64,000 bases of DNA from Parvularculaceae bacterium (GTDB taxonomy: Bacteria; Pseudomonadota; Alphaproteobacteria; Caulobacterales; Parvularculaceae), in NCBI GenBank assembly GCA_021776475.1, contig JAJFFV010000005.1, forward strand, positions 1,736,001-1,800,000, in the 5' to 3' direction. Of this stretch, positions 1-64,000 are shown piece by piece. Position 1 is the stretch's first letter. Each line of letters starts with the position of its first letter. The position numbers were made by a program, and so were the translations under genes. The notes beneath the pieces were generated by a model that was not told the origin of the DNA, searched no databases, and saw only the letters and a program-made list of their open reading frames with translations.

Positions 1-219
1 TTCTGGCATTCACCGCAAACGTCCGCTCTGGCTGACTAGGATGATCGGTTTACAAGCAACGGCACAATCCGTCTGTTCTTCGCCAAATGGCGACCTCTAA
101 GTTCAAGCTTCGACCGTCTAATTTGGAGTGTAAAATAGATCAAAAGTTAGACTTACCAACCAGTTCCCTGCTATCTTGAAATGCTTAAGCGGTGCCTAAT
201 AACGAGTTGATCAATAGTC

Positions 220-723
220 ATGACCAGACGCAAAAGCCATTTGGGTCAAAAAAAACCATTATACCGAAAGGTGAATACAAAGGCGCGAGGCGTACGGCAC
301 AAGTTTGGCGGCGAGGCCCGTTGGGATCGAAACAGCAAACTTGGTCAAGATGATCTGCGCTCGCGAGGTTCCATGCACTTGAACAATCAAGGCGACAGCC
401 GACGAGGCCTAGACTACACTCCTCTATTCAAGTTTCTACTTTCTCGCGTCGGCGATGATTGGGACGTAATATACAGTGAGGCAGTCGCAAGATTGGACAA
501 AATCGAACCAATCTTTTGGATGGTGGCAAAAAACGAAGCGGAAAAAAAACCATTTTTCCGCGCAGGCGAAAGTGCATTCTTTAGCGGTCTTTTCGTTGAC
601 GCCGAAAACAAATTATCGATGGTCGATCCAAATTTGGGATTCGAGGATATGGAACCATCGTGCTCGTGTTGTACCCATACCTTTAATGGTATCAAGTTTT
701 TGCGGCCATTCTCAACCAATTAG
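220..723 (+). CDS. Conserved hypothetical protein with CSCCTH motif
   Basis: A 167-residue soluble protein with no signal peptide or membrane segment. The N-terminus is very basic (MTRRKSHLGQKKPLYRKVNT) and the centre is an ordinary mixed helix/strand domain (DYTPLFKFLLSRVGDDW). The C-terminus carries a compact CSCCTH cysteine/histidine cluster that could bind a metal. The organisation resembles a widespread family of small uncharacterised proteobacterial proteins, but I cannot name a function. The ATG follows a weak ribosome site. It stands alone, with no operon partner, upstream of the oppositely oriented flagellin gene. Confidence 0.7.
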   Translation: MTRRKSHLGQKKPLYRKVNTKARGVRHKFGGEARWDRNSKLGQDDLRSRGSMHLNNQGDSRRGLDYTPLFKFLLSRVGDDWDVIYSEAVARLDKIEPIFWMVAKNEAEKKPFFRAGESAFFSGLFVDAENKLSMVDPNLGFEDMEPSCSCCTHTFNGIKFLRPFSTN

Positions 724-1020
724 CCAAAACACCTGTAGCTCGCGAACTCAGAAAAGCTTTGGCCAACCCGACAACAATCTTCTCGAGGCCAATGTAACAG
801 ACTCCGAGAAGAATTTTAGGCACATCAACTAAGACACGCATCGATATCCAAAACTTAAGAGCAACTTTTCTAAACGACTTTTCGGGGTTTTTATGGTGAT
901 CCAGATGTCGAGTTTTGGATCAGCCAGCTTACCAAGGTTGCTGTGGCCAAAGGATTTTGGTTACCCACTCGGCAAAATCCTTAGATTGGAAGCATGAAGT
1001 CAAATTGAGAATTAATTCCT
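724..1020. other. Gap with decayed coding remnant
   Basis: There is no intact gene here. On the plus strand, about 862-984 can be read as a short open stretch ending in the phrase WISQLTKVAVAKGFW and then a stop, which looks like the tail of a once-coding sequence. Stops interrupt the frame upstream. I do not recognise the family. Confidence 0.3.
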
Positions 1021-2472
1021 CTATGAGCGAAATAAATACATGAGCTTTTCAGGCCGCTGATTGACGATTGAAAGCGCCTCGGATTTCAGAACTTGCTTGA
1101 CCTGAAGTGCCTGCAATCGCGCAGAAGTCTCCTCAAAATCCGTTTCGACGAGATTGCCGATGCCATCGGCGAAAAGCTGACTAAAATTAAACTTGGTGAC
1201 ACTATTCTGCGAGCTTTCAAAATCAGCCGCTGCATCTCTTGCTGCCTGCAACACGCTTTCAATGTTTACAAGGGCCGTCGTGGCGGATGTTGTGACGTTG
1301 ATATCGCCGAGGGCAGCGAGAATGCCCCTCACTTTAATTGCGCCCGGAATCTTGATCGCGACGTTCACATCAGTCTCTGGTTTGTTGTTAGTCGAAGTCA
1401 CATTAGTCACAATTGGGTCAGCCACTTCTGTCAGCTCAATCTTAATACCCTTCAACTTTTGCGCTTTGATAGCTTTGTTTATGGTGCGAGCAACGTCTTT
1501 TTGAGTATCGTTTGCACCCACATTGAACGAAACAGTTTCTTTACCAATTTTCAAATTGTAACCAGATGTAACGATCGTTTCAGTTGCGACTACCTCAAGC
1601 TGCGGCGAAACGCCTTTTTTTGATTTTATCGTTAGCTCCGTGATTGTGCCGCCCACGACTAATCTAGCGTCTGCCGTTGGAGAATTGTTAGTCACATTAG
1701 CCGCATTTGGATTAGCCGCTTCTGTCACGTTGATCTTAATATCCTTCAACTTTTGCGATTTGATAGCTTTGTTTATGGTGCGTTCGACGTCTTTTTGAGT
1801 ATCGTTCGCACCCACATTGAAAGAAATAGTTTCCTTACCAATTTTCAAATTGTATCCAGATGTGACGATCGTTTCAGTTGCGACTACCCCAAGCTGCGGC
1901 GAAACGCCTTTTTTCGGTCTTATCGTTAGTTCCGTCGTGGCACCGCCCACGACTATCCTAGCGTCTGCCGCTGGTGAATTGTTGACTTTCACACTTTCTA
2001 TTGTGGTATAGATTTTCGTTTGTGCAGCCCTCTGGCTTGAATCGCGCTCGGCCGGCGCCTGAACCATAACAGTGCCGTCGAACAATTTTGATCCCTTGAA
2101 TTGAGCCCGCTTTATCACGGATTCAATCTGAACAATCAGCTTATCAATTTCTATCTGGCTTCTTGCTGGGTCGATATTATTTTTCTGAGTCGACTCGATC
2201 AGCCCTTTGACGTCCTGCAAAAGTACCACCACGCTTTCAGTGGCAGCCCGGGCAACACCGGCAGTAGCCGATTGCAGGTTCTGAGAGTCAGCGGTCTCTT
2301 TGAATTTGCTGATTTCTGTCGGTACTGCTGTGGAAATTGCAAACACATCTTTGAATTTAGGTCCTGCTTGATTTGCAGCCGACATCTGTAGTCGTTCGCT
2401 CGTGCTCTCGTTGATTCGGAGAAGGGTTTGCAATGCAACCATTGCACTGCTGTTTGTGATGTTAGTAGCCAT
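1021..2472 (-). CDS. Flagellin with duplicated variable domain
   Basis: Flagellar filament subunit. The N-terminal D0/D1 region (MATNITNSSAMVALQTL) and the C-terminal D1/D0 region (ETSARLQALQVKQVLKSEAL...LFRS) match the alphaproteobacterial flagellin pattern. The C-terminal helix is slightly unusual in retaining only one SIVNQ-type motif. Between them lie two tandem copies of a ~98-residue block resembling the flagellin 'IN' motif (GYNLKIGKET.SFNVGANDTQKDV). At ~483 residues it is longer than the ~270-residue minimal flagellins. The ATG at 2472 is preferred over an in-frame TTG at 2484 because GGGGATA lies just upstream of the ATG. No other flagellar gene is nearby, so it is an orphan flagellin. 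Confidence 0.88.
   Translation of the reverse strand: MATNITNSSAMVALQTLLRINESTSERLQMSAANQAGPKFKDVFAISTAVPTEISKFKETADSQNLQSATAGVARAATESVVVLLQDVKGLIESTQKNNIDPARSQIEIDKLIVQIESVIKRAQFKGSKLFDGTVMVQAPAERDSSQRAAQTKIYTTIESVKVNNSPAADARIVVGGATTELTIRPKKGVSPQLGVVATETIVTSGYNLKIGKETISFNVGANDTQKDVERTINKAIKSQKLKDIKINVTEAANPNAANVTNNSPTADARLVVGGTITELTIKSKKGVSPQLEVVATETIVTSGYNLKIGKETVSFNVGANDTQKDVARTINKAIKAQKLKGIKIELTEVADPIVTNVTSTNNKPETDVNVAIKIPGAIKVRGILAALGDINVTTSATTALVNIESVLQAARDAAADFESSQNSVTKFNFSQLFADGIGNLVETDFEETSARLQALQVKQVLKSEALSIVNQRPEKLMYLFRS
1403..1990 (-). repeat. 294-bp tandem repeat inside the flagellin gene
   Basis: Two adjacent 98-codon units with the same reading frame and a period of 294 bp. 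For example, TTGAGTATCG starts at 1501 and again at 1795. The protein copies begin NNSPAADARIVVGG and NNSPTADARLVVGG and share long identical stretches, so the duplication is in phase and fairly recent. Boundaries are approximate. Confidence 0.8.
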
Positions 2473-2569
2473 AGATATCCCCAATCAATCGCGGCAAACT
2501 AAAGTTGTGATTGTGGTTCAATACACGTCTTTGAATAATGTCAGGTAAAATAGCTACACTGAGTTTTCG

Positions 2570-3194
2570 TTGCAAGGTTTAGCCTTTGATAACCATAAAG
2601 ACGGTGGAGTATTGGAACAGTTCCCGGCATGCGAGCTTCCGTTTGCTGTATACCTGGAGCTTATTCCCTTGCTCACACCGCGCTATTATTCAATCGCACC
2701 TGCAATGGCGGCGGCACCAGACCACTGCGCGATACGGTCAGTGTGGTTGAAGGCCGCACGCGCTCAGGACACGGAACATACCAAGGCGTCAGTTCGACAT
2801 ATCTAGCGAGCCTGCGCCCCGGCGACACGGTTCAAGCTGTGGTGCGGGCACCAGGTACGCCGTTCCGGATGCCAGATGATCCTGCTACACCGATATTGAT
2901 GGTTGGGCCGGGCACGGGGATTGCACCATTCCGAGGCTTTCTACAGTCCCGCCGCGCCGCACACGAAAACGGTGAAAAGCTCGGCGAGGCTAAGTTGTTC
3001 TTCGGCTGTCGCCATCCAACCGGGATTTCATTTATGCCGATGAGCTAAGGGCAGCGGCAGCTGATGGCATGTGAGGCGCACACTCGCCCGAATCTATGCC
3101 GATAGAATTGGATCTCAGCATTGCCGAGGGCGAAGCTTGGATCGAAACACTTGCTGCCGAAAGGCGCTATGTTATAGATGTTTGGACCGGATAG
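2570..3194 (+). pseudogene. Remnant of CYP102-type P450 reductase domain
   Basis: Three frames together spell the C-terminal FAD/NADPH reductase half of a P450 BM3-like (CYP102) fusion enzyme. They give FPACELPF...LTPRYYSIA (FAD binding), [36 protein letters not shown] and FFGCRHP (NADPH binding), [14 protein letters not shown], and finally AAERRYVIDVWTG followed by a stop at 3192-3194. That last phrase corresponds to the RYAKDVWAG terminus of BM3. The heme domain is absent and about 70 residues between the NADPH site and the tail are deleted. At least two frameshifts make it non-functional. It lies directly upstream of the alcohol dehydrogenase/alkyl sulfatase operon. Confidence 0.85.
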
Positions 3195-3292
3195 CGGCGT
3201 TGCACATAAAAAAGCTACCTGCCGTTTTCCGCCCTAACTGCACGCTCCATGCATGAAGGTGGCCAAGGAATTAAAATTGGAGTGACTTAAGA

Positions 3293-4915
3293 ATGGATAA
3301 TTTTGATTACGTGATTGTTGGGGCCGGTTCGGCCGGGTGTACGCTGGCCAATCGGTTGAGCGAGGACCCGGAAGTTTCGGTTTGTTTGTTGGAAGCCGGC
3401 GGAACCCATAAGCATTGGTCGGTCCAGGTGCCGGCGGCGTCTCTTCTTAACATGATAACGAAGAAGCGGAACTGGGCGTTCGAGACCGTGCCGCAAAAGG
3501 GTCTAAATGGACGCAAAGGATATCAGCCACGGGGTAAGCTCCTGGGTGGGTCTTCAGGCTTGAACGCCATGATATATATCCGGGGTAATAAGGCGGATTA
3601 TGACGAATGGGCAGCGCTCGGAAATGAAGGTTGGAGCTTTAAAGACGTGCTCCCCTACTTCAAGAAATCGCAACACAGGGAAGCAGGTGAAAATGAATAC
3701 CATGCCCAGGGAGGTTTGCTGAATGTCGCCAAACTACGCAGCCCGGGGTCGATCAACGAGATTTTCCTGGATGCTTGTGACCAGTTACAGATCCCCAGAA
3801 ACGACGATTTCAATGGTGCCCAGCAAGAAGGTGTCGGACATTACGAAGTGACCCAAAAAAATGGCGAGCGATGGTCGACCGCACGAGCCTTTCTGGACAC
3901 CGCCACAGACCGACCGAACTTAACGGTGATCACCAAAGCGTTGAGTGAGAAAGTCTTGATCGAAAAAAGTCGCGCGACCGGCGTCGCATACCGCATCGGC
4001 AAAAAAAGCAAGAACGTTTACGCCAACCGGGAAGTCATTTTAAGCGCCGGTGCTTTTGGCTCTCCCCATCTCCTGCTGCTGTCTGGTGTCGGGGCGCAAG
4101 CTAATCTTGAACCCCACGGGATCGAGACTGTTCACGATCTTCCCGGCGTAGGGGAAAATTTGCAGGACCATGCAGATTACGTAATTTCTTATGACTCGGA
4201 TCTGAAAGACAATATCGGGTTCTCGGTCATGGGCGGAATTCGAATGATCGCAGAGGCCTTTAAATATATCCGGACTCGTAATGGCATGTTGAGCTCCAAC
4301 TATGCTGAGAGCGGCGGTTTTCTTTATACGGATCATACCGAACCATCGCCAGATATTCAGCTGGTTTTTGTGCGCGCCATGGTTGACGATCATGGTCGCA
4401 AGCTACATTGGGGGCACGGCTATAGTTGTCACGTTACAGTTTTGCGGCCTAAGAGCCGCGGCCGGATAACCCTTTTGAGCGCTGATCCGGCTGCATCACC
4501 CAAAATCGACCCGGCCTTTCTTGAAGACGACCGGGATATGGAGACAATGGTCAGGGGTGCAAAAATGGCGCAACAAATCCTAAAATCCCCGGCCTTCGAT
4601 AAAGTGCGCGGCAAGCCGTTCTTCGATTCGGGAACGGATGATGAGGGCAAGCTTCGGGATGATATTCGCAACCGGTCAGATACACAATATCATCCGGTCG
4701 GGTCGTGTAAAATGGGGCATGACGATTTGGCTGTGGTCGACGACCGGCTGCGCGTGCATGGTCTGAAGGGATTGCGGGTCGTTGATGCTTCGATCATGCC
4801 GAATTTGATGTCAGGCAACACAAACGCCCCGGCGATAATGATCGCAGAAAAAGGTGCGGATATGATAAAAGAAGACAATCGACCAGGAACACGTGAAAAA
4901 ATAGCGGCAGAATAG
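3293..4915 (+). CDS. GMC-family FAD alcohol dehydrogenase
   Basis: Glucose-methanol-choline oxidoreductase that oxidises an alcohol to an aldehyde with FAD. Residues 5-15 hold the dinucleotide-binding motif ([10 protein letters not shown]). GMC signature 1 ([18 protein letters not shown]) lies near residue 85, and the C-terminal active-site region shows [11 protein letters not shown] and MSGNTNAPA. The 540-residue length is normal for the family. The closest type is the choline/alkanol dehydrogenase (BetA/AlkJ) group; the substrate is inferred. Start ATG follows GGAGTGACTTAAGA. The next gene, an alkyl sulfatase, begins 8 bp downstream, so the two are co-transcribed and the likely substrate is a 1-alkanol released from an alkyl sulfate. 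Confidence 0.92.
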
Positions 4916-4923
4916 GGGAAGCC

Positions 4924-6912
4924 ATGAATATATTGAAATCGATACTGGGAAGCATTGCAGTGGTAACTCTGCTGTTGGGTTGCCAGGAAAAGGTCGATCA
5001 AACCAAGGGGCCGAAAGAGGCCTCACAGTCTAAATGGGTTTCCGACGCGGTGAAACAAGCAAACCGAGACGTAGAGAAATATCTGGATTTTGGCGATCGC
5101 TCGGATTTCGAGTTGGCAGAGCGGGGATTTTTGGGAACGCTTGATGACCCAGTTATCAAAGCAGGCAGCGGCGTCCCGGTATATGATTTTGGCGCTTATG
5201 ATTTCCTGAATGCAGATGCGCCTGATACAGTCAATCCGAGCCTGTGGCGGCAAAGTCAGCTGGCTGCCAAGCACGGGCTTTTTGAAGTCGTCGACGGGAT
5301 CTACCAGGTCCGCGGCTTTGATCTTTCCAATATCACATTTATCAGGGGCGATACGGGCTGGATTGTCGTCGACCCGCTCATCAGCAAAGAAACTGCAGAA
5401 GCGGCACGCAACCTGGTCGATCAAAAACTTGGTGCATTGCCAATTTCGGCTGTTGTTTTCACCCATTCGCATGCTGATCATTTTGGCGGCGTTCGGGGAA
5501 TTATAAGCGACGAGGATGTTGAAAACGGCGTTGAAATCATTGCACCTGAAGGCTTTGTGTTGGAGTCTGTGAGCGAGAATATTTTAGCGGGTAATGCGAT
5601 GAGCCGGCGTGCCTCCTATATGTTTGGCGGGCTTTTGCCGCGGCGCGAAGACGGCCAGGTCGGGGTCGGGTTGGGTCAGGCGATTTCAACTGGCACGCTC
5701 GGTTTAATGAAGCCGACGATTGACATTAATAAAACTGGCCAGCGCGTGACGGTTGATGGCGTCGAAATGCAATTCATCATGGCTTTGGGCGCGGAAGCGC
5801 CGTCGGAATTTATGTTTTACTTGCCTCGATATAGGGCATTCTGTCAGGCTGAGATCATCAACCATACCTTGCACAATATGCTGACGCCACGCGGCGCCAA
5901 GGTACGGGATGGCCGGGTATGGAGCCAATATATCGACGAAGCGGTGTACACCTACGGCGATAAAACAGATGTCAGTTTTGGTTCTCATCACTGGCCGGTG
6001 TGGGGGCAGGAAGCCGTTGTCGAACTTTGGGAAGACCAACGCGATCTGTACCGGTATATCCATGACAGAACATTGCACTTGGCCAATCAGGGCGTGACGA
6101 TGAACGAAATTCCGGATCAGCTTAATTTGCCGGATGCCTTGGCTAAAAACTTCGCCAACCGAGGTTATTACGGCACACTGAGCCACAATTCCAAATCTCA
6201 GTACCAGCTGTATTTCGGGTATTTTGACGGCAACCCAGCCAATCTCAATCCACTCAATGTCATTGATGAGTCTATAAAATATGTTGATTACATGGGTGGG
6301 GCGGAAGCCGTGATCGAAAGGGCAAAAGCCGATTTCGAAAAAGGGGAATTCCGGTTTGCTGCAACGGCGCTCAATCATGTTGTGTTTGCAGAGCCCAAAA
6401 ACCAGACGGCGGCTACGCTTCTTGCTGACACTTATACCCAGATGGGGTATTTGGCCGAGTCAGGATCGTGGCGGAATTTTTATCTGACCGGGGCAAAGGA
6501 GCTCAGGGATGGTGTGCTGGATTTGCCGCGCACCGAAACCTCTGGGATGGATACGATCAGTGCAATTCCGTTAGACATGTATTTCGATTTATTGGCTGTT
6601 CGTCTCAACAGTGAAAAAGCGATCGGGAAAGATATGGCGATCAATTTCGAGCTAACTGATACCGGAGAGAAGGCAATCCTCATTCTCAGCAATGGAACGC
6701 TGCATCATCGTATGGGGCGTAGTGACCCTGACGCCAAAGCGACGCTCAGGCTTACGCGCGGGGCGCTGGATAAAATCAACATGAAAACCGCAACCATCGC
6801 CGATTTAAGAGGGTCGGGTGATTTGGAAATAAAAGGCGACCTGCTTGCATTGCGTTCTTTCTTCGGCCTTATGGAAGAGCCACCATTCTGGTTCGAGATG
6901 GTCAGACCGTAA
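4924..6912 (+). CDS. Alkyl sulfatase, SdsA1/BDS1 type, predicted lipoprotein
   Basis: Hydrolyses alkyl sulfate esters such as dodecyl sulfate to alcohol plus sulfate. The metallo-beta-lactamase domain carries THSHADHFGG (metal-binding HxHxDH, residues ~181-186). The dimerisation region and a C-terminal SCP2-like domain (LRLTRGALDKINM) complete the usual ~660-residue architecture. The N-terminus is a lipoprotein signal (MNILKSILGSIAVVTLLLGC), so the enzyme is probably membrane-anchored on the periplasmic or outer face rather than freely secreted. Start follows GGGGAAGCC. It forms an operon with the upstream alcohol dehydrogenase. No dedicated regulator or transporter is seen beside it. Confidence 0.92.
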   Translation: MNILKSILGSIAVVTLLLGCQEKVDQTKGPKEASQSKWVSDAVKQANRDVEKYLDFGDRSDFELAERGFLGTLDDPVIKAGSGVPVYDFGAYDFLNADAPDTVNPSLWRQSQLAAKHGLFEVVDGIYQVRGFDLSNITFIRGDTGWIVVDPLISKETAEAARNLVDQKLGALPISAVVFTHSHADHFGGVRGIISDEDVENGVEIIAPEGFVLESVSENILAGNAMSRRASYMFGGLLPRREDGQVGVGLGQAISTGTLGLMKPTIDINKTGQRVTVDGVEMQFIMALGAEAPSEFMFYLPRYRAFCQAEIINHTLHNMLTPRGAKVRDGRVWSQYIDEAVYTYGDKTDVSFGSHHWPVWGQEAVVELWEDQRDLYRYIHDRTLHLANQGVTMNEIPDQLNLPDALAKNFANRGYYGTLSHNSKSQYQLYFGYFDGNPANLNPLNVIDESIKYVDYMGGAEAVIERAKADFEKGEFRFAATALNHVVFAEPKNQTAATLLADTYTQMGYLAESGSWRNFYLTGAKELRDGVLDLPRTETSGMDTISAIPLDMYFDLLAVRLNSEKAIGKDMAINFELTDTGEKAILILSNGTLHHRMGRSDPDAKATLRLTRGALDKINMKTATIADLRGSGDLEIKGDLLALRSFFGLMEEPPFWFEMVRP

Positions 6913-7096
6913 GCAGTTTTCCTTGGCAATCAGCAGATGGAGGCACATGATAGCGGTGCGACATCAAAGGCCTGTCCGAATTGGCGGAGCGCAGCTTGCA
7001 TGTGCGGTGGGTTCGGGAAGATGCCTTGCGCCAATTCGGGTTGGTAGGCCACGTAGTATGTACGCGGATTGGATTACTGAGCACAACTGAGCAATC

Positions 7097-8068
7097 TTAC
7101 ATCGGGCAAATGCTTTTGCGTAGCGTGTAAAATAGCTTCTTGTCTTTATCTTCATTTTCCAAAACGGAGGCCAGACTATCGAGGCGCGCGTCTGATAAGG
7201 CTGCAGTTTCGCTAGGGCAGGTGTCAACGGGTCGACAGGCGGCTAATTCCTCTTCTACAATTCGGCTGAATTCAGGCAAAATCGAGATGTCAATTGACAG
7301 CCGGTTAAAACAATCAATGGCCTGCTGAATGACCGCCGGATTTTCAACGCCATAATCATTTGCATTGCCCTCAATGTGAAGGTCTTCCGGTCGGCGCTGA
7401 TCTTGAAAAATTTCGAGAGAATAAGTGACTGAGGCCAAGGCACCAGATGCATCGATAAGACGCTGCCCCAGTTTCTCCATTTCGGATATGTCTAAAACCC
7501 GTGCCCGGGTCATGGCAAGATGAATATCTTCCTTTAAAACCGATATTTCATTTTCCGCCTGGACCAGCGTATTGCCATGCCGCAGCGCGTTGTCGTCGGC
7601 CAGATCTGCCCACGCAAGGGCTTGCAAGGCGCGCCCGGTTTCACGAATCTCCTTCAAAGAAATGGCCAGCTCGGCATCTGAAAATTCGGGAGGCGTTTCT
7701 CCCGCAAGCCAGGCCATTTGCAATGCCAGATGGTCTTGTACCGTTTGTGCCGCCGGTGTGAGCTGCCGGTGAAGATATTCTGGTACTGAACGATTGGCCT
7801 TCTTTGCCAGGCTCAACAGAATAGACGCATCGGCAAAGGCATCTGCTGCTGCTGGCCATACTCGGGTTTGAACGCCGAGCATATCTTTCAGTGTACAGTA
7901 TTCCGCCTCGTTGAGAGCGATCTGACAATTGTCCGAACAGGCCGGCAATTGCGCCGCCACGGCCTCTAATTCTGCCACATAATCATCATGATATCTTGCA
8001 ATGCTTGTAACCGCAGGACTGTCACAGAAATTTTTGATCTCAAGACTTATCGGATATAAGGCTTGCAA
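7097..8068 (-). CDS. Hypothetical cysteine-containing helical protein
   Basis: A 323-residue protein I do not recognise. It is mostly alpha-helical and acidic, with scattered cysteines in pairs (LPACSDNCQIAL, AACRPVDTCPSE, and a terminal CPM). No clear signal peptide is seen at the chosen start, although the cysteine spacing would suit disulfides in an exported protein. It lies 22 bp behind the small lipoprotein gene on the same strand, so the two are likely co-expressed and may act together. The start codon is uncertain. Confidence 0.6.
   Translation of the reverse strand: MQALYPISLEIKNFCDSPAVTSIARYHDDYVAELEAVAAQLPACSDNCQIALNEAEYCTLKDMLGVQTRVWPAAADAFADASILLSLAKKANRSVPEYLHRQLTPAAQTVQDHLALQMAWLAGETPPEFSDAELAISLKEIRETGRALQALAWADLADDNALRHGNTLVQAENEISVLKEDIHLAMTRARVLDISEMEKLGQRLIDASGALASVTYSLEIFQDQRRPEDLHIEGNANDYGVENPAVIQQAIDCFNRLSIDISILPEFSRIVEEELAACRPVDTCPSETAALSDARLDSLASVLENEDKDKKLFYTLRKSICPM
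7284..7305. repeat. 22-nt exact repeat, copy 1 (within CDS)
   Basis: The 22 bases starting GAGATGTCAATTGACAG recur exactly at 11986-12007. This copy lies inside the minus-strand hypothetical gene, where it encodes the phrase NRLSIDIS. Confidence 0.6.
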
Positions 8069-8090
8069 ATGTTCTTGTGATTGAATCCCA

Positions 8091-8309
8091 TTAAAATATT
8101 TTGGCCATTTGCGATTGAAATTCTGGTTGAATACCGGCGGCCGTGATCACCTTGACCAAACGTCCCATGTGACCACAGGCTGCACAGTTGGCAATTACAG
8201 CAGGCACATTCGTTTCGAATTCCGTGTCCACTTCAGACGGTGCACACCCGAAAGCAAAACTCACAAATAAGCCAATACCAATTGTAAAAAATTTTCTTAG
8301 CTTGACCAT
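8091..8309 (-). CDS. Small lipoprotein with CAACGH motif
   Basis: A short lipoprotein of about 72 residues. The signal ends in a lipobox (FVSFAFGC) and the mature part contains NCAACGH. This resembles a heme-c CxxCH site with one extra residue, so it is more likely a metal or redox dithiol than a true cytochrome motif. The start at 8309 (MVKLRKF) is chosen because GGAG sits six bases upstream; an in-frame ATG at 8321 overlaps that ribosome site. It is the first gene of a two-gene unit with the cysteine-bearing protein downstream. Function unknown. Confidence 0.65.
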   Translation of the reverse strand: MVKLRKFFTIGIGLFVSFAFGCAPSEVDTEFETNVPAVIANCAACGHMGRLVKVITAAGIQPEFQSQMAKIF

Positions 8310-8321
8310 TGATATCTCCAT

Positions 8322-8878
8322 TCAACCCTGCTTTTGGTTTTTGCTCTTTAAAAAACGTAATCTGCCTTCGAAAGAAACCTCAAAGGGTCTCATTCCGTCG
8401 CAAATCATACCCTGACAATAGACGGTTTGCTGAAAAAAGTCTTTAGTAGCGCACAGGCGCGCGTCAGGGCCTTTCTGCTGAGCGGCCGCTGGCTGGTTTC
8501 CATGAGAAGACCTGGCTGGCACTATTGAACGCTCTGGCCTTCATCGATGGGCTGTGCGTGTCGTCCCGCACGTCTGCGTTCGCCTTGAAAGGAAAGGGCG
8601 TGTTCATCACCGATGTCGCAGAAGCGTTGATGTCGGCTATGTGATGGAGGGCTCAGAATGGGTCAAAGCCGTTGAACGAAAAATGTTGGATTGTAGTTTT
8701 CCACAACGCTTGCAATCCATTAAAAGGCGTCCATGAGGCTGTACTCCAACAGATCGCAGATCGATACTAGGGTTCAACTGATCGAACTCAGCACCTGCTG
8801 TCATGCGGTAAGTATTGTTGCGGAAGTCGCCCATAAAGTCGCGGTTGCCAGGCGCGATCACAAATTGGAAAAATTATT
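8322..8878. other. 557-bp gap with coding debris
   Basis: There is no intact gene. On the plus strand a frame reading KTWLALLNALAFIDGLCVSS and ending at TGA 8642-8644 looks like a gene tail without a start. On the minus strand ~8760-8865 reads APGNRDFMGDFRNNTYRM, another protein-like fragment. Neither family is recognised. The promoter of cbpA should lie near the right end, but no convincing heat-shock promoter was seen. Confidence 0.3.
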
Positions 8879-9790
8879 ATGGAAGATCCCTATAAGGTCC
8901 TTGGTGTCGAAAAAACGATGTCGGATAGCGACATCAAGCAGGCTTACAGAAAGCTGGCCAAAAAATGGCACCCTGACTTGAATCCGGCGGATAAAGTAGC
9001 TGAGGCGCGATTCAAAGAAATATCCGCCGCATACAATCTTCTAGGCGACCCGGAAAAACGGGCGAAATTTGATCGCGGCGAAATCGATGCGAGCGGTGTA
9101 GAACGGCCTGAGCATCGTTACTACAAAGAGCATGCCGGCGGCGAAGGAGCCCGGCAGTATCGCTCAAATTCTAACTATGAAGATCTTGGCGGGATTTTTT
9201 CCGACCTATTCGCACAAGAGCAAGCGCGTGGCGGCCGTGAATTCATGATGCGCGGCGGTGATGTTCGATACCATCTCTCCATCAGTTTCCTTGAAGCTGT
9301 CACCGGCGCCAAAAAACGCGTTTCCCTGCCAGACGGATCCTCGCTTGACGTAAAAGTGCCTGAAGGAGTTAGGGACGGTCAAACCATTCGGCTGCGCGGG
9401 AAAGGGCAGGCGGGTTTAGGCGGCGGGTCTGCGGGCGATGCATTCATTGAAATCGCGGTGCAAGAACACCCAAATTTCCGACGCGAGGTCGATGATATTA
9501 TTATCGACTTGCCTATAACCATTGACGAAGCGGTCCTTGGGGGCAAGGTGGACGTGCAGACGATTGGCAAGCCGTTGCGCGTTGCAATTCCGGCCGGTTC
9601 AAGCAGTGGTCAATCTTTGAGACTGAAAGGAAAAGGTGTGAACAATAAGATTGCTGGCCGAAAAGGCGATCAGCGTTGCATCCTAAAAATCGTCTTGCCG
9701 GCGCAAGTTGACGATGAACTGAAGTCGTTTATGGAAAAATGGCGTGAGGCTCATGCCTATGATCCTCGGCTAGAAATGCGAGGCGTGTGA
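8879..9790 (+). CDS. cbpA: DnaJ-class co-chaperone CbpA
   Basis: Curved-DNA-binding/J-domain co-chaperone that stimulates the DnaK ATPase. The J domain occupies residues ~4-70 with the essential HPD at 31-33 (KKWHPDLNP). It is followed by a short Gly-rich linker and two DnaJ C-terminal substrate-binding domains (GGDVRYHLSISFLEAV, VLGGKVDVQTIGKPLRV). The zinc-finger CxxCxGxG repeats of DnaJ are absent, which identifies the CbpA type; 303 residues is the usual length. The stop overlaps the start of the modulator gene cbpM (TGATG), indicating translational coupling. Confidence 0.93.
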   Translation: MEDPYKVLGVEKTMSDSDIKQAYRKLAKKWHPDLNPADKVAEARFKEISAAYNLLGDPEKRAKFDRGEIDASGVERPEHRYYKEHAGGEGARQYRSNSNYEDLGGIFSDLFAQEQARGGREFMMRGGDVRYHLSISFLEAVTGAKKRVSLPDGSSLDVKVPEGVRDGQTIRLRGKGQAGLGGGSAGDAFIEIAVQEHPNFRREVDDIIIDLPITIDEAVLGGKVDVQTIGKPLRVAIPAGSSSGQSLRLKGKGVNNKIAGRKGDQRCILKIVLPAQVDDELKSFMEKWREAHAYDPRLEMRGV

Positions 9791-10125
9791 TGTTCAACGA
9801 ACATGAAGTCTTATTGTATATTGAAGGTGTAAGCGCTGTTCAGCTGGAAATCTGGATTACAGAGGAATGGGTCAGGCCGTCACAGAGCGGAACAGTCGTT
9901 GCGTTCAATGACGCTGACGTCGCGCGAATTCGATTAATTGACTTGCTGCACAATCAACTTGAGGTCAACGAAGAAGCTATCCCGATCATCCTATCACTAA
10001 TCGATCAGGCGATTGATCTCAAAGAAGAGATGCGACTCGTCGCGAGTGCGATTGCTGATCAACCCGACGACGTTCGGTCAAAAATATTAGAGGCGGTACG
10101 CGGGAAAAGCGCATTGAAAAGGTAA
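9790..10125 (+). CDS. cbpM: Chaperone modulator CbpM-like
   Basis: Small helical protein of 111 residues resembling CbpM, which binds the J domain of CbpA and inhibits its co-chaperone and DNA-binding activity. The N-terminal MerR-like helix-turn-helix region (EIWITEEWVRPSQSG...FNDADVARIRLIDLL) and the helical tail (AIPIILSLIDQ) fit the family. It starts within the cbpA stop codon (TGATG overlap), as usual for cbpA-cbpM pairs. The groEL remnant follows immediately. Confidence 0.82.
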   Translation: MFNEHEVLLYIEGVSAVQLEIWITEEWVRPSQSGTVVAFNDADVARIRLIDLLHNQLEVNEEAIPIILSLIDQAIDLKEEMRLVASAIADQPDDVRSKILEAVRGKSALKR

Positions 10126-10320
10126 TTTGAGCACACATAAATTCAGACGTCTTTGGTAATACGGAGCAGCCGTCCGGCCCGGACATCCATGATGTGAGAG
10201 GTTTAATCTTCTGAATTACAACATCTGCCGGATAGGTGATCAATAAATACATAGTCGTCGCGGAAAGCACCATTGTTGTCAGTATGTAGACCGTAATATC
10301 CTGTGTCAGGTTCGCCGCAG

Positions 10321-10730
10321 CGACGTCGAAGATGTATTGAACGCAACACTCACTGCCGTTTAAGAAGGTATCGTTGCTGGTGGTGGTACAGCTCTTCCAA
10401 GCAGGTATTGATATCGTCCGCAAAGCGCTCGAAACTCCGGTTCGTCAGATCACTGAGAATGCCGGTGTCGAAAGGCTCAATCGTGGTCGACAGGATCCGC
10501 CCGACAACGGTAATAGATTCGGCTTCTACGAGCAGACATAAACTCACGAGAACCTTATTGAACGCGGGGTAATCAATCTCACCAAAGTAGATCGCTCTGC
10601 CCTGCAAAATGCATCCCCAGTGGCCGGCTTGCTGATCACTGCGGAAACTGCTATCGCCGATGCGACCGGATAGGACAAATCCTTAATGATAGGCGGCGAC
10701 ATGCAAGATATGGGAGGAATGGGCTTCTAG
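10321..10730 (+). pseudogene. groEL: 3' remnant of a groEL chaperonin gene
   Basis: Read across three frames, the DNA spells the C-terminal ~150 residues of GroEL. It gives DVEDVLNATLTAV, an in-frame TAA, then [86 protein letters not shown], and a final GGDMQDMGGMGF with a stop at 10728-10730. There is one internal nonsense codon, at least three frameshifts and a deletion after GGGTALL. The equatorial and apical domains upstream are missing or unrecognisable. It cannot produce a chaperonin. Its position behind cbpA-cbpM suggests a former chaperone cluster. Confidence 0.88.
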
Positions 10731-10883
10731 CCCTATCTGATTCGTGTAAGGACTTGATCCGGTGAACTATCAAAGTTGACCTAGAAGCTGCCACAAAGGG
10801 GTGATCTGAAACAAATGAATCAACATGAACTCACACCAGGCACGCTAATCGACTCGTTTTTGTTGGGTAAGGAATAACCTTTA

Positions 10884-11963
10884 ATGACCGAAGATACAGA
10901 CCGGCTTAATCAGCGCTCGCGCTTTCGTCTACGGAGAAAAGAGGCTCTGCCACCGATAGGTAGAGAAGCGGAAATTGAAAGAGCTGTCGAGATCATTAAG
11001 GATGCCAAAGTTGCTCGGGGCGACTCTTTTCTAGCTCTTACAGGGGACAAACGCTTTATGTGGAGCGACTCTGGCCATACCTTTCTAGTGTTTGCTTCCA
11101 CCAGACGTGCGTGGATCGCAATGGGGGAGCCTGTCGGACGAGAAGGTGAGCACTTGGCGCTCGCCTTAAAATTCGCCTCGACGGCGCGAAGAGCGAGGGC
11201 CTGGGCAGCGTTTTTCGATGTCGGCCGGTCTTTCGTCACTCAACTTCGCGACAGCGGGTTTCATGCTGAAAAAACTGGTGAAAGAGCGATCGTTGACCTT
11301 GCGGCGTTCACCATTTCCGGCAAAGGAAAAAAAGACCTGCGATCGGCCCGTAATCTTGCCCAGAAGAATAATTGTCGGTTCGAGGTGCGGCCCCCTGCGG
11401 CGCTTGGGTCTTTAGAGATGCCGTTGCGGCGTGTGTCGAACGCATGGCTTGAGCGCCGCGGCGGCTCGGAAAAATCATTTTCTCTTGGCCGGTTTGATCC
11501 TGACTATCTCGCGCGCTTCACCTTGACTCTGGTTTATCGTGACGAGGAAATCGTCGCCTTTTCAAATGTTTGGACGGACAATGACTTTGGCACAATGGAC
11601 CTGATGCGTTATACGGACAATGAGCCCGGCGGTGGAATGGACTATTTGTTTACCGAGCTGTGTCTTTGGGCGCAGTCAAACAGTCTCCGAACACTTGACC
11701 TTGGGCTTGCCCCGCTTTCAGGACTGACCCAACAGGAACGCCCGTCAACAGTGGCGCGCCTTGGCGGTCTGGTTTATGCTCACGCCGAGCGGTTTTATGG
11801 CTTTGAGGGGTTGCGAGCCTTTAAAGACAAGTTTGATCCGGAATGGGAGCCTGCGTACATCGTGGCGCGAAATCCTTGGCGCGCTGCAGCGGCGGCCGTG
11901 GCGGTTGCATCGCTGACCGGCGGTGGTGTTCGAAAAATGTTGCAGCAAACGCGAAGGACATAA
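10884..11963 (+). CDS. MprF-like lysyltransferase-type domain protein (DUF2156)
   Basis: A 359-residue cytosolic protein matching the C-terminal synthase domain of phosphatidylglycerol lysyltransferases (MprF/LPG synthase C, two GNAT-like halves). Visible features are DSFLALTGDKRFMWSDSG near the N-terminus, FYDVG-like AFFDVGRSFVTQL, the KKDLRSARNLAQ segment, FSLGRFDPDYL, and TLDLGLAPLSGL. The multi-spanning flippase half of full MprF is absent, so it may act as a stand-alone aminoacyl-lipid synthase. Whether it uses lysyl- or alanyl-tRNA cannot be told. A ribosome site (AAGGAA) precedes the ATG. No operon partner. Confidence 0.82.
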   Translation: MTEDTDRLNQRSRFRLRRKEALPPIGREAEIERAVEIIKDAKVARGDSFLALTGDKRFMWSDSGHTFLVFASTRRAWIAMGEPVGREGEHLALALKFASTARRARAWAAFFDVGRSFVTQLRDSGFHAEKTGERAIVDLAAFTISGKGKKDLRSARNLAQKNNCRFEVRPPAALGSLEMPLRRVSNAWLERRGGSEKSFSLGRFDPDYLARFTLTLVYRDEEIVAFSNVWTDNDFGTMDLMRYTDNEPGGGMDYLFTELCLWAQSNSLRTLDLGLAPLSGLTQQERPSTVARLGGLVYAHAERFYGFEGLRAFKDKFDPEWEPAYIVARNPWRAAAAAVAVASLTGGGVRKMLQQTRRT

Positions 11964-11985
11964 AACGCTGTTCGTCCACAAATTG

Positions 11986-12007
11986 GAGATGTCAATTGAC
12001 AGCCGGT
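11986..12007. repeat. 22-nt exact repeat, copy 2 (intergenic)
   Basis: Exact copy of the 22 bases at 7284-7305, here in the gap after the MprF-like gene. On the minus strand it would still read RLSIDIS, so it may be a relic of a paralogous gene or a recombination scar. Confidence 0.6.
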
Positions 12008-12136
12008 CTGATTTACAATCCGTCCCTCGCCATGAACGGACATTGGGCGAACGGTTTTAATCGGTGATCCACACCGGCTTGGGGATGGCTATCGCGGCAC
12101 TTCATGGAGGCAATTAGACGACCAATGTTATACGTT

Positions 12137-12649
12137 TTATCGACCACCCAGCGGATCGGGAGGCACTTCCCCTTCGTAGCCAGGAAACTCACCTTTCAGG
12201 CATCCTGCCCACGCCGTTCCAAGTTTGGTGATGGCCTCTAGAATTTGACTTTTTTGAACCTCCGAATTTGAGCCAGGAACATATGTCCTGATGGTACCGC
12301 TCGATCCGTTTGCATATAGAAATTGCGAGACCAGGTCATTGTATTTCATCAAATATTGATTTGAGCATCTCGACTCCTCAGCTCCAAGACCTAGCGCCAA
12401 AAACAATGCCGGCTTTGAAATATCAACATTGGTGGGGTTGGTCTGTTTTTTGTCGGTGTTGCCTGTCGTATACAACAAGCCGCTTGCAGCTGGGACAGCT
12501 GTTTCCATTTCTTCAATGGTCGGTGGCAGCAAAGTTGCGGGTTCTTGTTCGTTCTCCACAGGATCCAGCATTGCAGCTGCAGACGCAGCAGAGACAGCGC
12601 CTAGTGACAGACAAAAAACTCCGCGGCATAGAAGTCTTGCTTTGATCAT
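12137..12649 (-). CDS. Exported hypothetical protein
   Basis: A 170-residue protein with a Sec signal peptide (LCRGVFCLSLGAVSAASAAA) followed by a Pro/Glu-rich low-complexity stretch. The compact domain contains two cysteines (EESRCSNQYLMKYND ... AWAGCLKGEF) that could form a disulfide. The tail is Pro/Gly-rich. No family is recognised. It stands alone between two gaps. Confidence 0.55.
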   Translation of the reverse strand: MIKARLLCRGVFCLSLGAVSAASAAAMLDPVENEQEPATLLPPTIEEMETAVPAASGLLYTTGNTDKKQTNPTNVDISKPALFLALGLGAEESRCSNQYLMKYNDLVSQFLYANGSSGTIRTYVPGSNSEVQKSQILEAITKLGTAWAGCLKGEFPGYEGEVPPDPLGGR

Positions 12650-12991
12650 ATCTCTCTTCCTTCGTCGCGCCGGGTTTCATTTCGACTTCTTCAGTAGCAC
12701 TAGCAATCGAAATTCGCCTTCTGAAGTGGATGGGTCCAAATTAGAGAAAAATCCCATTTGTCGAAATAAATCTCCTGCAAAAGGTCTACACTAAAGTCGT
12801 CTCTGATGAAATAGTGCGACGATTTGTTCAAACGCCGATGTGCGCAGGAAAGCGCTCACGCCTGGAAGCATACCTTATCCCAATATTAAGGGCGCGTTCG
12901 ACACCTTTAAGGGACGGCATCTTTCCGCCGTTGCAATTCGCCATCGAGACCTTCAGGAAAGTCCGATTGAGTCCCCCATTGCACAAAAACG
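12650..12991. other. 342-bp gap, nothing recognised
   Basis: I see no gene, repeat or clear terminator here. Several short frames exist on both strands but none resembles a protein. Confidence 0.4.
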
Positions 12992-13624
12992 TCAGAAAAA
13001 GTAATTTTCGCCTGTTTTGCTGACACCGACTCCGAAAAACTGTTCACGTCCAAGCGGACCCTTGAGCGCCGTTTGCTGAAGCGAATTGCGGCGGGTCATA
13101 CCGATAGATACGTCATCAGGTAACCACCTTGGAGCATCTGACATCAAGGCAGGCAGTGTGAGAAAGAGCCGTGTTTTGACAATATCGTCCGCGATGTAGG
13201 TGATCCCCGGATCCCCAATATACTCTTTCGCTGATGTCCCCTTTAAAGTGAAATACGGGGTACTTAGACTAATATTGTTTTCGTCATCGGTCTCAAACGA
13301 GATTCCAGTGCCGTTCAGATCAAAGTCGGCGGTCATGTTGAGTTGTTCGCCCTCCGAATAAATGTAGGCGATGGAAGTTCCCTGATAGTTGTGAAACCCG
13401 CTAGAGGCGTTGGTGTAGTAAATACTTGCCTCCACCGTTGCCCGGGCTGACTCAAGCAATCTGAGATCCAGTTGGTGTGAGTGTCCGGTGCCGCGCCAGG
13501 CTATATCTCTGTGGAAGGGTTCGTAAATCCAGAAGGCAGGATCGTCGGTGTAGCGCGTGATCGATTGGGATTCAGCGTTTGCAACTCCCACCGAGTACTC
13601 AAATCTGCCACGCAGGTCCTTCAT
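12992..13624 (-). CDS. Hypothetical protein, possibly a beta-rich fragment
   Basis: About 210 residues with alternating polar/hydrophobic segments (ARATVEASIYYTNASSG, GISFETDDENNISLST) and a C-terminal ENYFF. This recalls an outer-membrane barrel strand with terminal aromatic residue, but there is no signal peptide, so it may be the surviving end of a larger gene. The ATG at 13624 has AAGG six bases upstream; a TTG at 13669 would add 15 residues. Function unknown. Confidence 0.4.
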   Translation of the reverse strand: MKDLRGRFEYSVGVANAESQSITRYTDDPAFWIYEPFHRDIAWRGTGHSHQLDLRLLESARATVEASIYYTNASSGFHNYQGTSIAYIYSEGEQLNMTADFDLNGTGISFETDDENNISLSTPYFTLKGTSAKEYIGDPGITYIADDIVKTRLFLTLPALMSDAPRWLPDDVSIGMTRRNSLQQTALKGPLGREQFFGVGVSKTGENYFF

Positions 13625-13750
13625 ACAAGCCTTGGCGAGACGTAATGGACTGACTGAATGCGCGGTCAATGAATTGCGGCAATTTCAGCGGTTTTTCGAA
13701 ATCATTGTGACTCTTTTGAGGATGAAAAAGTCTTTCAGTTACCGGTTCTC

Positions 13751-13815
13751 GGATGTCCACTAACAGCCCAAAAGCCGACTATTCCTCGCCAAAAAGCAGA
13801 CATTGGCCCAACCCT
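13751..13815. repeat. Dispersed intergenic motif, copy
   Basis: One copy of the loosely conserved family: ATGTCCACT, then CCAAAAGCCGACTATTC, CTCGCCAAAAAGCAGACAT and TGGCCC. Similar arrangements occur near 17680-17752, 47757-47801 and 55142-55200. Confidence 0.4.
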
Positions 13816-13895
13816 ACTTATTTAGAATTATTGCTCTCGCACTTTGATCGCACTTGCTGCTATATGTTGCTAACGACCACAAGAAGGATTCACTC

Positions 13896-14336
13896 ATGCG
13901 TCAACTACTCGTCGTCGCTGGACTCCTCTCGATTCTTTCGGGCTGCGCGACTACTCCAGAGCCCTGTACACGGGACTACTTCGCCTACCAAGCAGACGTC
14001 CTGCAGCGTGACTTCGAGCGGCGACACAGAGGCGAGGTACGGCGACTTCGAACGCTTCGAAACGATCTTCAGACAAAGCCCGACCTATTTACCGCACTCG
14101 CCCTCGTTTCAGCCAAGCGCGACCTGGAGACGGTGGTCGATGACCTGCGCATACGGGTGATCCCCGAGGCCCGCGATATCGCCGTTCGGTGCGGCATCGA
14201 CGACGCCTTTGACGTGATGATGGACGGGTTCCTCTTGGAGCAAGGCATTGATCCACAGCTTGTAAGGACGCTCGGTTTACTCGATCTGTTCGAAGATCCC
14301 GCAATCAAGACAACGCTGGGGCCAGCAGCAGGCTGA
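13896..14336 (+). CDS. Small lipoprotein, helical
   Basis: A 146-residue lipoprotein: signal and lipobox MRQLLVVAGLLSILSGC, then a charged, mainly helical mature domain (FERRHRGEVRRLRTLRND) with one further Cys pair candidate (EPCTRDY, AVRCGIDDAF). The ATG at 13896 is preferred to an upstream alternative because AAGGA lies eight bases before it and the lipoprotein signal starts there. Function unknown. Confidence 0.6.
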   Translation: MRQLLVVAGLLSILSGCATTPEPCTRDYFAYQADVLQRDFERRHRGEVRRLRTLRNDLQTKPDLFTALALVSAKRDLETVVDDLRIRVIPEARDIAVRCGIDDAFDVMMDGFLLEQGIDPQLVRTLGLLDLFEDPAIKTTLGPAAG

Positions 14337-14386
14337 AATCAGCTCTGATTGATCAGGGGGCGCTCGGTACAAAAAGCTATCGTAAC

Positions 14387-14638
14387 CTAAGACTTCTGAT
14401 CGAAATAAACGCGATACAGGAACCTGCCGTCTTCAGTCTCAAATCGTTGCATTGTTAGCAATGACCACCCCAATTGATAAAGGTCAGGAAGCCTCAATAC
14501 AGTTAGATCATCTGACGGCGGCAAATCGAGTTTAGCCGAGTGTTGTTCTTCTCGTTCGCACAGCAATTGATCTGTCAGCCCGGGTGGAGCGTCGATGAAG
14601 GTGGTACATGTTTCAATTTTATCCGCATGCGCTACACC
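14387..14638 (-). pseudogene. Decayed coding fragment
   Basis: The minus strand is open from 14638 to a stop at 14387-14389 and reads like real protein (TCTTFIDAPPGLTDQLL, LTVLRLPDLYQLGWSLLTMQ, DGRFLYRVYFDQKS). There is no start codon in the open part, and a stop lies just upstream of it, so it is probably the 3' end of a lost gene. Family not recognised. Confidence 0.4.
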
Positions 14639-14879
14639 TCAGCTCCTGAAAGCGATTTGGCGGGTGATTTGATCTCATTATTGCAAGTCATTTTTTGGGT
14701 ATTCGTTTTGATGCTGCGTCAAGGCGTGTAGCACGCGAGCGCGTCGGGGTCGTTCTACCGAGCAGTCGCTTCGCCGATCCAACGCTGCGCCATTCACCAG
14801 GGCTCGATAATGCCTTATGGCGACCGTTGGCTGATGCGCCCATTGGTGTTACGTTTAATTTCGTGGAGAGGCGCGATCA

Positions 14880-17324
14880 ATGACATTCAGGATCAGCATA
14901 ATAGTAGGATTGACAATCACGCTAGTGTGCACGGCGCCCGTATCCGCGCAGGAGCTAGTGTCTGGACAAGCGCTCGAACAGCTCCTCTCCGAATTGCAGA
15001 TGCCGCTCAATCCGGATGACAGCCCTGAACCGCTCGACTCTAGCGAATACGACCCCGAGGAAGTTTGGCTGGAAAACGATCCGGACCAACAGGCCTATCT
15101 CGAGCGACTCGACAATGAACAGGGCGCTCATACTGAACCGAGAGATCTGCCTAGTGTTGATGAGATTCGCGAATTTGCCCGAATTTATCATGAAGAGGGA
15201 GAACTGGCTCTCGCTCAAACGCCGTATTTCGCGACGATCCTCACCGATGAGGTATTGGCGGCGCCCGACTGTGGTACTTTCATTCCGATCATCATTCTGT
15301 CAATCGCCGGCCAGCTTGATCTGGACGGTAGTCTTGGTTTGCAAGAAGAAGTGGCTGCAATCCTTACCTACAGTGATGATGTAGGTACTACTCTCGCCGA
15401 GAAGTTTGGCGAGGATTGGCACGTTGAAATGCCTGAGGGCGCTTTTTTTGACCCGCTTTTACAACAAGACCCGGAACAAGAAGGTGCGTATCCTGAGCAG
15501 GAAGAAGAGGCATTTCCGATCAATACGCCTCCGGGTGGGGATCAATCTGAAACTATCATCCGTTCCGATGTTCCGCCAGGCCCGGTCCCCGCGGACCCCT
15601 CGCTCAATCAGACCATTGTGCTCGATCCATCGAAAACCTGGACCGTCTCCATCGCCAAACCCCGCAGCGGCGGACCCAAGAAACGCGGAACAAACAGCAT
15701 GTTTGACGCTATCTGCAAGAAACGGGCGGCATCAGGAGTTGCGAACGTTGAGTATTGGCTGGAACAGTTGTGGGCCAGCTACACCGTTCATAGCGAATTT
15801 ACGATCCGCTATCAGCTTTGCGGCACGAACGGCATTTCGGAAGACGAGGTGGAGTGGTGGCCGAACAAAGAATATCTGATGCCTGATGGTACGAAGGTAC
15901 CGCTTAAAAAATGCAAATATTTGTCAAAAAGCTGTGCACCTCAGCACATTCAGATGATCGCCCAGAATATTCTCTATGAACGCAAGATCCTCGGCCAGGC
16001 GGGCTTCAAACTGCCGGGCCATTGGATGATTCATGTGCATGGCGGCAACATTTACAACCGCGCACGGTCCTCGGCATTTCTTGGCAACATAACGCTACAT
16101 GGCCCTGCGCACTATTTCCGTGGACTGCGTAATGTTACCTTCCATGAATACTTCCATGCTGTCGAAACCGAATACGGCTCTGAAGCAAACTACGTTGGGA
16201 ATGGCCTCAAGACAGGCGAATTTGCCGGCCAAGTGCACGGATTCACGCGGTCTACGATCTGGTGGTCACAGCTTGAAAGCCTCGCGTCATGGGCTGAGCG
16301 TGCTCTAGGCGGCGACGGTAAATATCCGACATACACGTCCCTCAAACAAAAGAGCGCCGTCAAGCGCGTTGAAGATGCACGTACACACTTGTTTTGGTCC
16401 GTGTACCATCCATTAGAATATGGCTATATGGGCGAACGCTTCGCGGCCCTCGGCAACCGGGCACCGTCTAACTGCCTCGGTTGCGACGGCATCAAACAAT
16501 ATATGAATATTCTCGACAAGTCCGGCTTTACCTGGGTGCAGCAAAGCACATCAGGTGCAACTGTGTTCTTTCTCTCCAACAAACTGAAGTTCAAATGGCG
16601 CACTTTTTATCGTGACTTCCACATGGATCTACTGTTCAGCGGTATGGACCGCAAGCTCGGCGTTAGATCTGGTAATTTTCGTTTTTTGAACCGAAAGGCA
16701 CCGCTGGATCAGATCAAGCCCTGGCCACCGGCCATGCAAACCATTCCTGTAAAGATTAATAGGGATCTCGGCAAATGCTCCTCAAGCAAACCACTCTACC
16801 GCCGGAACGCAGGTCAGGTCGGATCGCGGTATGTCCACGTCTTTACGTGCGATGCGAAAATGAGCCCTGAAGGCGCGCTTTATTTTTCAATCCCGCTTGA
16901 GAAGGGCAAGGTGCCCGACGACGTCATCATTCGCGCCGTCGGGATCAAGCTCAATCCGGCGGACATGACGATAAATACCAGTGGCTACCGCACACTGCCC
17001 GGTCAACGGATCAACGGCAATTTGCAGGTCCATCTGGTCCCGACGGAAGTTGCGGCCGGCACGCCCGTTGATTCGGCCTCCGGCCTGCCGCTCGATTTTC
17101 GTACGAACAAGACGCTCAGCGCTTTTGAAAATCGTGAAGCGTACGACAAGGTGACGCTGACCGGTTTCCGGCCAGCATACACATCTGCGACGCACCTGTC
17201 AGTGGTCGTTCGGTACCCCTACGCCTTCGGTGAATGGTGGCGGGTTTTGTCGAACCAGAGAAAGGTCAGGCAAACAGATAATTTTGTCGTCCGCCTTGTC
17301 GTCGCCGGTTACTGGGATAACTAA
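14880..17324 (+). CDS. Secreted HExxH (gluzincin-like) protein
   Basis: A large 814-residue exported protein. A signal peptide ending near VSAQE is followed by an acidic, Pro/Glu-rich region to about residue 250, then a Cys-containing globular part. Residues ~422-426 form HEYFH (NVTFHEYFHAVE), and a conserved-looking ESLASWAER follows at ~466. That spacing and the E-x-x-A-x-W pattern match zinc metallopeptidases of the gluzincin type, in which the distal Glu is the third ligand. The C-terminal ~200 residues look like a beta-rich accessory domain (GNFRFLNRKAPL ... VVRLVVAGYWDN). Substrate unknown. GGAGAGG precedes the ATG. It is a single-gene unit. Confidence 0.72.
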   Translation: MTFRISIIVGLTITLVCTAPVSAQELVSGQALEQLLSELQMPLNPDDSPEPLDSSEYDPEEVWLENDPDQQAYLERLDNEQGAHTEPRDLPSVDEIREFARIYHEEGELALAQTPYFATILTDEVLAAPDCGTFIPIIILSIAGQLDLDGSLGLQEEVAAILTYSDDVGTTLAEKFGEDWHVEMPEGAFFDPLLQQDPEQEGAYPEQEEEAFPINTPPGGDQSETIIRSDVPPGPVPADPSLNQTIVLDPSKTWTVSIAKPRSGGPKKRGTNSMFDAICKKRAASGVANVEYWLEQLWASYTVHSEFTIRYQLCGTNGISEDEVEWWPNKEYLMPDGTKVPLKKCKYLSKSCAPQHIQMIAQNILYERKILGQAGFKLPGHWMIHVHGGNIYNRARSSAFLGNITLHGPAHYFRGLRNVTFHEYFHAVETEYGSEANYVGNGLKTGEFAGQVHGFTRSTIWWSQLESLASWAERALGGDGKYPTYTSLKQKSAVKRVEDARTHLFWSVYHPLEYGYMGERFAALGNRAPSNCLGCDGIKQYMNILDKSGFTWVQQSTSGATVFFLSNKLKFKWRTFYRDFHMDLLFSGMDRKLGVRSGNFRFLNRKAPLDQIKPWPPAMQTIPVKINRDLGKCSSSKPLYRRNAGQVGSRYVHVFTCDAKMSPEGALYFSIPLEKGKVPDDVIIRAVGIKLNPADMTINTSGYRTLPGQRINGNLQVHLVPTEVAAGTPVDSASGLPLDFRTNKTLSAFENREAYDKVTLTGFRPAYTSATHLSVVVRYPYAFGEWWRVLSNQRKVRQTDNFVVRLVVAGYWDN

Positions 17325-17746
17325 AAGCGTGCTTGGGTCGGCATGGTATTTGTCACCGAGATGCGCGTAGCCATCAGCATCCTGACGTAACCAGAACATT
17401 TTACAGACCTCGGATGAGGTGTATTCGTGGGCGTAACCAACTGATCTAATTAGAAAACTTTGGTAGTAGCGGAGGAGGGGCTTTAACCCCAAGTATGCGG
17501 ATTATGATTGAGCTAAGGATCTAAATCACTCTGTCCCAGACCGTCTCAATTTGTCCGATAACTTATTGATAGAGATGAGAAAACAAAGAGCAGGCGCCTC
17601 ATCTTGTCTCAGCCTAATTCATTCAAGCTCAAGTGTATTTGTTACCCATACGAGTCCCAGGAAATAGCGGGCTAGTAGGTCATGTCCACTCGCATCCAAA
17701 AGGCGGACAAAACCCAATGGCCACTATTCGCGCCAAAAACGGTCAT
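17325..17746. other. Gap without a convincing gene
   Basis: Short frames only. From about 17680 the sequence enters a copy of the dispersed intergenic motif. Confidence 0.35.
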
Positions 17747-17752
17747 TCATCC
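17680..17752. repeat. Dispersed intergenic motif, copy
   Basis: Contains ATGTCCACT, CCAAAAGGCGGACA, CCAATGGCCACTATTCG and CGCCAAAAACGGTCATTC. The last block matches the reverse complement of 55169-55191 in most positions. Confidence 0.45.
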
Positions 17753-17977
17753 TTTGGTTGTCAGTGTCCTTATTGCCTTCGGCCCTAGCCACACAAGCAA
17801 CGCAAAGGATAGAAAGAGCAATCCTACCTTATAGCGGACCCATTCCAGTGGTTGAGGTAAATTGCCGAAAGCATGACCGGTAATTGTTGGGAGGAGCGAC
17901 CGCGTGAAATACACCGACCAAGCAGAAACGACGCCAACAAGGAATACAGATGCAAGATTGTAAAGCGCGAATAGTCG
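17747..17977 (-). pseudogene. Fragment of a membrane protein gene
   Basis: The minus strand is open from 17977 to a stop at 17747-17749 and encodes two hydrophobic segments (ASVFLVGVVSAW and VGLLFLSFALLVWLG) separated by a polar loop. No start codon occurs in the open frame, and a stop lies at its 5' edge, so it is the C-terminal piece of a membrane protein. Family not recognised. Confidence 0.4.
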
Positions 17978-18217
17978 TCAATCATGATGATAACGGACAT
18001 TCGCCGCCGATTGTGTGTGTCCCCCCCTTTCGTCAGCCGTGAGTTCCCCATTTCTCCCGTTGCAGACCGATAGATCAATTTTCAGCCATCTCGTAAGGGA
18101 TACATCGTCAGGACATTTTGTCTGGTGTGTTTAGCCATTGATATATATACTATTGACTCACACAGGACATTTGGAGCGGAATGTATATATTGGTGCGAGT
18201 GTGGAGGGAGAAAAAGC

Positions 18218-18706
18218 ATGAGAATAACGACACTGCTCAGTCTTCTGTTGGCCAGCTGTTTAACAATATCTGTACACGTCCATGATTTCGATGCACACGT
18301 TGCGTTACCAAATCAGTTCTTCTTCAGCGATACGCTGAAGAATGGTGCTGTTTGCTACTTAGGGCAGGTCGTTCCAATCGAGGTTTCTGCAGCCAAGGTT
18401 AAAACAGGTACCTGTGAGGAATTCAAGAACGTTCAATCACTGTCGGCACAACATGCCTTTTCCGACCGATCCTTCGCACTACATTTTGTTTCTCTGTTAA
18501 CCTCCGGCGATCTCGCAAATCACATCATGAGGTTTAAGAGGTTTGAGTTTGACGAAGTAGTAAATGGCAAGGCGAACATTAAATTCGACCGGCCACGCGA
18601 TGTCTTTGTTTATAATGCAGGGATTCGTACTCTAACCGCTGAGGGGGAGCGCGTTGCTCGGCAACTGCGCTACTGTCGTTCAAAAACGGGAGCAGGAATT
18701 GTCTGA
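18218..18706 (+). CDS. Exported hypothetical protein
   Basis: A 162-residue protein starting with a signal-like hydrophobic segment (MRITTLLSLLLASCLTISV). The mature part contains three cysteines (GAVCYLG, GTCEEF, RYCRS) and no recognised domain. The ATG at 18218 follows an exceptionally good ribosome site (GGAGGGAGAAAAAGC), which rules out the earlier in-frame start at 18125. Its stop overlaps the beginning of the next membrane protein gene, so the two are translationally coupled. Confidence 0.6.
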   Translation: MRITTLLSLLLASCLTISVHVHDFDAHVALPNQFFFSDTLKNGAVCYLGQVVPIEVSAAKVKTGTCEEFKNVQSLSAQHAFSDRSFALHFVSLLTSGDLANHIMRFKRFEFDEVVNGKANIKFDRPRDVFVYNAGIRTLTAEGERVARQLRYCRSKTGAGIV

Positions 18707-19133
18707 AGCAGAATTGCACGAATTGCTAGTCGGTTCTCGCGAGATAACCCAGGCAGTAATGGCTGCTTTGATCACTGTAAACTTTTCGATGATCGCTGGC
18801 GTTTATTATTTTGTCAGCAGATCTGGAATTCGAACGAAAATCGCTTGCGTCTTACTTTACTTGATCGCAATCGGTGTGTTGTTTGTGGCGCTGATGATCG
18901 AACGTGATGTTTTGATTCATGTTGTTGAGACTCTCGAGCAAATGCGGGCAAACGGCGAGAGGCTTACTCCGGTTAGTGAAGGATTACTGGATAACCCGAT
19001 CGCGAAATGGGGAACGATATTGATGGTGTTCATATGGTCGCTTGCAAGTATGGGCATGTGTTACTTAATATTCTTTTATAAGATCCAAGTACCCATCACG
19101 TTTAAACCTTTAGCCGATCTGAAGGAAAGTTAA
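18699..19133 (+). CDS. Small membrane protein, three predicted TM segments
   Basis: About 144 residues with hydrophobic spans near VMAALITVNFSMIAGVYYF, ACVLLYLIAIGVLFVALM and TILMVFIWSLASMGMCYLIF. A TTG start at 18699 is proposed because GGGAGCAGGA lies just upstream and the frame overlaps the previous stop by eight bases; an ATG at 18654 would instead overlap by 53 bases. Co-translated with the exported protein upstream, so they may form a membrane complex. Function unknown. Confidence 0.55.
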   Translation: MSEAELHELLVGSREITQAVMAALITVNFSMIAGVYYFVSRSGIRTKIACVLLYLIAIGVLFVALMIERDVLIHVVETLEQMRANGERLTPVSEGLLDNPIAKWGTILMVFIWSLASMGMCYLIFFYKIQVPITFKPLADLKES

Positions 19134-19184
19134 CGGGATCTATAGTCCTCATCAGTAAGCAGAACAAAGCGAATATGCCCCCCA

Positions 19185-19250
19185 GAGCCATTCTTTATTT
19201 TTGTGATCGAGTTATGGCTTGGGCTTGAGATTTTCTATAATCTTGGCATC
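19185..19250. repeat. 66-bp perfect direct repeat, copy 1
   Basis: Identical to 20151-20216 over all 66 bases, starting GAGCCATTCTTTATTTTTGT. It spans the stop codon and last codons of each PD40 lipoprotein gene and marks the ends of a ~966-bp duplicated unit. Confidence 0.9.
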
Positions 19251-20120
19251 GACCCAGTATATATCTACTTGTTTTTCACCGTTTATACGTTCCCCCGAAC
19301 GCCGATCAAAAAAGAGAAACTTTCCGTCGGGTGACACACTCGGATAGTTTTCGGCTTCGGTGGTATTTATCTTGTCGCCTAAGTTAATGGCAGGGCCCCA
19401 TGAGCCATCGGTCGCGCGATGACTGATATAGAGGTCGGACGTGCCATATCCGCCTTCTCTTCTGCTATCCCAGATGATGTAGGATTCATCAGGTGCGATG
19501 AAGGGGTGGGCATTGTAAGTGCCAATGCCAAACTGCGGGCCCAATGACTGCGGTTGTTCATATTTGCCATCTATCAATCGTGAATAGCGCAGAGGAGTGT
19601 CTAATTCCGGGGTAAAGGTATCAAAATAATATGTGCCGTTGGACAGCGCCGAAAGCCGCATAATGTCGATGTCTTTGAAAGGTGCGCCGAGGCTCTTCAG
19701 CTCCGACCAACTCGCGCCGGTGCGCTCCATATATTCTGTTTTAAAATAGAACCTCATCCCATCGGGAGAGATAGATCCTTCACTCACTCCTTGTTTGAGA
19801 TGAGCCTCCTGCCATTGACTATTTTTGTATTCAATGACTGTCAAAACATTGGACTCAGATTCCTCACCAAGCGGTCTCCGGATGAAATAAAACTCATTCA
19901 TACCCGGCGCAAACATGCCCTCGATTTCACGATTATCTTTTGTATTTACAATACCGGGCGCAAAAACTTCAGGGATTGAACCGGGAGGCTCCTGTCCGAG
20001 ATAAGGACCTTCAAGAACTGAAATGTCATCTTGGGAATGGCTGTCAACCGTTTTACTCGTCGCGCAACTCACAACAAAGAAAGCGGACAACAGAATTATG
20101 GATGATGAAAAACGCTTCAT
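19212..20120 (-). CDS. PD40/TolB-like beta-propeller lipoprotein
   Basis: A 302-residue lipoprotein (signal MKRFSSSIILLSAFFVVSC) whose mature part shows WD40-like PD40 repeats: GSISPDGMRFYF, HPFIAPDESYIIWDSRREGG and SVSPDGKFLFFDRRSG. Such propellers occur in TolB and in periplasmic signalling or binding proteins; no ligand can be inferred. AAGGACATAGC precedes the ATG. It is the downstream member of a tandem pair; the paralogue at 20178 has the same architecture and an identical C-terminus (DAKIIENLKPKP). Confidence 0.8.
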   Translation of the reverse strand: MKRFSSSIILLSAFFVVSCATSKTVDSHSQDDISVLEGPYLGQEPPGSIPEVFAPGIVNTKDNREIEGMFAPGMNEFYFIRRPLGEESESNVLTVIEYKNSQWQEAHLKQGVSEGSISPDGMRFYFKTEYMERTGASWSELKSLGAPFKDIDIMRLSALSNGTYYFDTFTPELDTPLRYSRLIDGKYEQPQSLGPQFGIGTYNAHPFIAPDESYIIWDSRREGGYGTSDLYISHRATDGSWGPAINLGDKINTTEAENYPSVSPDGKFLFFDRRSGERINGEKQVDIYWVDAKIIENLKPKP

Positions 20121-20150
20121 GCTATGTCCTTTTTTATTGAGGTTTACATC

Positions 20151-20216
20151 GAGCCATTCTTTATTTTTGTGATCGAGTTATGGCTTGGGCTTGAGATTTT
20201 CTATAATCTTGGCATC
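20151..20216. repeat. 66-bp perfect direct repeat, copy 2
   Basis: Second copy of the 66-base repeat at 19185-19250, again covering the 3' end of a PD40 lipoprotein gene. Confidence 0.9.
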
Positions 20217-21053
20217 TACCCAAAATATATCGACATCTTCGTAGTCATCTGAGCCCATATTTCTACTGAAGAAAAGGTATTTTCCGTTGGGTGTAACACT
20301 CGCTGACGCCTCCCATGTGTCAGTATTTATCTCATTGCCCAGATTAACTGCAGCGCCCCACGAACCATCTTTCTGTTGAAAACTAATATAGATATCTGAA
20401 TCACCATATCCATCTTCTCTCTTGGCATCCCATAACAAATAGGATTCATCAGGCGCTATAAAAGGATGGTTCAGATAGGTCCCTGTATTGATTGCTTCGC
20501 TCAAGGGTTTGGGAGTTTCATATTTTCCATCCACTAATCGCGAATACCGGATAGGAAAGTCCAATTGATCTTTGTTGAAGGTATCAAAATAATAAGTTCC
20601 GTTTGCGGAAGCCGTAAGACGCATGATTTGCAAGTCTTTGAAGGGAGCCTCAAGTTCTTTTACTTCTGACCATCCTATCTCAGCCCGTTCTTTATAACGC
20701 CTGCCCAAATGCATGGTCTTACCATCGGGGGAGATGAAAGGTTGCCCGACCCGAGGTGAAATTACTGACTCTCGCCATCCGTCTTCTTCATTTTGAAAAA
20801 CTGCAAACGAAGCTTTTTCATACTTACCGCCGTTTCTGAGGAGATAGAATTCTCTCAGATCTGGTGTGAAAGTGCCGCCGTATTCCCAGTGCTCGGTCGA
20901 AACTATTCCTGGTGCAAATCGTGCAGGTGTTAAGCCGGGAGGCCTTTGTCCGAGATAGGGACCTTCAAGAATAGGCTTTTCATCTTGAAGCTGACAAGCA
21001 CAGCTCAAAGCAACAACGGACAAAAGAATTGTAGATGATGAAAAACGCTTCAT
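20178..21053 (-). CDS. PD40/TolB-like beta-propeller lipoprotein (paralogue)
   Basis: A 291-residue paralogue of the gene immediately downstream. Lipobox SVVALSCAC, the shared phrase ILEGPYLGQRPPG, and PD40 repeats (FISPDGKTMHLGRRY, HPFIAPDESYLLWDAKRED, SVTPNGKYLFFSRN). Middle regions differ considerably while the ends are nearly identical at DNA level. This suggests either a recent end-homogenising conversion or an old duplication with retained termini. AAGGAAATATC precedes the ATG. Confidence 0.8.
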   Translation of the reverse strand: MKRFSSSTILLSVVALSCACQLQDEKPILEGPYLGQRPPGLTPARFAPGIVSTEHWEYGGTFTPDLREFYLLRNGGKYEKASFAVFQNEEDGWRESVISPRVGQPFISPDGKTMHLGRRYKERAEIGWSEVKELEAPFKDLQIMRLTASANGTYYFDTFNKDQLDFPIRYSRLVDGKYETPKPLSEAINTGTYLNHPFIAPDESYLLWDAKREDGYGDSDIYISFQQKDGSWGAAVNLGNEINTDTWEASASVTPNGKYLFFSRNMGSDDYEDVDIFWVDAKIIENLKPKP

Positions 21054-21181
21054 GATATTTCCTTTTTATTGTTAAAATAATCACTCGCTTTTAGTGGAAA
21101 CAACCATTTTATGTGGTTCTCGTGGATCAACGCGGCGTCGGCGGCTCCAATCCCCTGCCGCTAGCGCCGACCGCTGATCTC

Positions 21182-21307
21182 TTATATCCGCCCCTCGATC
21201 TCCCATGTTCCAGTCTGAGCAAAGCCGAGGTGATTTTCATAGAATTGAAGAGTAGCTAGCATATCGTCAGTAAACAGACTTGGTACGATAGGCCCGCGCT
21301 TTTCCAT
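21182..21307 (-). pseudogene. Truncated glyoxalase/VOC protein
   Basis: A 41-codon frame starting at ATG 21307 reads MEKRGPIVPSLFTDDMLATL, then QFYENHLGFAQTGTWEIEG and a stop. This is the first beta-alpha-beta motif of a vicinal-oxygen-chelate (glyoxalase/bleomycin-resistance) domain. The remaining ~80 residues and the second metal-binding half are missing, so it is a remnant. Confidence 0.65.
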
Positions 21308-21399
21308 GTAAAACTCCGAATTTAAAAACACCAATCCTAACATGTGAATTTGAGGATGGTAGCGGACTGCGAAAGGTTTTTTAAGAGCTAACTATCCGC

Positions 21400-21870
21400 T
21401 TGTCCAAATTGAGCTGTCAGATGTCCGAGGGTGAATATGTGCCTGATGGGCGGGGCGGATTTTACATCCGTCTATTCCTCGCGAATTACGCAACAGATGG
21501 ACTTCAAGGTAACCCGCTGGAGAACTTACATATCGCAAAACTGAATATATTTGAGAACCGTTTGTCCGAGACATATTACCGTCAATCCGTGAACATGGCA
21601 CAACAGGCCTTACTGGTGAAGCGCGAAGAGGTCTTCGGCGGTGCCGCAGGGCGGCGGCGTTGGTTCGGTCTGAAACAGGTCGAACAGATAACGGGCGAAA
21701 TCGTCTATGCGCCGCACATGATCACAGGTGAGGTGAATTTTTTGCAAGTTTCGGCAACAGTTCTCCTCTTCGAAGAACGCCCGCCGGCAGCGCAACGCAG
21801 GATCCGTTGTGAACGCTTCCATCAATTGACTCAACCAAAAATTGTAGCTATTCGATTCATAAACCATTAA
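21400..21870 (+). CDS. Doubtful hypothetical ORF
   Basis: An open frame of 156 codons with no recognised domain and no good ribosome site. A minus-strand frame (21610-21867) also reads through the second half. Base composition at codon third positions does not decide between strands. It may be non-coding or the remains of an old gene. Confidence 0.25.
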   Translation: MSKLSCQMSEGEYVPDGRGGFYIRLFLANYATDGLQGNPLENLHIAKLNIFENRLSETYYRQSVNMAQQALLVKREEVFGGAAGRRRWFGLKQVEQITGEIVYAPHMITGEVNFLQVSATVLLFEERPPAAQRRIRCERFHQLTQPKIVAIRFINH

Positions 21871-22011
21871 TTGAATATTAGTCTTATTTACCTACTCGAA
21901 GATGAGGAAGAATTGCTAGAATCGGCATGAGTCTGTTGTGCGGGACGGACGATCGCAAAATGGCGCACCCAGCTCAGGTCTTAACGCCTGACGGCCCGCA
22001 AAGAGAACTCT

Positions 22012-22332
22012 ATGAGTAAGAATTCAACTAATATGCAGACTATCCTCTTGGAGGACGTTCTCGATCTGACGGTCTCAGCACAACTTGTAGATTCCCTCCA
22101 TGCGCACCGCGGCAGTAGCCTTCGCTTGGATGCCTCGAGGGTCGTGCAGCTGGGAGCTCTGTGTCTTCAAATTCTCTTATCAGCTACACGGACATGGGCC
22201 AGCGACGGAGTGGATTTGAAGATCATCAACTCGTCGCCAGTTTTTTTAGATGGCCTAGAAGGCTTTGGTATGACCGCTGTCGAAAATGTCAATATGGAGG
22301 CGGATCAATGCCACTCAATATCCTTGCTGTAG
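22012..22332 (+). CDS. STAS-domain protein of the chemotaxis operon
   Basis: A 106-residue single STAS domain (LEDVLDLTVSAQLVDSLHAH, LRLDASRVVQLGALCLQILL, GVDLKIINSSPVFLDGLEGFGM). The usual phosphorylatable Ser after the D-x-S motif appears as DASRVVQLGA. Family members act as anti-sigma-factor antagonists or, next to che genes, as CheS-like partners of CheA. The stop lies 25 bases inside the following cheY, so the operon is translationally coupled. It is the first gene of the plus-strand chemotaxis operon. Confidence 0.8.
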   Translation: MSKNSTNMQTILLEDVLDLTVSAQLVDSLHAHRGSSLRLDASRVVQLGALCLQILLSATRTWASDGVDLKIINSSPVFLDGLEGFGMTAVENVNMEADQCHSISLL

Positions 22333-22673
22333 ATGATTCACAAACCATGCGGGATATGTTGGTTCTTGCACTGGCAGGAGCAGAATTTAATGTGACATTG
22401 GCTGAAAATGGGCTGCAAGGGATTCATGCTCTTCAAAAGATGAACCCAAATGTGATCATTACTGACATCAATATGCCTGTTCTTGATGGGTTTGGCTTCA
22501 TTGAGCGAGTGCGTAAGGGTGACAAGCTTCGCGCTGTACCGATCCTCATACTGACAACAGAAAGTGCACCGGAACTGAAACAGCGCGCACGTAACGCCGG
22601 TGCAACCGGCTGGATTGTTAAACCTTTCGATAAAGTCAAATTGATAAGTGCGATACGCAAAGTCGCAGCGTAA
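22308..22673 (+). CDS. cheY: Chemotaxis response regulator CheY
   Basis: Single receiver domain of 121 residues. The acidic pocket is AVDDSQ, the phospho-acceptor Asp is in TDINMPVLDG, the conserved Thr is in LTTES, and the Lys is in IVKPFD. It should be phosphorylated by CheA and act on the flagellar switch or serve as a phosphate sink. The ATG at 22308 follows GGAGG with seven-base spacing and lies inside the STAS gene; an earlier in-frame start is not supported. 20 bp precede cheA. Confidence 0.9.
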   Translation: MPLNILAVDDSQTMRDMLVLALAGAEFNVTLAENGLQGIHALQKMNPNVIITDINMPVLDGFGFIERVRKGDKLRAVPILILTTESAPELKQRARNAGATGWIVKPFDKVKLISAIRKVAA

Positions 22674-22693
22674 TCCTTCTGGAGGGTATCCAA

Positions 22694-24826
22694 GTGGATA
22701 CAATGGATGAGATAAAGCAGACTTTTTTCCAAGAGTGCGAAGATCTGTTGGCTGAACTGGAAAACGGACTCCTCATGGTCAATGAAGGGTATGGTGATTC
22801 AGAGACCGTCAATTCTATATTTAGAGCTGTGCATTCTATCAAAGGCGGTGCTGGTGCATTCGGCCTCGACGAACTGGTCGATTTTGCACACGCTTTTGAA
22901 TCGATACTGGATGAAGTTCGTTGTGATCGGCTAGAAACCACCGGCGAAGTCCTGAAAGTGCTGCTTCAATCAACCGATGTGCTTGCCGACTTAGTCCAAG
23001 CGGCCCGTGTTGGCGAGAAGTGCAACACTGAGCGCACTCAATTCCTGGTAAAGGAATTAAATCTACTCGCCAGCATACCCTCGAACAAAGAAACAGTGGA
23101 CACACAAAGGCCCCAAGAGGCAATTGATGAAAACGGACTAGATTTTCAACCAGTCGCAATCGATCTTGATACCTGTACAGACGGTGACGCGTCATCATTG
23201 CCAAGTAAGAAGATTTTTGAGATCGCGTTTACGCCAAAACCTTCCTTATATTCTAGTGGAAATGAATCCGCACTGATTTTACGAGAATTGTCCCAATTAG
23301 GAGATCGAAAGATAGAATGTGATATTTCTCGCATTCCAACCCTAGACGCAATCGATCCAGAAGGTGCGTACCTTTCTTGGTTTATAAAGCTCGAAACCGA
23401 TGCAGACGAACCAGCCATTCGCGAAGTGTTCGAATTCGTTGAAGGCGAGTGCGATCTGACTATCAACCACGTAACAACAAGTCCCCTCACTGAAGAAGGG
23501 GTTGTGCCAGAAGCACAAATAGAGCGCCAAGAGCAGCGTGAGGTTGTCGAGGGTCGCAGCCCAGTAGAAACTGAAAATCAGCCTACACAAACAAATAGCA
23601 AAGTCCTTACGGCACCAAAAGCCGACGAACAGCCGGATCGCAGGACCTCTGGGTCACCGGCAACGATACGGGTAAGCCTTGAGCGTTTGGATCGGCTCCT
23701 AAATCTTGTCGGCGAGTTGGTCATCAACCAGTCAATGATAGCCCAATATACCCTTGTGCCGGGGGAAGCAAGCGGCTCGGCAGTATCAGCCAAGCTTGAT
23801 GAGGTCGAACAATTAACCCGGGAGATTCAGGACTGCGCGATGACAATCCGTGCACAGCCTGTTAAGTCTCTGTTCCAGAGAATGTCTCGAATTGTTCGTG
23901 AAGGTGCTGCTTCGACTGGAAAATCAGTACACCTTATAACGGAAGGAGAAGCAACAGAAATTGATAAAATCGTTATCGAACGCTTAACTGATCCGCTTAT
24001 GCACATGATCCGTAATGCTGTTGACCATGGCTTGGAGACGCCCGACAAACGACTTGAAAAGGGCAAGCCGGAACAAGGTACAATTCGCCTTTCTGCTGCG
24101 CATCGCTCCGGTAGGATAGTGATCCATGTTTCGGACGATGGTGCAGGAATAAATCGTGAGCGTGTTAAGCAGATTGCCATCGACAAAGGTCTAATTCCTG
24201 AAGATGCTCAACTGACAGATGCTCAAATTGATAGTCTGCTTTTTATGCCGGGATTTTCGACCGCTACAGAAATATCAAATATGTCTGGCCGCGGAGTCGG
24301 AATGGATGTCGTAAAGCAGGCGATTCATGCGCTCGGTGGTCGCGTCTCGCTCGTGTCGAGGCCCGACCACGGATCTACATTCACCATCAACTTACCATTA
24401 ACGCTGGCGGTGTTGGATGGCATGGTTGCACAGGTTTCCGGCCAGACAATCGTCGTACCGTTGTCGGCTATCATCGAAACCCTGCAACCGAAGCCACACG
24501 ACATCCACGGACTTGGTTCGACCGCGCGCGTTTTGTCAATTCGCGGAGAATTCCTACCCATCATCGATCTTGGCCACGAACTGGGCTATTGTGAAGACCA
24601 GCAGGATCCCTTGAAAGGTGTTGTTCTTTCTGTGGAAACACATGAGGGCAATCGTTGTGCTCTACTGGTGGATTCAATTCAGGATCAACGCCAAGTGGTC
24701 ATCAAAAGCCTCGAAGACAACTATGGCTCTGTACCGGGAATAGCGGCCGCTACAATCCTCGGTAACGGCTGTATTTCGCTTATTCTCGATGTAGATTCAG
24801 TTGTAAATCGAAGAGCTGCTGCATGA
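22694..24826 (+). CDS. cheA: Chemotaxis histidine kinase CheA
   Basis: A 710-residue kinase with P1 HPt domain (phosphorylated His 47 in RAVHSIKGGAGAFG), a linker/P2-like region, P3 dimerisation (RVSLERLDRLLNLVGELVI), P4 ATPase with N box (HMIRNAVDHGLE), G1 (SDDGAGINRE) and G2 (MSGRGVGMDVV), and a C-terminal CheW-like P5. It starts with GTG: GGAGGG lies seven bases before GTG 22694, whereas the ATG at 22703 would be too far away. It couples receptors to the two CheY proteins and CheB encoded nearby. Confidence 0.95.
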   Translation: MDTMDEIKQTFFQECEDLLAELENGLLMVNEGYGDSETVNSIFRAVHSIKGGAGAFGLDELVDFAHAFESILDEVRCDRLETTGEVLKVLLQSTDVLADLVQAARVGEKCNTERTQFLVKELNLLASIPSNKETVDTQRPQEAIDENGLDFQPVAIDLDTCTDGDASSLPSKKIFEIAFTPKPSLYSSGNESALILRELSQLGDRKIECDISRIPTLDAIDPEGAYLSWFIKLETDADEPAIREVFEFVEGECDLTINHVTTSPLTEEGVVPEAQIERQEQREVVEGRSPVETENQPTQTNSKVLTAPKADEQPDRRTSGSPATIRVSLERLDRLLNLVGELVINQSMIAQYTLVPGEASGSAVSAKLDEVEQLTREIQDCAMTIRAQPVKSLFQRMSRIVREGAASTGKSVHLITEGEATEIDKIVIERLTDPLMHMIRNAVDHGLETPDKRLEKGKPEQGTIRLSAAHRSGRIVIHVSDDGAGINRERVKQIAIDKGLIPEDAQLTDAQIDSLLFMPGFSTATEISNMSGRGVGMDVVKQAIHALGGRVSLVSRPDHGSTFTINLPLTLAVLDGMVAQVSGQTIVVPLSAIIETLQPKPHDIHGLGSTARVLSIRGEFLPIIDLGHELGYCEDQQDPLKGVVLSVETHEGNRCALLVDSIQDQRQVVIKSLEDNYGSVPGIAAATILGNGCISLILDVDSVVNRRAAA

Positions 24827-24852
24827 AAAAATTCCCACTAATGAGGTAGAAT

Positions 24853-25320
24853 ATGTCAGATATCGATAACATCGAGAATATGGATACTTCCGAATTTCTT
24901 GCCTTCCGCGTCTGCGGTCAGGAATATTGCGTCAATATAATGTCCGTACAAGAAATACGTGGCTGGAGTCCGGCGACGGCGTTACCGGAAGCGCCAGATT
25001 TCATTCGCGGAGTGATCAACCTACGTGGTTCTGTTTTACCCATTATTGATCTCGCAATTAGACTAGGGCTGGAAGAAACAGATCCAACAACAAGGCATGT
25101 TGTTGTTATCTTACAAATACGCAATCAGATTGTTGGGCTCCTCGTCGATGCTGTGTCGGATATTCTAACCGTTATGCGTAGTATGATTCAGGCAACCCCA
25201 GATGTCATGTCCGACAATACGAAATCTTTTATTTGCGGCGTATTGGCGATGGAGGGGCGCATGATCAGCCTCGTTGATCTTGATCTTTTTCTACCAGAAA
25301 CTGCGGATCTTAAACCATGA
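24853..25320 (+). CDS. cheW: Chemotaxis coupling protein CheW
   Basis: A 155-residue CheW linking CheA to receptors. Features: FLAFRVCGQEYCVNIMSVQEI, FIRGVINLRGSVLPIIDL and ICGVLAMEGRMISLVDL, all typical of the double beta-barrel fold. It ends with TGA overlapping the ATG of the truncated cheR (ATGA), showing translational coupling. Confidence 0.94.
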   Translation: MSDIDNIENMDTSEFLAFRVCGQEYCVNIMSVQEIRGWSPATALPEAPDFIRGVINLRGSVLPIIDLAIRLGLEETDPTTRHVVVILQIRNQIVGLLVDAVSDILTVMRSMIQATPDVMSDNTKSFICGVLAMEGRMISLVDLDLFLPETADLKP

Positions 25321-25511
25321 GAAATGCCCTCATCCGCGGCAATGGTCCTAAGTTAACGATCGGCACGCTCAATGAGAGTTCGCCGTCGGATGTCACAATG
25401 CAACGGAAAGCATCCGCTGTCGCTATTCACGGGTCAAACGAGAAAACACTGTTTGTGTACGATAGGCTAGTAAAATACCTGCGCAGGAGGAACCATAAGT
25501 ATGTCGCTTAA
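25317..25511 (+). pseudogene. cheR: Truncated cheR: N-terminal domain only
   Basis: A 64-codon frame begins within the cheW stop, exactly where cheR sits in many che operons. Its second half (SPSDVTMQRKASAVAIHGS, then NEKTLFVYDRLVKYLRRRN) follows the CheR N-terminal helix pattern (SGI-L--K--LVY-RL-KRLR). It then stops at 25509-25511, overlapping the next cheY. The SAM-dependent methyltransferase domain (~200 residues) is entirely missing. It may be an expressed relic of the receptor-binding domain or simply a deletion scar. Identification rests on a short match. Confidence 0.6.
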
Positions 25512-25887
25512 GGAGCAACTTAAAATAATGGTTGTAGACGATATGTCCACGAGCCGGGGGCTTGTTTTAAATGCGCTGCAAGCAATTGGTTTTAAGAAGT
25601 ACACATTTGAAAATACGGGTGCGAAGGCATTCAAGGAAATATGCACAAATCCCGTACATTTGGTGATTTCAGACTATAATATGCCTGAGATGGATGGGTT
25701 GCAGTTACTCCAGGCTATTCGTGAGTACAAGCCAACCAGTAGGATAGGGTTTATCTTGCTGACAGGTAGCGCCGAAGCTGGGTTAATAACGCGGGCTGGC
25801 AAATTGGGCATGAACAACTATCTCAAAAAACCATTTCAAACTCTGGATTTAAAAAATTGTATTGAGAAAGTGGTTGGCAAGCTATAG
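25501..25887 (+). CDS. CheY-like single-domain response regulator
   Basis: A second receiver protein, 128 residues: MVVDDMSTSRG acidic pocket, SDYNMPEMDGL phospho-Asp, LLTGSAE Thr, YLKKPF Lys. The start overlaps the truncated cheR by 11 bases and has AGGAGGAACC upstream. Alphaproteobacteria often carry two CheYs, one acting on the motor and one as phosphate sink; which role this has is not evident. Confidence 0.9.
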   Translation: MSLKEQLKIMVVDDMSTSRGLVLNALQAIGFKKYTFENTGAKAFKEICTNPVHLVISDYNMPEMDGLQLLQAIREYKPTSRIGFILLTGSAEAGLITRAGKLGMNNYLKKPFQTLDLKNCIEKVVGKL

Positions 25888-25990
25888 GAATTTACACTAT
25901 TTTTACCACAAAACAGGGCATACAGAATAAAAAAATGGGAAGAGGGATGGTCCATGTCTTCACCAATCGCAAAAGGTCTAAGGCATTGTA

Positions 25991-26386
25991 ATGTCTGAGA
26001 TAGATTCCGAAAATTGTTCAGATAACGCTACTTTGCCCGCAGCAGAAGTGTTGCGCCGAACTGCTCGCGAACTACGTGACCTAACTACCACAGCAGATCA
26101 GTTGCAAGTTGCCCTTAGCAGTATCATCACTGAATCGAGCGAGCAGACATCGAACCAAATATACGAATTGCAGCGACTTGACTATCTGAAGCAGTCTGTC
26201 GATGAGATCTCCAACTTTCTGCAGCGCCTAGCAAGCGATACTCCTGGAGATTGGAAATACGATGCAATTGCCGCCGTCGATGAAATAAAGTTAACCGCTC
26301 TTGCCACAAGATTATCGAAAACGGACGAGACTACAGTCAATGGCGATGGACTTGATGATGTTGGAAAGTGCGACCTTTTTTTGTAG
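25991..26386 (+). CDS. Small helical protein at the end of the che operon
   Basis: A 131-residue, mostly helical protein (AAEVLRRTARELRDLTTTAD, YELQRLDYLKQSVDEISNFL) with a disordered acidic tail. The heptad-like central helix and operon position suggest a CheZ- or CheT/CheU-like accessory factor. I see no certain catalytic motif, so this is an inference from context. It begins 103 bp after the second cheY and converges on the PilZ gene. Confidence 0.6.
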   Translation: MSEIDSENCSDNATLPAAEVLRRTARELRDLTTTADQLQVALSSIITESSEQTSNQIYELQRLDYLKQSVDEISNFLQRLASDTPGDWKYDAIAAVDEIKLTALATRLSKTDETTVNGDGLDDVGKCDLFL

Positions 26387-26403
26387 GGAACGGCACCGTT
26401 TAT

Positions 26404-26745
26404 TTAAACAAATTTGTCTTCGAGGTTCTTAGCCAAGCGCATCCGTGCATCAATACTGTGGTTAAACCGAATACCAAACCCACCGTTGAAACCGCGAACA
26501 ACTGTGCAAGGAATGACGCCGAATTCACTGGATGTCATGGTATAATTGCCACCAATAGATAGTTTCATAAAAGTCCAGAATGACGCACCCGTAGCAGATA
26601 TATCAATCAATTCTCCAGAAGCGCAGCGCTTATGCCCTTGAACAATATCAACCCGTCCTTGCGTCCGATACCGCGCCGATTCTCGATGCCGTACGGATAA
26701 TAAGCTGGTCATTGTTGAGTACTCATGCCTGTTCGCCAGATGCAT
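26404..26745 (-). CDS. PilZ-domain protein
   Basis: A 113-residue single PilZ domain, a c-di-GMP-binding fold. The two ligand motifs are visible: RHRESARYR (RxxxR-like) and DISATGASF (D/NxSxxG). It follows cheB on the same strand by 59 bp, so c-di-GMP may modulate this chemotaxis system. A shorter start at the internal MTSLLSVRH is possible. Confidence 0.8.
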   Translation of the reverse strand: MHLANRHEYSTMTSLLSVRHRESARYRTQGRVDIVQGHKRCASGELIDISATGASFWTFMKLSIGGNYTMTSSEFGVIPCTVVRGFNGGFGIRFNHSIDARMRLAKNLEDKFV

Positions 26746-26803
26746 GTTGCCGGATGCGGGGACAACATTATTGTGTGATAAATTTCATTTGTTGTAATGG
26801 CCA

Positions 26804-27838
26804 TTAGACGACGTGTTTTCTTTTTTCAATCTGACAAAGAGTGAGTATTGCACTTGCTATGTGAGTCAACCCTAACTGTGTTTCAACGGCACCGATTTCG
26901 TGCGCGGCACGTGGCATCCCATAAATGACTGAAGTACTCTCATCTTGACCGATCGTGTATCCACCCGCATTTCGAATCGCCAGCAACCCATCGGCGCCAT
27001 CGCGACCCATACCAGTCAATATCAGCCCGACTGCTCGGTCCGCAAAATTCGCAACAGATTCGAACATAACGTTTACTGATGGAATGTTTCCCAGTCCTTG
27101 TCGATCTTCAACTAAGCGGCAAACAGGCCTAAAGCTACCAGATACTTCCAGATGCGAATTACCTCCTGGTGCAATGTATATGTGACCAGGGAGTAGCGGT
27201 GCTCCATTTTGAGCCTCAGAAATTTCAGGTGCGCATAATTCGTTCAATCTTTGAGCAAAACGCTCTATGAAATGCCCAGGCATATGCTGCGTTATGAGTG
27301 TTGGTGGGCACTGGGCAGGAAATTCTGACAAGATTGTTAGCAGTGCCCCCACACCGCCGGTCGATGCGCCAATTGCGAGCACACGATCATTGGCTACATA
27401 ACCAGATAACCGTGCGATACTGGTATTTTCCTGTAGCCAACTCTGCGGATTTGCTTGTGCTGCAGATTTGATTTTTTCGGCAAGGCCCGACAGTGCATTC
27501 AAGTGGTCATTGGTGGGTTTTCCGATGCACTCAACGGCTCCGAGGCTTAGAGCATCAATCGAAGTGGCAGTTCCTTTTTGAGTTAGATTTGAGATTAGAA
27601 TTACAGGTGTAGGCCGTAAGCGCATGATTAACTCAAGGAAGCGCAAGCCACTCATCCGAGGCATTTCAACGTCAAGGGTGATCACATCGGGTGATAATGC
27701 TCTTATGGCCTCTCGAGCCTCATAAGCGTCTCCCGCCTCACCGACAATCTCGATTGTCGGATCGCGTCGTAGGACGGCTTTGATGATCGCTCGGTATGTT
27801 GGTGAATCATCAACTATGAAAACACGGATTCGATTCAT
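26804..27838 (-). CDS. cheB: Chemotaxis methylesterase/glutamine deamidase CheB
   Basis: Two-domain CheB: receiver domain (FIVDDSPTYRA, TLDVEMPRMSGL) followed by the methylesterase with Ser in AIGASTGGVGA, His in TQHMPGHF and Asp in LTGMGRDGADG. It removes methyl groups from receptor glutamates and deamidates glutamines. 344 residues is normal. It lies 20 bp behind the MCP gene in a minus-strand operon. Its partner methyltransferase cheR is truncated in this locus. Confidence 0.95.
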   Translation of the reverse strand: MNRIRVFIVDDSPTYRAIIKAVLRRDPTIEIVGEAGDAYEAREAIRALSPDVITLDVEMPRMSGLRFLELIMRLRPTPVILISNLTQKGTATSIDALSLGAVECIGKPTNDHLNALSGLAEKIKSAAQANPQSWLQENTSIARLSGYVANDRVLAIGASTGGVGALLTILSEFPAQCPPTLITQHMPGHFIERFAQRLNELCAPEISEAQNGAPLLPGHIYIAPGGNSHLEVSGSFRPVCRLVEDRQGLGNIPSVNVMFESVANFADRAVGLILTGMGRDGADGLLAIRNAGGYTIGQDESTSVIYGMPRAAHEIGAVETQLGLTHIASAILTLCQIEKRKHVV

Positions 27839-27857
27839 TTTGTTCTTTCTCGATTAA

Positions 27858-30032
27858 TCAAAATTCCTGCCAGTCGTCGTCATCTTCACACATTTCAGAT
27901 TTCAACGAGGCCGAACCTTGGGAAGTTGCGTATGTAACTGCTCTTTGCTGCTGTTGGGCAATTGTCATTTCTTGGCGAGCCGAAAGGGTCCTTCGCTCTG
28001 GGAGCCGGACGCATTCGTGGGGCGTTGAGGTTATGTGAAACTTCTTGACCAAATCAATAAGCGTCTCTGCCTGCTGTGTGAGGCAGTGGCACGCAGCTGT
28101 CGATGCTTCCACCATGGAAGCATTTTGCTGGGTGACATGATCCATTTGATTCACAGCGACATTAACTGCTTTCAAGCCATTCGCCTGTTCCTGCGTCGAC
28201 GATGCGATGTCGGCAACAAGTCCGCTAATATCTACGACTTTGTCAATCATCTGTTGCAAGGCGTTCTTTGCTTGCCCGACCAGATCAACACCAGTTTTGA
28301 CCTGTTGAGAACTCGTGGAGATCAAACTCTTAATCTCTTTGGCGGCGTTCGATGATCGCTGAGCCAATGCACGAACCTCAGAGGCGACCACCGCAAACCC
28401 GAGTCCTGCGTCTCCCGCTCGGGCAGCTTCGACACTGGCATTCAAGGCAAGTAAGTTAGTCTGGAAGGCGATTTCTTCGATAACGCCAATAATCTGCGAA
28501 ATCTGGCGTGATGAATCTTCGATCTCATTCATTGCTGACACGGCCTGACTGACAACTTTGCGGCTAACCTCTGCGTTTTCGCGCGCCTGGGATACCACGA
28601 CGTAAGCCTGATTTGTGCCCTCGGCAGCTGCATTCACTGTTTCTGTAATTTGCTCAAGAGAGAAGGCTGCTCCTTCAAGTGAAGCGGCTTGGTTTTCCGT
28701 TCGTTGTGACAAATCATCCGCAGATTGACTGAGTTCGCTCGCTCCCGACTTTATAATAATAGTATTGGAAATGATCGCCTTCATTACATCATGTAATTTA
28801 GCGACTGCCTCGTTGAAGTCAGAACTAAGTTTTACGTGTTCACCGGTTGACCCTATTTGGGTTGTGAGGTCACCGTTCGATAATCTACATAATCCTTCAG
28901 CTAGCGTAGCAACAATCTCCTCTTGTTCTTTGGTTACCGCGGCGAGGCTCAACTCTTTCAGACGGCGTTTTGTTTCAATTTCCGTGATATTCTTGGCAAG
29001 CATGACAACCCGGTACGGATGCCGATCCTTATCCCTTAGCGTGGTGTATACGGCATCAACCCACACAACTTCGCCACTTTTGGAAACAAAACGACATTTG
29101 TCTGCAAAAAAGCCATCTCGTCGCAAATTATCCCAAAACCCTCCTTCGTCATCAGCCGCATCTACGAATAATCGATGATGGCAGCCTTTAAGTTCGTCCG
29201 CTGAATATCCCATCGTGCTTAGAAATAGGTCATTTGCGCTGATAAGTTCTCCATCCGTTGTGAATTCTGCAACGGATTGTGTGATATCGGTTGCTGCAAA
29301 GACACCGTCTTGCAAGCGTTGCTCTGTAACTGCACTCCAGGCGAGTATGTTACCAACGTACTTACACTCTTGATCAAAATAGCTGGAAATACATACTTCA
29401 AAAATTTCATTACCAATGTGTATGTCAACAGAGTGAGGAACAGCACGGGGTTGGTCGAGGAAAATATCTTTTTGACCTTGATTTAGCATTATCAGGTCCA
29501 TGTTCGAACCAAGTAAGCTTTCAGGGTCGAATTCCGGATCCACTTTCCTAAACGCATCTGCGTGTGTTTGGAAAAAAGTCATTCCAGATGGATTGATCGA
29601 AGTAATCAAAAAGTTTTGGTCTGTGATCAAACATGCGTCAGGCGATCCGGCAAAGAATGCATCCTTGAATTCCACCAATTCATCCGAGTGCTTAGCTTCT
29701 AACTGTTCCCTTAGTTGGTTAAGGGCTGTTGCCAGTTGTCCGATTGCATCTTTGCGATCCAGACCGCTTATCGAGACACAATATTCCCCTGCAGCCATGT
29801 TCTGGGCTGCATTTCGAAGCTGATCTAGCAATCTAAAAATGTTGCGCCTAGCAAGAAAAATGTAACTTGCAAATATTATCAGGCCAAGCAGTCCTATGCC
29901 TGCAATCCACGAAAAGCCCGTAACATGAGCTTCGCCGTTATCTTGAAAAGCAAGAGCGGGCTCAGGTCCAGCTATAGTCCATAAGAATAACGATAATATC
30001 GCTGAGATCACTATTCTGCACATAATATCCAT
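27858..30032 (-). CDS. PAS-containing methyl-accepting chemotaxis protein with DWQEF tether
   Basis: A 724-residue receptor. N-terminal signal/membrane segment, a second TM (IAGIGLLGLIIFASYIFLA), a HAMP domain (~65-115), two PAS domains (~120-230 and ~245-350, the second with FTTDGELISANDLFLSTMGY), and the signalling hairpin (FQTNLLALNASVEAARAGDA). There is little periplasmic domain, so sensing is probably cytoplasmic via PAS, e.g. redox or energy state. It ends in DWQEF, a WxxF pentapeptide that tethers CheR/CheB. It heads the operon with cheB and PilZ. Confidence 0.93.
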   Translation of the reverse strand: MDIMCRIVISAILSLFLWTIAGPEPALAFQDNGEAHVTGFSWIAGIGLLGLIIFASYIFLARRNIFRLLDQLRNAAQNMAAGEYCVSISGLDRKDAIGQLATALNQLREQLEAKHSDELVEFKDAFFAGSPDACLITDQNFLITSINPSGMTFFQTHADAFRKVDPEFDPESLLGSNMDLIMLNQGQKDIFLDQPRAVPHSVDIHIGNEIFEVCISSYFDQECKYVGNILAWSAVTEQRLQDGVFAATDITQSVAEFTTDGELISANDLFLSTMGYSADELKGCHHRLFVDAADDEGGFWDNLRRDGFFADKCRFVSKSGEVVWVDAVYTTLRDKDRHPYRVVMLAKNITEIETKRRLKELSLAAVTKEQEEIVATLAEGLCRLSNGDLTTQIGSTGEHVKLSSDFNEAVAKLHDVMKAIISNTIIIKSGASELSQSADDLSQRTENQAASLEGAAFSLEQITETVNAAAEGTNQAYVVVSQARENAEVSRKVVSQAVSAMNEIEDSSRQISQIIGVIEEIAFQTNLLALNASVEAARAGDAGLGFAVVASEVRALAQRSSNAAKEIKSLISTSSQQVKTGVDLVGQAKNALQQMIDKVVDISGLVADIASSTQEQANGLKAVNVAVNQMDHVTQQNASMVEASTAACHCLTQQAETLIDLVKKFHITSTPHECVRLPERRTLSARQEMTIAQQQQRAVTYATSQGSASLKSEMCEDDDDWQEF

Positions 30033-30470
30033 GTAAGGGTTCCGCTAATAAACAACTAAATTCCGGTAATATTGAGGTCCTCTGGATCAAACAACATTTG
30101 GATTCCACTCGATATTCCTAATGATTAGCGCATCGGCTCAACTTTTCTTCAACAATCCGGCGAGCAGTAGATTCGAGACGGATCGCAGCTTCGGACGCAT
30201 GCATAATTAGCTGGTAGAATCACAACTATAGCGAGTAGTTTGTGATCAATATGGTAAACAAAGAATTTAGAAACACAGCTCAAAATATGCGCCATTAAGG
30301 CCGCAGACCTACCCAATTGGCCACAATCAGCCAAATTAAGGGGGAATAGCGGCGAGGTTCATCGATTTTTAGCGAGCTGAAGTATTAACCAAGCGTTGAC
30401 GAATACACGGTAGGGTTGAGAACGTGAAAGGGAGAACACGTTTGACTGAGGTGCATTTAGGAGAAGCAAA
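30033..30470. other. 438-bp divergent promoter region
   Basis: The gap separates the divergently transcribed MCP operon and the TonB-like gene, so it must hold two promoters. I see no clear -35/-10 pair or palindrome. A weak match to the dispersed intergenic motif lies near 30295-30340 (ACCCAATTGGCCACAATC). Confidence 0.3.
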
Positions 30471-30881
30471 GTGAAGTACAAGAGTAAAATGCCCGATTTT
30501 TTGAGTAGTGTCTTTCTTTCAACAATCGCATTCTCAATGGCGACTGCGGCGGCAGAGGTAACTGATGCGACCACCGATGAGGCGACCAACGCTGAATCAT
30601 CTATCGCAACGATCCCAACGGACCCTGAACGACCAAAACTAATCAAGCAGGTCACCCCTATGTATCCGCGCGCGGCGCAACGGCGTAGTGTTGAGGGTAA
30701 AATCACCCTAAAAATATCTATCGATGATGCTGGCAAGGTAATAGACGTTGAAGTGCTTGAATCCGATAGACCGGGTGTATTCGACAAAGCTGCGATCACT
30801 GCCGCTGAAAAATGGGAATTCGAGCCGGGCAAGCCAACTAATGACTTTACTCAGATCCTGAATTTTCAATTAACAAGCTAG
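30471..30881 (+). CDS. TonB C-terminal-domain protein, exported
   Basis: A 136-residue protein with an N-terminal hydrophobic export segment (FLSSVFLSTIAFSMATAAA), a short linker, and a TonB C-terminal domain (YPRAAQRRSVEGKITLKISI, DEAGKV-like DDAGKVIDVEVLES, KAAITAAEKWEFEPG). It lacks the long Pro-rich spacer of true TonB, so it is a small TonB-domain protein of uncertain role. It precedes an MCP gene by 92 bp. Confidence 0.8.
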   Translation: MKYKSKMPDFLSSVFLSTIAFSMATAAAEVTDATTDEATNAESSIATIPTDPERPKLIKQVTPMYPRAAQRRSVEGKITLKISIDDAGKVIDVEVLESDRPGVFDKAAITAAEKWEFEPGKPTNDFTQILNFQLTS

Positions 30882-30972
30882 CGGGGCGAGGCCTATCCGC
30901 AAAAGAGGTAATGCTTTGTCCCCATCTAGTCGAGAGGGATATTTGAGGAACGATAATTCATAAGGGTAGGCA

Positions 30973-33375
30973 ATGAAATTCTGGTATACCATCCGTGTAC
31001 GTTTGTTGAGTGCTTTCGGTTTCGTTGCGCTCCTGACTACAGTGGCAACGGTCGTTTCGTTGATTGCGCTCGATTCAACAGCAGAAGCGGTTAGGCAAGT
31101 CAGCCAACAACACCTGCCTGAAACGTATATTGCAAATGGCCTCTCCACCCTGAACTACAGAATGGCTGATAAAATATCCGATCTGGCAACATCGCCTAAT
31201 GATGTTGCTCGTCAACGTAATTTTGTCCAATATAATGAATTATTTTACGAAACCAAAAGTGAGATAGAATCCCTCCTTGCACTAACCGAAAATCCAGAGA
31301 AAGTTAATGATTTAATCTCTTCCAGATTGCAACTATTATCCATTGCAGATGCAGTCAACACGGCGCAGCAAAAATTTCTTGAATCAAAAAGCCAGCGCGA
31401 AGGCTTGCTAAAAGAAGCTCATATTGGAAGGGAAGCGCTACAATTAGCTCTAGAACGAGCAATCGACGATGCTGATGAGCTTGACGTCGAGACCTATTTG
31501 CGTACCGGCCTTGCTGCAAATTTGATTGCTGCAAGTTATGCCGAGTTAGCGTTCGCGGACACACCAGAAGCCGTCCAAAAAATCCAAGATAGGGTGGCCG
31601 AGCAAGCAGATGAAATTTCTATCAACATCGCCCTGTTGGGCAAATCAATGCCTGAAAACGTTGTAGAAAAATCGAAATCATTTCTCTCTATTAGTGAAGG
31701 TGATGGCGGGCTTTTTGCTATGCGCTTGCAAGAAATAGACGCTCTATTTGCGGCAAAATCTGCACGTACAAAAGCGGAAAAAATTAGTAACACCGCTTCC
31801 GATCAAATAGATGTATTTGTGAATGATATTCGCCAGGTTGTCGAAGAAGCCGCAATGTACACGACCACTCAAGCGCAAGGATTTAAGGTCAGCTTGTGGT
31901 TTGTAGCGGTTTTGACGATCCTTGCATCTGCCGTTGTTTGTTGGCTTTATGTGGCCCGTGACCTCCTATACCGAATCGGTAATCTCAGTACCGTCATGAA
32001 AGCTGTTTCCAAAGGTGACCTGTCCGCCCAAGCCGATAGTCTCGATACACAGGACGAACTTGGTGAAATGGCCCGAGCTCTCGAAGTGTTCCGTGAAAAT
32101 GCAAAGGATATGGTTCGATTGCATGCAGAAAAAGCGATTGCGGATGAGAAGGCTCAGGAAAAGGAAAAAGCGGAGCGCCAGCGTGAAGCGGATAGAGAAC
32201 AAGCTCAACAGGATCTCGCGAACGCTGAACGCCTTCGGAACGAGCAGGAACGCCGTGTAATGATGAGCAGGTTACGCAGTGCATTTGGCGCAATGGTCAA
32301 GGCCGCGGGTCGTGGCGATTTTTCAGAGCGCGTGACAGAAACTTTCGAAGATCCGGAACTTAACGAACTGGCTGAAGGGCTGAATACTCTCGCAGCAACA
32401 GTTCAAGATGGTCTCGCGGAAACCCGGCAAGTATTGGCGGCAGTCGCGAAATATGATTTGTCATTTCGAATTGAAGGCCAATATGAGGGTGAGTTCGAAC
32501 AACTAAAGGATGGTGTTAATGCGACTGCGGATAACCTGACTGAAATAGTTGGTCAGTTGCAGTTTTTAGCGGTCAATCTTCGTGAAGCAACCGGTGAACT
32601 TCTAGACGGCGCTGATGACTTAACCAGCCGCACTTCGCAGCAGGCGGCCAAAATAGAAGAGACATCATCGTCGACAGAACAGCTTGCCCGGTCAGTAAAA
32701 GAAAACGCGGACCGAGTAGTCCAAGCCCGGTCGTGCACTTTGGCCGCTAACACGATGGCCGAAAATGGCGGCGTTATCATGCATGAGGCGACACAAGCGA
32801 TCGATCGTATCGCAGCGTCATCATCAAAAATCTCTGATATCATTGGTGTGATCGACAACATCGCCTTCCAAACAAACCTACTCTCCCTCAACGCCAGTGT
32901 TGAGGCCGCACGAGCGGGAGATGCCGGAAGCGGCTTTGCGGTTGTCGCGTCTGAAGTACGCCGTCTTGCCCAGTCCGCGAGTGACTCTTCCAAAGAAATC
33001 AAAACTTTGATTGACGCAAGTGTCACTGATGTGCAGCGCGGGGTTGAACTTGTCTCGAGTGCTGCCTCCAGTTTGGAAGGTATTGTAACGACCGTTTCCG
33101 ATGTCACTAAATTGATGAATGCCATAGCCGACGATAGTCGGGAACAATCCGGGAGCCTCGACGATGTCAATCTCGCCATCCGCGACATGGATCAAATGAT
33201 CCAGCATAATTCTACAATTGCCCAGCAGACAAATGAAGCGATATCAGTTGCAAACGTCCGGGTGGCAGATATTGATGATATCGCGAGCGGTTTTACTTTG
33301 AAAGCAAGGGAGGGCACTCCTGCACCGGAAATCGATAGTCATGACGCGATCAGGAGTGCTGTTCAGTCTGCATAA
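30973..33375 (+). CDS. Methyl-accepting chemotaxis protein with periplasmic sensor
   Basis: An 800-residue receptor. TM1 (LLSAFGFVALLTTVATVVSLIAL), a ~280-residue helical periplasmic sensor domain, TM2 (LWFVAVLTILASAVVCWLYV), HAMP (~340-390), a charged coiled coil (KEKAERQREADREQAQQD), a second HAMP-like segment, and the signalling tip (FQTNLLSLNASVEAARAGDA). There is no C-terminal WxxF pentapeptide (ends RSAVQSA), unlike the MCP next door. Ligand unknown. Confidence 0.92.
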   Translation: MKFWYTIRVRLLSAFGFVALLTTVATVVSLIALDSTAEAVRQVSQQHLPETYIANGLSTLNYRMADKISDLATSPNDVARQRNFVQYNELFYETKSEIESLLALTENPEKVNDLISSRLQLLSIADAVNTAQQKFLESKSQREGLLKEAHIGREALQLALERAIDDADELDVETYLRTGLAANLIAASYAELAFADTPEAVQKIQDRVAEQADEISINIALLGKSMPENVVEKSKSFLSISEGDGGLFAMRLQEIDALFAAKSARTKAEKISNTASDQIDVFVNDIRQVVEEAAMYTTTQAQGFKVSLWFVAVLTILASAVVCWLYVARDLLYRIGNLSTVMKAVSKGDLSAQADSLDTQDELGEMARALEVFRENAKDMVRLHAEKAIADEKAQEKEKAERQREADREQAQQDLANAERLRNEQERRVMMSRLRSAFGAMVKAAGRGDFSERVTETFEDPELNELAEGLNTLAATVQDGLAETRQVLAAVAKYDLSFRIEGQYEGEFEQLKDGVNATADNLTEIVGQLQFLAVNLREATGELLDGADDLTSRTSQQAAKIEETSSSTEQLARSVKENADRVVQARSCTLAANTMAENGGVIMHEATQAIDRIAASSSKISDIIGVIDNIAFQTNLLSLNASVEAARAGDAGSGFAVVASEVRRLAQSASDSSKEIKTLIDASVTDVQRGVELVSSAASSLEGIVTTVSDVTKLMNAIADDSREQSGSLDDVNLAIRDMDQMIQHNSTIAQQTNEAISVANVRVADIDDIASGFTLKAREGTPAPEIDSHDAIRSAVQSA

Positions 33376-33423
33376 TTGACTACGCCGCCTATTAAGACTT
33401 TGTGACAGCCTGACATCTTCCTG

Positions 33424-33455
33424 GCACCGGTATGATCATGCGGCGGTGCATTTTT
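33424..33455 (+). terminator. Possible terminator after the MCP gene
   Basis: GCACCG and CGGTGC arms separated by 14 bases, followed by ATTTTTGTTG. It lies 49 bp after the MCP stop. The stem is short, so it is a weak candidate. Confidence 0.35.
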
Positions 33456-33769
33456 GTTGTTAGAAAACAATCCGTATTCCCGTTCTCGTTCGCACGCGTT
33501 GAATGGCAGTGATGGTCATGGGTCAACGATGCAGCGTACCGCGTTAAGGGGAACAGGGGGCCAAGAGTTGCCTCACCCGCTCTACCGGTACTTATACAAG
33601 AGCAAGCGCCAGCTTCTCATCTCTCCTGATCGAATGACCGAAAAGTCTTTCTCCCGGCCTTATTGACGCAAAGGACCTGTCACCAAAGCTAGGTCCGGCG
33701 AAACCAGCGGCGGCGCAAAATTTTCCCCGGCTGCCTGCAGCCTCCTCGCGCAACATATGTGGACACCCC

Positions 33770-34009
33770 GAGGTCAAGCCTACAAATACAAAAATGATCA
33801 AACCGGATGAGTGCTTTCATATGTCCGGCCTTGATAGTTGCAGCAAGCTTGGCTGCAGGCCCTGATGAAGTCCGCGGATCATGGTTCCTATCAAAATTAC
33901 GCATTCAAAGATGCGGCTGCGCGATCGGGATATCCTGACCCCCGGCTGCTACCGGTATTCATCATTCTTTCAATGCACGCTCTTCCAAAGTCGAGTATTC
34001 ATGCCAATT
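33770..34009 (-). ncRNA. Candidate IS1111 bridge/seek RNA region
   Basis: The 240-bp non-coding region between the transposase stop and the element's subterminal repeat is where IS1111-group elements encode the guide (bridge/seek) RNA. Stems visible here include CCGGA/TCCGG (33803-33807 with 33824-33828) and TGCAGC/GCTGCA (33839-33844 with 33852-33857). The RNA itself is inferred from family knowledge; exact ends and guide loops cannot be set by eye. Confidence 0.35.
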
Positions 34010-35050
34010 TTAAACCGCAGCGGCGGCAAGGTTGGGCTGATAAACACTCTGTCGTGCCATGACCGCCCATGCGATCCTGGCTATCTTGTTTGCCAACGCG
34101 ACGGATGCCAGCCTTGGCGGTTTTCTTTCAAGCAATTTATGAACCCAACTATAAAGCGGGGAATCTTGCCGGGTTCTGACGTAACGGATCACGGATGTAG
34201 CGCCGAGCACCAGTAAAGTTCTGATGTGCTTGTCACCAGCCTTGGTGATGCGGCCCGTCCGTTCTTTACCTCCTGAGGAGTTTGATCGTGGCGTCAGACC
34301 AAGCCACGCTGCAAAGGCCCGCCCTGACTTGAAAAAAGAGGCATCGGAGACAGTCGCAGCGAGCGCTGTTGCTGTAATAAACCCTATGCCAGGGACCGTC
34401 GCCAGCCTGCGGCTGACTTCACTCGTTCGATGCCATTGTCGTAATTCGCGTTCAAGATCTTTCACTTGCTCATTTATCTTTTGGATTTGGTCAGTATATA
34501 CGACAACAATGGATAGAACGAGTTGCGGTACGTCAATCTCATTGCCTTCGCGTCCCATGACGCGGTCAATGAGTTCTCCGATCCGCTCGATTCCCACTGG
34601 CGCAACTACCCCCATCTCTGCCAGATGGCCACGCAGGGCGTTTACAAGCATTGTCCGTTGACGGACGAGTAATGCTCGTGTGCGATGTACCATTAAAACT
34701 GACTGCTGCTCTTTTGACTTCGTCGGAACGTAACGCATCGTAGGGCGGGAAACGGCTTCGCAGATGGCTTCCGCGTCAACTGCATCATTCTTTCCACGTT
34801 TGACATAGGGCTTGACATAGCTTGGGCACATTAGCTTCACTTCGTGGCCTATCGTCGATAATTCTCTGGACCAGTGATGTGATGCTGCGCAGGATTCGAT
34901 ACCAATCAGGCTTGCAGGAAGCTGCTCGAAGAAATCCAAAAACTCTGATCGCCGCAACTTCTTTGTAATCACAACATTGTTTTCACCATCAATCGCGTGC
35001 ACTTGAAAGTATCGCTTCGCAATATCGATCCCGATTGTAAGTTTGGTCAT
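34010..35050 (-). CDS. IS110-family transposase
   Basis: A 346-residue DEDD recombinase. The N-terminal RuvC-like domain starts with TIGIDIAKRYFQVH and includes GIESCAASHHW and KNDAVDAEAICEA. The C-terminal transposase_20 domain shows RLATVPGIGFITATALAATV and the serine-containing LTPRSNSSGGKERTGRIT segment. Full length with no frameshift, so it may be active. It uses an RNA-guided mechanism known for the family. Confidence 0.94.
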   Translation of the reverse strand: MTKLTIGIDIAKRYFQVHAIDGENNVVITKKLRRSEFLDFFEQLPASLIGIESCAASHHWSRELSTIGHEVKLMCPSYVKPYVKRGKNDAVDAEAICEAVSRPTMRYVPTKSKEQQSVLMVHRTRALLVRQRTMLVNALRGHLAEMGVVAPVGIERIGELIDRVMGREGNEIDVPQLVLSIVVVYTDQIQKINEQVKDLERELRQWHRTSEVSRRLATVPGIGFITATALAATVSDASFFKSGRAFAAWLGLTPRSNSSGGKERTGRITKAGDKHIRTLLVLGATSVIRYVRTRQDSPLYSWVHKLLERKPPRLASVALANKIARIAWAVMARQSVYQPNLAAAAV

Positions 35051-35276
35051 CCCTTATTCCTTTCCACATGTTGAATTAAACCATGCCCGCAGTTTGAGAG
35101 CGGGAAGTAGGGGTGTCCACACCATCAAAATTTAGCGCCGCCTTCGGTCCTCCACTTGCGTTCTGGCCCCTTGGGTTTGAAATGTTCCAAGAGGTTCGCC
35201 GACCAGGCTTTGCGGACGACCGGTCAGCGTCAGGCCGGGAGGTTGTCTTCCGGCCAGCTAACAAGGAGACGAAAAG

Positions 35277-35609
35277 ATGGCTCAATCACTCGGGATTGTA
35301 AAAGCACAGGAAGGTGGTAATTTCGAAGGCACCCTTGCCATGCTAACCCTCACGACACGGATCCGTATCGTGCCCAACCAGACCAAGGCCAATGACCGGC
35401 AACCCGACTATCGCATCTTTGCGGGTACAGGCACTGGTGAAATCGGCGGCGGCTGGCGCCGCACCGGCAAGAATTCAGGCCGGGAATATATCTCCCTGAC
35501 CTTCGCGCACCCGGCGCTGGGGGCATCGAAACTCTACGCCAATCTCACCCCGGTCTCCGGCAAGGACGATGAAGATGTGATGGCGATCCTGTGGAACCCG
35601 CGGAACTGA
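35277..35609 (+). CDS. DUF736 family protein
   Basis: A 110-residue protein of the DUF736 family, found almost only in alphaproteobacterial integrative and conjugative elements. The pattern IGIVKAQEGGNFEGTLAMLTL, RIVPNQTKANDRQPDYRI and GGGWRRTGKNSGREYISLTF is characteristic. Function unknown; it marks the start of the mobile element core. The ATG follows AAGGAGACGAAAAG. A strong terminator lies 22 bp after the stop. Confidence 0.9.
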   Translation: MAQSLGIVKAQEGGNFEGTLAMLTLTTRIRIVPNQTKANDRQPDYRIFAGTGTGEIGGGWRRTGKNSGREYISLTFAHPALGASKLYANLTPVSGKDDEDVMAILWNPRN

Positions 35610-35625
35610 CCTGATAAATCATCGG

Positions 35626-36135
35626 TCAACGATCCCGCCTCATCTCGAGGCGGGATTTTTTTTGCGCCAGGCGCAAGGGGTGGGATTTCGGTCTACGGCG
35701 CGGCGCAAGGCGCGCATCAAAAAGCGTCAGGACCATGCTGGAGGCCAACCGAAAGTCCGCCCGTTCCAACTTCGCCATGCGGTCTTTGTAGACTCTGAAT
35801 GTACTAATCAGAATCGTTTCAACGAACCTGCCGGGATCAAGCGAGAGCATGATTTTCCACCAGCGGCGGTCATTTTGGATCATACAAAGGGTTAGAGTGA
35901 CGGGATGATAGCCATAAATCTGACAGCAGATGAACGCTGTTTCGGCGGGCAATCTTTGCTTGCCGCGTTCGTATCGCGATACTTGTGACACACAACACTT
36001 GGTGTCAAATTGATTGTAGAGCATAGCAACAAGATCACTTTGTGAGATGCCTCTTGCACGACGCATCATACGGAGTATTTCACCGGTCGCACGAAAATCC
36101 GTGAGACCGGTTTGAATAGTCGATTGGGCGTCCAT
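35626..36135 (-). CDS. XRE-family transcriptional regulator
   Basis: A 169-residue protein with an N-terminal helix-turn-helix (residues ~20-75: EILRMMRRARGISQSDLVAM, CCVSQVSRYERGKQRLP) and a C-terminal region typical of element-encoded regulators. It is divergent from the AlpA-like gene across a 447-bp region containing three phased TGATCA boxes, which are likely its operators. Its last codons run through the terminator of the DUF736 gene. Confidence 0.8.
   Translation of the reverse strand: MDAQSTIQTGLTDFRATGEILRMMRRARGISQSDLVAMLYNQFDTKCCVSQVSRYERGKQRLPAETAFICCQIYGYHPVTLTLCMIQNDRRWWKIMLSLDPGRFVETILISTFRVYKDRMAKLERADFRLASSMVLTLFDARLAPRRRPKSHPLRLAQKKSRLEMRRDR
35631..35663 (+). terminator. 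Rho-independent terminator of the DUF736 gene
   Basis: GATCCCGCCTC and GAGGCGGGAT form a ~10-bp GC-rich stem with a 5-base loop, followed by eight Ts. It is also the coding end of the converging XRE gene. Confidence 0.85.
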
Positions 36136-36200
36136 CGTTTCTCCCCTGGCTTGTTTATGTGCCAGTCATTGCAATCGGAGTGCGCAGGAAGATGAGTGTC

Positions 36201-36236
36201 TGATCACAGATGATCACGCACTCGTGAGGCTGATCA
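36201..36236. promoter_or_regulatory. Three phased TGATCA operator boxes
   Basis: TGATCA occurs at 36201-36206, 36211-36216 and 36231-36236, i.e. at 10- and 20-bp intervals (one and two helical turns), 66 bp upstream of the divergent XRE gene. This arrangement suits cooperative binding by the XRE regulator to the same DNA face. Confidence 0.5.
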
Positions 36237-36443
36237 GTATTCAAATCATCCAAATAACGATGTATGACAGCCGTACACAAACGAGAGATATGATTTAAGA
36301 AAACATTAAATTTTCTTGCGATCAGTGAAAATGTTTACGCATTGTTGACCACGTTTTGCAGAGCCAGAGCCAGAAAGCACCCGCGAAAACGCGACGCTCT
36401 TCTGAACTATCATGCCGATTCCCAAAAATGAACAGGCGAATCC

Positions 36444-36464
36444 AATTTGCACATAGTGCAAATT
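36444..36464. promoter_or_regulatory. Perfect inverted repeat, operator candidate
   Basis: AATTTGCAC and GTGCAAATT flank a 3-base centre (ATA). The 21-bp palindrome sits 118 bp upstream of the AlpA-like gene and looks like a dimeric repressor site. Confidence 0.5.
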
Positions 36465-36582
36465 AACCATGATCGTTGGTACTTTGAGTATAGTGTCGCG
36501 ATTGATTTTTCATCAGTCTCCTCCATCATTTCACTCTTGTCGGGGTTTGGATTCATGACTGGGGTGAACGGGGATATGGCAG

Positions 36583-36810
36583 ATGGGGGACGCAACTAAG
36601 GAAAAAGAAAAACGGGCAAGTCCGTTTTTATTGCCGGAAGAGGCAGCCAATTATCTGCGCTTGTCCTTTACCACCATGAAACGGATGCGTATTGAAGGCG
36701 GCGGACCACGCTATCGCAAACATATGGGCCATGTGGTCTACCACATTGATGATCTTGAAAAATGGTCGGAAGAGCATGTCTATTCCTCCACAGGTGGCAG
36801 CGGCCAATGA
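36583..36810 (+). CDS. AlpA/excisionase-like helix-turn-helix protein
   Basis: A 75-residue DNA-binding protein of the MerR/excisionase HTH_17 type: FLLPEEAANYLRLSFTTMKR, RKHMGHVVYHIDDLEKW. In conjugative elements such proteins control excision or adjacent transfer genes. Its stop overlaps the ATG of the TraF peptidase gene (ATGA), so the two are coupled. Confidence 0.82.
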   Translation: MGDATKEKEKRASPFLLPEEAANYLRLSFTTMKRMRIEGGGPRYRKHMGHVVYHIDDLEKWSEEHVYSSTGGSGQ

Positions 36811-37322
36811 GATTTTTCCCGCTCACCGTGGCCCTAGTCACTGGCTGCCTGGCCGTAGCAGAGCTGGCCAATCCTGCTCCACTATTGATCTGGAACCTGA
36901 CGGAAAGTGTGCCACCTGGCCTTTATATCAACACCGGAAATGTTGCTCAAAAAGGCACTATCGTTGCCATCAATCCGCCTCTGGCGACACGAATATTCTT
37001 ATCGAAGCGAGGATATTTGCCTGAAAATGTGCCGCTGCTGAAGCAGGTTGCGGCAATTCCCGAAGATGAAATTTGCCACACTAGTGATCTCGTGCTGATC
37101 AACAAAGAACCCGCTGCGCGCATAAAAATATCAGATTCTCTTGGTCGGCAATTGCCGCAACGGGCAGGGTGTTTTGTCTTGCAGGACGATGAATTCTTCC
37201 TGCTCGGCAGCCATAAAAACTCCCTTGACGGACGGTATTTCGGGGCCACCAAGTCGGAAAATATTATCGGCACCTACCGACTTATCTGGCGGCCAGCACA
37301 AACGAGAGAGAGGCAAAATTGA
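36807..37322 (+). CDS. traF: TraF-type S26 signal peptidase of a conjugative element
   Basis: A ~171-residue membrane-anchored serine peptidase. N-terminal TM (FPLTVALVTGCLAVAELA), catalytic Ser in ESVPPGLY and catalytic Lys in LLKQVAAIPED, with the box GSHKNSLDGRYFG near the C-terminus. In RP4 the homologue processes/cyclises the TrbC pilin; here no pilin gene remains. The ATG at 36807 overlaps the upstream stop (ATGA); an earlier in-frame start at 36762 lies inside the HTH gene and is not needed. Confidence 0.85.
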   Translation: MRFFPLTVALVTGCLAVAELANPAPLLIWNLTESVPPGLYINTGNVAQKGTIVAINPPLATRIFLSKRGYLPENVPLLKQVAAIPEDEICHTSDLVLINKEPAARIKISDSLGRQLPQRAGCFVLQDDEFFLLGSHKNSLDGRYFGATKSENIIGTYRLIWRPAQTRERQN

Positions 37323-37495
37323 TGAAAGCGGAACAGATAATGACGCAGCCCGTAGGGCAAGATAAAAGCAACGACGTCGTTGACGTCTTATTTTGTTGTC
37401 TGCACGTCTTTTTTTCAACGTCACTTCAGGAGAGATGACGTCATGTTCAAGTCAACTCATTGGATTTTATGTTCGAACACGGAGAGTTCCTGATC
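37323..37495. other. Candidate oriT/regulatory region with GACGTC repeats
   Basis: Just upstream of the relaxase gene is a 14-bp perfect palindrome (CAACGACGTCGTTG, 37369-37382), another GACGTC at 37382-37387, AACGTCAC near 37417, and TGACGTCA at 37436-37443. Relaxases often act on an oriT next to their own gene, so this cluster is a candidate, though no nic site can be assigned. Confidence 0.35.
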
Positions 37496-39481
37496 ATGGC
37501 TGATGATCCTTTCATAGCAAAGCCAGGGCGCATCCGTCAGACCGGATCGAAGCCCGGCCGCCGGTTCACCAAGGCAGTGATGGTGCGGGTCGAACAAGCC
37601 GGCGGGTCGCGCCGAGCGAATAATGCAGCTTTTACAGGCGGGCGGACCGGTCGCGGTTTGGGTGCCCGTTTTCGACACGGTCTAAAAGGGCTTGACCGGC
37701 GCCGGGTCATCGTAAAGATCCGCCTGGTCACTTTTGGCAAGGGCGCGGCGCGGCTTGCGATGCTCGCTAGGGCACGGGCACATCTTTCCTATTTGCAGCG
37801 CGAAAGCGCGGTCAACCAGGCATTCGAACACGCTCCGCCGAACGAGGTCGGGCAGGACCAGGCGCTGCAATCTGCCGAGGGTTCTGGACGATTTTACGAC
37901 TTGCAGAACGACAGTATCGACGGGATGTCTTTTCTTTCAAACAGCGAGGAAGATCGCCACCAATTCAGGATTATCGTCTCTCCTGAACACGGGAATGAAC
38001 TCTCATCTCTAAAAGATTACACCCGCGATCTGATGCGCGGTGTCGAATCCGACCTTGATACCAAACTCGACTGGATTGCGGTCGATCATTTCAACACAGG
38101 CCATCCGCACACGCATATCGTTTTGCGCGGTAGGGATGATCGCGGCCAGGATTTAATCATCGCGCGCGACTATATCCGACATGGCTTTCGACAACGGGCA
38201 GAACTTAATTTGATGCGCGAGCTTGGACCGCGCCCGGTGCGGGAGATTGCCGCAAGTCTGAAACAGGAAATGACCCGCGACCGCTTCACCAGCCTCGACC
38301 GCGATCTTTTGGCGCTTGCGACTGACTGGGATGTTAAAACACGCGCCGCGCGGACCGCCTATGACCGGTTTCGAGCTGGTCTGCGCCTAGGGCGCCTGAA
38401 ACACCTCGAACGTATGGGGCTCGTTCAGGAAATTGGCGAGGGGAACTGGCGGTTGAAACCTGACCTGCAGGAGACTCTCACGCGGATGGGCGAGCGCGGC
38501 GATATTATACGCACCATGCAACGCGCCCATGGCCGTGAAAGGGAGCGGCAGATTTTCGATGCCGCCGATCCTGCGCAAAAACCGATCACCGGTGAGATCA
38601 TTGCCTCAGGATTGCGCGATGACCGAGAAGGCCGAAAATATCTCATTGTCAGTGCGACGGATGGCCGGCACTGGTATGCCGATATCGCGATTGATCACCC
38701 GCTGCCCCGAGATGGCGGTATTGTCACGCTCTTCCCCGCACAAAGTGACCTCAAACCCAGTGACCGGACGATTGACCGCATCGCCCGTCTCAATCGCGGT
38801 GTCTATTCGAGCGATCTTCATTTGGCTACAGATGGACCGCAGTCGGAGGGGTTTCTGACGGCGCACAAACGGCGGCTAGAAGCGCTGCGGCGCAAGAATA
38901 TTGTCACGCGCGAGGCTGACGGTACTTGGCGCATCCCCCAGGACTATCTGTCTCGTATTGCCTCGGCTGAAAGGGCAGGGGTGAAGCTTGACGTTGCGTC
39001 CTGGGTATCGACAAGTGATCTGCCCACAGCAAGTTCCGGCGTCTGCCTCGACGATCTCCTTGTCAAAGACATATCGGTCAGCAATGCCGGGTTTGGGAAG
39101 ACCTTGCGTGATGCGTTGGCTAGGCGCCGCCAGTTTCTGTTGACCAATGGGTTCGCGAAGGAACTTAGCGGGCGCCTGGTGATCGACACACAGAAATTGG
39201 AAAATCTGACTAAGGCCGCCGTCGAGAAGCAAGGCGCACGCATCGCCAAAAAAATGAGCAGGAAATATCTTGCCTTTTCGCGCCAGGTTGCAGGGACCTA
39301 TCTCCACCCGGTCGATTTGCCGGGCGGGCGTTTTGCCGTAGTCGACCAGGGCAAGACAATCACGCTTGTGCGCTGGTCGCACGTGCTGGAGCGTTATCGG
39401 GGGCAACCTGTTCAGGCACAATTGCGCGGTATGACGATCAACTGGACTGTTGGCAGATCTGTTCCGTTGTCGCCAAGATAA
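37496..39481 (+). CDS. Relaxase/mobilization nuclease with DUF3363
   Basis: A ~661-residue VirD2/RlxS-like relaxase. The metal-binding motif III is present (HFNTGHPHTHIVLRG), with the DUF3363 region across the C-terminal half (RFRAGLRLGRLKHLERMGL, GEGNWRLKPDLQETLTRMG). N-terminal basic, disordered stretch (RRANNAAFTGGRTGRGLG). It nicks oriT to start transfer. The start at MADDPF is chosen over an upstream ATG at 37460; GGAGA lies ~10 bases before it. No TraG/VirD4 or Trb genes follow, so transfer would need helper functions. Confidence 0.88.
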   Translation: MADDPFIAKPGRIRQTGSKPGRRFTKAVMVRVEQAGGSRRANNAAFTGGRTGRGLGARFRHGLKGLDRRRVIVKIRLVTFGKGAARLAMLARARAHLSYLQRESAVNQAFEHAPPNEVGQDQALQSAEGSGRFYDLQNDSIDGMSFLSNSEEDRHQFRIIVSPEHGNELSSLKDYTRDLMRGVESDLDTKLDWIAVDHFNTGHPHTHIVLRGRDDRGQDLIIARDYIRHGFRQRAELNLMRELGPRPVREIAASLKQEMTRDRFTSLDRDLLALATDWDVKTRAARTAYDRFRAGLRLGRLKHLERMGLVQEIGEGNWRLKPDLQETLTRMGERGDIIRTMQRAHGRERERQIFDAADPAQKPITGEIIASGLRDDREGRKYLIVSATDGRHWYADIAIDHPLPRDGGIVTLFPAQSDLKPSDRTIDRIARLNRGVYSSDLHLATDGPQSEGFLTAHKRRLEALRRKNIVTREADGTWRIPQDYLSRIASAERAGVKLDVASWVSTSDLPTASSGVCLDDLLVKDISVSNAGFGKTLRDALARRRQFLLTNGFAKELSGRLVIDTQKLENLTKAAVEKQGARIAKKMSRKYLAFSRQVAGTYLHPVDLPGGRFAVVDQGKTITLVRWSHVLERYRGQPVQAQLRGMTINWTVGRSVPLSPR

Positions 39482-39612
39482 CAACGATCGCGACTTCTGG
39501 CTTTGAATATTTTACGCGAAAAAAATTGATGCGGCTAGCCGGTTGGTTGGAGCTGACTCTGCAATACGGAAAAGTGGGAACACGCTTGTACGATACCAAA
39601 TCGTACGCCCTT

Positions 39613-40149
39613 CTAAAAAGGGTTCAGCGTATAGCCTCTCTGTTGCAACAACGCGTGTGCGGTCATAGCAGAGAGCGCCATTTTTACGCTGGGTTCAAGG
39701 TCGTCTTTAGCGATGTCATGAAATGCGGCACTTTGCCCGCACAAAATGATCTCGACGCCGTTTCTCATGAGAGATCTCAATAGCTCCGTGTTGACATTTT
39801 CTTCCCCGAACCGCGATTTGTAGTCCTCACCAGAAAGCAAGTCATTGGATGCTCCACCATGAACAACAATAGCAAGTTTCAGGTCTTGTGGTTCCATTCC
39901 CAATTCGACATGCATGTTTAAGAAACGCGCTACACTCGCCAAATTTCTGTTGAGCGCACCTTCTTCGGCCTGTTTTGCCACGTCAAAACTCACTTGCATT
40001 ACAGTACCGGTGGGGACGGGCATGTCACTTTCAACCGGGGCCACTTTTCCGAATGCCGGGATGAGCGGACCGTCATGGAAGGCGGCTTCTCCCGCAAAAG
40101 CGGCAGCGGACATGATCAAGGAAATGAGGGCGGTGAGTAAAGTTTTCAT
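39613..40149 (-). CDS. Exported DsrE-like protein
   Basis: A 178-residue protein with a clean signal peptide (MKTLLTALISLIMSAAAFAG). The DsrE/DsrF-like fold appears as LKLAIVVHGGASNDLLS and the C-terminal NGVEIILCGQSAAFHDI, whose Cys aligns with the sulfur-carrying cysteine of DsrE/TusD proteins. Periplasmic members are of unknown function. It stands alone after the relaxase gene. Confidence 0.8.
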   Translation of the reverse strand: MKTLLTALISLIMSAAAFAGEAAFHDGPLIPAFGKVAPVESDMPVPTGTVMQVSFDVAKQAEEGALNRNLASVARFLNMHVELGMEPQDLKLAIVVHGGASNDLLSGEDYKSRFGEENVNTELLRSLMRNGVEIILCGQSAAFHDIAKDDLEPSVKMALSAMTAHALLQQRGYTLNPF

Positions 40150-40415
40150 TGTGAATCCTCTTAGTTGGGTTCGAAAACTGGAAGAGCGCCGCTGATGCTA
40201 GAGGCCAGATCATTTCCTGACAACCTGGAAATCGATAAAGCATCTTGAGAACTAACTGACGCATTACCGTACTGGCAAAACTATTGGACCGACTTGTAAG
40301 TTATAGCGATCGCTGAATCTCGGCGGAATTGGTAGGATATCTACACAGATTAACCATAGTTGATGGCTCGGGCAGCCGGAATGTCACGCGTCAAAAGCAT
40401 CCCAGCTATGGTGAC

Positions 40416-41354
40416 CTACCAGTGGGCTTTGAATCCCCGAATATCAATATGCACAAAAGGACCGCGTATCGAGTTTTCTGGATAAACGCCTATTCCACCT
40501 GCCGGCCAGGAGATAGGGTCAGATTTTGCGATACCTTTGGCAATGTCAGCGAGCAGTTGAGCATCATTTTTGTTTATTAACCCATCTCCATTGAGATCAT
40601 CCATCCTGCCATTGCCATCTGCATCAACAAACACATCTGCGGCCCCGCCAAACAGATGCCGGGAAGAAGTTGTCTTGTTACCGATTGACCGATTGTAGTA
40701 AGGTGTTCTGAAGCCACTCATGACATGTAGGGTTTCCACCTTCAAGCCGCGCCTATTGACCGCTTCCAATAAACGTTCGAGCTTGAGTAGCTCAGCAGGT
40801 TGAGCAAGTAAGTAAGTATAACCCTGCACAAATTTCTGCTTGCAGATAAATTGGCCCAAAGTGAAATGAGGTGAGACCCTTGTTTTTAGCAAACTTTTGT
40901 CAGCTTTGATAAACCCAGTCGGAGGATTGTAAGTTGACAGGTTCCGGTATGGCTTATCCGCATACCGGCCAATTTTATAGCCGTTCAAAGTATCACCCGC
41001 CGTTGCGTCCCAGGGAGTCAGAACAAAAATATTCAACTGACTATTAGCTGCTCCTTTGGTGAATCGAATTGTATACAGCCCTGGCAAAGACGGCGCCCGC
41101 CATTGCCAGCCATCATCGGTAGCTTCAAGGTCTCCGGTTTTTGTGTTTGCAGATGCAGCAGTTTTGATGTTTAGACGCTCTCCGGGCATGACGGTCACAG
41201 ACAGGATAGAAAGATCACTTTGTACATCGTGCACTTTGATCGTGAACGAGACCCTGCTAGCATCAAATGAAGCTGCGGCAGGACTGAATGCTGATAGGTA
41301 CAGCATTATCACCGCTATAGAGAGCAGGTGAGCGAGACACCGCGAACCGATCAC
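40416..41354 (-). CDS. M15-family peptidase (DUF882) with Ca-loop insert
   Basis: A 312-residue exported D,D/L,D-carboxypeptidase-like zinc peptidase. The signal peptide is followed by a beta-domain, then the catalytic part with SGFRTPYYNRSIG, HLFGGAADVFVD (HxxGxAxD zinc ligands) and PFVHIDIRG (HxD). Between these ligands is an insert resembling EF-hand/dockerin calcium loops (DADGNGRMDDLNGDGLIN). Its start overlaps the stop of the L,D-transpeptidase gene by four bases, so both form a peptidoglycan-remodelling operon. Confidence 0.85.
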   Translation of the reverse strand: MIGSRCLAHLLSIAVIMLYLSAFSPAAASFDASRVSFTIKVHDVQSDLSILSVTVMPGERLNIKTAASANTKTGDLEATDDGWQWRAPSLPGLYTIRFTKGAANSQLNIFVLTPWDATAGDTLNGYKIGRYADKPYRNLSTYNPPTGFIKADKSLLKTRVSPHFTLGQFICKQKFVQGYTYLLAQPAELLKLERLLEAVNRRGLKVETLHVMSGFRTPYYNRSIGNKTTSSRHLFGGAADVFVDADGNGRMDDLNGDGLINKNDAQLLADIAKGIAKSDPISWPAGGIGVYPENSIRGPFVHIDIRGFKAHW

Positions 41355-42886
41355 ACCGGTGCCTTATTCAGACCGGTCAACACAATCGCGTCGCGTGCGT
41401 ACACATCGTGGAGATATCGAATGCTGCCTTCAGGATCTGGAACAACAGTTGAATAGAGCACATGCACTGCTACCGGGGTTGTAAGATTGATCCTTGTTTC
41501 CTTGCCAGTTTTGATAATCGTATCCAGTCGATCTCGATTCCAGTCTGGCTGGGATAACAACCAGGCCCCAAGGGCGACAGGATCCTGCGTTCTCAGACAT
41601 CCTGATGAAAACGCGCGCTGTTGTTGCGCGAACAGGCCCCGAGTGGGTGTATCGTGGATATATACGTTATGGATATTTGGAAACATAATCTTAATTTGAC
41701 CAAGGGCGTTTTGTTCGCCCGGTGCCTGCCGTAATCGATACGGAAAGTTGCTGGAGCTGACGGTAGTCCAATTGATCGTGTCGGGATTTACGCGATTGCC
41801 ATTCCCGTCGAGCACATGAAAACCAAGCCTGTTGACGGCGCCGGGATCTTTGCGAAAGGCAGGCAGTTTGTCGGCCTTTGCGATGCTTGGTGGTGTTTCC
41901 CACCAAGGATTCAGGATCAGGTATTCAATCTGATCGGAAAAGACAGGTGTCTTGCGATATGGTTTGCCAACAATGATCGCATGGGTGCGTTGCTGTTTTC
42001 CATTCTCCCAAGTGGAAAGGCTGTAATCCGCAATGTTAGCACGGACATGGCGACTGCCCAAATCGTCCGGCAGCCAGCGCCAGCGTTCAAGATTGACTCG
42101 GACCTGATCAAGCATGTGCTGCTTGTCTCTATTAAGGACGGTAATCGTCACTACGCCAACAATTCCGTCTGTGTCGAGATGATTAATTTTCTGAAATATT
42201 TTGACAGCGTTTTCCGTCCGTTCTGAAAACCCTTCAGCCGTCTCATCCAAGTCCAGAAGTGATAGTTCAGAAAGGCGGGCGTTCAACGCTTCAATGCGTG
42301 GGCCGCTGTCGCCTTTCCTAATAGCCGGACCTGCCGCGATTGTTGTGGACGGCTTCTCAAGTTCAGCCGCCAGGTTCCTAAGTTCTGCCTGCATTTTCTT
42401 ATAGCCAGGTTGCGTGGGCGCTAGGGCCTCAAGGCTCGAACCGACGGTATGTGTCGTCAGTGCACGGTCCAGATTGACAGCAAGATCTATGCTCCGTCGG
42501 GCTGCCGTCCAGTCTGGTTCAACACTAACAGGATTGAGTTTGCCGTAAACCATATGTGAGGCGGCAGAAAACCAGGCATCAGTCGCAAGCCGGTCCCGTT
42601 TCTCAGGCTCATACTGTAGTGCCTGCAAGCTCGCCAGGTGATAATCCGTCGGATTCAGGCCATGATCCGAAAGCGATCTGATAGCGTTCAAGAGTGCGGC
42701 AAAATCCTCATCATTGCGCCAGGTCAGAATATTTTGTTTTTGGGCCTCCCATTTTATAACAGCCTGTGGGGCGAGCAAAGCGCCTGGCCTCTCCTGCGCC
42801 AATGATGCGGTTGGCACCACAAGGCAGCCAAAAATGACACCCAGAATTAGATGTGGGAGGCCACCCGATACGAAGTTCTTGGACAT
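41351..42886 (-). CDS. L,D-transpeptidase, YcbB/LdtD type
   Basis: A ~511-residue periplasmic enzyme. Signal/anchor (GVIFGCLVVPTASLAQ), scaffold domain, a peptidoglycan-binding motif (RKGDSGPRIEALNARLSEL ... IFQKINHLDTDGIVG), and the YkuD catalytic domain with HDTPTRGLF and SSGCLRTQDPVAL (nucleophile Cys). It makes 3-3 cross-links in peptidoglycan. The ATG at 42886 follows AAGGG; an upstream start at 42925 is not supported. It is the first gene of the operon with the M15 peptidase. Confidence 0.9.
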   Translation of the reverse strand: MSKNFVSGGLPHLILGVIFGCLVVPTASLAQERPGALLAPQAVIKWEAQKQNILTWRNDEDFAALLNAIRSLSDHGLNPTDYHLASLQALQYEPEKRDRLATDAWFSAASHMVYGKLNPVSVEPDWTAARRSIDLAVNLDRALTTHTVGSSLEALAPTQPGYKKMQAELRNLAAELEKPSTTIAAGPAIRKGDSGPRIEALNARLSELSLLDLDETAEGFSERTENAVKIFQKINHLDTDGIVGVVTITVLNRDKQHMLDQVRVNLERWRWLPDDLGSRHVRANIADYSLSTWENGKQQRTHAIIVGKPYRKTPVFSDQIEYLILNPWWETPPSIAKADKLPAFRKDPGAVNRLGFHVLDGNGNRVNPDTINWTTVSSSNFPYRLRQAPGEQNALGQIKIMFPNIHNVYIHDTPTRGLFAQQQRAFSSGCLRTQDPVALGAWLLSQPDWNRDRLDTIIKTGKETRINLTTPVAVHVLYSTVVPDPEGSIRYLHDVYARDAIVLTGLNKAPV

Positions 42887-43242
42887 TTCAGCACCCTTCA
42901 GCAAACTAATACCCATATCACACAAGTCGATGGATCAAGATAAGAAAAAAGCAATGCCGCCAAAGTTACGGAACACGTTGCCTCGACATGTACCAGCCAG
43001 AGCTCACGCACGAATGCGTTGCTTGCTGTTTCGCTGAGCCACGAAACAGGATGGAAGCATCTCAAGCCGCTTTGATAGACTGGTTTTCGTAGTAATAATC
43101 TTAGCAAGTTTGCCAGATTAGCCGGCTGATGATTGCATGGTTATAGTCCATTTGATCTAGTTGTTCGCCCGGAGGGAATATTCTATCATGCCCAACGCAA
43201 GTAGAGTATTCAGCTAACCCAAGACCAAAAAAAGGTGCCATC
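42887..43242. other. 356-bp divergent promoter gap
   Basis: The region lies between the divergent L,D-transpeptidase and C39-like genes. I see no palindrome or obvious promoter pair. The right end has AAAAAAAGGTGCC as ribosome site for the next gene. Confidence 0.35.
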
Positions 43243-44193
43243 ATGACACGCATTTTCTTGTCTTTTTTAGTTTTACTTCTCTTTCAATTCGGCTTCAGTT
43301 CCGCATTTGCACAGACTTACAGTCTGCATATGATACCCGGTGATCAAGCGCGCGGCGGCGCTGATCGACAACAGCAACGAGCCGACGGCGGCAATATTGT
43401 CGGCTCTCTTGAAAAGAGACAACATGTCCGCGGTGACCAGGGTTACTGGTTTGATGGTGGTCAAGTCGTCGAGCAGCAGAGTTTTACGAGCCTGAACGCC
43501 CTAATTGCCGCGCACCGACAGATGTCTCTCGATATGTTCGGTGTTGATTTTGTTCCGTGCCTTGTCCCCGATCAGAAAAGTACCGAGTCTGTAACGGAAA
43601 TGACGGCAGCGGGTGGCGCTGTCGGCGCGGATGGAATGCCGGAGGGATTTGGAAATGGCTGGGCCGGAGCCGGCAAAGGCGGATGCGGAACCTGGGCGAC
43701 AGCGATGTGCAACCGCATTTTGGGCAAGAAGTCCGGTAAGGTGACCAAGGCTGAATGGAATGAAATTGCTGCAGGAATTAGTCAGGGTGCCGATGGTGGT
43801 TCAAGCAGTACCAACCGGGCGGCTTATTACGCCGGCCTCGGATGTAAGTCCGGCAGAGGAACTTTTGATGGCAGCCAGGAGAGTTATGCCGTATTAAAAG
43901 AGGCGCTGAAACGGGGATACGACGTTAAGCTGAGCTATTATAAAAAAGTCACCAAACCCAACGGCGATGTCGAATATGAAAACGGGCATGTCGAGACGGT
44001 GACGGGTGTGACTACCGTTGGTGGCAAATCTGTCGCTCTGGTGAATTCCTGGGGGGACACGGCGCAGGTCAGTGGTGGCACCGATAATAATTTCTCACAC
44101 TCTCAGCAGGGCGCCAACCTGAACTTCGCGAGTGGAACATGGCCATCGGGCACCACCCATGTCGATGTTACAATTGTTGGTGATTGCGAGTGA
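43243..44193 (+). CDS. Exported protein with C39/papain-like Cys-His-Asn residues
   Basis: A 316-residue secreted protein with signal peptide (FLSFLVLLLFQFGFSSAFAQ). The central region has GAGKGGCGTWATAMCNRILG, the later ENGHVETVTGV and ALVNSWGD. These provide Cys, His and Asn in the order and context of papain-like/C39 bacteriocin-processing peptidases (CGxxA, GHxxxxxG, NSWG). The segment before the Cys is Gly/Ala-rich. Peptidase activity is inferred, not proven; an inactive C39-like fold is also possible. Near neighbours are peptidoglycan enzymes. Confidence 0.65.
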   Translation: MTRIFLSFLVLLLFQFGFSSAFAQTYSLHMIPGDQARGGADRQQQRADGGNIVGSLEKRQHVRGDQGYWFDGGQVVEQQSFTSLNALIAAHRQMSLDMFGVDFVPCLVPDQKSTESVTEMTAAGGAVGADGMPEGFGNGWAGAGKGGCGTWATAMCNRILGKKSGKVTKAEWNEIAAGISQGADGGSSSTNRAAYYAGLGCKSGRGTFDGSQESYAVLKEALKRGYDVKLSYYKKVTKPNGDVEYENGHVETVTGVTTVGGKSVALVNSWGDTAQVSGGTDNNFSHSQQGANLNFASGTWPSGTTHVDVTIVGDCE

Positions 44194-44395
44194 TAACAAA
44201 GAGGAGACCCGGTTCTTTGCCGAGGCAACAACTGTTGTAGAAATGGCAATGCGAACTCGATGAGGAAAACTACATCAAAGCACCTAATGTGTGACGAGCT
44301 AAATTACTCCGAATTGGACCTGGCCACATCCGTCGGCGTTAATAAGGTCTGGGGGTTCGCAACTTTGTAGAGGTCACCGACATATCCACCGCCTT

Positions 44396-44732
44396 TTAAT
44401 AGTTGCCATCACTCAACATTAGGTCGCCTTCAATGAGGTGGCGGGTGTTATCTTCAAAGTCAAAATCGCTCGCTTTTGCAACCAGGTCCGCGTGGCCTTC
44501 AACCACCCAACGCAGCGAACCCAGGCTTGCGGGCGTCCAAAGGTACGAGACTGCATCACGTGGACCGCCTCAGCGCAATGAAGTACGAAAGTGGTCGAAC
44601 GTCATCAGCGAGTGTACCGGAAGGTGAAACGACGCGATTTTCGTCGGGCACCAATTCGCGGAGGCAGATGTTTCGTGTCATGAACGTGTCGGCTAAGCCA
44701 CCCACCTGCGTGCTCCCAGTCACTTCAAGGTC
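44396..44732 (-). pseudogene. Decayed minus-strand gene fragment
   Basis: The minus strand opens at 44732 and reads VTGSTQVGGLADTFMTRNIC then LRELVPDENRVVSPSGT. A frameshift near 44560 moves it to SLRWVVEGHADLVAKASDFD, FEDNTRHLIEGDLML and a stop at 44396-44398. It is clearly former coding DNA but I do not recognise the family. Confidence 0.45.
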
Positions 44733-44739
44733 TCACGCT

Positions 44740-45177
44740 CTACTGACAAGTCCGTTTTGTGAAGGATTGTACGTCGCGCCCACCAAGAGCTGACGTCGAC
44801 GCATATAACATATTGCCCTCGCGGCGGTAGGATATTTCTTGCGGATAGTCATGGGCGGGATTTGTAAAGACCACCGAACTGCTGGTTTCTTTGCTGGCGC
44901 GGAAACTGGCTGCTGCCTGACCGATCGGGTGGGCAGTATAAAATAGAACGCCATTTTCATTAGACTCGATTTTTAAAACTTCGTAGAATCGGACCTTCCC
45001 TTGATCGAGCGCAACACCAAATCCAATTAAAGTGCCATCGGGCTCAATCACCCACACTTCTGTTGCGCTCTCGTCAGGCGATTCCCAACAGCCGACGATC
45101 CATCGCGGCGCTTCCGCGGTTGCGGGGCTAGCGAGCATTGCTGCGCACATATATAAAACTATCATCAGTGTCTTCAT
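44740..45177 (-). CDS. DUF6265 family exported protein
   Basis: A ~145-residue exported protein: signal MKTLMIVLYMCAAMLASPAT, then the DUF6265 pattern (RWIVGCWESPDESATEVWVI, GTLIGFGVALDQGKVRFYE, FTNPAHDYPQEISYRREG). These lipocalin-like proteins have no known function. The ATG at 45177 follows GAAGGTGAAGCCC; the start at 45249 would overlap the divergent AraC gene. Divergent to the AraC regulator across 71 bp, suggesting direct regulation. Confidence 0.8.
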   Translation of the reverse strand: MKTLMIVLYMCAAMLASPATAEAPRWIVGCWESPDESATEVWVIEPDGTLIGFGVALDQGKVRFYEVLKIESNENGVLFYTAHPIGQAAASFRASKETSSSVVFTNPAHDYPQEISYRREGNMLYASTSALGGRDVQSFTKRTCQ

Positions 45178-45248
45178 GGGCTTCACCTTCTCTCTTTTGG
45201 CGGTCATGCTAATCTTGATTGTGTCACCTGTCTTGAAGGTTTCGGCCA

Positions 45249-46082
45249 ATGACCCACGATGTAATCACTTATGCACCACCGCCTGAACTTCAGGCCTTCA
45301 TTGAATGCTATTGGTCTTGGCGTTTTTTGCCTGAAGGGCAGGAGCTAGAGGCGATTTTGCCCGATGCATCGCCAGAGTTGATTGTGCACATTGGCGAGCC
45401 ACCTAAACGGCTGCGCGCGTCGGGCCAATGGGTTCGGCAACCGCGCGCCTTTCTGATTTGTGCGGCAACTAGATCTTTGCAGATCGCAGCGGATCACCCG
45501 ATCGACATGTTTGCGATTCGCTTCCGACCTTGGGGGGTAGGGGTGTTCAGCACGCTGCCGATGAATCAGATGATTGATGTTGAGACGCCGCCCGCCGACG
45601 TTTTTGGCACTGATGGAACGAAATTGACGGAAGGGCTCGCACAAGCGACAAACACCCATTTACGCGTTGACATCGCCAATCGCGTGTTTCGCATGATGGC
45701 GCAGCCTCAATCCGTGATGGTCGAATATGCGATCGCTCTTTCGAAATCGATAGCCGGCGGAACAACCAAGAGCAGTGATATCGCTAATACCCTCGGCGTT
45801 AGCGAACGGACCTTACGCCGTCTTTGGCGGAACTTGACCGGCATCGAGTACCGCAAATTCACCACCCTTATGAGATTTCACCGTGCAGTCACCATGGTTG
45901 ATGCGGGGCTTGATCTCTCCGCTGTCGCAGCCGAGTGCGGGTATTCAGACCAGCCGCACATGGCAAGAGAAGTCAAACGCATAGCCGGACTTCCGCCAGT
46001 CGCATTAAAAAATAGGTTGGGCGAGGAGGTCTATGCCGCCCTGTATAGAGATAGACCGGCAGCACCATGGAGCACTGGGTGA
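45249..46082 (+). CDS. AraC-family regulator with DUF6597 sensor domain
   Basis: A 277-residue regulator. The N-terminal effector domain (LQAFIECYWSWRF ... ILPDASPELIVHIGE) is of the DUF6597 type. The C-terminal double HTH is TKSSDIANTLGVSERTLRRL and LDLSAVAAECGYSDQPHMAR, ending in the usual RxxG/P region. It probably controls the divergent DUF6265 gene. Confidence 0.85.
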   Translation: MTHDVITYAPPPELQAFIECYWSWRFLPEGQELEAILPDASPELIVHIGEPPKRLRASGQWVRQPRAFLICAATRSLQIAADHPIDMFAIRFRPWGVGVFSTLPMNQMIDVETPPADVFGTDGTKLTEGLAQATNTHLRVDIANRVFRMMAQPQSVMVEYAIALSKSIAGGTTKSSDIANTLGVSERTLRRLWRNLTGIEYRKFTTLMRFHRAVTMVDAGLDLSAVAAECGYSDQPHMAREVKRIAGLPPVALKNRLGEEVYAALYRDRPAAPWSTG

Positions 46083-46115
46083 AAGTTGGAAAGTTTTAGT
46101 CGGTTGAATGTTCCT

Positions 46116-46448
46116 CTATACGATTGACTTTTGGGTGTTGTCAGTGATCTCAAATTGAACGGGACGTCCCGTTTTCTTCTGAACGATTGCACCCCGCGAC
46201 CTAACCTCACCACCTGCAGGGACATCCTCAACTTTTAAGCTGACCAAATCGCATCCGCGTAACTTACTGTCGATTGCGAGGTTGAATAGAGCCATAACGC
46301 GAGCACTGCCATCTAACTCAAGGCGTGTCCGTATCGCCCAGACCACTTTCATTTTTAGAGCTGGCTTTTGCCCTGTCAGTTTCCCAAGTGTATGTCTGCG
46401 TTCAGAAGTTCCGTTATCCTGGCTTGGAGTTTCATAGTTGGTTTGCAT
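46116..46448 (-). pseudogene. Truncated tyrosine recombinase
   Basis: The 110-codon frame contains the core-binding and first catalytic segment of a site-specific integrase (ALFNLAIDSKLRGCDLVSLK with catalytic Arg I, then RSRGAIVQKKTGRPVQFEIT). It stops before the Lys beta-hairpin, HxxR and Tyr motifs. It is too short to be active. Confidence 0.75.
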
Positions 46449-46618
46449 GATATTTCTCCTTCAAACCCATCGATTTATTTCGAGGGGGAGAACACCCGTG
46501 CAATTCTCGGGTCGAACGGCTTAATGGGCATTACGTGGCCCTAAACAGACAACCACTGCGGCTGCTGCTTTTCTCTTTTGAGCTCTGCGGCTAAGCCACG
46601 AATAGCGGAGAATATCAG

Positions 46619-47758
46619 ATGCAGAAATTCATGTCGGACAGAGATGTCGTGGCCCGGGTTCTCGGTCATATCGCAAACAACACAACAGATCGCGGAGATG
46701 AAGTGTGGCAAGAGCCCGTTGAAAATTATCGCTTCGCGCAACGCTTTAAAAGGGAACTTGCACTCATCCGGTCCGTGCCGGTTCCGTTTTGTCCGTCAAT
46801 TGCGCTCGCCGAGTCCGGAGATTATATTGCGCGCCGCGCCGCGGATACGCCGTTAATTGTGGTGCGCGGCAAGGACGGAAAAGCGCGCGCGTTCAAAAAT
46901 GCGTGCCGTCACCGGGGAACTGAATTGGCGACGGGAAAAGGATGTGTGGGCGCATTTGTCTGCCCCTACCATGGTTGGTCCTATGGTCTGGACGGCGCGT
47001 TGCTGGGTATTCCGCATGAGGACGGATTTCCGAATATTGACAAGTTGGCTAACGGCCTCGCCGAAGTCACGGTCATTGAAGAAGGCGGCATTATTTTTGT
47101 TGTTCAACAAGATCCGTCTGAAAACCAATCCGGCGCGCATGACATGCTGGCCGGGCTACCAGAGGTATTAAAAGACGACCAGTTCATTTTTGGTGAGTCG
47201 GAGACGATAGTGGAGGCCAATTGGAAACTGCACCTGGAGAGTTTTCTTGAGGGCTATCATATTAAACCTGCCCACAAGACAACATTCTTTCCGTTCGGAT
47301 ATGACAATTTAAATGTGATCGAATTTTGCGGTCCTCACGCGCGCGTCACATTCCCTTTCAGGCGCATTGAGGAGCTGAGAAACGTTGACCCGACAGACGA
47401 CGACGTGTCCGACAAACTTACATATGTGACGCATCTGTTCCCGAACGTAATACTGGCCGAACTCACTCATCACCGAACCCTTGGGATCATTGAGCCGCTC
47501 AGTGTAAGCCGATCGAAAATCACGGCCTATCATATAACAAAGTCAACAGATCATACTGGCAGAGCAGCCGCCTTAAAGGCGGCGAAGAGAGATCTCGCGT
47601 TTGTCAACGAGACGGGACAGCAGGAGGATATTGCCGCGGTCACGGGTATACAACAGGGCCTTCATTCAGGAGCGAATGAGACTTTTACATTCGGGCATTT
47701 TGAACCGGCGATTGTTCATTTTCACAAACAATTATCGGTACGCTTAACTACACTTTGA
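46619..47758 (+). CDS. Rieske-type aromatic ring-hydroxylating oxygenase, alpha subunit
   Basis: A 379-residue oxygenase component. The Rieske [2Fe-2S] motif is complete (ACRHRGTELA ... CPYHGW, residues ~97-120). The mononuclear iron site is HLESFLEGYHIKPAHKT with the distal acidic residue near QQEDIAAVTG. No ferredoxin, reductase or beta subunit gene is adjacent, so electron partners must be elsewhere. Substrate unknown. A copy of the dispersed motif starts at the stop codon. Confidence 0.88.
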   Translation: MQKFMSDRDVVARVLGHIANNTTDRGDEVWQEPVENYRFAQRFKRELALIRSVPVPFCPSIALAESGDYIARRAADTPLIVVRGKDGKARAFKNACRHRGTELATGKGCVGAFVCPYHGWSYGLDGALLGIPHEDGFPNIDKLANGLAEVTVIEEGGIIFVVQQDPSENQSGAHDMLAGLPEVLKDDQFIFGESETIVEANWKLHLESFLEGYHIKPAHKTTFFPFGYDNLNVIEFCGPHARVTFPFRRIEELRNVDPTDDDVSDKLTYVTHLFPNVILAELTHHRTLGIIEPLSVSRSKITAYHITKSTDHTGRAAALKAAKRDLAFVNETGQQEDIAAVTGIQQGLHSGANETFTFGHFEPAIVHFHKQLSVRLTTL

Positions 47759-47801
47759 TGTCCACCTTTGGTGAGTAGTCGCTATTGGCCCAAAACAGAC
47801 A
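47757..47801. repeat. Dispersed intergenic motif, copy
   Basis: GATGTCCACCTTTGGTGAG followed by TAGTCGCTATTGGCCCAAAACAGACA, starting on the stop codon of the oxygenase gene. Confidence 0.4.
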
Positions 47802-48061
47802 GGCGCGAAATCTGGGTGAAGGGCAATTATTGGTGGAAAATACCCATTCATGTCGCCCAACGCCAAAGTCCGTTCCTGGGATTGTGCGATGCGTGATTTC
47901 GCGAGACTTTGCGACAAAGCGATGAGGGCGCGGGTTGAGGCGGTGGGCCGTGGGAGAACTTGAGCGCCTCCAGCTTTGTGCAATTTCGCGAAAACTGCTA
48001 AATTCACTTTATATGGAAAGGCCGGAGCGATTTGACTGCGGCTCACTGGGGGGAGTTATCA

Positions 48062-49063
48062 ATGTTTATATTACGCGCGATCCGATGGCTTTTGATCCGG
48101 CTGGTGGTTCTTTTGATTGTCCTTGTCGCCGCCGGACGCGTTTATCAGGTGGTTTCCGAAAGGGCGGATCTGGCTGAATTCCCGGCGCCGGGAACACTGG
48201 TCGATGTGGATGGTCATCTCATGCATATTCACTGCAAGGGAAGTGGAAGCCCGACTGTCATTATTGAGCAGGGTTTGCAGGGCGTTTCTTACGCATGGGA
48301 TGATATCACTGAGGAGATCGCGCCGGTAACCAGAGTGTGCGGTTATGATCGCGTGGGACTTGGCTATAGCGAGCCGATTGGTCATCCAACGCGCGCAACC
48401 GAAGTTGCCGAGTTGCTACAGAAACTGCTGACAGGCTCGGGCATTGACGATGATATTGTTCTGGTTGGCTGGTCTGCAGGCGGCGTTTACATACGCGAAT
48501 ATTATCGCCTCTACCCGCAAAAAGTAAAAGCGATGCTGTTTGTCGATTCCAGTCACGAGCAGCAACAGCTGAGATTGACGCAAAGCGCCGAAGGCGGCCA
48601 GGACAATACGCTGGTCATTGCAAAATATCTGGCGCCGATCGGCGTTGTGCGGCTGAGCGGTTTAGTCAGAGGACAGATCGAACGATCGCCGGTCTCGGAC
48701 AATTTGAAGCCGCGCCTGATTGCGCTTTATCACCAATCGCATGTCATCGAGACGATGCTCAATGAATCAAATTCCTTTACGCTCGACACGCGGGAGCCCG
48801 AACCGCCCGCATCGCTTGGCGATCTTCCACTGATTGTGCTCACGCCGGGCATCCAATCAGGCGAAACCGCGTCAGATCAGATAGATGAGAGACAAAGGGC
48901 CCGGGACGAAATGCAGCAGGAACTGGTTGCGCTATCAACCGCCAGCCGGCAGATCATCGCAACTGATAGCGGGCACGGCATCCAAAATGATCAGCCTGAC
49001 TTGTTGATCGCATCTGTTAATGAACTTGTCGAGCGAGTCCGCGATCAACCGCGTGTGGATTGA
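48062..49063 (+). CDS. Alpha/beta hydrolase with N-terminal membrane anchor
   Basis: A ~333-residue hydrolase. An N-terminal TM segment (WLLIRLVVLLIVLVAAG) is followed by the alpha/beta fold with oxyanion loop (IIEQGLQGVSY), nucleophile elbow GWSAGGVY, and the catalytic His in TDSGHGIQ. The ATG at 48062 follows GGGGGAG; the start at 48032 is weaker. Substrate unknown. Confidence 0.85.
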   Translation: MFILRAIRWLLIRLVVLLIVLVAAGRVYQVVSERADLAEFPAPGTLVDVDGHLMHIHCKGSGSPTVIIEQGLQGVSYAWDDITEEIAPVTRVCGYDRVGLGYSEPIGHPTRATEVAELLQKLLTGSGIDDDIVLVGWSAGGVYIREYYRLYPQKVKAMLFVDSSHEQQQLRLTQSAEGGQDNTLVIAKYLAPIGVVRLSGLVRGQIERSPVSDNLKPRLIALYHQSHVIETMLNESNSFTLDTREPEPPASLGDLPLIVLTPGIQSGETASDQIDERQRARDEMQQELVALSTASRQIIATDSGHGIQNDQPDLLIASVNELVERVRDQPRVD

Positions 49064-49099
49064 TTGTTTTGAACAGCTTTTGTGAATGTCCGCTTTTGG

Positions 49100-50313
49100 C
49101 TGCGGGTTCAACGGGTCATCGCAACACTTTAGTTTTTGAGAAGAACTGGAGTGAAGCCTATGAAACAACGCCGTCGAATATATTATTCAAGCGAGCAACG
49201 ATCAGAGATTTGGGACCGCTGGAAACAGGGCGAGTCAATGAACTCGATCGGTCGTTTGTATGACCGAGGGTCTTCATCGATTTTTTCGGTTCTCGCACCT
49301 ACAGGCGGTATTCGTCCTAGGGTGCGCAAACGTTCAAGATTGGCGCTGACGTTATCGGAGCGTGAGGAAATCTCACGCGGTCTCAGCCGCGGTCTGTCAT
49401 TGCGCGCTATTGCCCGACAATTGGAACGTTCACCATCAACCATCAGTCGTGAAGTCCGGCGTAATGGCGGGTGTAAGTTTTATCGGGCCACCCGCTCTGA
49501 CCAAGCCGCATGGGAACGGGCATATCGTCCGAAGCCCTGCAAGCTCGCTGGCAATGGGTTCCTGCGCCGGGTTGTCTCTGGCAAACTGCGACAGGGCTGG
49601 TCCCCGCAACAAATTGCAGGCTGGCTAAAGCGAAGTTATCCGCGCAACGAGCATCATTACGTGTCCCATGAGACGATCTATCGAAGTTTATTCATCCAGG
49701 CCCGCGGCGTCCTGAAGAAAGACCTTCTCGATCACCTGAGAGCCAAACGTACGATACGTCGGTCGAGACAGTCGAGCCTGAAAGGAAACGGGATCGGTCA
49801 GATCAAAGATCCTGTGTCGATCCGTGAGCGTCCTGCTTCAGTAGAAGATCGCGCCGTTCCAGGGCATTGGGAAGGCGATCTCATCGGCGGGCTATATTGC
49901 AACACTTGTGGAACGTCATTCACGCTATGTCATGCTCGGCAAAGTGAAGAATAAGGATACGGAAGGTGTCGTGTCGGCGCTGATCAAACAATCACAAAGA
50001 CTGCCGCGCGAACTCTACAAATCTCTAACATGGGATCGAGGCAAAGAGCTTGCAGATCATCAGCGTTTTACATTGGCAACGGAAAGGTTTATTTCTGTGA
50101 TCCGCAAAGCCCATGGCAGCGAGGGTCAAATGAAAATACTAATCGGCTGCTAAGGCAATATCTTCCGCGAGGAACGGACTTGTCATTGCATAGCCAGGCC
50201 AAGTTGAATGCAATCGCAAGACAGCTTAATGAGCGACCACGTAAGACGTTAGAATATCAAACACCTGCCGAACGGTTCGGCGAATGTGTTGCCTCGATCA
50301 ATTGAATCCGCAG
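49100..50313 (+). mobile_element. IS30-family insertion sequence, decayed
   Basis: Left end CTGCGGGTTCAACGGGTCAT (from 49100) and right end ending TTGAATCCGCAG (to 50313) are imperfect inverted repeats (about 23 of 32 positions match), with the right one overlapping the transposase stop as usual for IS30. The element is ~1.2 kb. Its transposase carries two frameshifts, so it is inactive. The flanking bases AATGTCCGCTTTTGG and CTTAGCAGACTTTG look like two halves of the dispersed intergenic motif. Confidence 0.75.
49154..50305 (+). pseudogene. IS30-family transposase, frameshifted
   Basis: Three frames together give a full transposase: HTH region (LSRGLSLRAIARQLERSPST, ISREVRRNGG), middle (QGWSPQQIAGWLKRSYP, VSHETIYRSLF), DDE domain (GHWEGDLIGG, then [37 protein letters not shown], then [20 protein letters not shown] and [18 protein letters not shown]). 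Breaks fall near 49895 and 50090. Not functional. Confidence 0.88.
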
Positions 50314-50339
50314 CCCTTAGCAGACTTTGAGTTCCGAAA

Positions 50340-50511
50340 GTCCCAACCGCTGCATTTGTCAAAAACGCGGGCAAATAAGGTCTCAGAGCACCTTTCTCTC
50401 ACCCGTCAGCAAGGTTCGCGTTATTTGCCCTCCATGGTAGAATCCATGCACGTTTTTGAGTGGAGAGAAATTCCAAACTTTTTTGCAGAACTAAGGCGAT
50501 CCAAGCCCTGA
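50340..50511 (+). pseudogene. Possible P4-type integrase fragment
   Basis: The frame reads SKTRANKVSEHLSLTRQQGS and ESMHVFEWREIPNFFAELRR before a stop. This resembles the linker before the catalytic domain in P4-family tyrosine integrases (AMPY-E-PAF-AELR). No catalytic residues remain. Identification is tentative. Confidence 0.4.
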
Positions 50512-50681
50512 GTGGATCACCGATTAAAAGAGAATCGGGTGAAGTGTTTCAAAGTCATCTGTACACCAATCATCTGATAGCCATTTAGAAATAAAACAGC
50601 ACTTGGTTTTACCTACACGAGACGCCATAAAACGACGCGATGCACGTAAAGCCGTTTGCCGAATCAACTCGGGTTCACCAG

Positions 50682-51680
50682 CTATTCTTCACTAAGCATT
50701 TCATCTATTACATCATTAACAGCGATAATTCCCACAAAGCTGTTTACATCAAGCGAGGCACCATCTTGGGCCGTAGCAGGTGCCACCATTTGCTGTTTTG
50801 TTTTATCTAGCTTGGTGGAAAACGTAAAGGGTTGTGCAGATTCTGATGCTTTCAAAGCGGATGGTTTCGGTATATCATTTCCCGTATTTAAGTAGACCAA
50901 GCGTGAGTCTTCGTGCCAGCTTTTGTCATCCTTTTGATGGCTGTATCTAATTGCGAATTTGCCGTCTTTCCGTAAGCGGTATGTAACCCGACGTCGCAGG
51001 ACACCATCTTCATCGACTGTTTTTATGGTGTACGCATTGTCGATTACTTTAAATGCATCTGCTCCGTCCATTTTTCCAAACTGTTTTAGCGAAGCCGTGC
51101 CAAGTTTTTGCGTTGCGTTATCTTGCGCCTTTAGATACGCATGGTAGTTCATGCGTTCATTGGCTTTATCAAATTCTCCATGTAGGATGATGTTCGTTGA
51201 TACCGGATCGCTCACATTGCCTCGGGATTCACTCAAGTCCATCGACCATACTTCAGCAATCTCGGCAGGTTCCGCCGGCGTCGCGCCGTCACCAGCGACA
51301 GATGATGCAGCCGCGCGAATACGGCGTTGCGGCCTAGCCGTAGGATAGCCCAATATAGAAGTAATGGAAATGTCTGTTGAAAAATCGGTACCTAAACGCG
51401 ATTCGTCAATCCCATAGTTTTCTGAGAAGAGGATAGCTGTGCTGAACACATCAAGATCAGCAGCATTAATAAACCATTGTGGGATTGACCCATAAACGGC
51501 ATTTTCGTTTATAGGCTTGATAGTAATTGGCCGGCGGCGGGTACGTACATTTACTGAAGCGCCGTCATTACTAGCCTCCATATATGGTGCTGTTGCAGAT
51601 ACTATTGCTACGTGTCCTGATAATGTTGGAGTTGCACTGAAGAGTGCCGTGGCAAGCAAACTCGTTGTTAAGTATCCCAT
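50682..51680 (-). CDS. Exported hypothetical protein
   Basis: A ~332-residue protein with a signal-like N-terminus (LTTSLLATALFSATPTLSGH) and no recognised domain. The middle contains a short Arg-rich patch (RPQRRIRAAASS) and the C-terminal half is rich in charged beta segments (RRRVTYRLRKDGKFAIRYSH). GAGG lies ten bases before ATG 51680, favouring it over 51722. Isolated gene. Confidence 0.55.
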   Translation of the reverse strand: MGYLTTSLLATALFSATPTLSGHVAIVSATAPYMEASNDGASVNVRTRRRPITIKPINENAVYGSIPQWFINAADLDVFSTAILFSENYGIDESRLGTDFSTDISITSILGYPTARPQRRIRAAASSVAGDGATPAEPAEIAEVWSMDLSESRGNVSDPVSTNIILHGEFDKANERMNYHAYLKAQDNATQKLGTASLKQFGKMDGADAFKVIDNAYTIKTVDEDGVLRRRVTYRLRKDGKFAIRYSHQKDDKSWHEDSRLVYLNTGNDIPKPSALKASESAQPFTFSTKLDKTKQQMVAPATAQDGASLDVNSFVGIIAVNDVIDEMLSEE

Positions 51681-52406
51681 CTCACATACCTCATTTCGGT
51701 GGTTAAGTTTAAGCCATCCCAAATTTGATTATACTAACCGCATCCTAGCGTCTCGCGACAGACGAGAATCCATGACCGGTTGGGATTTTTCACAATACAC
51801 CTATAACTTGCATTTGGCAGTTTGTCGAGCACGCTTAAATTGAATGACCTTCCCCTAAGCTGCCGGTTTGATACGCTCAAGTCCTAACGATCATCTAGAA
51901 AAATTCTGAATTCTTCTGAACACCAACCGGAACTGATTGATTTATTTGTTTTTAACGGGAGCAGCACCGTCTGACTTTAGCTGGTTCTCTGTTTATGAAG
52001 TTCGGTTAGTATGTTCCAGAACTTTAGGGTTGGTACGAACGCATCCAGATGAAAGAAACACACTACCGAAAGAAAGCATAGCCTATAATTGATTCATGAT
52101 CGCACCGGTGGTTTTACGCGATTTGTGCTGGAGTGATATTTTTCCTAGTCCAGAAAAACATCGAAACCCGCCATTCATTTGTTAAAGCGGTATGTCCGAT
52201 TCTGGCGATGAATTGACGGATTGAAATTTGGCCAAGCAATTTCTGGCCCGAGACGGTTATTCGAATGCGGTGGACCGAATGACAGTTTGAATACTCTGAG
52301 CGGACGTTAGACTCGTAAATCTATACGTTGGCGCGAAAGCAGAGATAGTTTTGTCATCTTCATCGGCATAGTACGATTTCCAGGTTGGAATATTCGTGAT
52401 TGCAAA
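51681..52406. other. ~730-bp gap without recognised genes
   Basis: Only short frames occur. A weak match to the dispersed motif lies near 52175-52210 (GCGGTATGTCCGATTCTGGC). The right end carries the operator of the SRPBCC-ArsR operon. Confidence 0.35.
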
Positions 52407-52428
52407 TATATAAGTACTCACTTATATA
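52407..52428. promoter_or_regulatory. Palindromic ArsR-type operator
   Basis: TATATAAGT and ACTTATATA arms (9 bp, perfect) with a 4-base spacer, 27 bp upstream of the SRPBCC gene start. AT-rich dyads of this kind are typical binding sites of ArsR-family repressors, and the operon's second gene encodes one, so autoregulation is likely. Confidence 0.65.
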
Positions 52429-52455
52429 AGTGGCGGCTGTAGGAAGGGCAATCAA

Positions 52456-53094
52456 ATGCTGAATGACGTGGAATTTCTTCTCGGTGCCGTTGAACGGAGG
52501 GTCGTTGCGCTTGAAAGGGATGGGGCGCCGGCGCGTTCCGTGATCTTGAGCCGTACCTATCAAACGGCGATCGACGATTTATGGGACGCGGTGACGAACA
52601 AAGAACGGTTGCCCCGATGGTTCGCCCCCGTCACGGGCGATCTGCAAGTTGGGGGAAGCTATCAGGTGGAGGGCAATGCAGGTGGCAAAATCGTCGAATG
52701 CGAACCGCCTCAATTGGTTTCACTTACCTGGGAAATGTCCGGTGATGTGAGTTGGGTTGATGTTGCGCTCAAGGCGGAAGGTCTAGACGCAGCGCGTCTG
52801 ACGCTGACGCATACGGCGCACCTTTCGCCGCACTGGGAGCAGTATGGTCCCGGGGCGACGGGCGTCGGCTGGGAACTCGGCTTGTTGGGCCTGGCGTTGC
52901 ATATTGCAGACCCCGAAGCGGAGAAAATCAACGAGGAAGAATTTGCCGCCAGCACCGAAGGCAAAACTTTTGGACGGGGAAGCTGCGAGCAGTGGGGCGA
53001 AGCGGCCATCGCCGGCGGTGAAGAGCCGGAGAAAGCGCGCGCATCCGCCGCGCGCACCGCAGCCTTTTATTCCGGTGAGACTGGGGCGGTTTGA
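52456..53094 (+). CDS. SRPBCC/AHSA1-domain protein
   Basis: A 212-residue protein of the activator-of-Hsp90-ATPase-like (AHSA1/START) superfamily. Signature stretches are YQTAIDDLWDAVTNKERLPR, WFAPVTGDLQVGGSYQ and LVSLTWE. The fold binds hydrophobic ligands; exact role unknown. Ribosome site AGGAAGGG. Its stop overlaps the ATG of the ArsR regulator (TGATG), a common arrangement. Confidence 0.88.
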   Translation: MLNDVEFLLGAVERRVVALERDGAPARSVILSRTYQTAIDDLWDAVTNKERLPRWFAPVTGDLQVGGSYQVEGNAGGKIVECEPPQLVSLTWEMSGDVSWVDVALKAEGLDAARLTLTHTAHLSPHWEQYGPGATGVGWELGLLGLALHIADPEAEKINEEEFAASTEGKTFGRGSCEQWGEAAIAGGEEPEKARASAARTAAFYSGETGAV

Positions 53095-53462
53095 TGCATG
53101 CTTTTGACGTGCTCGGCGATCCGGTGCGCAGGCGCATCATCGAATTATTCGTAGACGGAGAAAATACGTCGGGTGCAATCGTCGACGTGATCCGAGATGA
53201 GTTTGGAATCACGCAAGCGGCGGTATCTCAGCATTTGCGCGTCTTGAGGGAATCCGGGTTCGCCAGTGTGCGTGCTGAGGGCGCGCGGCGCTATTACAAA
53301 ATTTCGCACGAACCTTTACGTGAAATCGACGCCTGGCTCTGGCGCTTTCGCGGGTACTGGGAGCCAAAAATGGATGCGCTCGCAACTGAAATCGTACGCG
53401 GCAAAAAGCGCCGCGCCGCGACAAAGCGAAGACCTGGTAGAAAAACGCGGCCCAACGATTGA
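53094..53462 (+). CDS. ArsR-family transcriptional regulator
   Basis: A 122-residue winged-helix regulator: VLGDPVRRRIIELFVDGENT, FGITQAAVSQHLRVLRESGF, VRAEGARRYYKI. It has no metal-binding Cys pair, so it is of the metal-independent SRPBCC-associated group. The C-terminus is a highly basic tail (RGKKRRAATKRRPGRK). It is translationally coupled to the upstream SRPBCC gene and probably represses the operon from the 52407-52428 palindrome. Confidence 0.9.
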   Translation: MHAFDVLGDPVRRRIIELFVDGENTSGAIVDVIRDEFGITQAAVSQHLRVLRESGFASVRAEGARRYYKISHEPLREIDAWLWRFRGYWEPKMDALATEIVRGKKRRAATKRRPGRKTRPND

Positions 53463-53785
53463 ATGTCAGAACGTGAATTTTGGGAAGTAAATCGCGATCC
53501 GTCAATGGCCCCCTTGTTCGCAGTGCCGACATTCGACACTCGACCATTGAACGTCCGACATTGGCAATAAGGATTGGAAAACAGCCTGACAGGCGCGTAT
53601 TGACCACTAGTTGCCTGTCTATAGCAGTCTTCGAAGCTTCACTCGGCATTGGTTCGATATTGTCTGCCATTCTAACTTAGTTTGCTCTCGGTAAAAAGAC
53701 GATTGAATAAAGTCCTAGTTATCGGTTACCGATGGTCATCTTTGCTAAAGTCCATATAGTCCGACCAAGTGGCTGGGAGAGTTTT
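53463..53785. other. 323-bp gap with dispersed-motif debris
   Basis: Contains scattered blocks like the dispersed motif (GTCAATGGCCC, GCCGACATTCGA, CCGACATTGGC at 53510-53565). No gene recognised. Confidence 0.35.
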
Positions 53786-55069
53786 ATGCACACTTCATTT
53801 TCGTTTTTCTGCGCGCTGATCATATCTGTAGCAGTCGGCCACGCCGCAGATTCGCCTGCGCCCGGTTTTGACGAGCGCCTGAATGTTTTGGCGAAAGAAA
53901 ATCGATATCGCCTCGATTATGATGGTGAGGTTTTTTCCGGCCCAGCGATGACGATATTGATCGATGAGGGCCGTGCTGCCCAATTTTTTCTCCTGGGTGA
54001 AGAGCATGGCATCGCCGAAAATCCAAAATTGGCCGCAGCTTTGTTCGCCGAGCTTTCCGGGTCGGGGTACTCGAAGCTGGCGATAGAAGTCTCACCCTAT
54101 ATGGCCAGGCAACTCGATGATGCCGCCCGGGCAGACGGCATTGACGGTTTAAAAAGCTTGTTCAAGGAGCCCGGCGGGGAGCCGGCGTTTTTCGGCATGA
54201 AGGAAGAGGCAGAATTTTTAAGCGCCGCGCGTGCTGCCGTTCCCGGCAAGGCGCCGGTTTTTTGGGGTGCGGACTATGAAGTTCTTGGTGACCGGCAACT
54301 TATCACTCGCCTGGAAGAAAAACGAAACACCGCAATTGTTGCAGAACACCTCAGCAATCTTCGTGCTGCATCTGACGCCGCATGGTTAAAGTATGAGGAA
54401 ACCAAGGGACCGCAATATATCTATAGCTTTTCCGGTGACCCCGCATTGGTGCGCGCGCTGCGCGATGTCTGGACAAATCGCGATCAGGAAACGTCGAACA
54501 TTCTCGATACACTCGAGGAAACACTTGAGATTAACAGGCTGTTTTTGTCAGGTAAGAACTGGCAGTCAAACCAAAGACGTGCCGCGCTTCTCCGAGCGAA
54601 TTTTCTCGAGCATTGGAACGCGGAGAAGAAGAAGCGCCGCAACCCAAAGGTGTTCGCAAAATTCGGCGCGTCGCATATGGTGCGGGGGCGCAGCTTTACA
54701 GAAACGTTTGATCTTGGCACCCTGATTCCAGAACTAGCGTCCGCGCAGGGTAATAAATCCTTTAGCGTATTAGTTTTGCCGGGCAAGGGTGCGCAGGTAG
54801 CAGTATTTGATCCAACGACGTTTTCTTTCCAACCCGCTACGGGAAAGGACGGTTACAGCAAAAATATCGAACCGATTATCAGCGCCGCCTACGATGACGT
54901 CATTACATTAATTGATATGCGCCCACTACGGAATATTTCGAACGGCACGTCGGCGGTCAATGCACCTCGTCTCCAGAAGGTTATTTATGGGTTTGACATG
55001 GTTTTGGTAATGTCCGGATCGACTCCGTCGGGCACGCTGGATCATGAATCGGATCCGGAATCTGAGTAG
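53786..55069 (+). CDS. Exported Ere/ChaN-like protein
   Basis: A ~427-residue exported protein (signal SFSFFCALIISVAVGHAAD). The domain resembles the EreA/ChaN/TIKI superfamily: FFLLGEEHGIAENPKLAAAL, KLAIEVSPYMA and, near the C-terminus, KFGASHMVRGRS, giving the expected Glu/His metal-site pattern. Members include erythromycin esterases and heme-binding lipoproteins; no activity can be assigned. The ATG at 53786 follows GGGAG; the earlier start at 53732 is not favoured. Confidence 0.7.
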   Translation: MHTSFSFFCALIISVAVGHAADSPAPGFDERLNVLAKENRYRLDYDGEVFSGPAMTILIDEGRAAQFFLLGEEHGIAENPKLAAALFAELSGSGYSKLAIEVSPYMARQLDDAARADGIDGLKSLFKEPGGEPAFFGMKEEAEFLSAARAAVPGKAPVFWGADYEVLGDRQLITRLEEKRNTAIVAEHLSNLRAASDAAWLKYEETKGPQYIYSFSGDPALVRALRDVWTNRDQETSNILDTLEETLEINRLFLSGKNWQSNQRRAALLRANFLEHWNAEKKKRRNPKVFAKFGASHMVRGRSFTETFDLGTLIPELASAQGNKSFSVLVLPGKGAQVAVFDPTTFSFQPATGKDGYSKNIEPIISAAYDDVITLIDMRPLRNISNGTSAVNAPRLQKVIYGFDMVLVMSGSTPSGTLDHESDPESE

Positions 55070-55585
55070 CGTTCGTCCAATGTGAGATGCGTTGCTCGAT
55101 GTTAAACCTATAGGCTAGATCGTGAGTTCCCTTCGACGGATTCCCAAAAAGCGGACGTTCCCTCCAATGGGACGAATGACCGTTCTTGGCGACCTACTCC
55201 GTTCACGTCACAAATCTGTCTTCATGAGGCGTGGGAGTTTTTACGAAAAGAATATCGATTAGTCTCATGTCGCTTGGTTCCGACAAATGCCTAAGCCGAG
55301 TTGCCAGAATTCTTGTTCACGACATTAAGCAACAGAAACAAACATCCATTAGTACCTCTGGAGAAAATCGATGCGGTTTGGTATGGGTGTGGCGATAGCT
55401 ATGTCTTGTTAAATCGTACAAGTGTACCGACTCCCAGCAAACACAGGATCATGATGCGTTTGAAATTATGCAAATTACATCTTATTCGAACAACAAATTT
55501 GCAAACACTTTCTCTGCTTTGCGCGTGAATAGGATCAGACAGCTGAAAAGTTCCGTGCCTCGGCATTTTTATTGGGCTAAGACTG
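55070..55585. other. 516-bp gap with one dispersed-motif copy
   Basis: The dispersed motif occupies about 55142-55200. The rest shows no recognisable gene. Confidence 0.35.
55142..55200. repeat. Dispersed intergenic motif, inverted copy
   Basis: CCCAAAAAGCGGACGTTCC, CCAATGGGACGAATGACCG and TTCTTGGCG. The reverse complement matches the copy at 17731-17752 at 18 or more of 22 positions. Confidence 0.45.
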
Positions 55586-56386
55586 TTACTCTTGTTCCAA
55601 AAACGATAATATTTCTAGCCATGCCGCCTCGGCAGCGTCCTTGTGGTAGCCCACTGACATGCTATCATTGATGGCGAGCATTGGCGGTGCATCCACTATA
55701 TCAAAGCCATGGCGCGCACCGGGATAAATGTGGGTTGAGATCGATGCTTGTATTGGCGATCGCTCAACAAGCGCTTTGCAAACAGACGGTTCAGCAATGT
55801 CATCTGCACCACCCAGCAACATAAGAACCGGTGCCGAAATAGTCAGGTCCTCACGGCCTCGACATGCGGGGTATACCGCTATCAAAGAATTAACGGCCGG
55901 TGCAGAAGATCGGGGACCGTGCAGCCAGGCCATCACGCCGCCGCCGCCCATTGACCAACCAATAACATGGAGTTGCATCGGATCGACGAAACTGAGTGTT
56001 TGCGCCCAACCAATCGACTCGTCGATATACGCGGCGATCCGCTCGGCTTCGATCTCGCCACCGCAAGCGGTCAGAACGCCTTCAACAGCGTGAACATTAA
56101 TTAGCAGAACAGCGAAACCGTGATTGCTTAAGCGTTCAGACATCTGAAGGTAATGCCGTCGAAACAACCTATCGTCTTCGCGCAAATCAGGATGCGCCGC
56201 CTCAACCGCTGCATCGGTGAACGCAATTCCACTACAGCCAGGCATGGCGACCAATGTTGGAAATGGACCATCACCTGATGGAATGAATTCAAAATGATGT
56301 TGAATAATGAGATCAGGCAATTCTTCGCTATGAGCGGGTGTCAGAAACAGTAGAGTCAATGCAATTGCGATGAGCACTCGCTTCAT
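55586..56386 (-). CDS. Dienelactone hydrolase-family protein, exported
   Basis: A ~266-residue alpha/beta hydrolase with signal peptide (VLIAIALTLLFLTPAHSEE). Catalytic elements: nucleophile GWSMGGGGVM, Asp in LLGGADDIAEP, His in PGARHGFDI. The ATG at 56386 has a strong GGGGAGG ribosome site. In frame upstream (to 56560) is an unrelated ~55-codon remnant of another esterase, so the long ORF is not the real gene. Substrate unknown. Confidence 0.85.
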   Translation of the reverse strand: MKRVLIAIALTLLFLTPAHSEELPDLIIQHHFEFIPSGDGPFPTLVAMPGCSGIAFTDAAVEAAHPDLREDDRLFRRHYLQMSERLSNHGFAVLLINVHAVEGVLTACGGEIEAERIAAYIDESIGWAQTLSFVDPMQLHVIGWSMGGGGVMAWLHGPRSSAPAVNSLIAVYPACRGREDLTISAPVLMLLGGADDIAEPSVCKALVERSPIQASISTHIYPGARHGFDIVDAPPMLAINDSMSVGYHKDAAEAAWLEILSFLEQE

Positions 56387-56560
56387 ACCGTTGCCTCCCC
56401 AATGAAAAGGCTTAAACTCCAGACGACCATCAGGAGCTTCGACATACTCACTCAGCTTGTTCTGAAATTCTGAACCCTGTTGCCACCATTGTACTCCAGT
56501 GTCGCTCTCATCACCAGCGTTAGTGCCATGAACTGTAATGATTGTGGTCATACGCCCCAA
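56387..56560 (-). pseudogene. N-terminal fragment of a second alpha/beta hydrolase
   Basis: The 55 codons before the dienelactone hydrolase read MTTIITVHGTNAGDESDTGV and WWQQGSEFQNKLSEYVEAPD, then FKPFHWGGN. This is the start of an unrelated esterase family (ITVHGT-AGD--WW--GS-F). It runs in frame into the next gene by deletion of its remainder. Confidence 0.55.
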
Positions 56561-56679
56561 CTCCCCACTTGTAATTTAGTTTACCTTATTCATTCGATAG
56601 GCTCAACTTTCGTTTAGTCTCAGTACCTCGAAACGAAAGTGGTGGAGTTGCGATGGGGCAGAACCGTCCGCTGTTACGT

Positions 56680-57567
56680 CTATGTTGTGGAGGTTGGCCA
56701 ATTGTGAGCAGAAACGGCGCGTACAAAAGCACCAACGGCGGGTGAATGGGGCCGGCCACGCATCGTCATCAAAGAAATAGTCCGATCGAACTGCGGATCA
56801 ATCAAAGGGCGGACAGGAAGATCGTCCGGTATCGCACAATACTCCGGGAAAAACCCCCAACCCATCCCCGCCCTGATCATGCCCAGGACCCAATCATCAC
56901 GTTCGCTTCTAAATATCATCGGTGTATTGACCCCTTGCTCGATAAAAACCTTGTTGGCTGGCGCAAACACTTCGCAATTGACACGATTAAGATAAGGCTC
57001 CCCGTCCAAATCCTTCACGCGGATGAGCTCCTGACTCACCAGGTGGTGATTGGGCGGCAAAACGACAACAAAGCGTTCCCTGAAAAGTGGAATGGCGTGC
57101 AACCGTTCATCAAGCGTTCCCGGTACACCCAATATGGCGATTTCGAGCTCACCATTTATCAATGAATCAATTATTGCGTACCCCTCAGAGTCATAGATCG
57201 CGAGAACAACGTCAGTGAAATCCGAATGAAACCGTACAATCAGATCAGATAGGACCTTTGGGCCAATTGTGCACATGGTACCAAGCTTCAACTCAAGATC
57301 TTCGATCTTCGCAAAAGATTTGGCTTGCTCTTTGGCGGCATTCGACTGTGCTTCAATCGCTGCGATATGTGGTAACATCATTCGCCCGAGCTCTGACAAA
57401 TGGGTTTGCGTTCGCTCGCGGTAAAATAACGGTCCACCCAGTTCCCCTTCAAGCAATTTGATGGCTTTGGTGAGCGCTGGCTGTGTAACACCACAAGCTT
57501 CAGCCGCGCGCGTAAAATTGAGCTCATGAGCCAAACTCAGGAAGTACCGAACTTGTTGCATTTCCAT
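56680..57567 (-). CDS. LysR-family regulator (paralogue 1)
   Basis: A 295-residue LTTR: HTH at residues 1-60 (FLSLAHELNFTRAAEACGVT, QPALTKAIKLLEGELGGPLF) and periplasmic-binding-like effector domain. It shares long stretches with the LysR at 58730 (HLSELGRMMLP, ERDDWVLGMIRAGMGWG/ERDDWVIGMIRAGMGFG, RGRPHSPAVGAFVR). GAGGGGCG precedes the ATG. It is divergent from the histidine kinase gene. Confidence 0.9.
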   Translation of the reverse strand: MEMQQVRYFLSLAHELNFTRAAEACGVTQPALTKAIKLLEGELGGPLFYRERTQTHLSELGRMMLPHIAAIEAQSNAAKEQAKSFAKIEDLELKLGTMCTIGPKVLSDLIVRFHSDFTDVVLAIYDSEGYAIIDSLINGELEIAILGVPGTLDERLHAIPLFRERFVVVLPPNHHLVSQELIRVKDLDGEPYLNRVNCEVFAPANKVFIEQGVNTPMIFRSERDDWVLGMIRAGMGWGFFPEYCAIPDDLPVRPLIDPQFDRTISLMTMRGRPHSPAVGAFVRAVSAHNWPTSTT

Positions 57568-57818
57568 CTGTGCGCCCCTCTGTGTGTGCTTTTATTTCGG
57601 AAAGCATACAGCGTTTTTCGGAGAATTGTGAAGACAATGCGGAAAGAGTACACGGCGCGTGTCCGATCCGGTTTCACCGTGTTTCTTGATGTCGCTTCGA
57701 ACATACTTCCATCATGGGTAATTTCCGTCGGCCAATGTTCAGAAACCACAAAAGAACCTTGGAAGTAACAATTTTTTGAAATACGGACCCCACGCTACCA
57801 AGCTACATCACATTCTGT

Positions 57819-57852
57819 AACCAATCCGTGAACGGTTTGGTTCCCCCAAACC
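57819..57852 (+). promoter_or_regulatory. Two overlapping hairpins before the kinase gene
   Basis: AACCAATCCGT (57819-57829) can pair with ACGGTTTGGTT (57832-57842) with one mismatch. Alternatively GGTTTGG (57834-57840) pairs with CCAAACC (57846-57852). The two structures exclude each other and end 21 bp before the ATG, so they could control translation, or the first dyad could be an operator. Confidence 0.4.
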
Positions 57853-57873
57853 TGATATGAGAAGGAGATCGAA

Positions 57874-58656
57874 ATGCGCAGCTGGGTAAATGGAACCATT
57901 GGATTAAGTCACGACATATGTGGCGTGTCGGCAACTATTCAATTAGAGGCCGAAGAGCTAATGAAAAGCGATGACTTGCGGACTAAGAAGAGGGGGCGTA
58001 TGATTAATGCATGTGTTGATAAGATTGTTTATATTTGTCAGTCATCACGAGAGCATACTGTACTTAATGAAATAGCGCCTCAAATGGGGCATGAAAATAT
58101 GTATGGTCTGATCCAAACGGCGACCAGTATAGCTAATGCACGGTCAAGCCGCCGCGTGTCTGTTTCTATAGATTGTTGTCGTTCGTTGATGGTCACAGAG
58201 CACTGTCGGGGTCTGTTTCGTATACTGTACAATTTAAGCGCCAATGCAATCTCTGCGATATTAGAACATGGCGGGTCCCACCTCCGGATAAGCGTCTCAA
58301 ACGCAGATGGCGCGTTTCTTGATCTGGAAGATGATGGGCCAGGATTGCCCAGGCCTGTATTGGATATCCTTTTGCCATCACTGCTGACTCAAGATGAAAA
58401 AGAACCGGCACGCCCGCTTGGGTTGGGGCTTTCAATCGCGATTTCTCTGGCACGCCAAATCGGTGGCCGCCTGATTCTTCTGAAAACATCAACATCCGGA
58501 ACAAAATTCCGGCTAAAAATGCCGGAAAACCTGGTGGGGGTCGCTGGTTCCGAAATATCCGTTGAACTCGGGCACACAGACATGCTGGACGGGCCGCTAA
58601 TTGCGGAAACGGTCGGCGGTCCTGGTGTTGAGCCTCACTTGGCGGCGGCCGGGTAG
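57874..58656 (+). CDS. Sensor-less cytoplasmic histidine kinase
   Basis: A 260-residue kinase without sensor or membrane segments. The phospho-acceptor His is only 13 residues from the start (GLSHDICGVSATIQLEAEEL). The HATPase has N box (LSANAISAI), G1 (LEDDGPGLP) and G2 (GLGLSIAISLARQIGG). Input must come through a partner. No response regulator gene is adjacent. RBS AGAAGGAG. It lies between two paralogous LysR genes. Confidence 0.85.
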   Translation: MRSWVNGTIGLSHDICGVSATIQLEAEELMKSDDLRTKKRGRMINACVDKIVYICQSSREHTVLNEIAPQMGHENMYGLIQTATSIANARSSRRVSVSIDCCRSLMVTEHCRGLFRILYNLSANAISAILEHGGSHLRISVSNADGAFLDLEDDGPGLPRPVLDILLPSLLTQDEKEPARPLGLGLSIAISLARQIGGRLILLKTSTSGTKFRLKMPENLVGVAGSEISVELGHTDMLDGPLIAETVGGPGVEPHLAAAG

Positions 58657-58729
58657 CCAGAAGATGCGCTGGTAGGATTTGAATACACACATACTGCCTG
58701 GTCGGCTCGCGCTTTGGAGAATCCGCACT

Positions 58730-59638
58730 TTAGTTACCGGCCTCAGGCGATTGTATGGTGTCTTCGTTCCATTTCTCGCTGCGAGCTTGGCGAACAAACG
58801 CGCCGACGGCGGGTGAATGTGGACGTCCGCGAACCGTCACCAAATTGGTTGTCCTGGTAAATTCCGGATCGACAAGCGGGCGAACGACAACATGCTGGTC
58901 TGTAACCGAGTACTCTGGAAAATAACCGAAACCCATGCCAGCCCTGATCATGCCAATCACCCAGTCATCACGCTCACTTGAAAAAACCTTCCGCGTATGG
59001 ATACCTCGATTCAGAAACTCCGCATCGACAACATCGTTGTACTCACAATTTGCGCGGTTGACATATGGTTCATCGTTGAGTTCCTTACATGGCACGATCT
59101 TCAGGTTCGTGAGCCGATGATCGTGTGGAACCACGAGCACAAATCGCTCGTCGAACAACGGCAAACCGTGAAAGCGCTCGTCCAGCTCCCCGGGTACAGC
59201 GAACAGCGCAATTTCCAATTCTCCATTAACGAGTTTGCTACTTAGTGTACTGGCGCTCATATCAACAACATCTACTTCAACCTCAGGATACTCTTTGTAA
59301 AACCGCATGAGGAAAGCGGAAATTGTCGCTGGTCCAATTGTGCACATAATACCAATCTTCAGGCGTGCTCGATCAAGTTGTTCAAAAGCGGTGGCCGTAT
59401 CCTTCACTTCAAGCGTTTTTTCCCTGATGCCTTGGAAGTATGGAAGCATCATACGCCCGAGTTCAGATAAATGTGTCTTGCTACGTTCGCGATGGAACAG
59501 TGGTCCTCCGAGTTCGGTTTCAAGGTTTTGAATTGCTCTCGTCAGCGCTGGCTGTGTAACGTTTGATATTTCCGCAGCGCGCGTGAAATTAAGCGTTTCC
59601 GCAAGCGCCGTGAAGTATCTTATCTGTTGCATTTCCAT
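58730..59638 (-). CDS. LysR-family regulator (paralogue 2)
   Basis: A 302-residue LTTR from the ATG at 59638 (GAGAGAGA upstream); a 21-residue upstream extension lacks support. HTH TLNFTRAAEISNVTQPALTR and effector domain with HLSELGRMMLPYFQG, ERDDWVIGMIRAGMGFG and RGRPHSPAVGAFVR, closely similar to the regulator at 56680. Divergent from the AraC gene, whose operon (cupin, MFS, bdhA) it may control. Confidence 0.9.
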   Translation of the reverse strand: MEMQQIRYFTALAETLNFTRAAEISNVTQPALTRAIQNLETELGGPLFHRERSKTHLSELGRMMLPYFQGIREKTLEVKDTATAFEQLDRARLKIGIMCTIGPATISAFLMRFYKEYPEVEVDVVDMSASTLSSKLVNGELEIALFAVPGELDERFHGLPLFDERFVLVVPHDHRLTNLKIVPCKELNDEPYVNRANCEYNDVVDAEFLNRGIHTRKVFSSERDDWVIGMIRAGMGFGYFPEYSVTDQHVVVRPLVDPEFTRTTNLVTVRGRPHSPAVGAFVRQARSEKWNEDTIQSPEAGN

Positions 59639-59845
59639 AAAAAGTCTCTCTCCCGAATTCGGTGATAATAGGTCGGATGGGAGTAAACAGAAAGAGGCCA
59701 TGTGGCTTAATCAGCTACTCCTCCCAACTATAACCAAAAGTCATCGAACTTGAAATGAACCGGCATTTCACTTCCATCGCCCTCGCGCACATATTCAAGG
59801 TGAGGGCTGTAGTTCTGTTGGAGTCCAAACATAAAGGGAGAAATT

Positions 59846-60316
59846 ATGTCACAGGATTTAGCGGAAACACCAACTAGCTCAGAAGGTCTACGGGATGAAC
59901 CAGAATGGTTAGGGGTTGTAATTTCACAAATTAAGAATTGTCTCAATGATCGAGTCACTGTTGGTGATCTCGCAGAAACTGCGAATATTAGCGTGTTTCA
60001 CTTTATCCGACGCTTTCGCTCAGCGATTGGCGTCACACCGGCACGTTATATCCATTTGATGCGCCTCAATGCGGCATTCGGTTTGCTGCGGGAGACAAAT
60101 TTGTCACTCGCCGAAATTGCTTACGCCTCCGGTTTCAGCAGCCAAAGCCACATGACGAGTTCGTTTCGTAAAAATATGGACACGCCGCCAGGTGAATTGA
60201 GGCGCATGCTGTGTAGTAGGCGCCGGTCCACAAATTTTGTTGATTTCAAGGTTGGCGCGCACCGAACCCGAAACTTTATCGAACCACAGATATTTCGGCA
60301 TTGCGGTGCGATCTAG
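59846..60316 (+). CDS. Short AraC-family regulator
   Basis: A 156-residue protein that is essentially just the AraC DNA-binding domain: VGDLAETANISVFHFIRRFR, IGVTPARYIHLMRLNAAFGL, LAEIAYASGFSSQSHMTSSF. There is no ligand-binding domain, so activity may be controlled by expression level (SoxS/MarA-like). AAAGGGAG precedes the ATG. Confidence 0.88.
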   Translation: MSQDLAETPTSSEGLRDEPEWLGVVISQIKNCLNDRVTVGDLAETANISVFHFIRRFRSAIGVTPARYIHLMRLNAAFGLLRETNLSLAEIAYASGFSSQSHMTSSFRKNMDTPPGELRRMLCSRRRSTNFVDFKVGAHRTRNFIEPQIFRHCGAI

Positions 60317-60452
60317 TAAAATCACTATACGAATAAATAGATCAGATAAGGCTGAAGAGAGAACCAGGGACCAAACTTCGGAGCCGCGCCAAATGCGTGC
60401 TTGGTTCCACAAAACACGAAAACACCCTGACAATATCAAAAGGAGCAAGATC

Positions 60453-60923
60453 ATGACTCATTTAAGATTTCCGACCACACAAAAAGTTTTGTTTGCAACC
60501 GGCGCCTTAGCGCTAGCCGCAATGTCAAGCGCGACTGCTATTGCAGGAGAGTGCCCTGCAGGAAAAGCAGAAAAAGGTTTCAGGACAAGCGGTGTAACAG
60601 AAGGAAAAGGCGTCGCAGATATGGAACTCGCCGCGGTCGACTTGAGCAACGAGGTCGTTCAACTTGAGGGCCGACAGCTTAGGCTACGAAAGCTTATTGT
60701 CGAGCCCGGTGGGCAGGTGCCGTTTCACAGCCATGCAGAACGACCAGCGCTCATTATGACCGTGTCAGGTACCATAAAGGAATTTCGATCCGATTGCAGA
60801 GTACCGATTGTTCATAACGCAGGAGAGGTTTCAAAAGAGTCAGGCGGCATTTCTCACTGGTGGCGCAACGACAGTGACGAGCCGGTGGTTCTCATTGCCG
60901 CGGACATCAAGCCGGCAGCTTAA
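60453..60923 (+). CDS. Exported cupin-domain protein
   Basis: A 156-residue protein with a signal peptide (VLFATGALALAAMSSATAIAG) and one cupin barrel (VPFHSHAERPALIMTVSG with HxH metal ligands; later SGGISHWWRNDSDEPVVLIA with third His). The start at 60453 follows AAGGAG; the earlier start at 60237 would run inside the AraC gene. A GC-rich inverted repeat after the stop may end the transcript. Confidence 0.82.
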   Translation: MTHLRFPTTQKVLFATGALALAAMSSATAIAGECPAGKAEKGFRTSGVTEGKGVADMELAAVDLSNEVVQLEGRQLRLRKLIVEPGGQVPFHSHAERPALIMTVSGTIKEFRSDCRVPIVHNAGEVSKESGGISHWWRNDSDEPVVLIAADIKPAA

Positions 60924-61023
60924 GCACTGTTGACCAGTTGCCAGCGGAATCACCACTGTTGGTACCGTAGCTGCCGCGCCAGGTAATCCCCACCCACCTG
61001 TACACTGCCAAGCGGCAGCTTGC

Positions 61024-61052
61024 GCAGGCCCGGACCTGCCCTCCGGGCCTGC
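61024..61052. terminator. GC-rich inverted repeat after the cupin gene
   Basis: GCAGGCCCGG and CCGGGCCTGC (10 bp, perfect) flank a 9-base loop, about 100 bp after the cupin stop. No T-run follows directly, so it may be a Rho-assisted or bidirectional terminator. Confidence 0.45.
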
Positions 61053-61111
61053 ATCTTCCGATCTGATCAAAAAAAGCAGTCGCATACAATCAACGTGAGA
61101 AACCCAAGTCA

Positions 61112-62299
61112 ATGTCCGAAACCACCGTGAATATCGTAACGACAACTGATGGCTTTGGTGATCTCAAGCGGAGCGTCGTAATTGGACTTACAAGCCTTTT
61201 GACTTTGGTCGACTTGTTTGCGGCGCAAGCAATTCTTCCGTCGTTGACTCAAAAATATGATGTGCCTCCCGCTGTTATGGGGTCTGTCGTCAACGCCGCG
61301 ACATTTGGAATGGCTGCCGCCGGAATTCTCATCGCTATCTTTTCGTCGAGGATAGACCGGCGACGGGGCATATGGGTATCTCTTGCACTTTTGTCCGTGC
61401 CGACAACGCTGTTGGCGTTCACAGAATCGATTTTTCTGTTTGCAGTGCTGCGTGTTGTGCAAGGCGTTTTTATGTCCGCAGCTTTTACGCTAACGATGGC
61501 GTATCTTGCCGAAGAATGTTCGCCAAAGCAGACAGCCGGCGCCATGGCGGCTTATATCACCGGCAATGTTGCGAGTAATCTCATTGGACGTTTCACATCT
61601 GCCTCGCTTGTTGAGTTATTTAGTATCGAGACGACGTTCCTGGCATTCGCTGTATTAAACCTTGCGGGGGCTTTGCTGGTTTTCTACGGTTTGTTTCACG
61701 CAGAACCGCGCCCGCCGACCGGGATGCCAAAGCGTTCAGCGCTGGATGCAATGAAAGCCCACCTCGCCAATCCAGCTCTTCGGGCGACTTTTAGTATAGG
61801 GTTCATCATTCTGTTCGCCTTCATTGGTGTATTTACCTATGTGAACTTCGTCCTGTCGGCGATGCCATTTTCCTTAAGTTCCGCCGGCCTCGGCCTTGTC
61901 TATTTTGTTTTTCTGCCGGCTATTGTGACTACACCGATGGCAGGTTCCGCAGTCGCCAGGTTCGGTACGCGCCCAACGTTCGTCGTATCAATTATTTTTG
62001 CAACAGCTGGTCTGATGCTTACGCTGTCATCAAGTATGGTCCTTTTGTTGGTGGGTCTTGCCTGTGTCGGCGTCGGGACTTTCTTTGCACAGGCGGCCAC
62101 CACGGCATTTGTCGGGCATGCCGCAGACGGCGACCGCGCCACAGCCAGCGGTTTATATCTCGCATCGTATTATTTTGGTGGTCTGATCGGAAGTTTGGTT
62201 CTGGGATTGGTTTTTGCGAATCAAGGCTGGCAGGGGTGTGTTCTGATCATAGCCGGTTCGTTGTTTGTTGCGACTGTTATTGCTCGGCACCTGAAATAA
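61112..62299 (+). CDS. MFS transporter
   Basis: A 395-residue major-facilitator protein with about 12 hydrophobic segments. The TM2-TM3 loop motif appears as SRIDRRRGIWVSLALL, and cytoplasmic-side repeats as RFGTRPTFVVS. It resembles the YnfM/drug-efflux branch. Substrate unknown. It is followed 47 bp later by bdhA, so it may carry a related carboxylate or simply be an exporter. Confidence 0.85.
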   Translation: MSETTVNIVTTTDGFGDLKRSVVIGLTSLLTLVDLFAAQAILPSLTQKYDVPPAVMGSVVNAATFGMAAAGILIAIFSSRIDRRRGIWVSLALLSVPTTLLAFTESIFLFAVLRVVQGVFMSAAFTLTMAYLAEECSPKQTAGAMAAYITGNVASNLIGRFTSASLVELFSIETTFLAFAVLNLAGALLVFYGLFHAEPRPPTGMPKRSALDAMKAHLANPALRATFSIGFIILFAFIGVFTYVNFVLSAMPFSLSSAGLGLVYFVFLPAIVTTPMAGSAVARFGTRPTFVVSIIFATAGLMLTLSSSMVLLLVGLACVGVGTFFAQAATTAFVGHAADGDRATASGLYLASYYFGGLIGSLVLGLVFANQGWQGCVLIIAGSLFVATVIARHLK

Positions 62300-62346
62300 C
62301 TAGGTACAAAGAAGAAAAAGGAACAATTAAAAAACTGGAGATCAAA

Positions 62347-63129
62347 ATGTTAACTGGAAGAAGCGCAATTATAACCGGGTCCACGAGCGGAATCGGCCTT
62401 GGGATCGCTGAGGCATTAGCGAAAAATGGGGTCAACATTATGTTGAATGGTTTCGGCGACTCCGATGAAATTGACGGTCTGCAACGGCGCTTGGCGAGGG
62501 AACGCGACGTCCGGGTTGAATATCACAATGGTGATATGTCGAAACCACATGAAATAGAAGATTTGGTAACGGTCGCGGAAACGTATTTCGGGTCGGTTGA
62601 CATTCTCGTCAACAATGCGGGCATACAACACGTTGCGCCAATTGACGGTTTTCCGCCGGACAAATGGGATGCCATTATCGCGATCAATCTTGCCAGCGCG
62701 TTTCATACGACACGCCTTTCCATGGCGGCCATGAAAGAGCGGGGGTGGGGCCGGATCATTAATGTGGCGTCTGCTCACGGCCTGGTCGCTTCACCGTTTA
62801 AGTCAGCCTACGTTGCAGCCAAACATGGTATTGTTGGGTTGACGAAAACAGTGGCTCTCGAAGCAGCGCAGGCTGGCATCACGTGCAACGCCATTTGCCC
62901 CGGCTATGTGATGACCCCACTTGTCGAAAAGCAAATTCCGGACACGGCAATGGCTCGCGGTATAACCGAAGAAGAAGTCGTTCGTGATGTTCTGTTAGCC
63001 GCTCAGCCGACAAAAGAATTTGTGACAGTTGAACAATTGGGAGCACTTGCGGTGTTTCTCTGCAGTGACGCCGCCGCACAAATCACTGGCGCATCGATTC
63101 CCGTCGATGGCGGCTGGACAGCCCATTAG
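62347..63129 (+). CDS. bdhA: D-3-hydroxybutyrate dehydrogenase (SDR)
   Basis: A 260-residue short-chain dehydrogenase converting 3-hydroxybutyrate to acetoacetate with NAD+. NAD motif TGSTSGIGLGIA, NNAGIQHV, catalytic Ser in ASAHG, YxxxK as YVAAKHG, and the family-specific CPGYVMTPLVEKQIP and KEFVTVEQLG. The ATG at 62347 has GGAGATC upstream; the longer ORF overlaps the MFS gene and is unlikely. Linked with the patatin gene 13 bp downstream, a pair known from polyhydroxybutyrate-metabolising alphaproteobacteria. Confidence 0.93.
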   Translation: MLTGRSAIITGSTSGIGLGIAEALAKNGVNIMLNGFGDSDEIDGLQRRLARERDVRVEYHNGDMSKPHEIEDLVTVAETYFGSVDILVNNAGIQHVAPIDGFPPDKWDAIIAINLASAFHTTRLSMAAMKERGWGRIINVASAHGLVASPFKSAYVAAKHGIVGLTKTVALEAAQAGITCNAICPGYVMTPLVEKQIPDTAMARGITEEEVVRDVLLAAQPTKEFVTVEQLGALAVFLCSDAAAQITGASIPVDGGWTAH

Positions 63130-63142
63130 GAAGGATACGCAT

Positions 63143-64000
63143 ATGGCCAAGAGGAAAACAGACTCAAAATGCATTAATCTTGCGTTGCAAGGTGGTGGCG
63201 CACACGGTGCATATAGCTGGGGCGTCATCGACTATCTGTTGGAAGATGAGCGAATTAGCGTTGAGGCAATTACCGGAGCATCAGCCGGAGCCATGAACGC
63301 GGTCGCATTGGCAGATGGCCTGGCGAAAGGCGACAAGGAAGAAGGACGAGAGCGCCTCCGCAACTTTTGGGAGGGCGTTCGCAATGCTGCGCGGTCAAGC
63401 CCACTGCGCCGGACACCGATGGATACCGTTTCCGGCACGTGGAATCTCGACAACTCGCCCGCCTATATGTGGTTTGACATGATGTCGCGAATTGTGAGTC
63501 CGTACCAATCTAATCCGTTCAATTTGAATCCGCTTCGCGATCTCGTCGCAGACTTGATTGACTTTGATCGGGTCAGGGCATGTCCGGTAAAGCTCTTCAT
63601 TTCCGCGACCAATGTTGAAACAGGCAGAGCCACTATTTTTGACAAGAAATCGCTGACTCCAGAGCACGTGATGGCGTCGGCGGCGTTGCCGTTGATGTAT
63701 CAGGCCGTTGAAATCGACGGTGTTCCATATTGGGATGGTGGTTATGTTGGCAACCCACCTTTGTGGCCGCTGTTTGAGCATTCAAAGTCGGATGATGTTG
63801 TGCTTGTGCAGATTAATCCGTTCACACGGCTTGGTGCTCCTAAATCAGCCAAGGAAATTCTTAACAGGATGAATGAAATCAACTTTAATGCGTCATTGCT
63901 TCAGGAACTGCGGTCGGTGGATTTCGTTTCTCGCCTTCTCAGGTCAGGTCGCCTCGAGGGAACTGGGTATCGACGCGTCCTTATGCATATGATCGAAGAT
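63143..64000 (+). CDS. Patatin-like phospholipase, partial at window end
   Basis: The frame starting ATG 63143 (GGAAGG upstream) stays open to the window end (286 codons visible). It begins CINLALQGGGAHGAYSWGVI (oxyanion GGGxxG), then ITGASAGAMNAV with the GxSxG Ser, and PYWDGGYVGNPPLWPLF with the catalytic DGG. This is a patatin-type lipase. Operon with bdhA suggests a role in PHB or lipid turnover. Confidence 0.9.
   Translation, partial: MAKRKTDSKCINLALQGGGAHGAYSWGVIDYLLEDERISVEAITGASAGAMNAVALADGLAKGDKEEGRERLRNFWEGVRNAARSSPLRRTPMDTVSGTWNLDNSPAYMWFDMMSRIVSPYQSNPFNLNPLRDLVADLIDFDRVRACPVKLFISATNVETGRATIFDKKSLTPEHVMASAALPLMYQAVEIDGVPYWDGGYVGNPPLWPLFEHSKSDDVVLVQINPFTRLGAPKSAKEILNRMNEINFNASLLQELRSVDFVSRLLRSGRLEGTGYRRVLMHMIED

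Follow-up and report, generated by a model that had tools for sequence, protein, structure and literature searches.

Does a bacterium that carries a frame of only 64 codons at the cheR position of its chemotaxis locus, next to an intact cheB, still methylate its receptors, and what is this frame? To our knowledge, bacterial chemotaxis systems are regarded as adapting almost without exception by CheR and CheB. The original prediction took the frame for a cheR reduced to an N-terminal stub inside an otherwise complete operon, and left three readings: receptor methylation is lost, another cheR serves from elsewhere, or the stub is itself an expressed receptor-binding peptide.

Results

The window, i.e. 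the whole stretch of 64,000 nucleotides that was analysed, corresponds to bases 1,736,001-1,800,000 of contig C5, and the coordinates below are window positions. The genome is of 3.4 Mb in six contigs and is 99.5% complete; the contig carrying the locus exceeds 1.7 Mb. On the plus strand the cluster begins with a STAS-domain protein (22012..22332; Pfam STAS_2, 1e-7), present at the same position in relatives, followed by the response regulator cheY1 (22311..22673; Response_reg, 4e-26), whose longer open frame begins upstream. Then come cheA (22694..24826), with all its domains and an intact phosphorylation site (H-box RAVHSIKGGAGAFG), cheW (24853..25320), the stub (25317..25511), the response regulator cheY2 (25501..25887) and a small protein, X131 (25991..26386). 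Beyond X131, the minus strand carries a PilZ-domain protein (26404..26745; Pfam PilZ, 8.5e-9), cheB (26804..27838), encoding a receiver and a methylesterase with the catalytic motifs GASTGG, QHMP and GMGRDG intact, and the chemoreceptor MCP1 (27858..30032); a second chemoreceptor, MCP2 (30973..33375), follows on the plus strand. As had been stated, cheA, cheW, the two cheY and cheB are all full length. The locus is indeed otherwise complete, but it is not one operon in the sense of one transcript, since cheB lies past X131 and the PilZ gene and is read in the other direction. The placing of the stub was also accurate: its start overlaps the stop of cheW as ATGA, and its end overlaps cheY2 by 11 bp.

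In relatives, the gene at this place is cheR. It directly follows cheW, with 283-309 residues, in 12 of the 13 operons first compared; in the 13th (G046) a cheR frame of 320 residues overlaps the end of cheW more deeply. Eight more operons of the family have a cheR of 264-299 residues at the same place, so that 21 related operons, from the family and the order, carry a full cheR (264-320 residues) after cheW, and cheY2 comes next in most of them. The closest syntenic match is Parvularcula NAT21 (L140/L209), which has the same order, including the reversed cheB and MCP, and an intact cheR of 291 residues. The stub shares with such alphaproteobacterial cheY1-cheA-cheW-cheR-cheY2 operons its position and its overlap with cheW, the start of intact cheR often overlapping the cheW stop as ATGA. 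The comparison with sister genomes, proposed at the outset, thus gave full cheR genes in the family and the order but none in the genus: CheR, CheB, CheW and MCP are absent from all five genus sisters (G001-G005), which leaves no sister cheR for comparison. Flagellins were found in these five genomes, with no chemotaxis genes detected.

Operons without cheR do exist. Two second-copy operons of the family lack it (G034:C11 and G008:C3), and in G034:C11, L168 and L188 (Aquamicrobium aerolatum) cheW and cheY2 are separated by 93, 26 and 24 bp respectively (L106 6554-6648 for G034:C11, L168 6441-6468 and L188 6441-6466). The present locus likewise has no cheR between the two genes; these three operons, however, contain no stub, and a free-standing cheR is kept elsewhere in their genomes, whereas the present genome has none. 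They are che operons independent of the present one. No stub-like frame or conserved homologue was found in the relatives compared.

The sequence of the stub also points to cheR, though to a small part of it. The check proposed for PF03705 failed: a Pfam-A search gave no match at E<=1, neither PF03705 nor PF01739 being called. With a profile built from 87 alphaproteobacterial operon CheRs, residues 36-58 align to model positions 39-61 at a low score of 6.6 bits, a value reached by 3 of 5000 shuffled sequences and by none of 1134 pieces of the window. With a fixed matrix of 22 columns, codons 36-57 (25422..25487, AIHGSNEKTLFVYDRLVKYLRR), homologous to helix 2 of CheR_N (GIALSDAKKTLVYSRLAKRLRA), rank first among the 59,324 22-mers of the six frames of the window, scoring 0.7 versus -11.2 for the runner-up. 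The resemblance to the N-terminal helices of CheR that had been noticed is therefore real and in register for helix 2, but does not extend to helices 1 and 3: neither these nor any of the later blocks of CheR occur in any frame of the window, helix 1 being missing even just upstream of the match, where it is expected. A frameshift in cheR found no support as an explanation of the stub, as helix 1 and the remaining CheR are absent from the other frames. Compared with CheR of the NAT21/L209 type, the stub lacks helix 1, the remaining CheR_N and the SAM-binding domain (64 versus about 291 residues). It thus has neither the PF01739 domain nor the all-alpha PF03705 domain of a functional CheR methyltransferase; what it has are the marks of a cheR remnant, the ancestral position in a conserved gene order and in-register homology, which upholds the claim of a cheR N-terminal end deprived of its methyltransferase domain.

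The search for CheR over the whole genome, which the original prediction had called for, gave a single match to PF01739 and no stand-alone CheR. The match lies inside a CheB-CheR-PAS-HK-REC hybrid of 1502 residues on contig C3 (L104 1133-5641, G000:C3), a contig of 60 kb; its CheR domain is complete (190 bits) and includes CheR_N. Methylation might therefore continue through this protein, the lost cheR being redundant, and MCP2, which retains all its E/Q pairs, would agree with this. We nevertheless consider this explanation unlikely. The hybrid, which has a HisKA domain, adjoins a regulator of the OmpR type and is not in the che locus. Moreover CheB-CheR fusions, in open frames of 1185 and 1461 residues, occur in the relatives G024 and G036, in which neither an MCP domain nor a match to CheW was found; for this reason the hybrid probably does not serve as a methylase dedicated to receptors. 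The state of MCP1, described below, also speaks against it.

The genome holds only two MCPs, both at the che locus. MCP2 is without the C-terminal CheR/CheB pentapeptide; MCP1 has kept it (WQEF, in DDDWQEF) as well as glutamine at methyl-accepting sites 1 and 3, and has a glycine at site 2 (28671-28673, minus strand) and an alanine at site 4 (28104-28106, minus strand). Glu or Gln occupies sites 2 and 4 in 49 of the 49 other pentapeptide-bearing che-operon receptors of our set, so that the loss in MCP1 is distinctive within the pentapeptide class only, not across all che-operon MCPs: in Rhizobiaceae, operon receptors without the pentapeptide mostly lack acceptor residues at sites 2 and 4 too. 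As read from the gene, these two substitutions lend support to a loss of receptor methylation.

Discussion

Among the three readings first proposed, the loss of methylation fits best, given the CheR domain confined to a hybrid, the fusions of MCP-less relatives and the lost sites of MCP1. We hold with good, if not complete, confidence that the stub is a pseudogene, the decayed 5' end of a cheR left after a deletion of about 0.7 kb, and that receptor methylation is probably lost. An internal deletion would have joined the middle of CheR_N to the Shine-Dalgarno sequence of cheY2; the junction is probably at AGGAGG (25485..25490), identified with the upstream regions of cheY2 in relatives, because the CheR match ends there. 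From the lengths in NAT21, about 230 codons and a short spacer, i.e. about 0.7 kb, would be missing. The remaining N-terminus would then have drifted, helix 2 alone staying recognisable. Such a remnant would make no methyltransferase, and the two receptors would probably no longer be methylated; CheA, CheW, CheY and CheB probably still signal, deprived of the adaptation that CheR drives. Some observations count against a pseudogene: the low score of the helix-2 profile, a frame that is still open, an intermediate codon usage, and the fact that helix 2 is recognisable but helix 1 is not, which is unexpected under uniform decay. The codon usage, at the 8th percentile of coding pieces and the 92nd of off-frame pieces, is not decisive.

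The clean overlaps on both sides had been taken as a hint of an adapted stub. This is a weak argument: the left overlap is inherited, since intact cheR of relatives starts with the same ATGA, and the right one arises because the reading frame runs into the Shine-Dalgarno sequence and start of cheY2. The same overlaps, with the stub stop just past the cheY2 start, could suggest that the frame was kept merely as a translated spacer coupling the translation of cheY2 to that of cheW once cheR was lost. We find this quite improbable: cheY2 owns a strong AGGAGG at a spacing of 10 nt, and coupling appears unneeded because, in most relatives that retain an intact cheR, 9-132 bp separate this gene from cheY2.

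That the stub is expressed as a small protein, its single helix binding the receptors and modulating them or blocking CheB, has some appeal. What survives coincides exactly with helix 2 and its Arg/Lys face (VYDRLVKYLRRR), in an open frame that overlaps both neighbours, and AlphaFold2 predicts one helix at residues 41-63 (pLDDT about 74-81). In CheR, helix 2 faces the methylation region of the receptor, a contact for which our literature search found no open paper. The same model contains no domain, however, and has an overall pLDDT of 61 and a pTM of 0.27, with no predicted structure for the N-terminal 40 residues; the Shine-Dalgarno sequence of cheY2 supplies the codons of the last two arginines, the codon usage is intermediate, and relatives have no similar stub, even where cheR is gone (G034:C11, L168, L188). 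We therefore judge such a peptide very unlikely. As for an error of assembly, with a cheR present in the organism but collapsed in the contig, the evidence does come from one genome assembly of the species, but the clean junction on so long a contig, the absence of helix 1 also upstream of the junction and of any stand-alone CheR elsewhere, and the loss of acceptor sites in a receptor make it scarcely credible.

If the stub is a cheR pseudogene, how would the system work with CheB alone? We infer that CheR function is lost while signalling continues. Alanine at adaptation sites raises kinase activity, although no open paper was found for this in our literature search. The Gly and Ala of MCP1, immune to deamidation by CheB, could act like receptor-activating changes, and might thus preserve some activity in a receptor that CheB would otherwise bring to the low-activity Glu state. 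On a bolder and rather doubtful view, CheB was kept and CheR dropped, the neutral residues of MCP1 hold the kinase partly active, and the cell steers in a non-adaptive way, perhaps with the help of a receptor-binding peptide derived from the CheR helix.

There is an experimental parallel to such a state. In E. coli with CheB and without CheR, receptors drop to a low-activity state (PMC12270135). Laboratory-evolved E. coli delta-cheR regained the following of gradients through receptor-activating changes, CheB being altered but not abolished, and had no short-term adaptation (PMC12270135). Absence of CheR, presence of CheB and substitutions in a receptor are common to both cases; on the other hand, the E. 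coli strains arose by evolution in the laboratory with other substitutions, whereas the present case is natural and known from genes alone. Helicobacter pylori, too, has chemotaxis genes and no dedicated CheR; it performs chemotaxis without CheR and CheB and may rely on CheV (PMC11357200), while the present locus has its CheB intact. If our reading is right, the locus would be a natural counterpart of the evolved delta-cheR strains, the only chemotaxis cheR being lost, CheB kept and acceptor sites lost in one of two receptors; its interest rests on the matching receptor change together with the retained CheB.

Instead of signalling independently of CheR, the che system may simply be decaying, since the five genus sisters have no CheR, CheB, CheW or MCP and the seven proteins of the che cluster that we compared are all somewhat below the median identity of the family. 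The locus would then show chemotaxis at an early stage of being lost. Relaxed selection was not established from this drift: identity is the lowest of the set for X131 only, CheY2 being next to lowest.

X131 itself gave no significant match in Pfam. Its relatives are found in about 25 alphaproteobacterial che loci and have in common with it, by alignment, a D-x3-Q motif (LQRLDYLKQ in X131) and a C-terminal tail like GDVDLF. Its sequence agrees with the published account of CheT, a phosphatase of CheY that resembles CheZ and, in S. meliloti, binds CheR (PMC12654446). Finally, upstream of the che cluster, the minus strand encodes two neighbouring paralogues of about 300 residues each (19212-20120 and 20178-21053), both secreted-looking; their C-terminal residues are almost identical (DIYWVDAKIIENLKPKP and DIFWVDAKIIENLKPKP), which suggests a tandem duplication.
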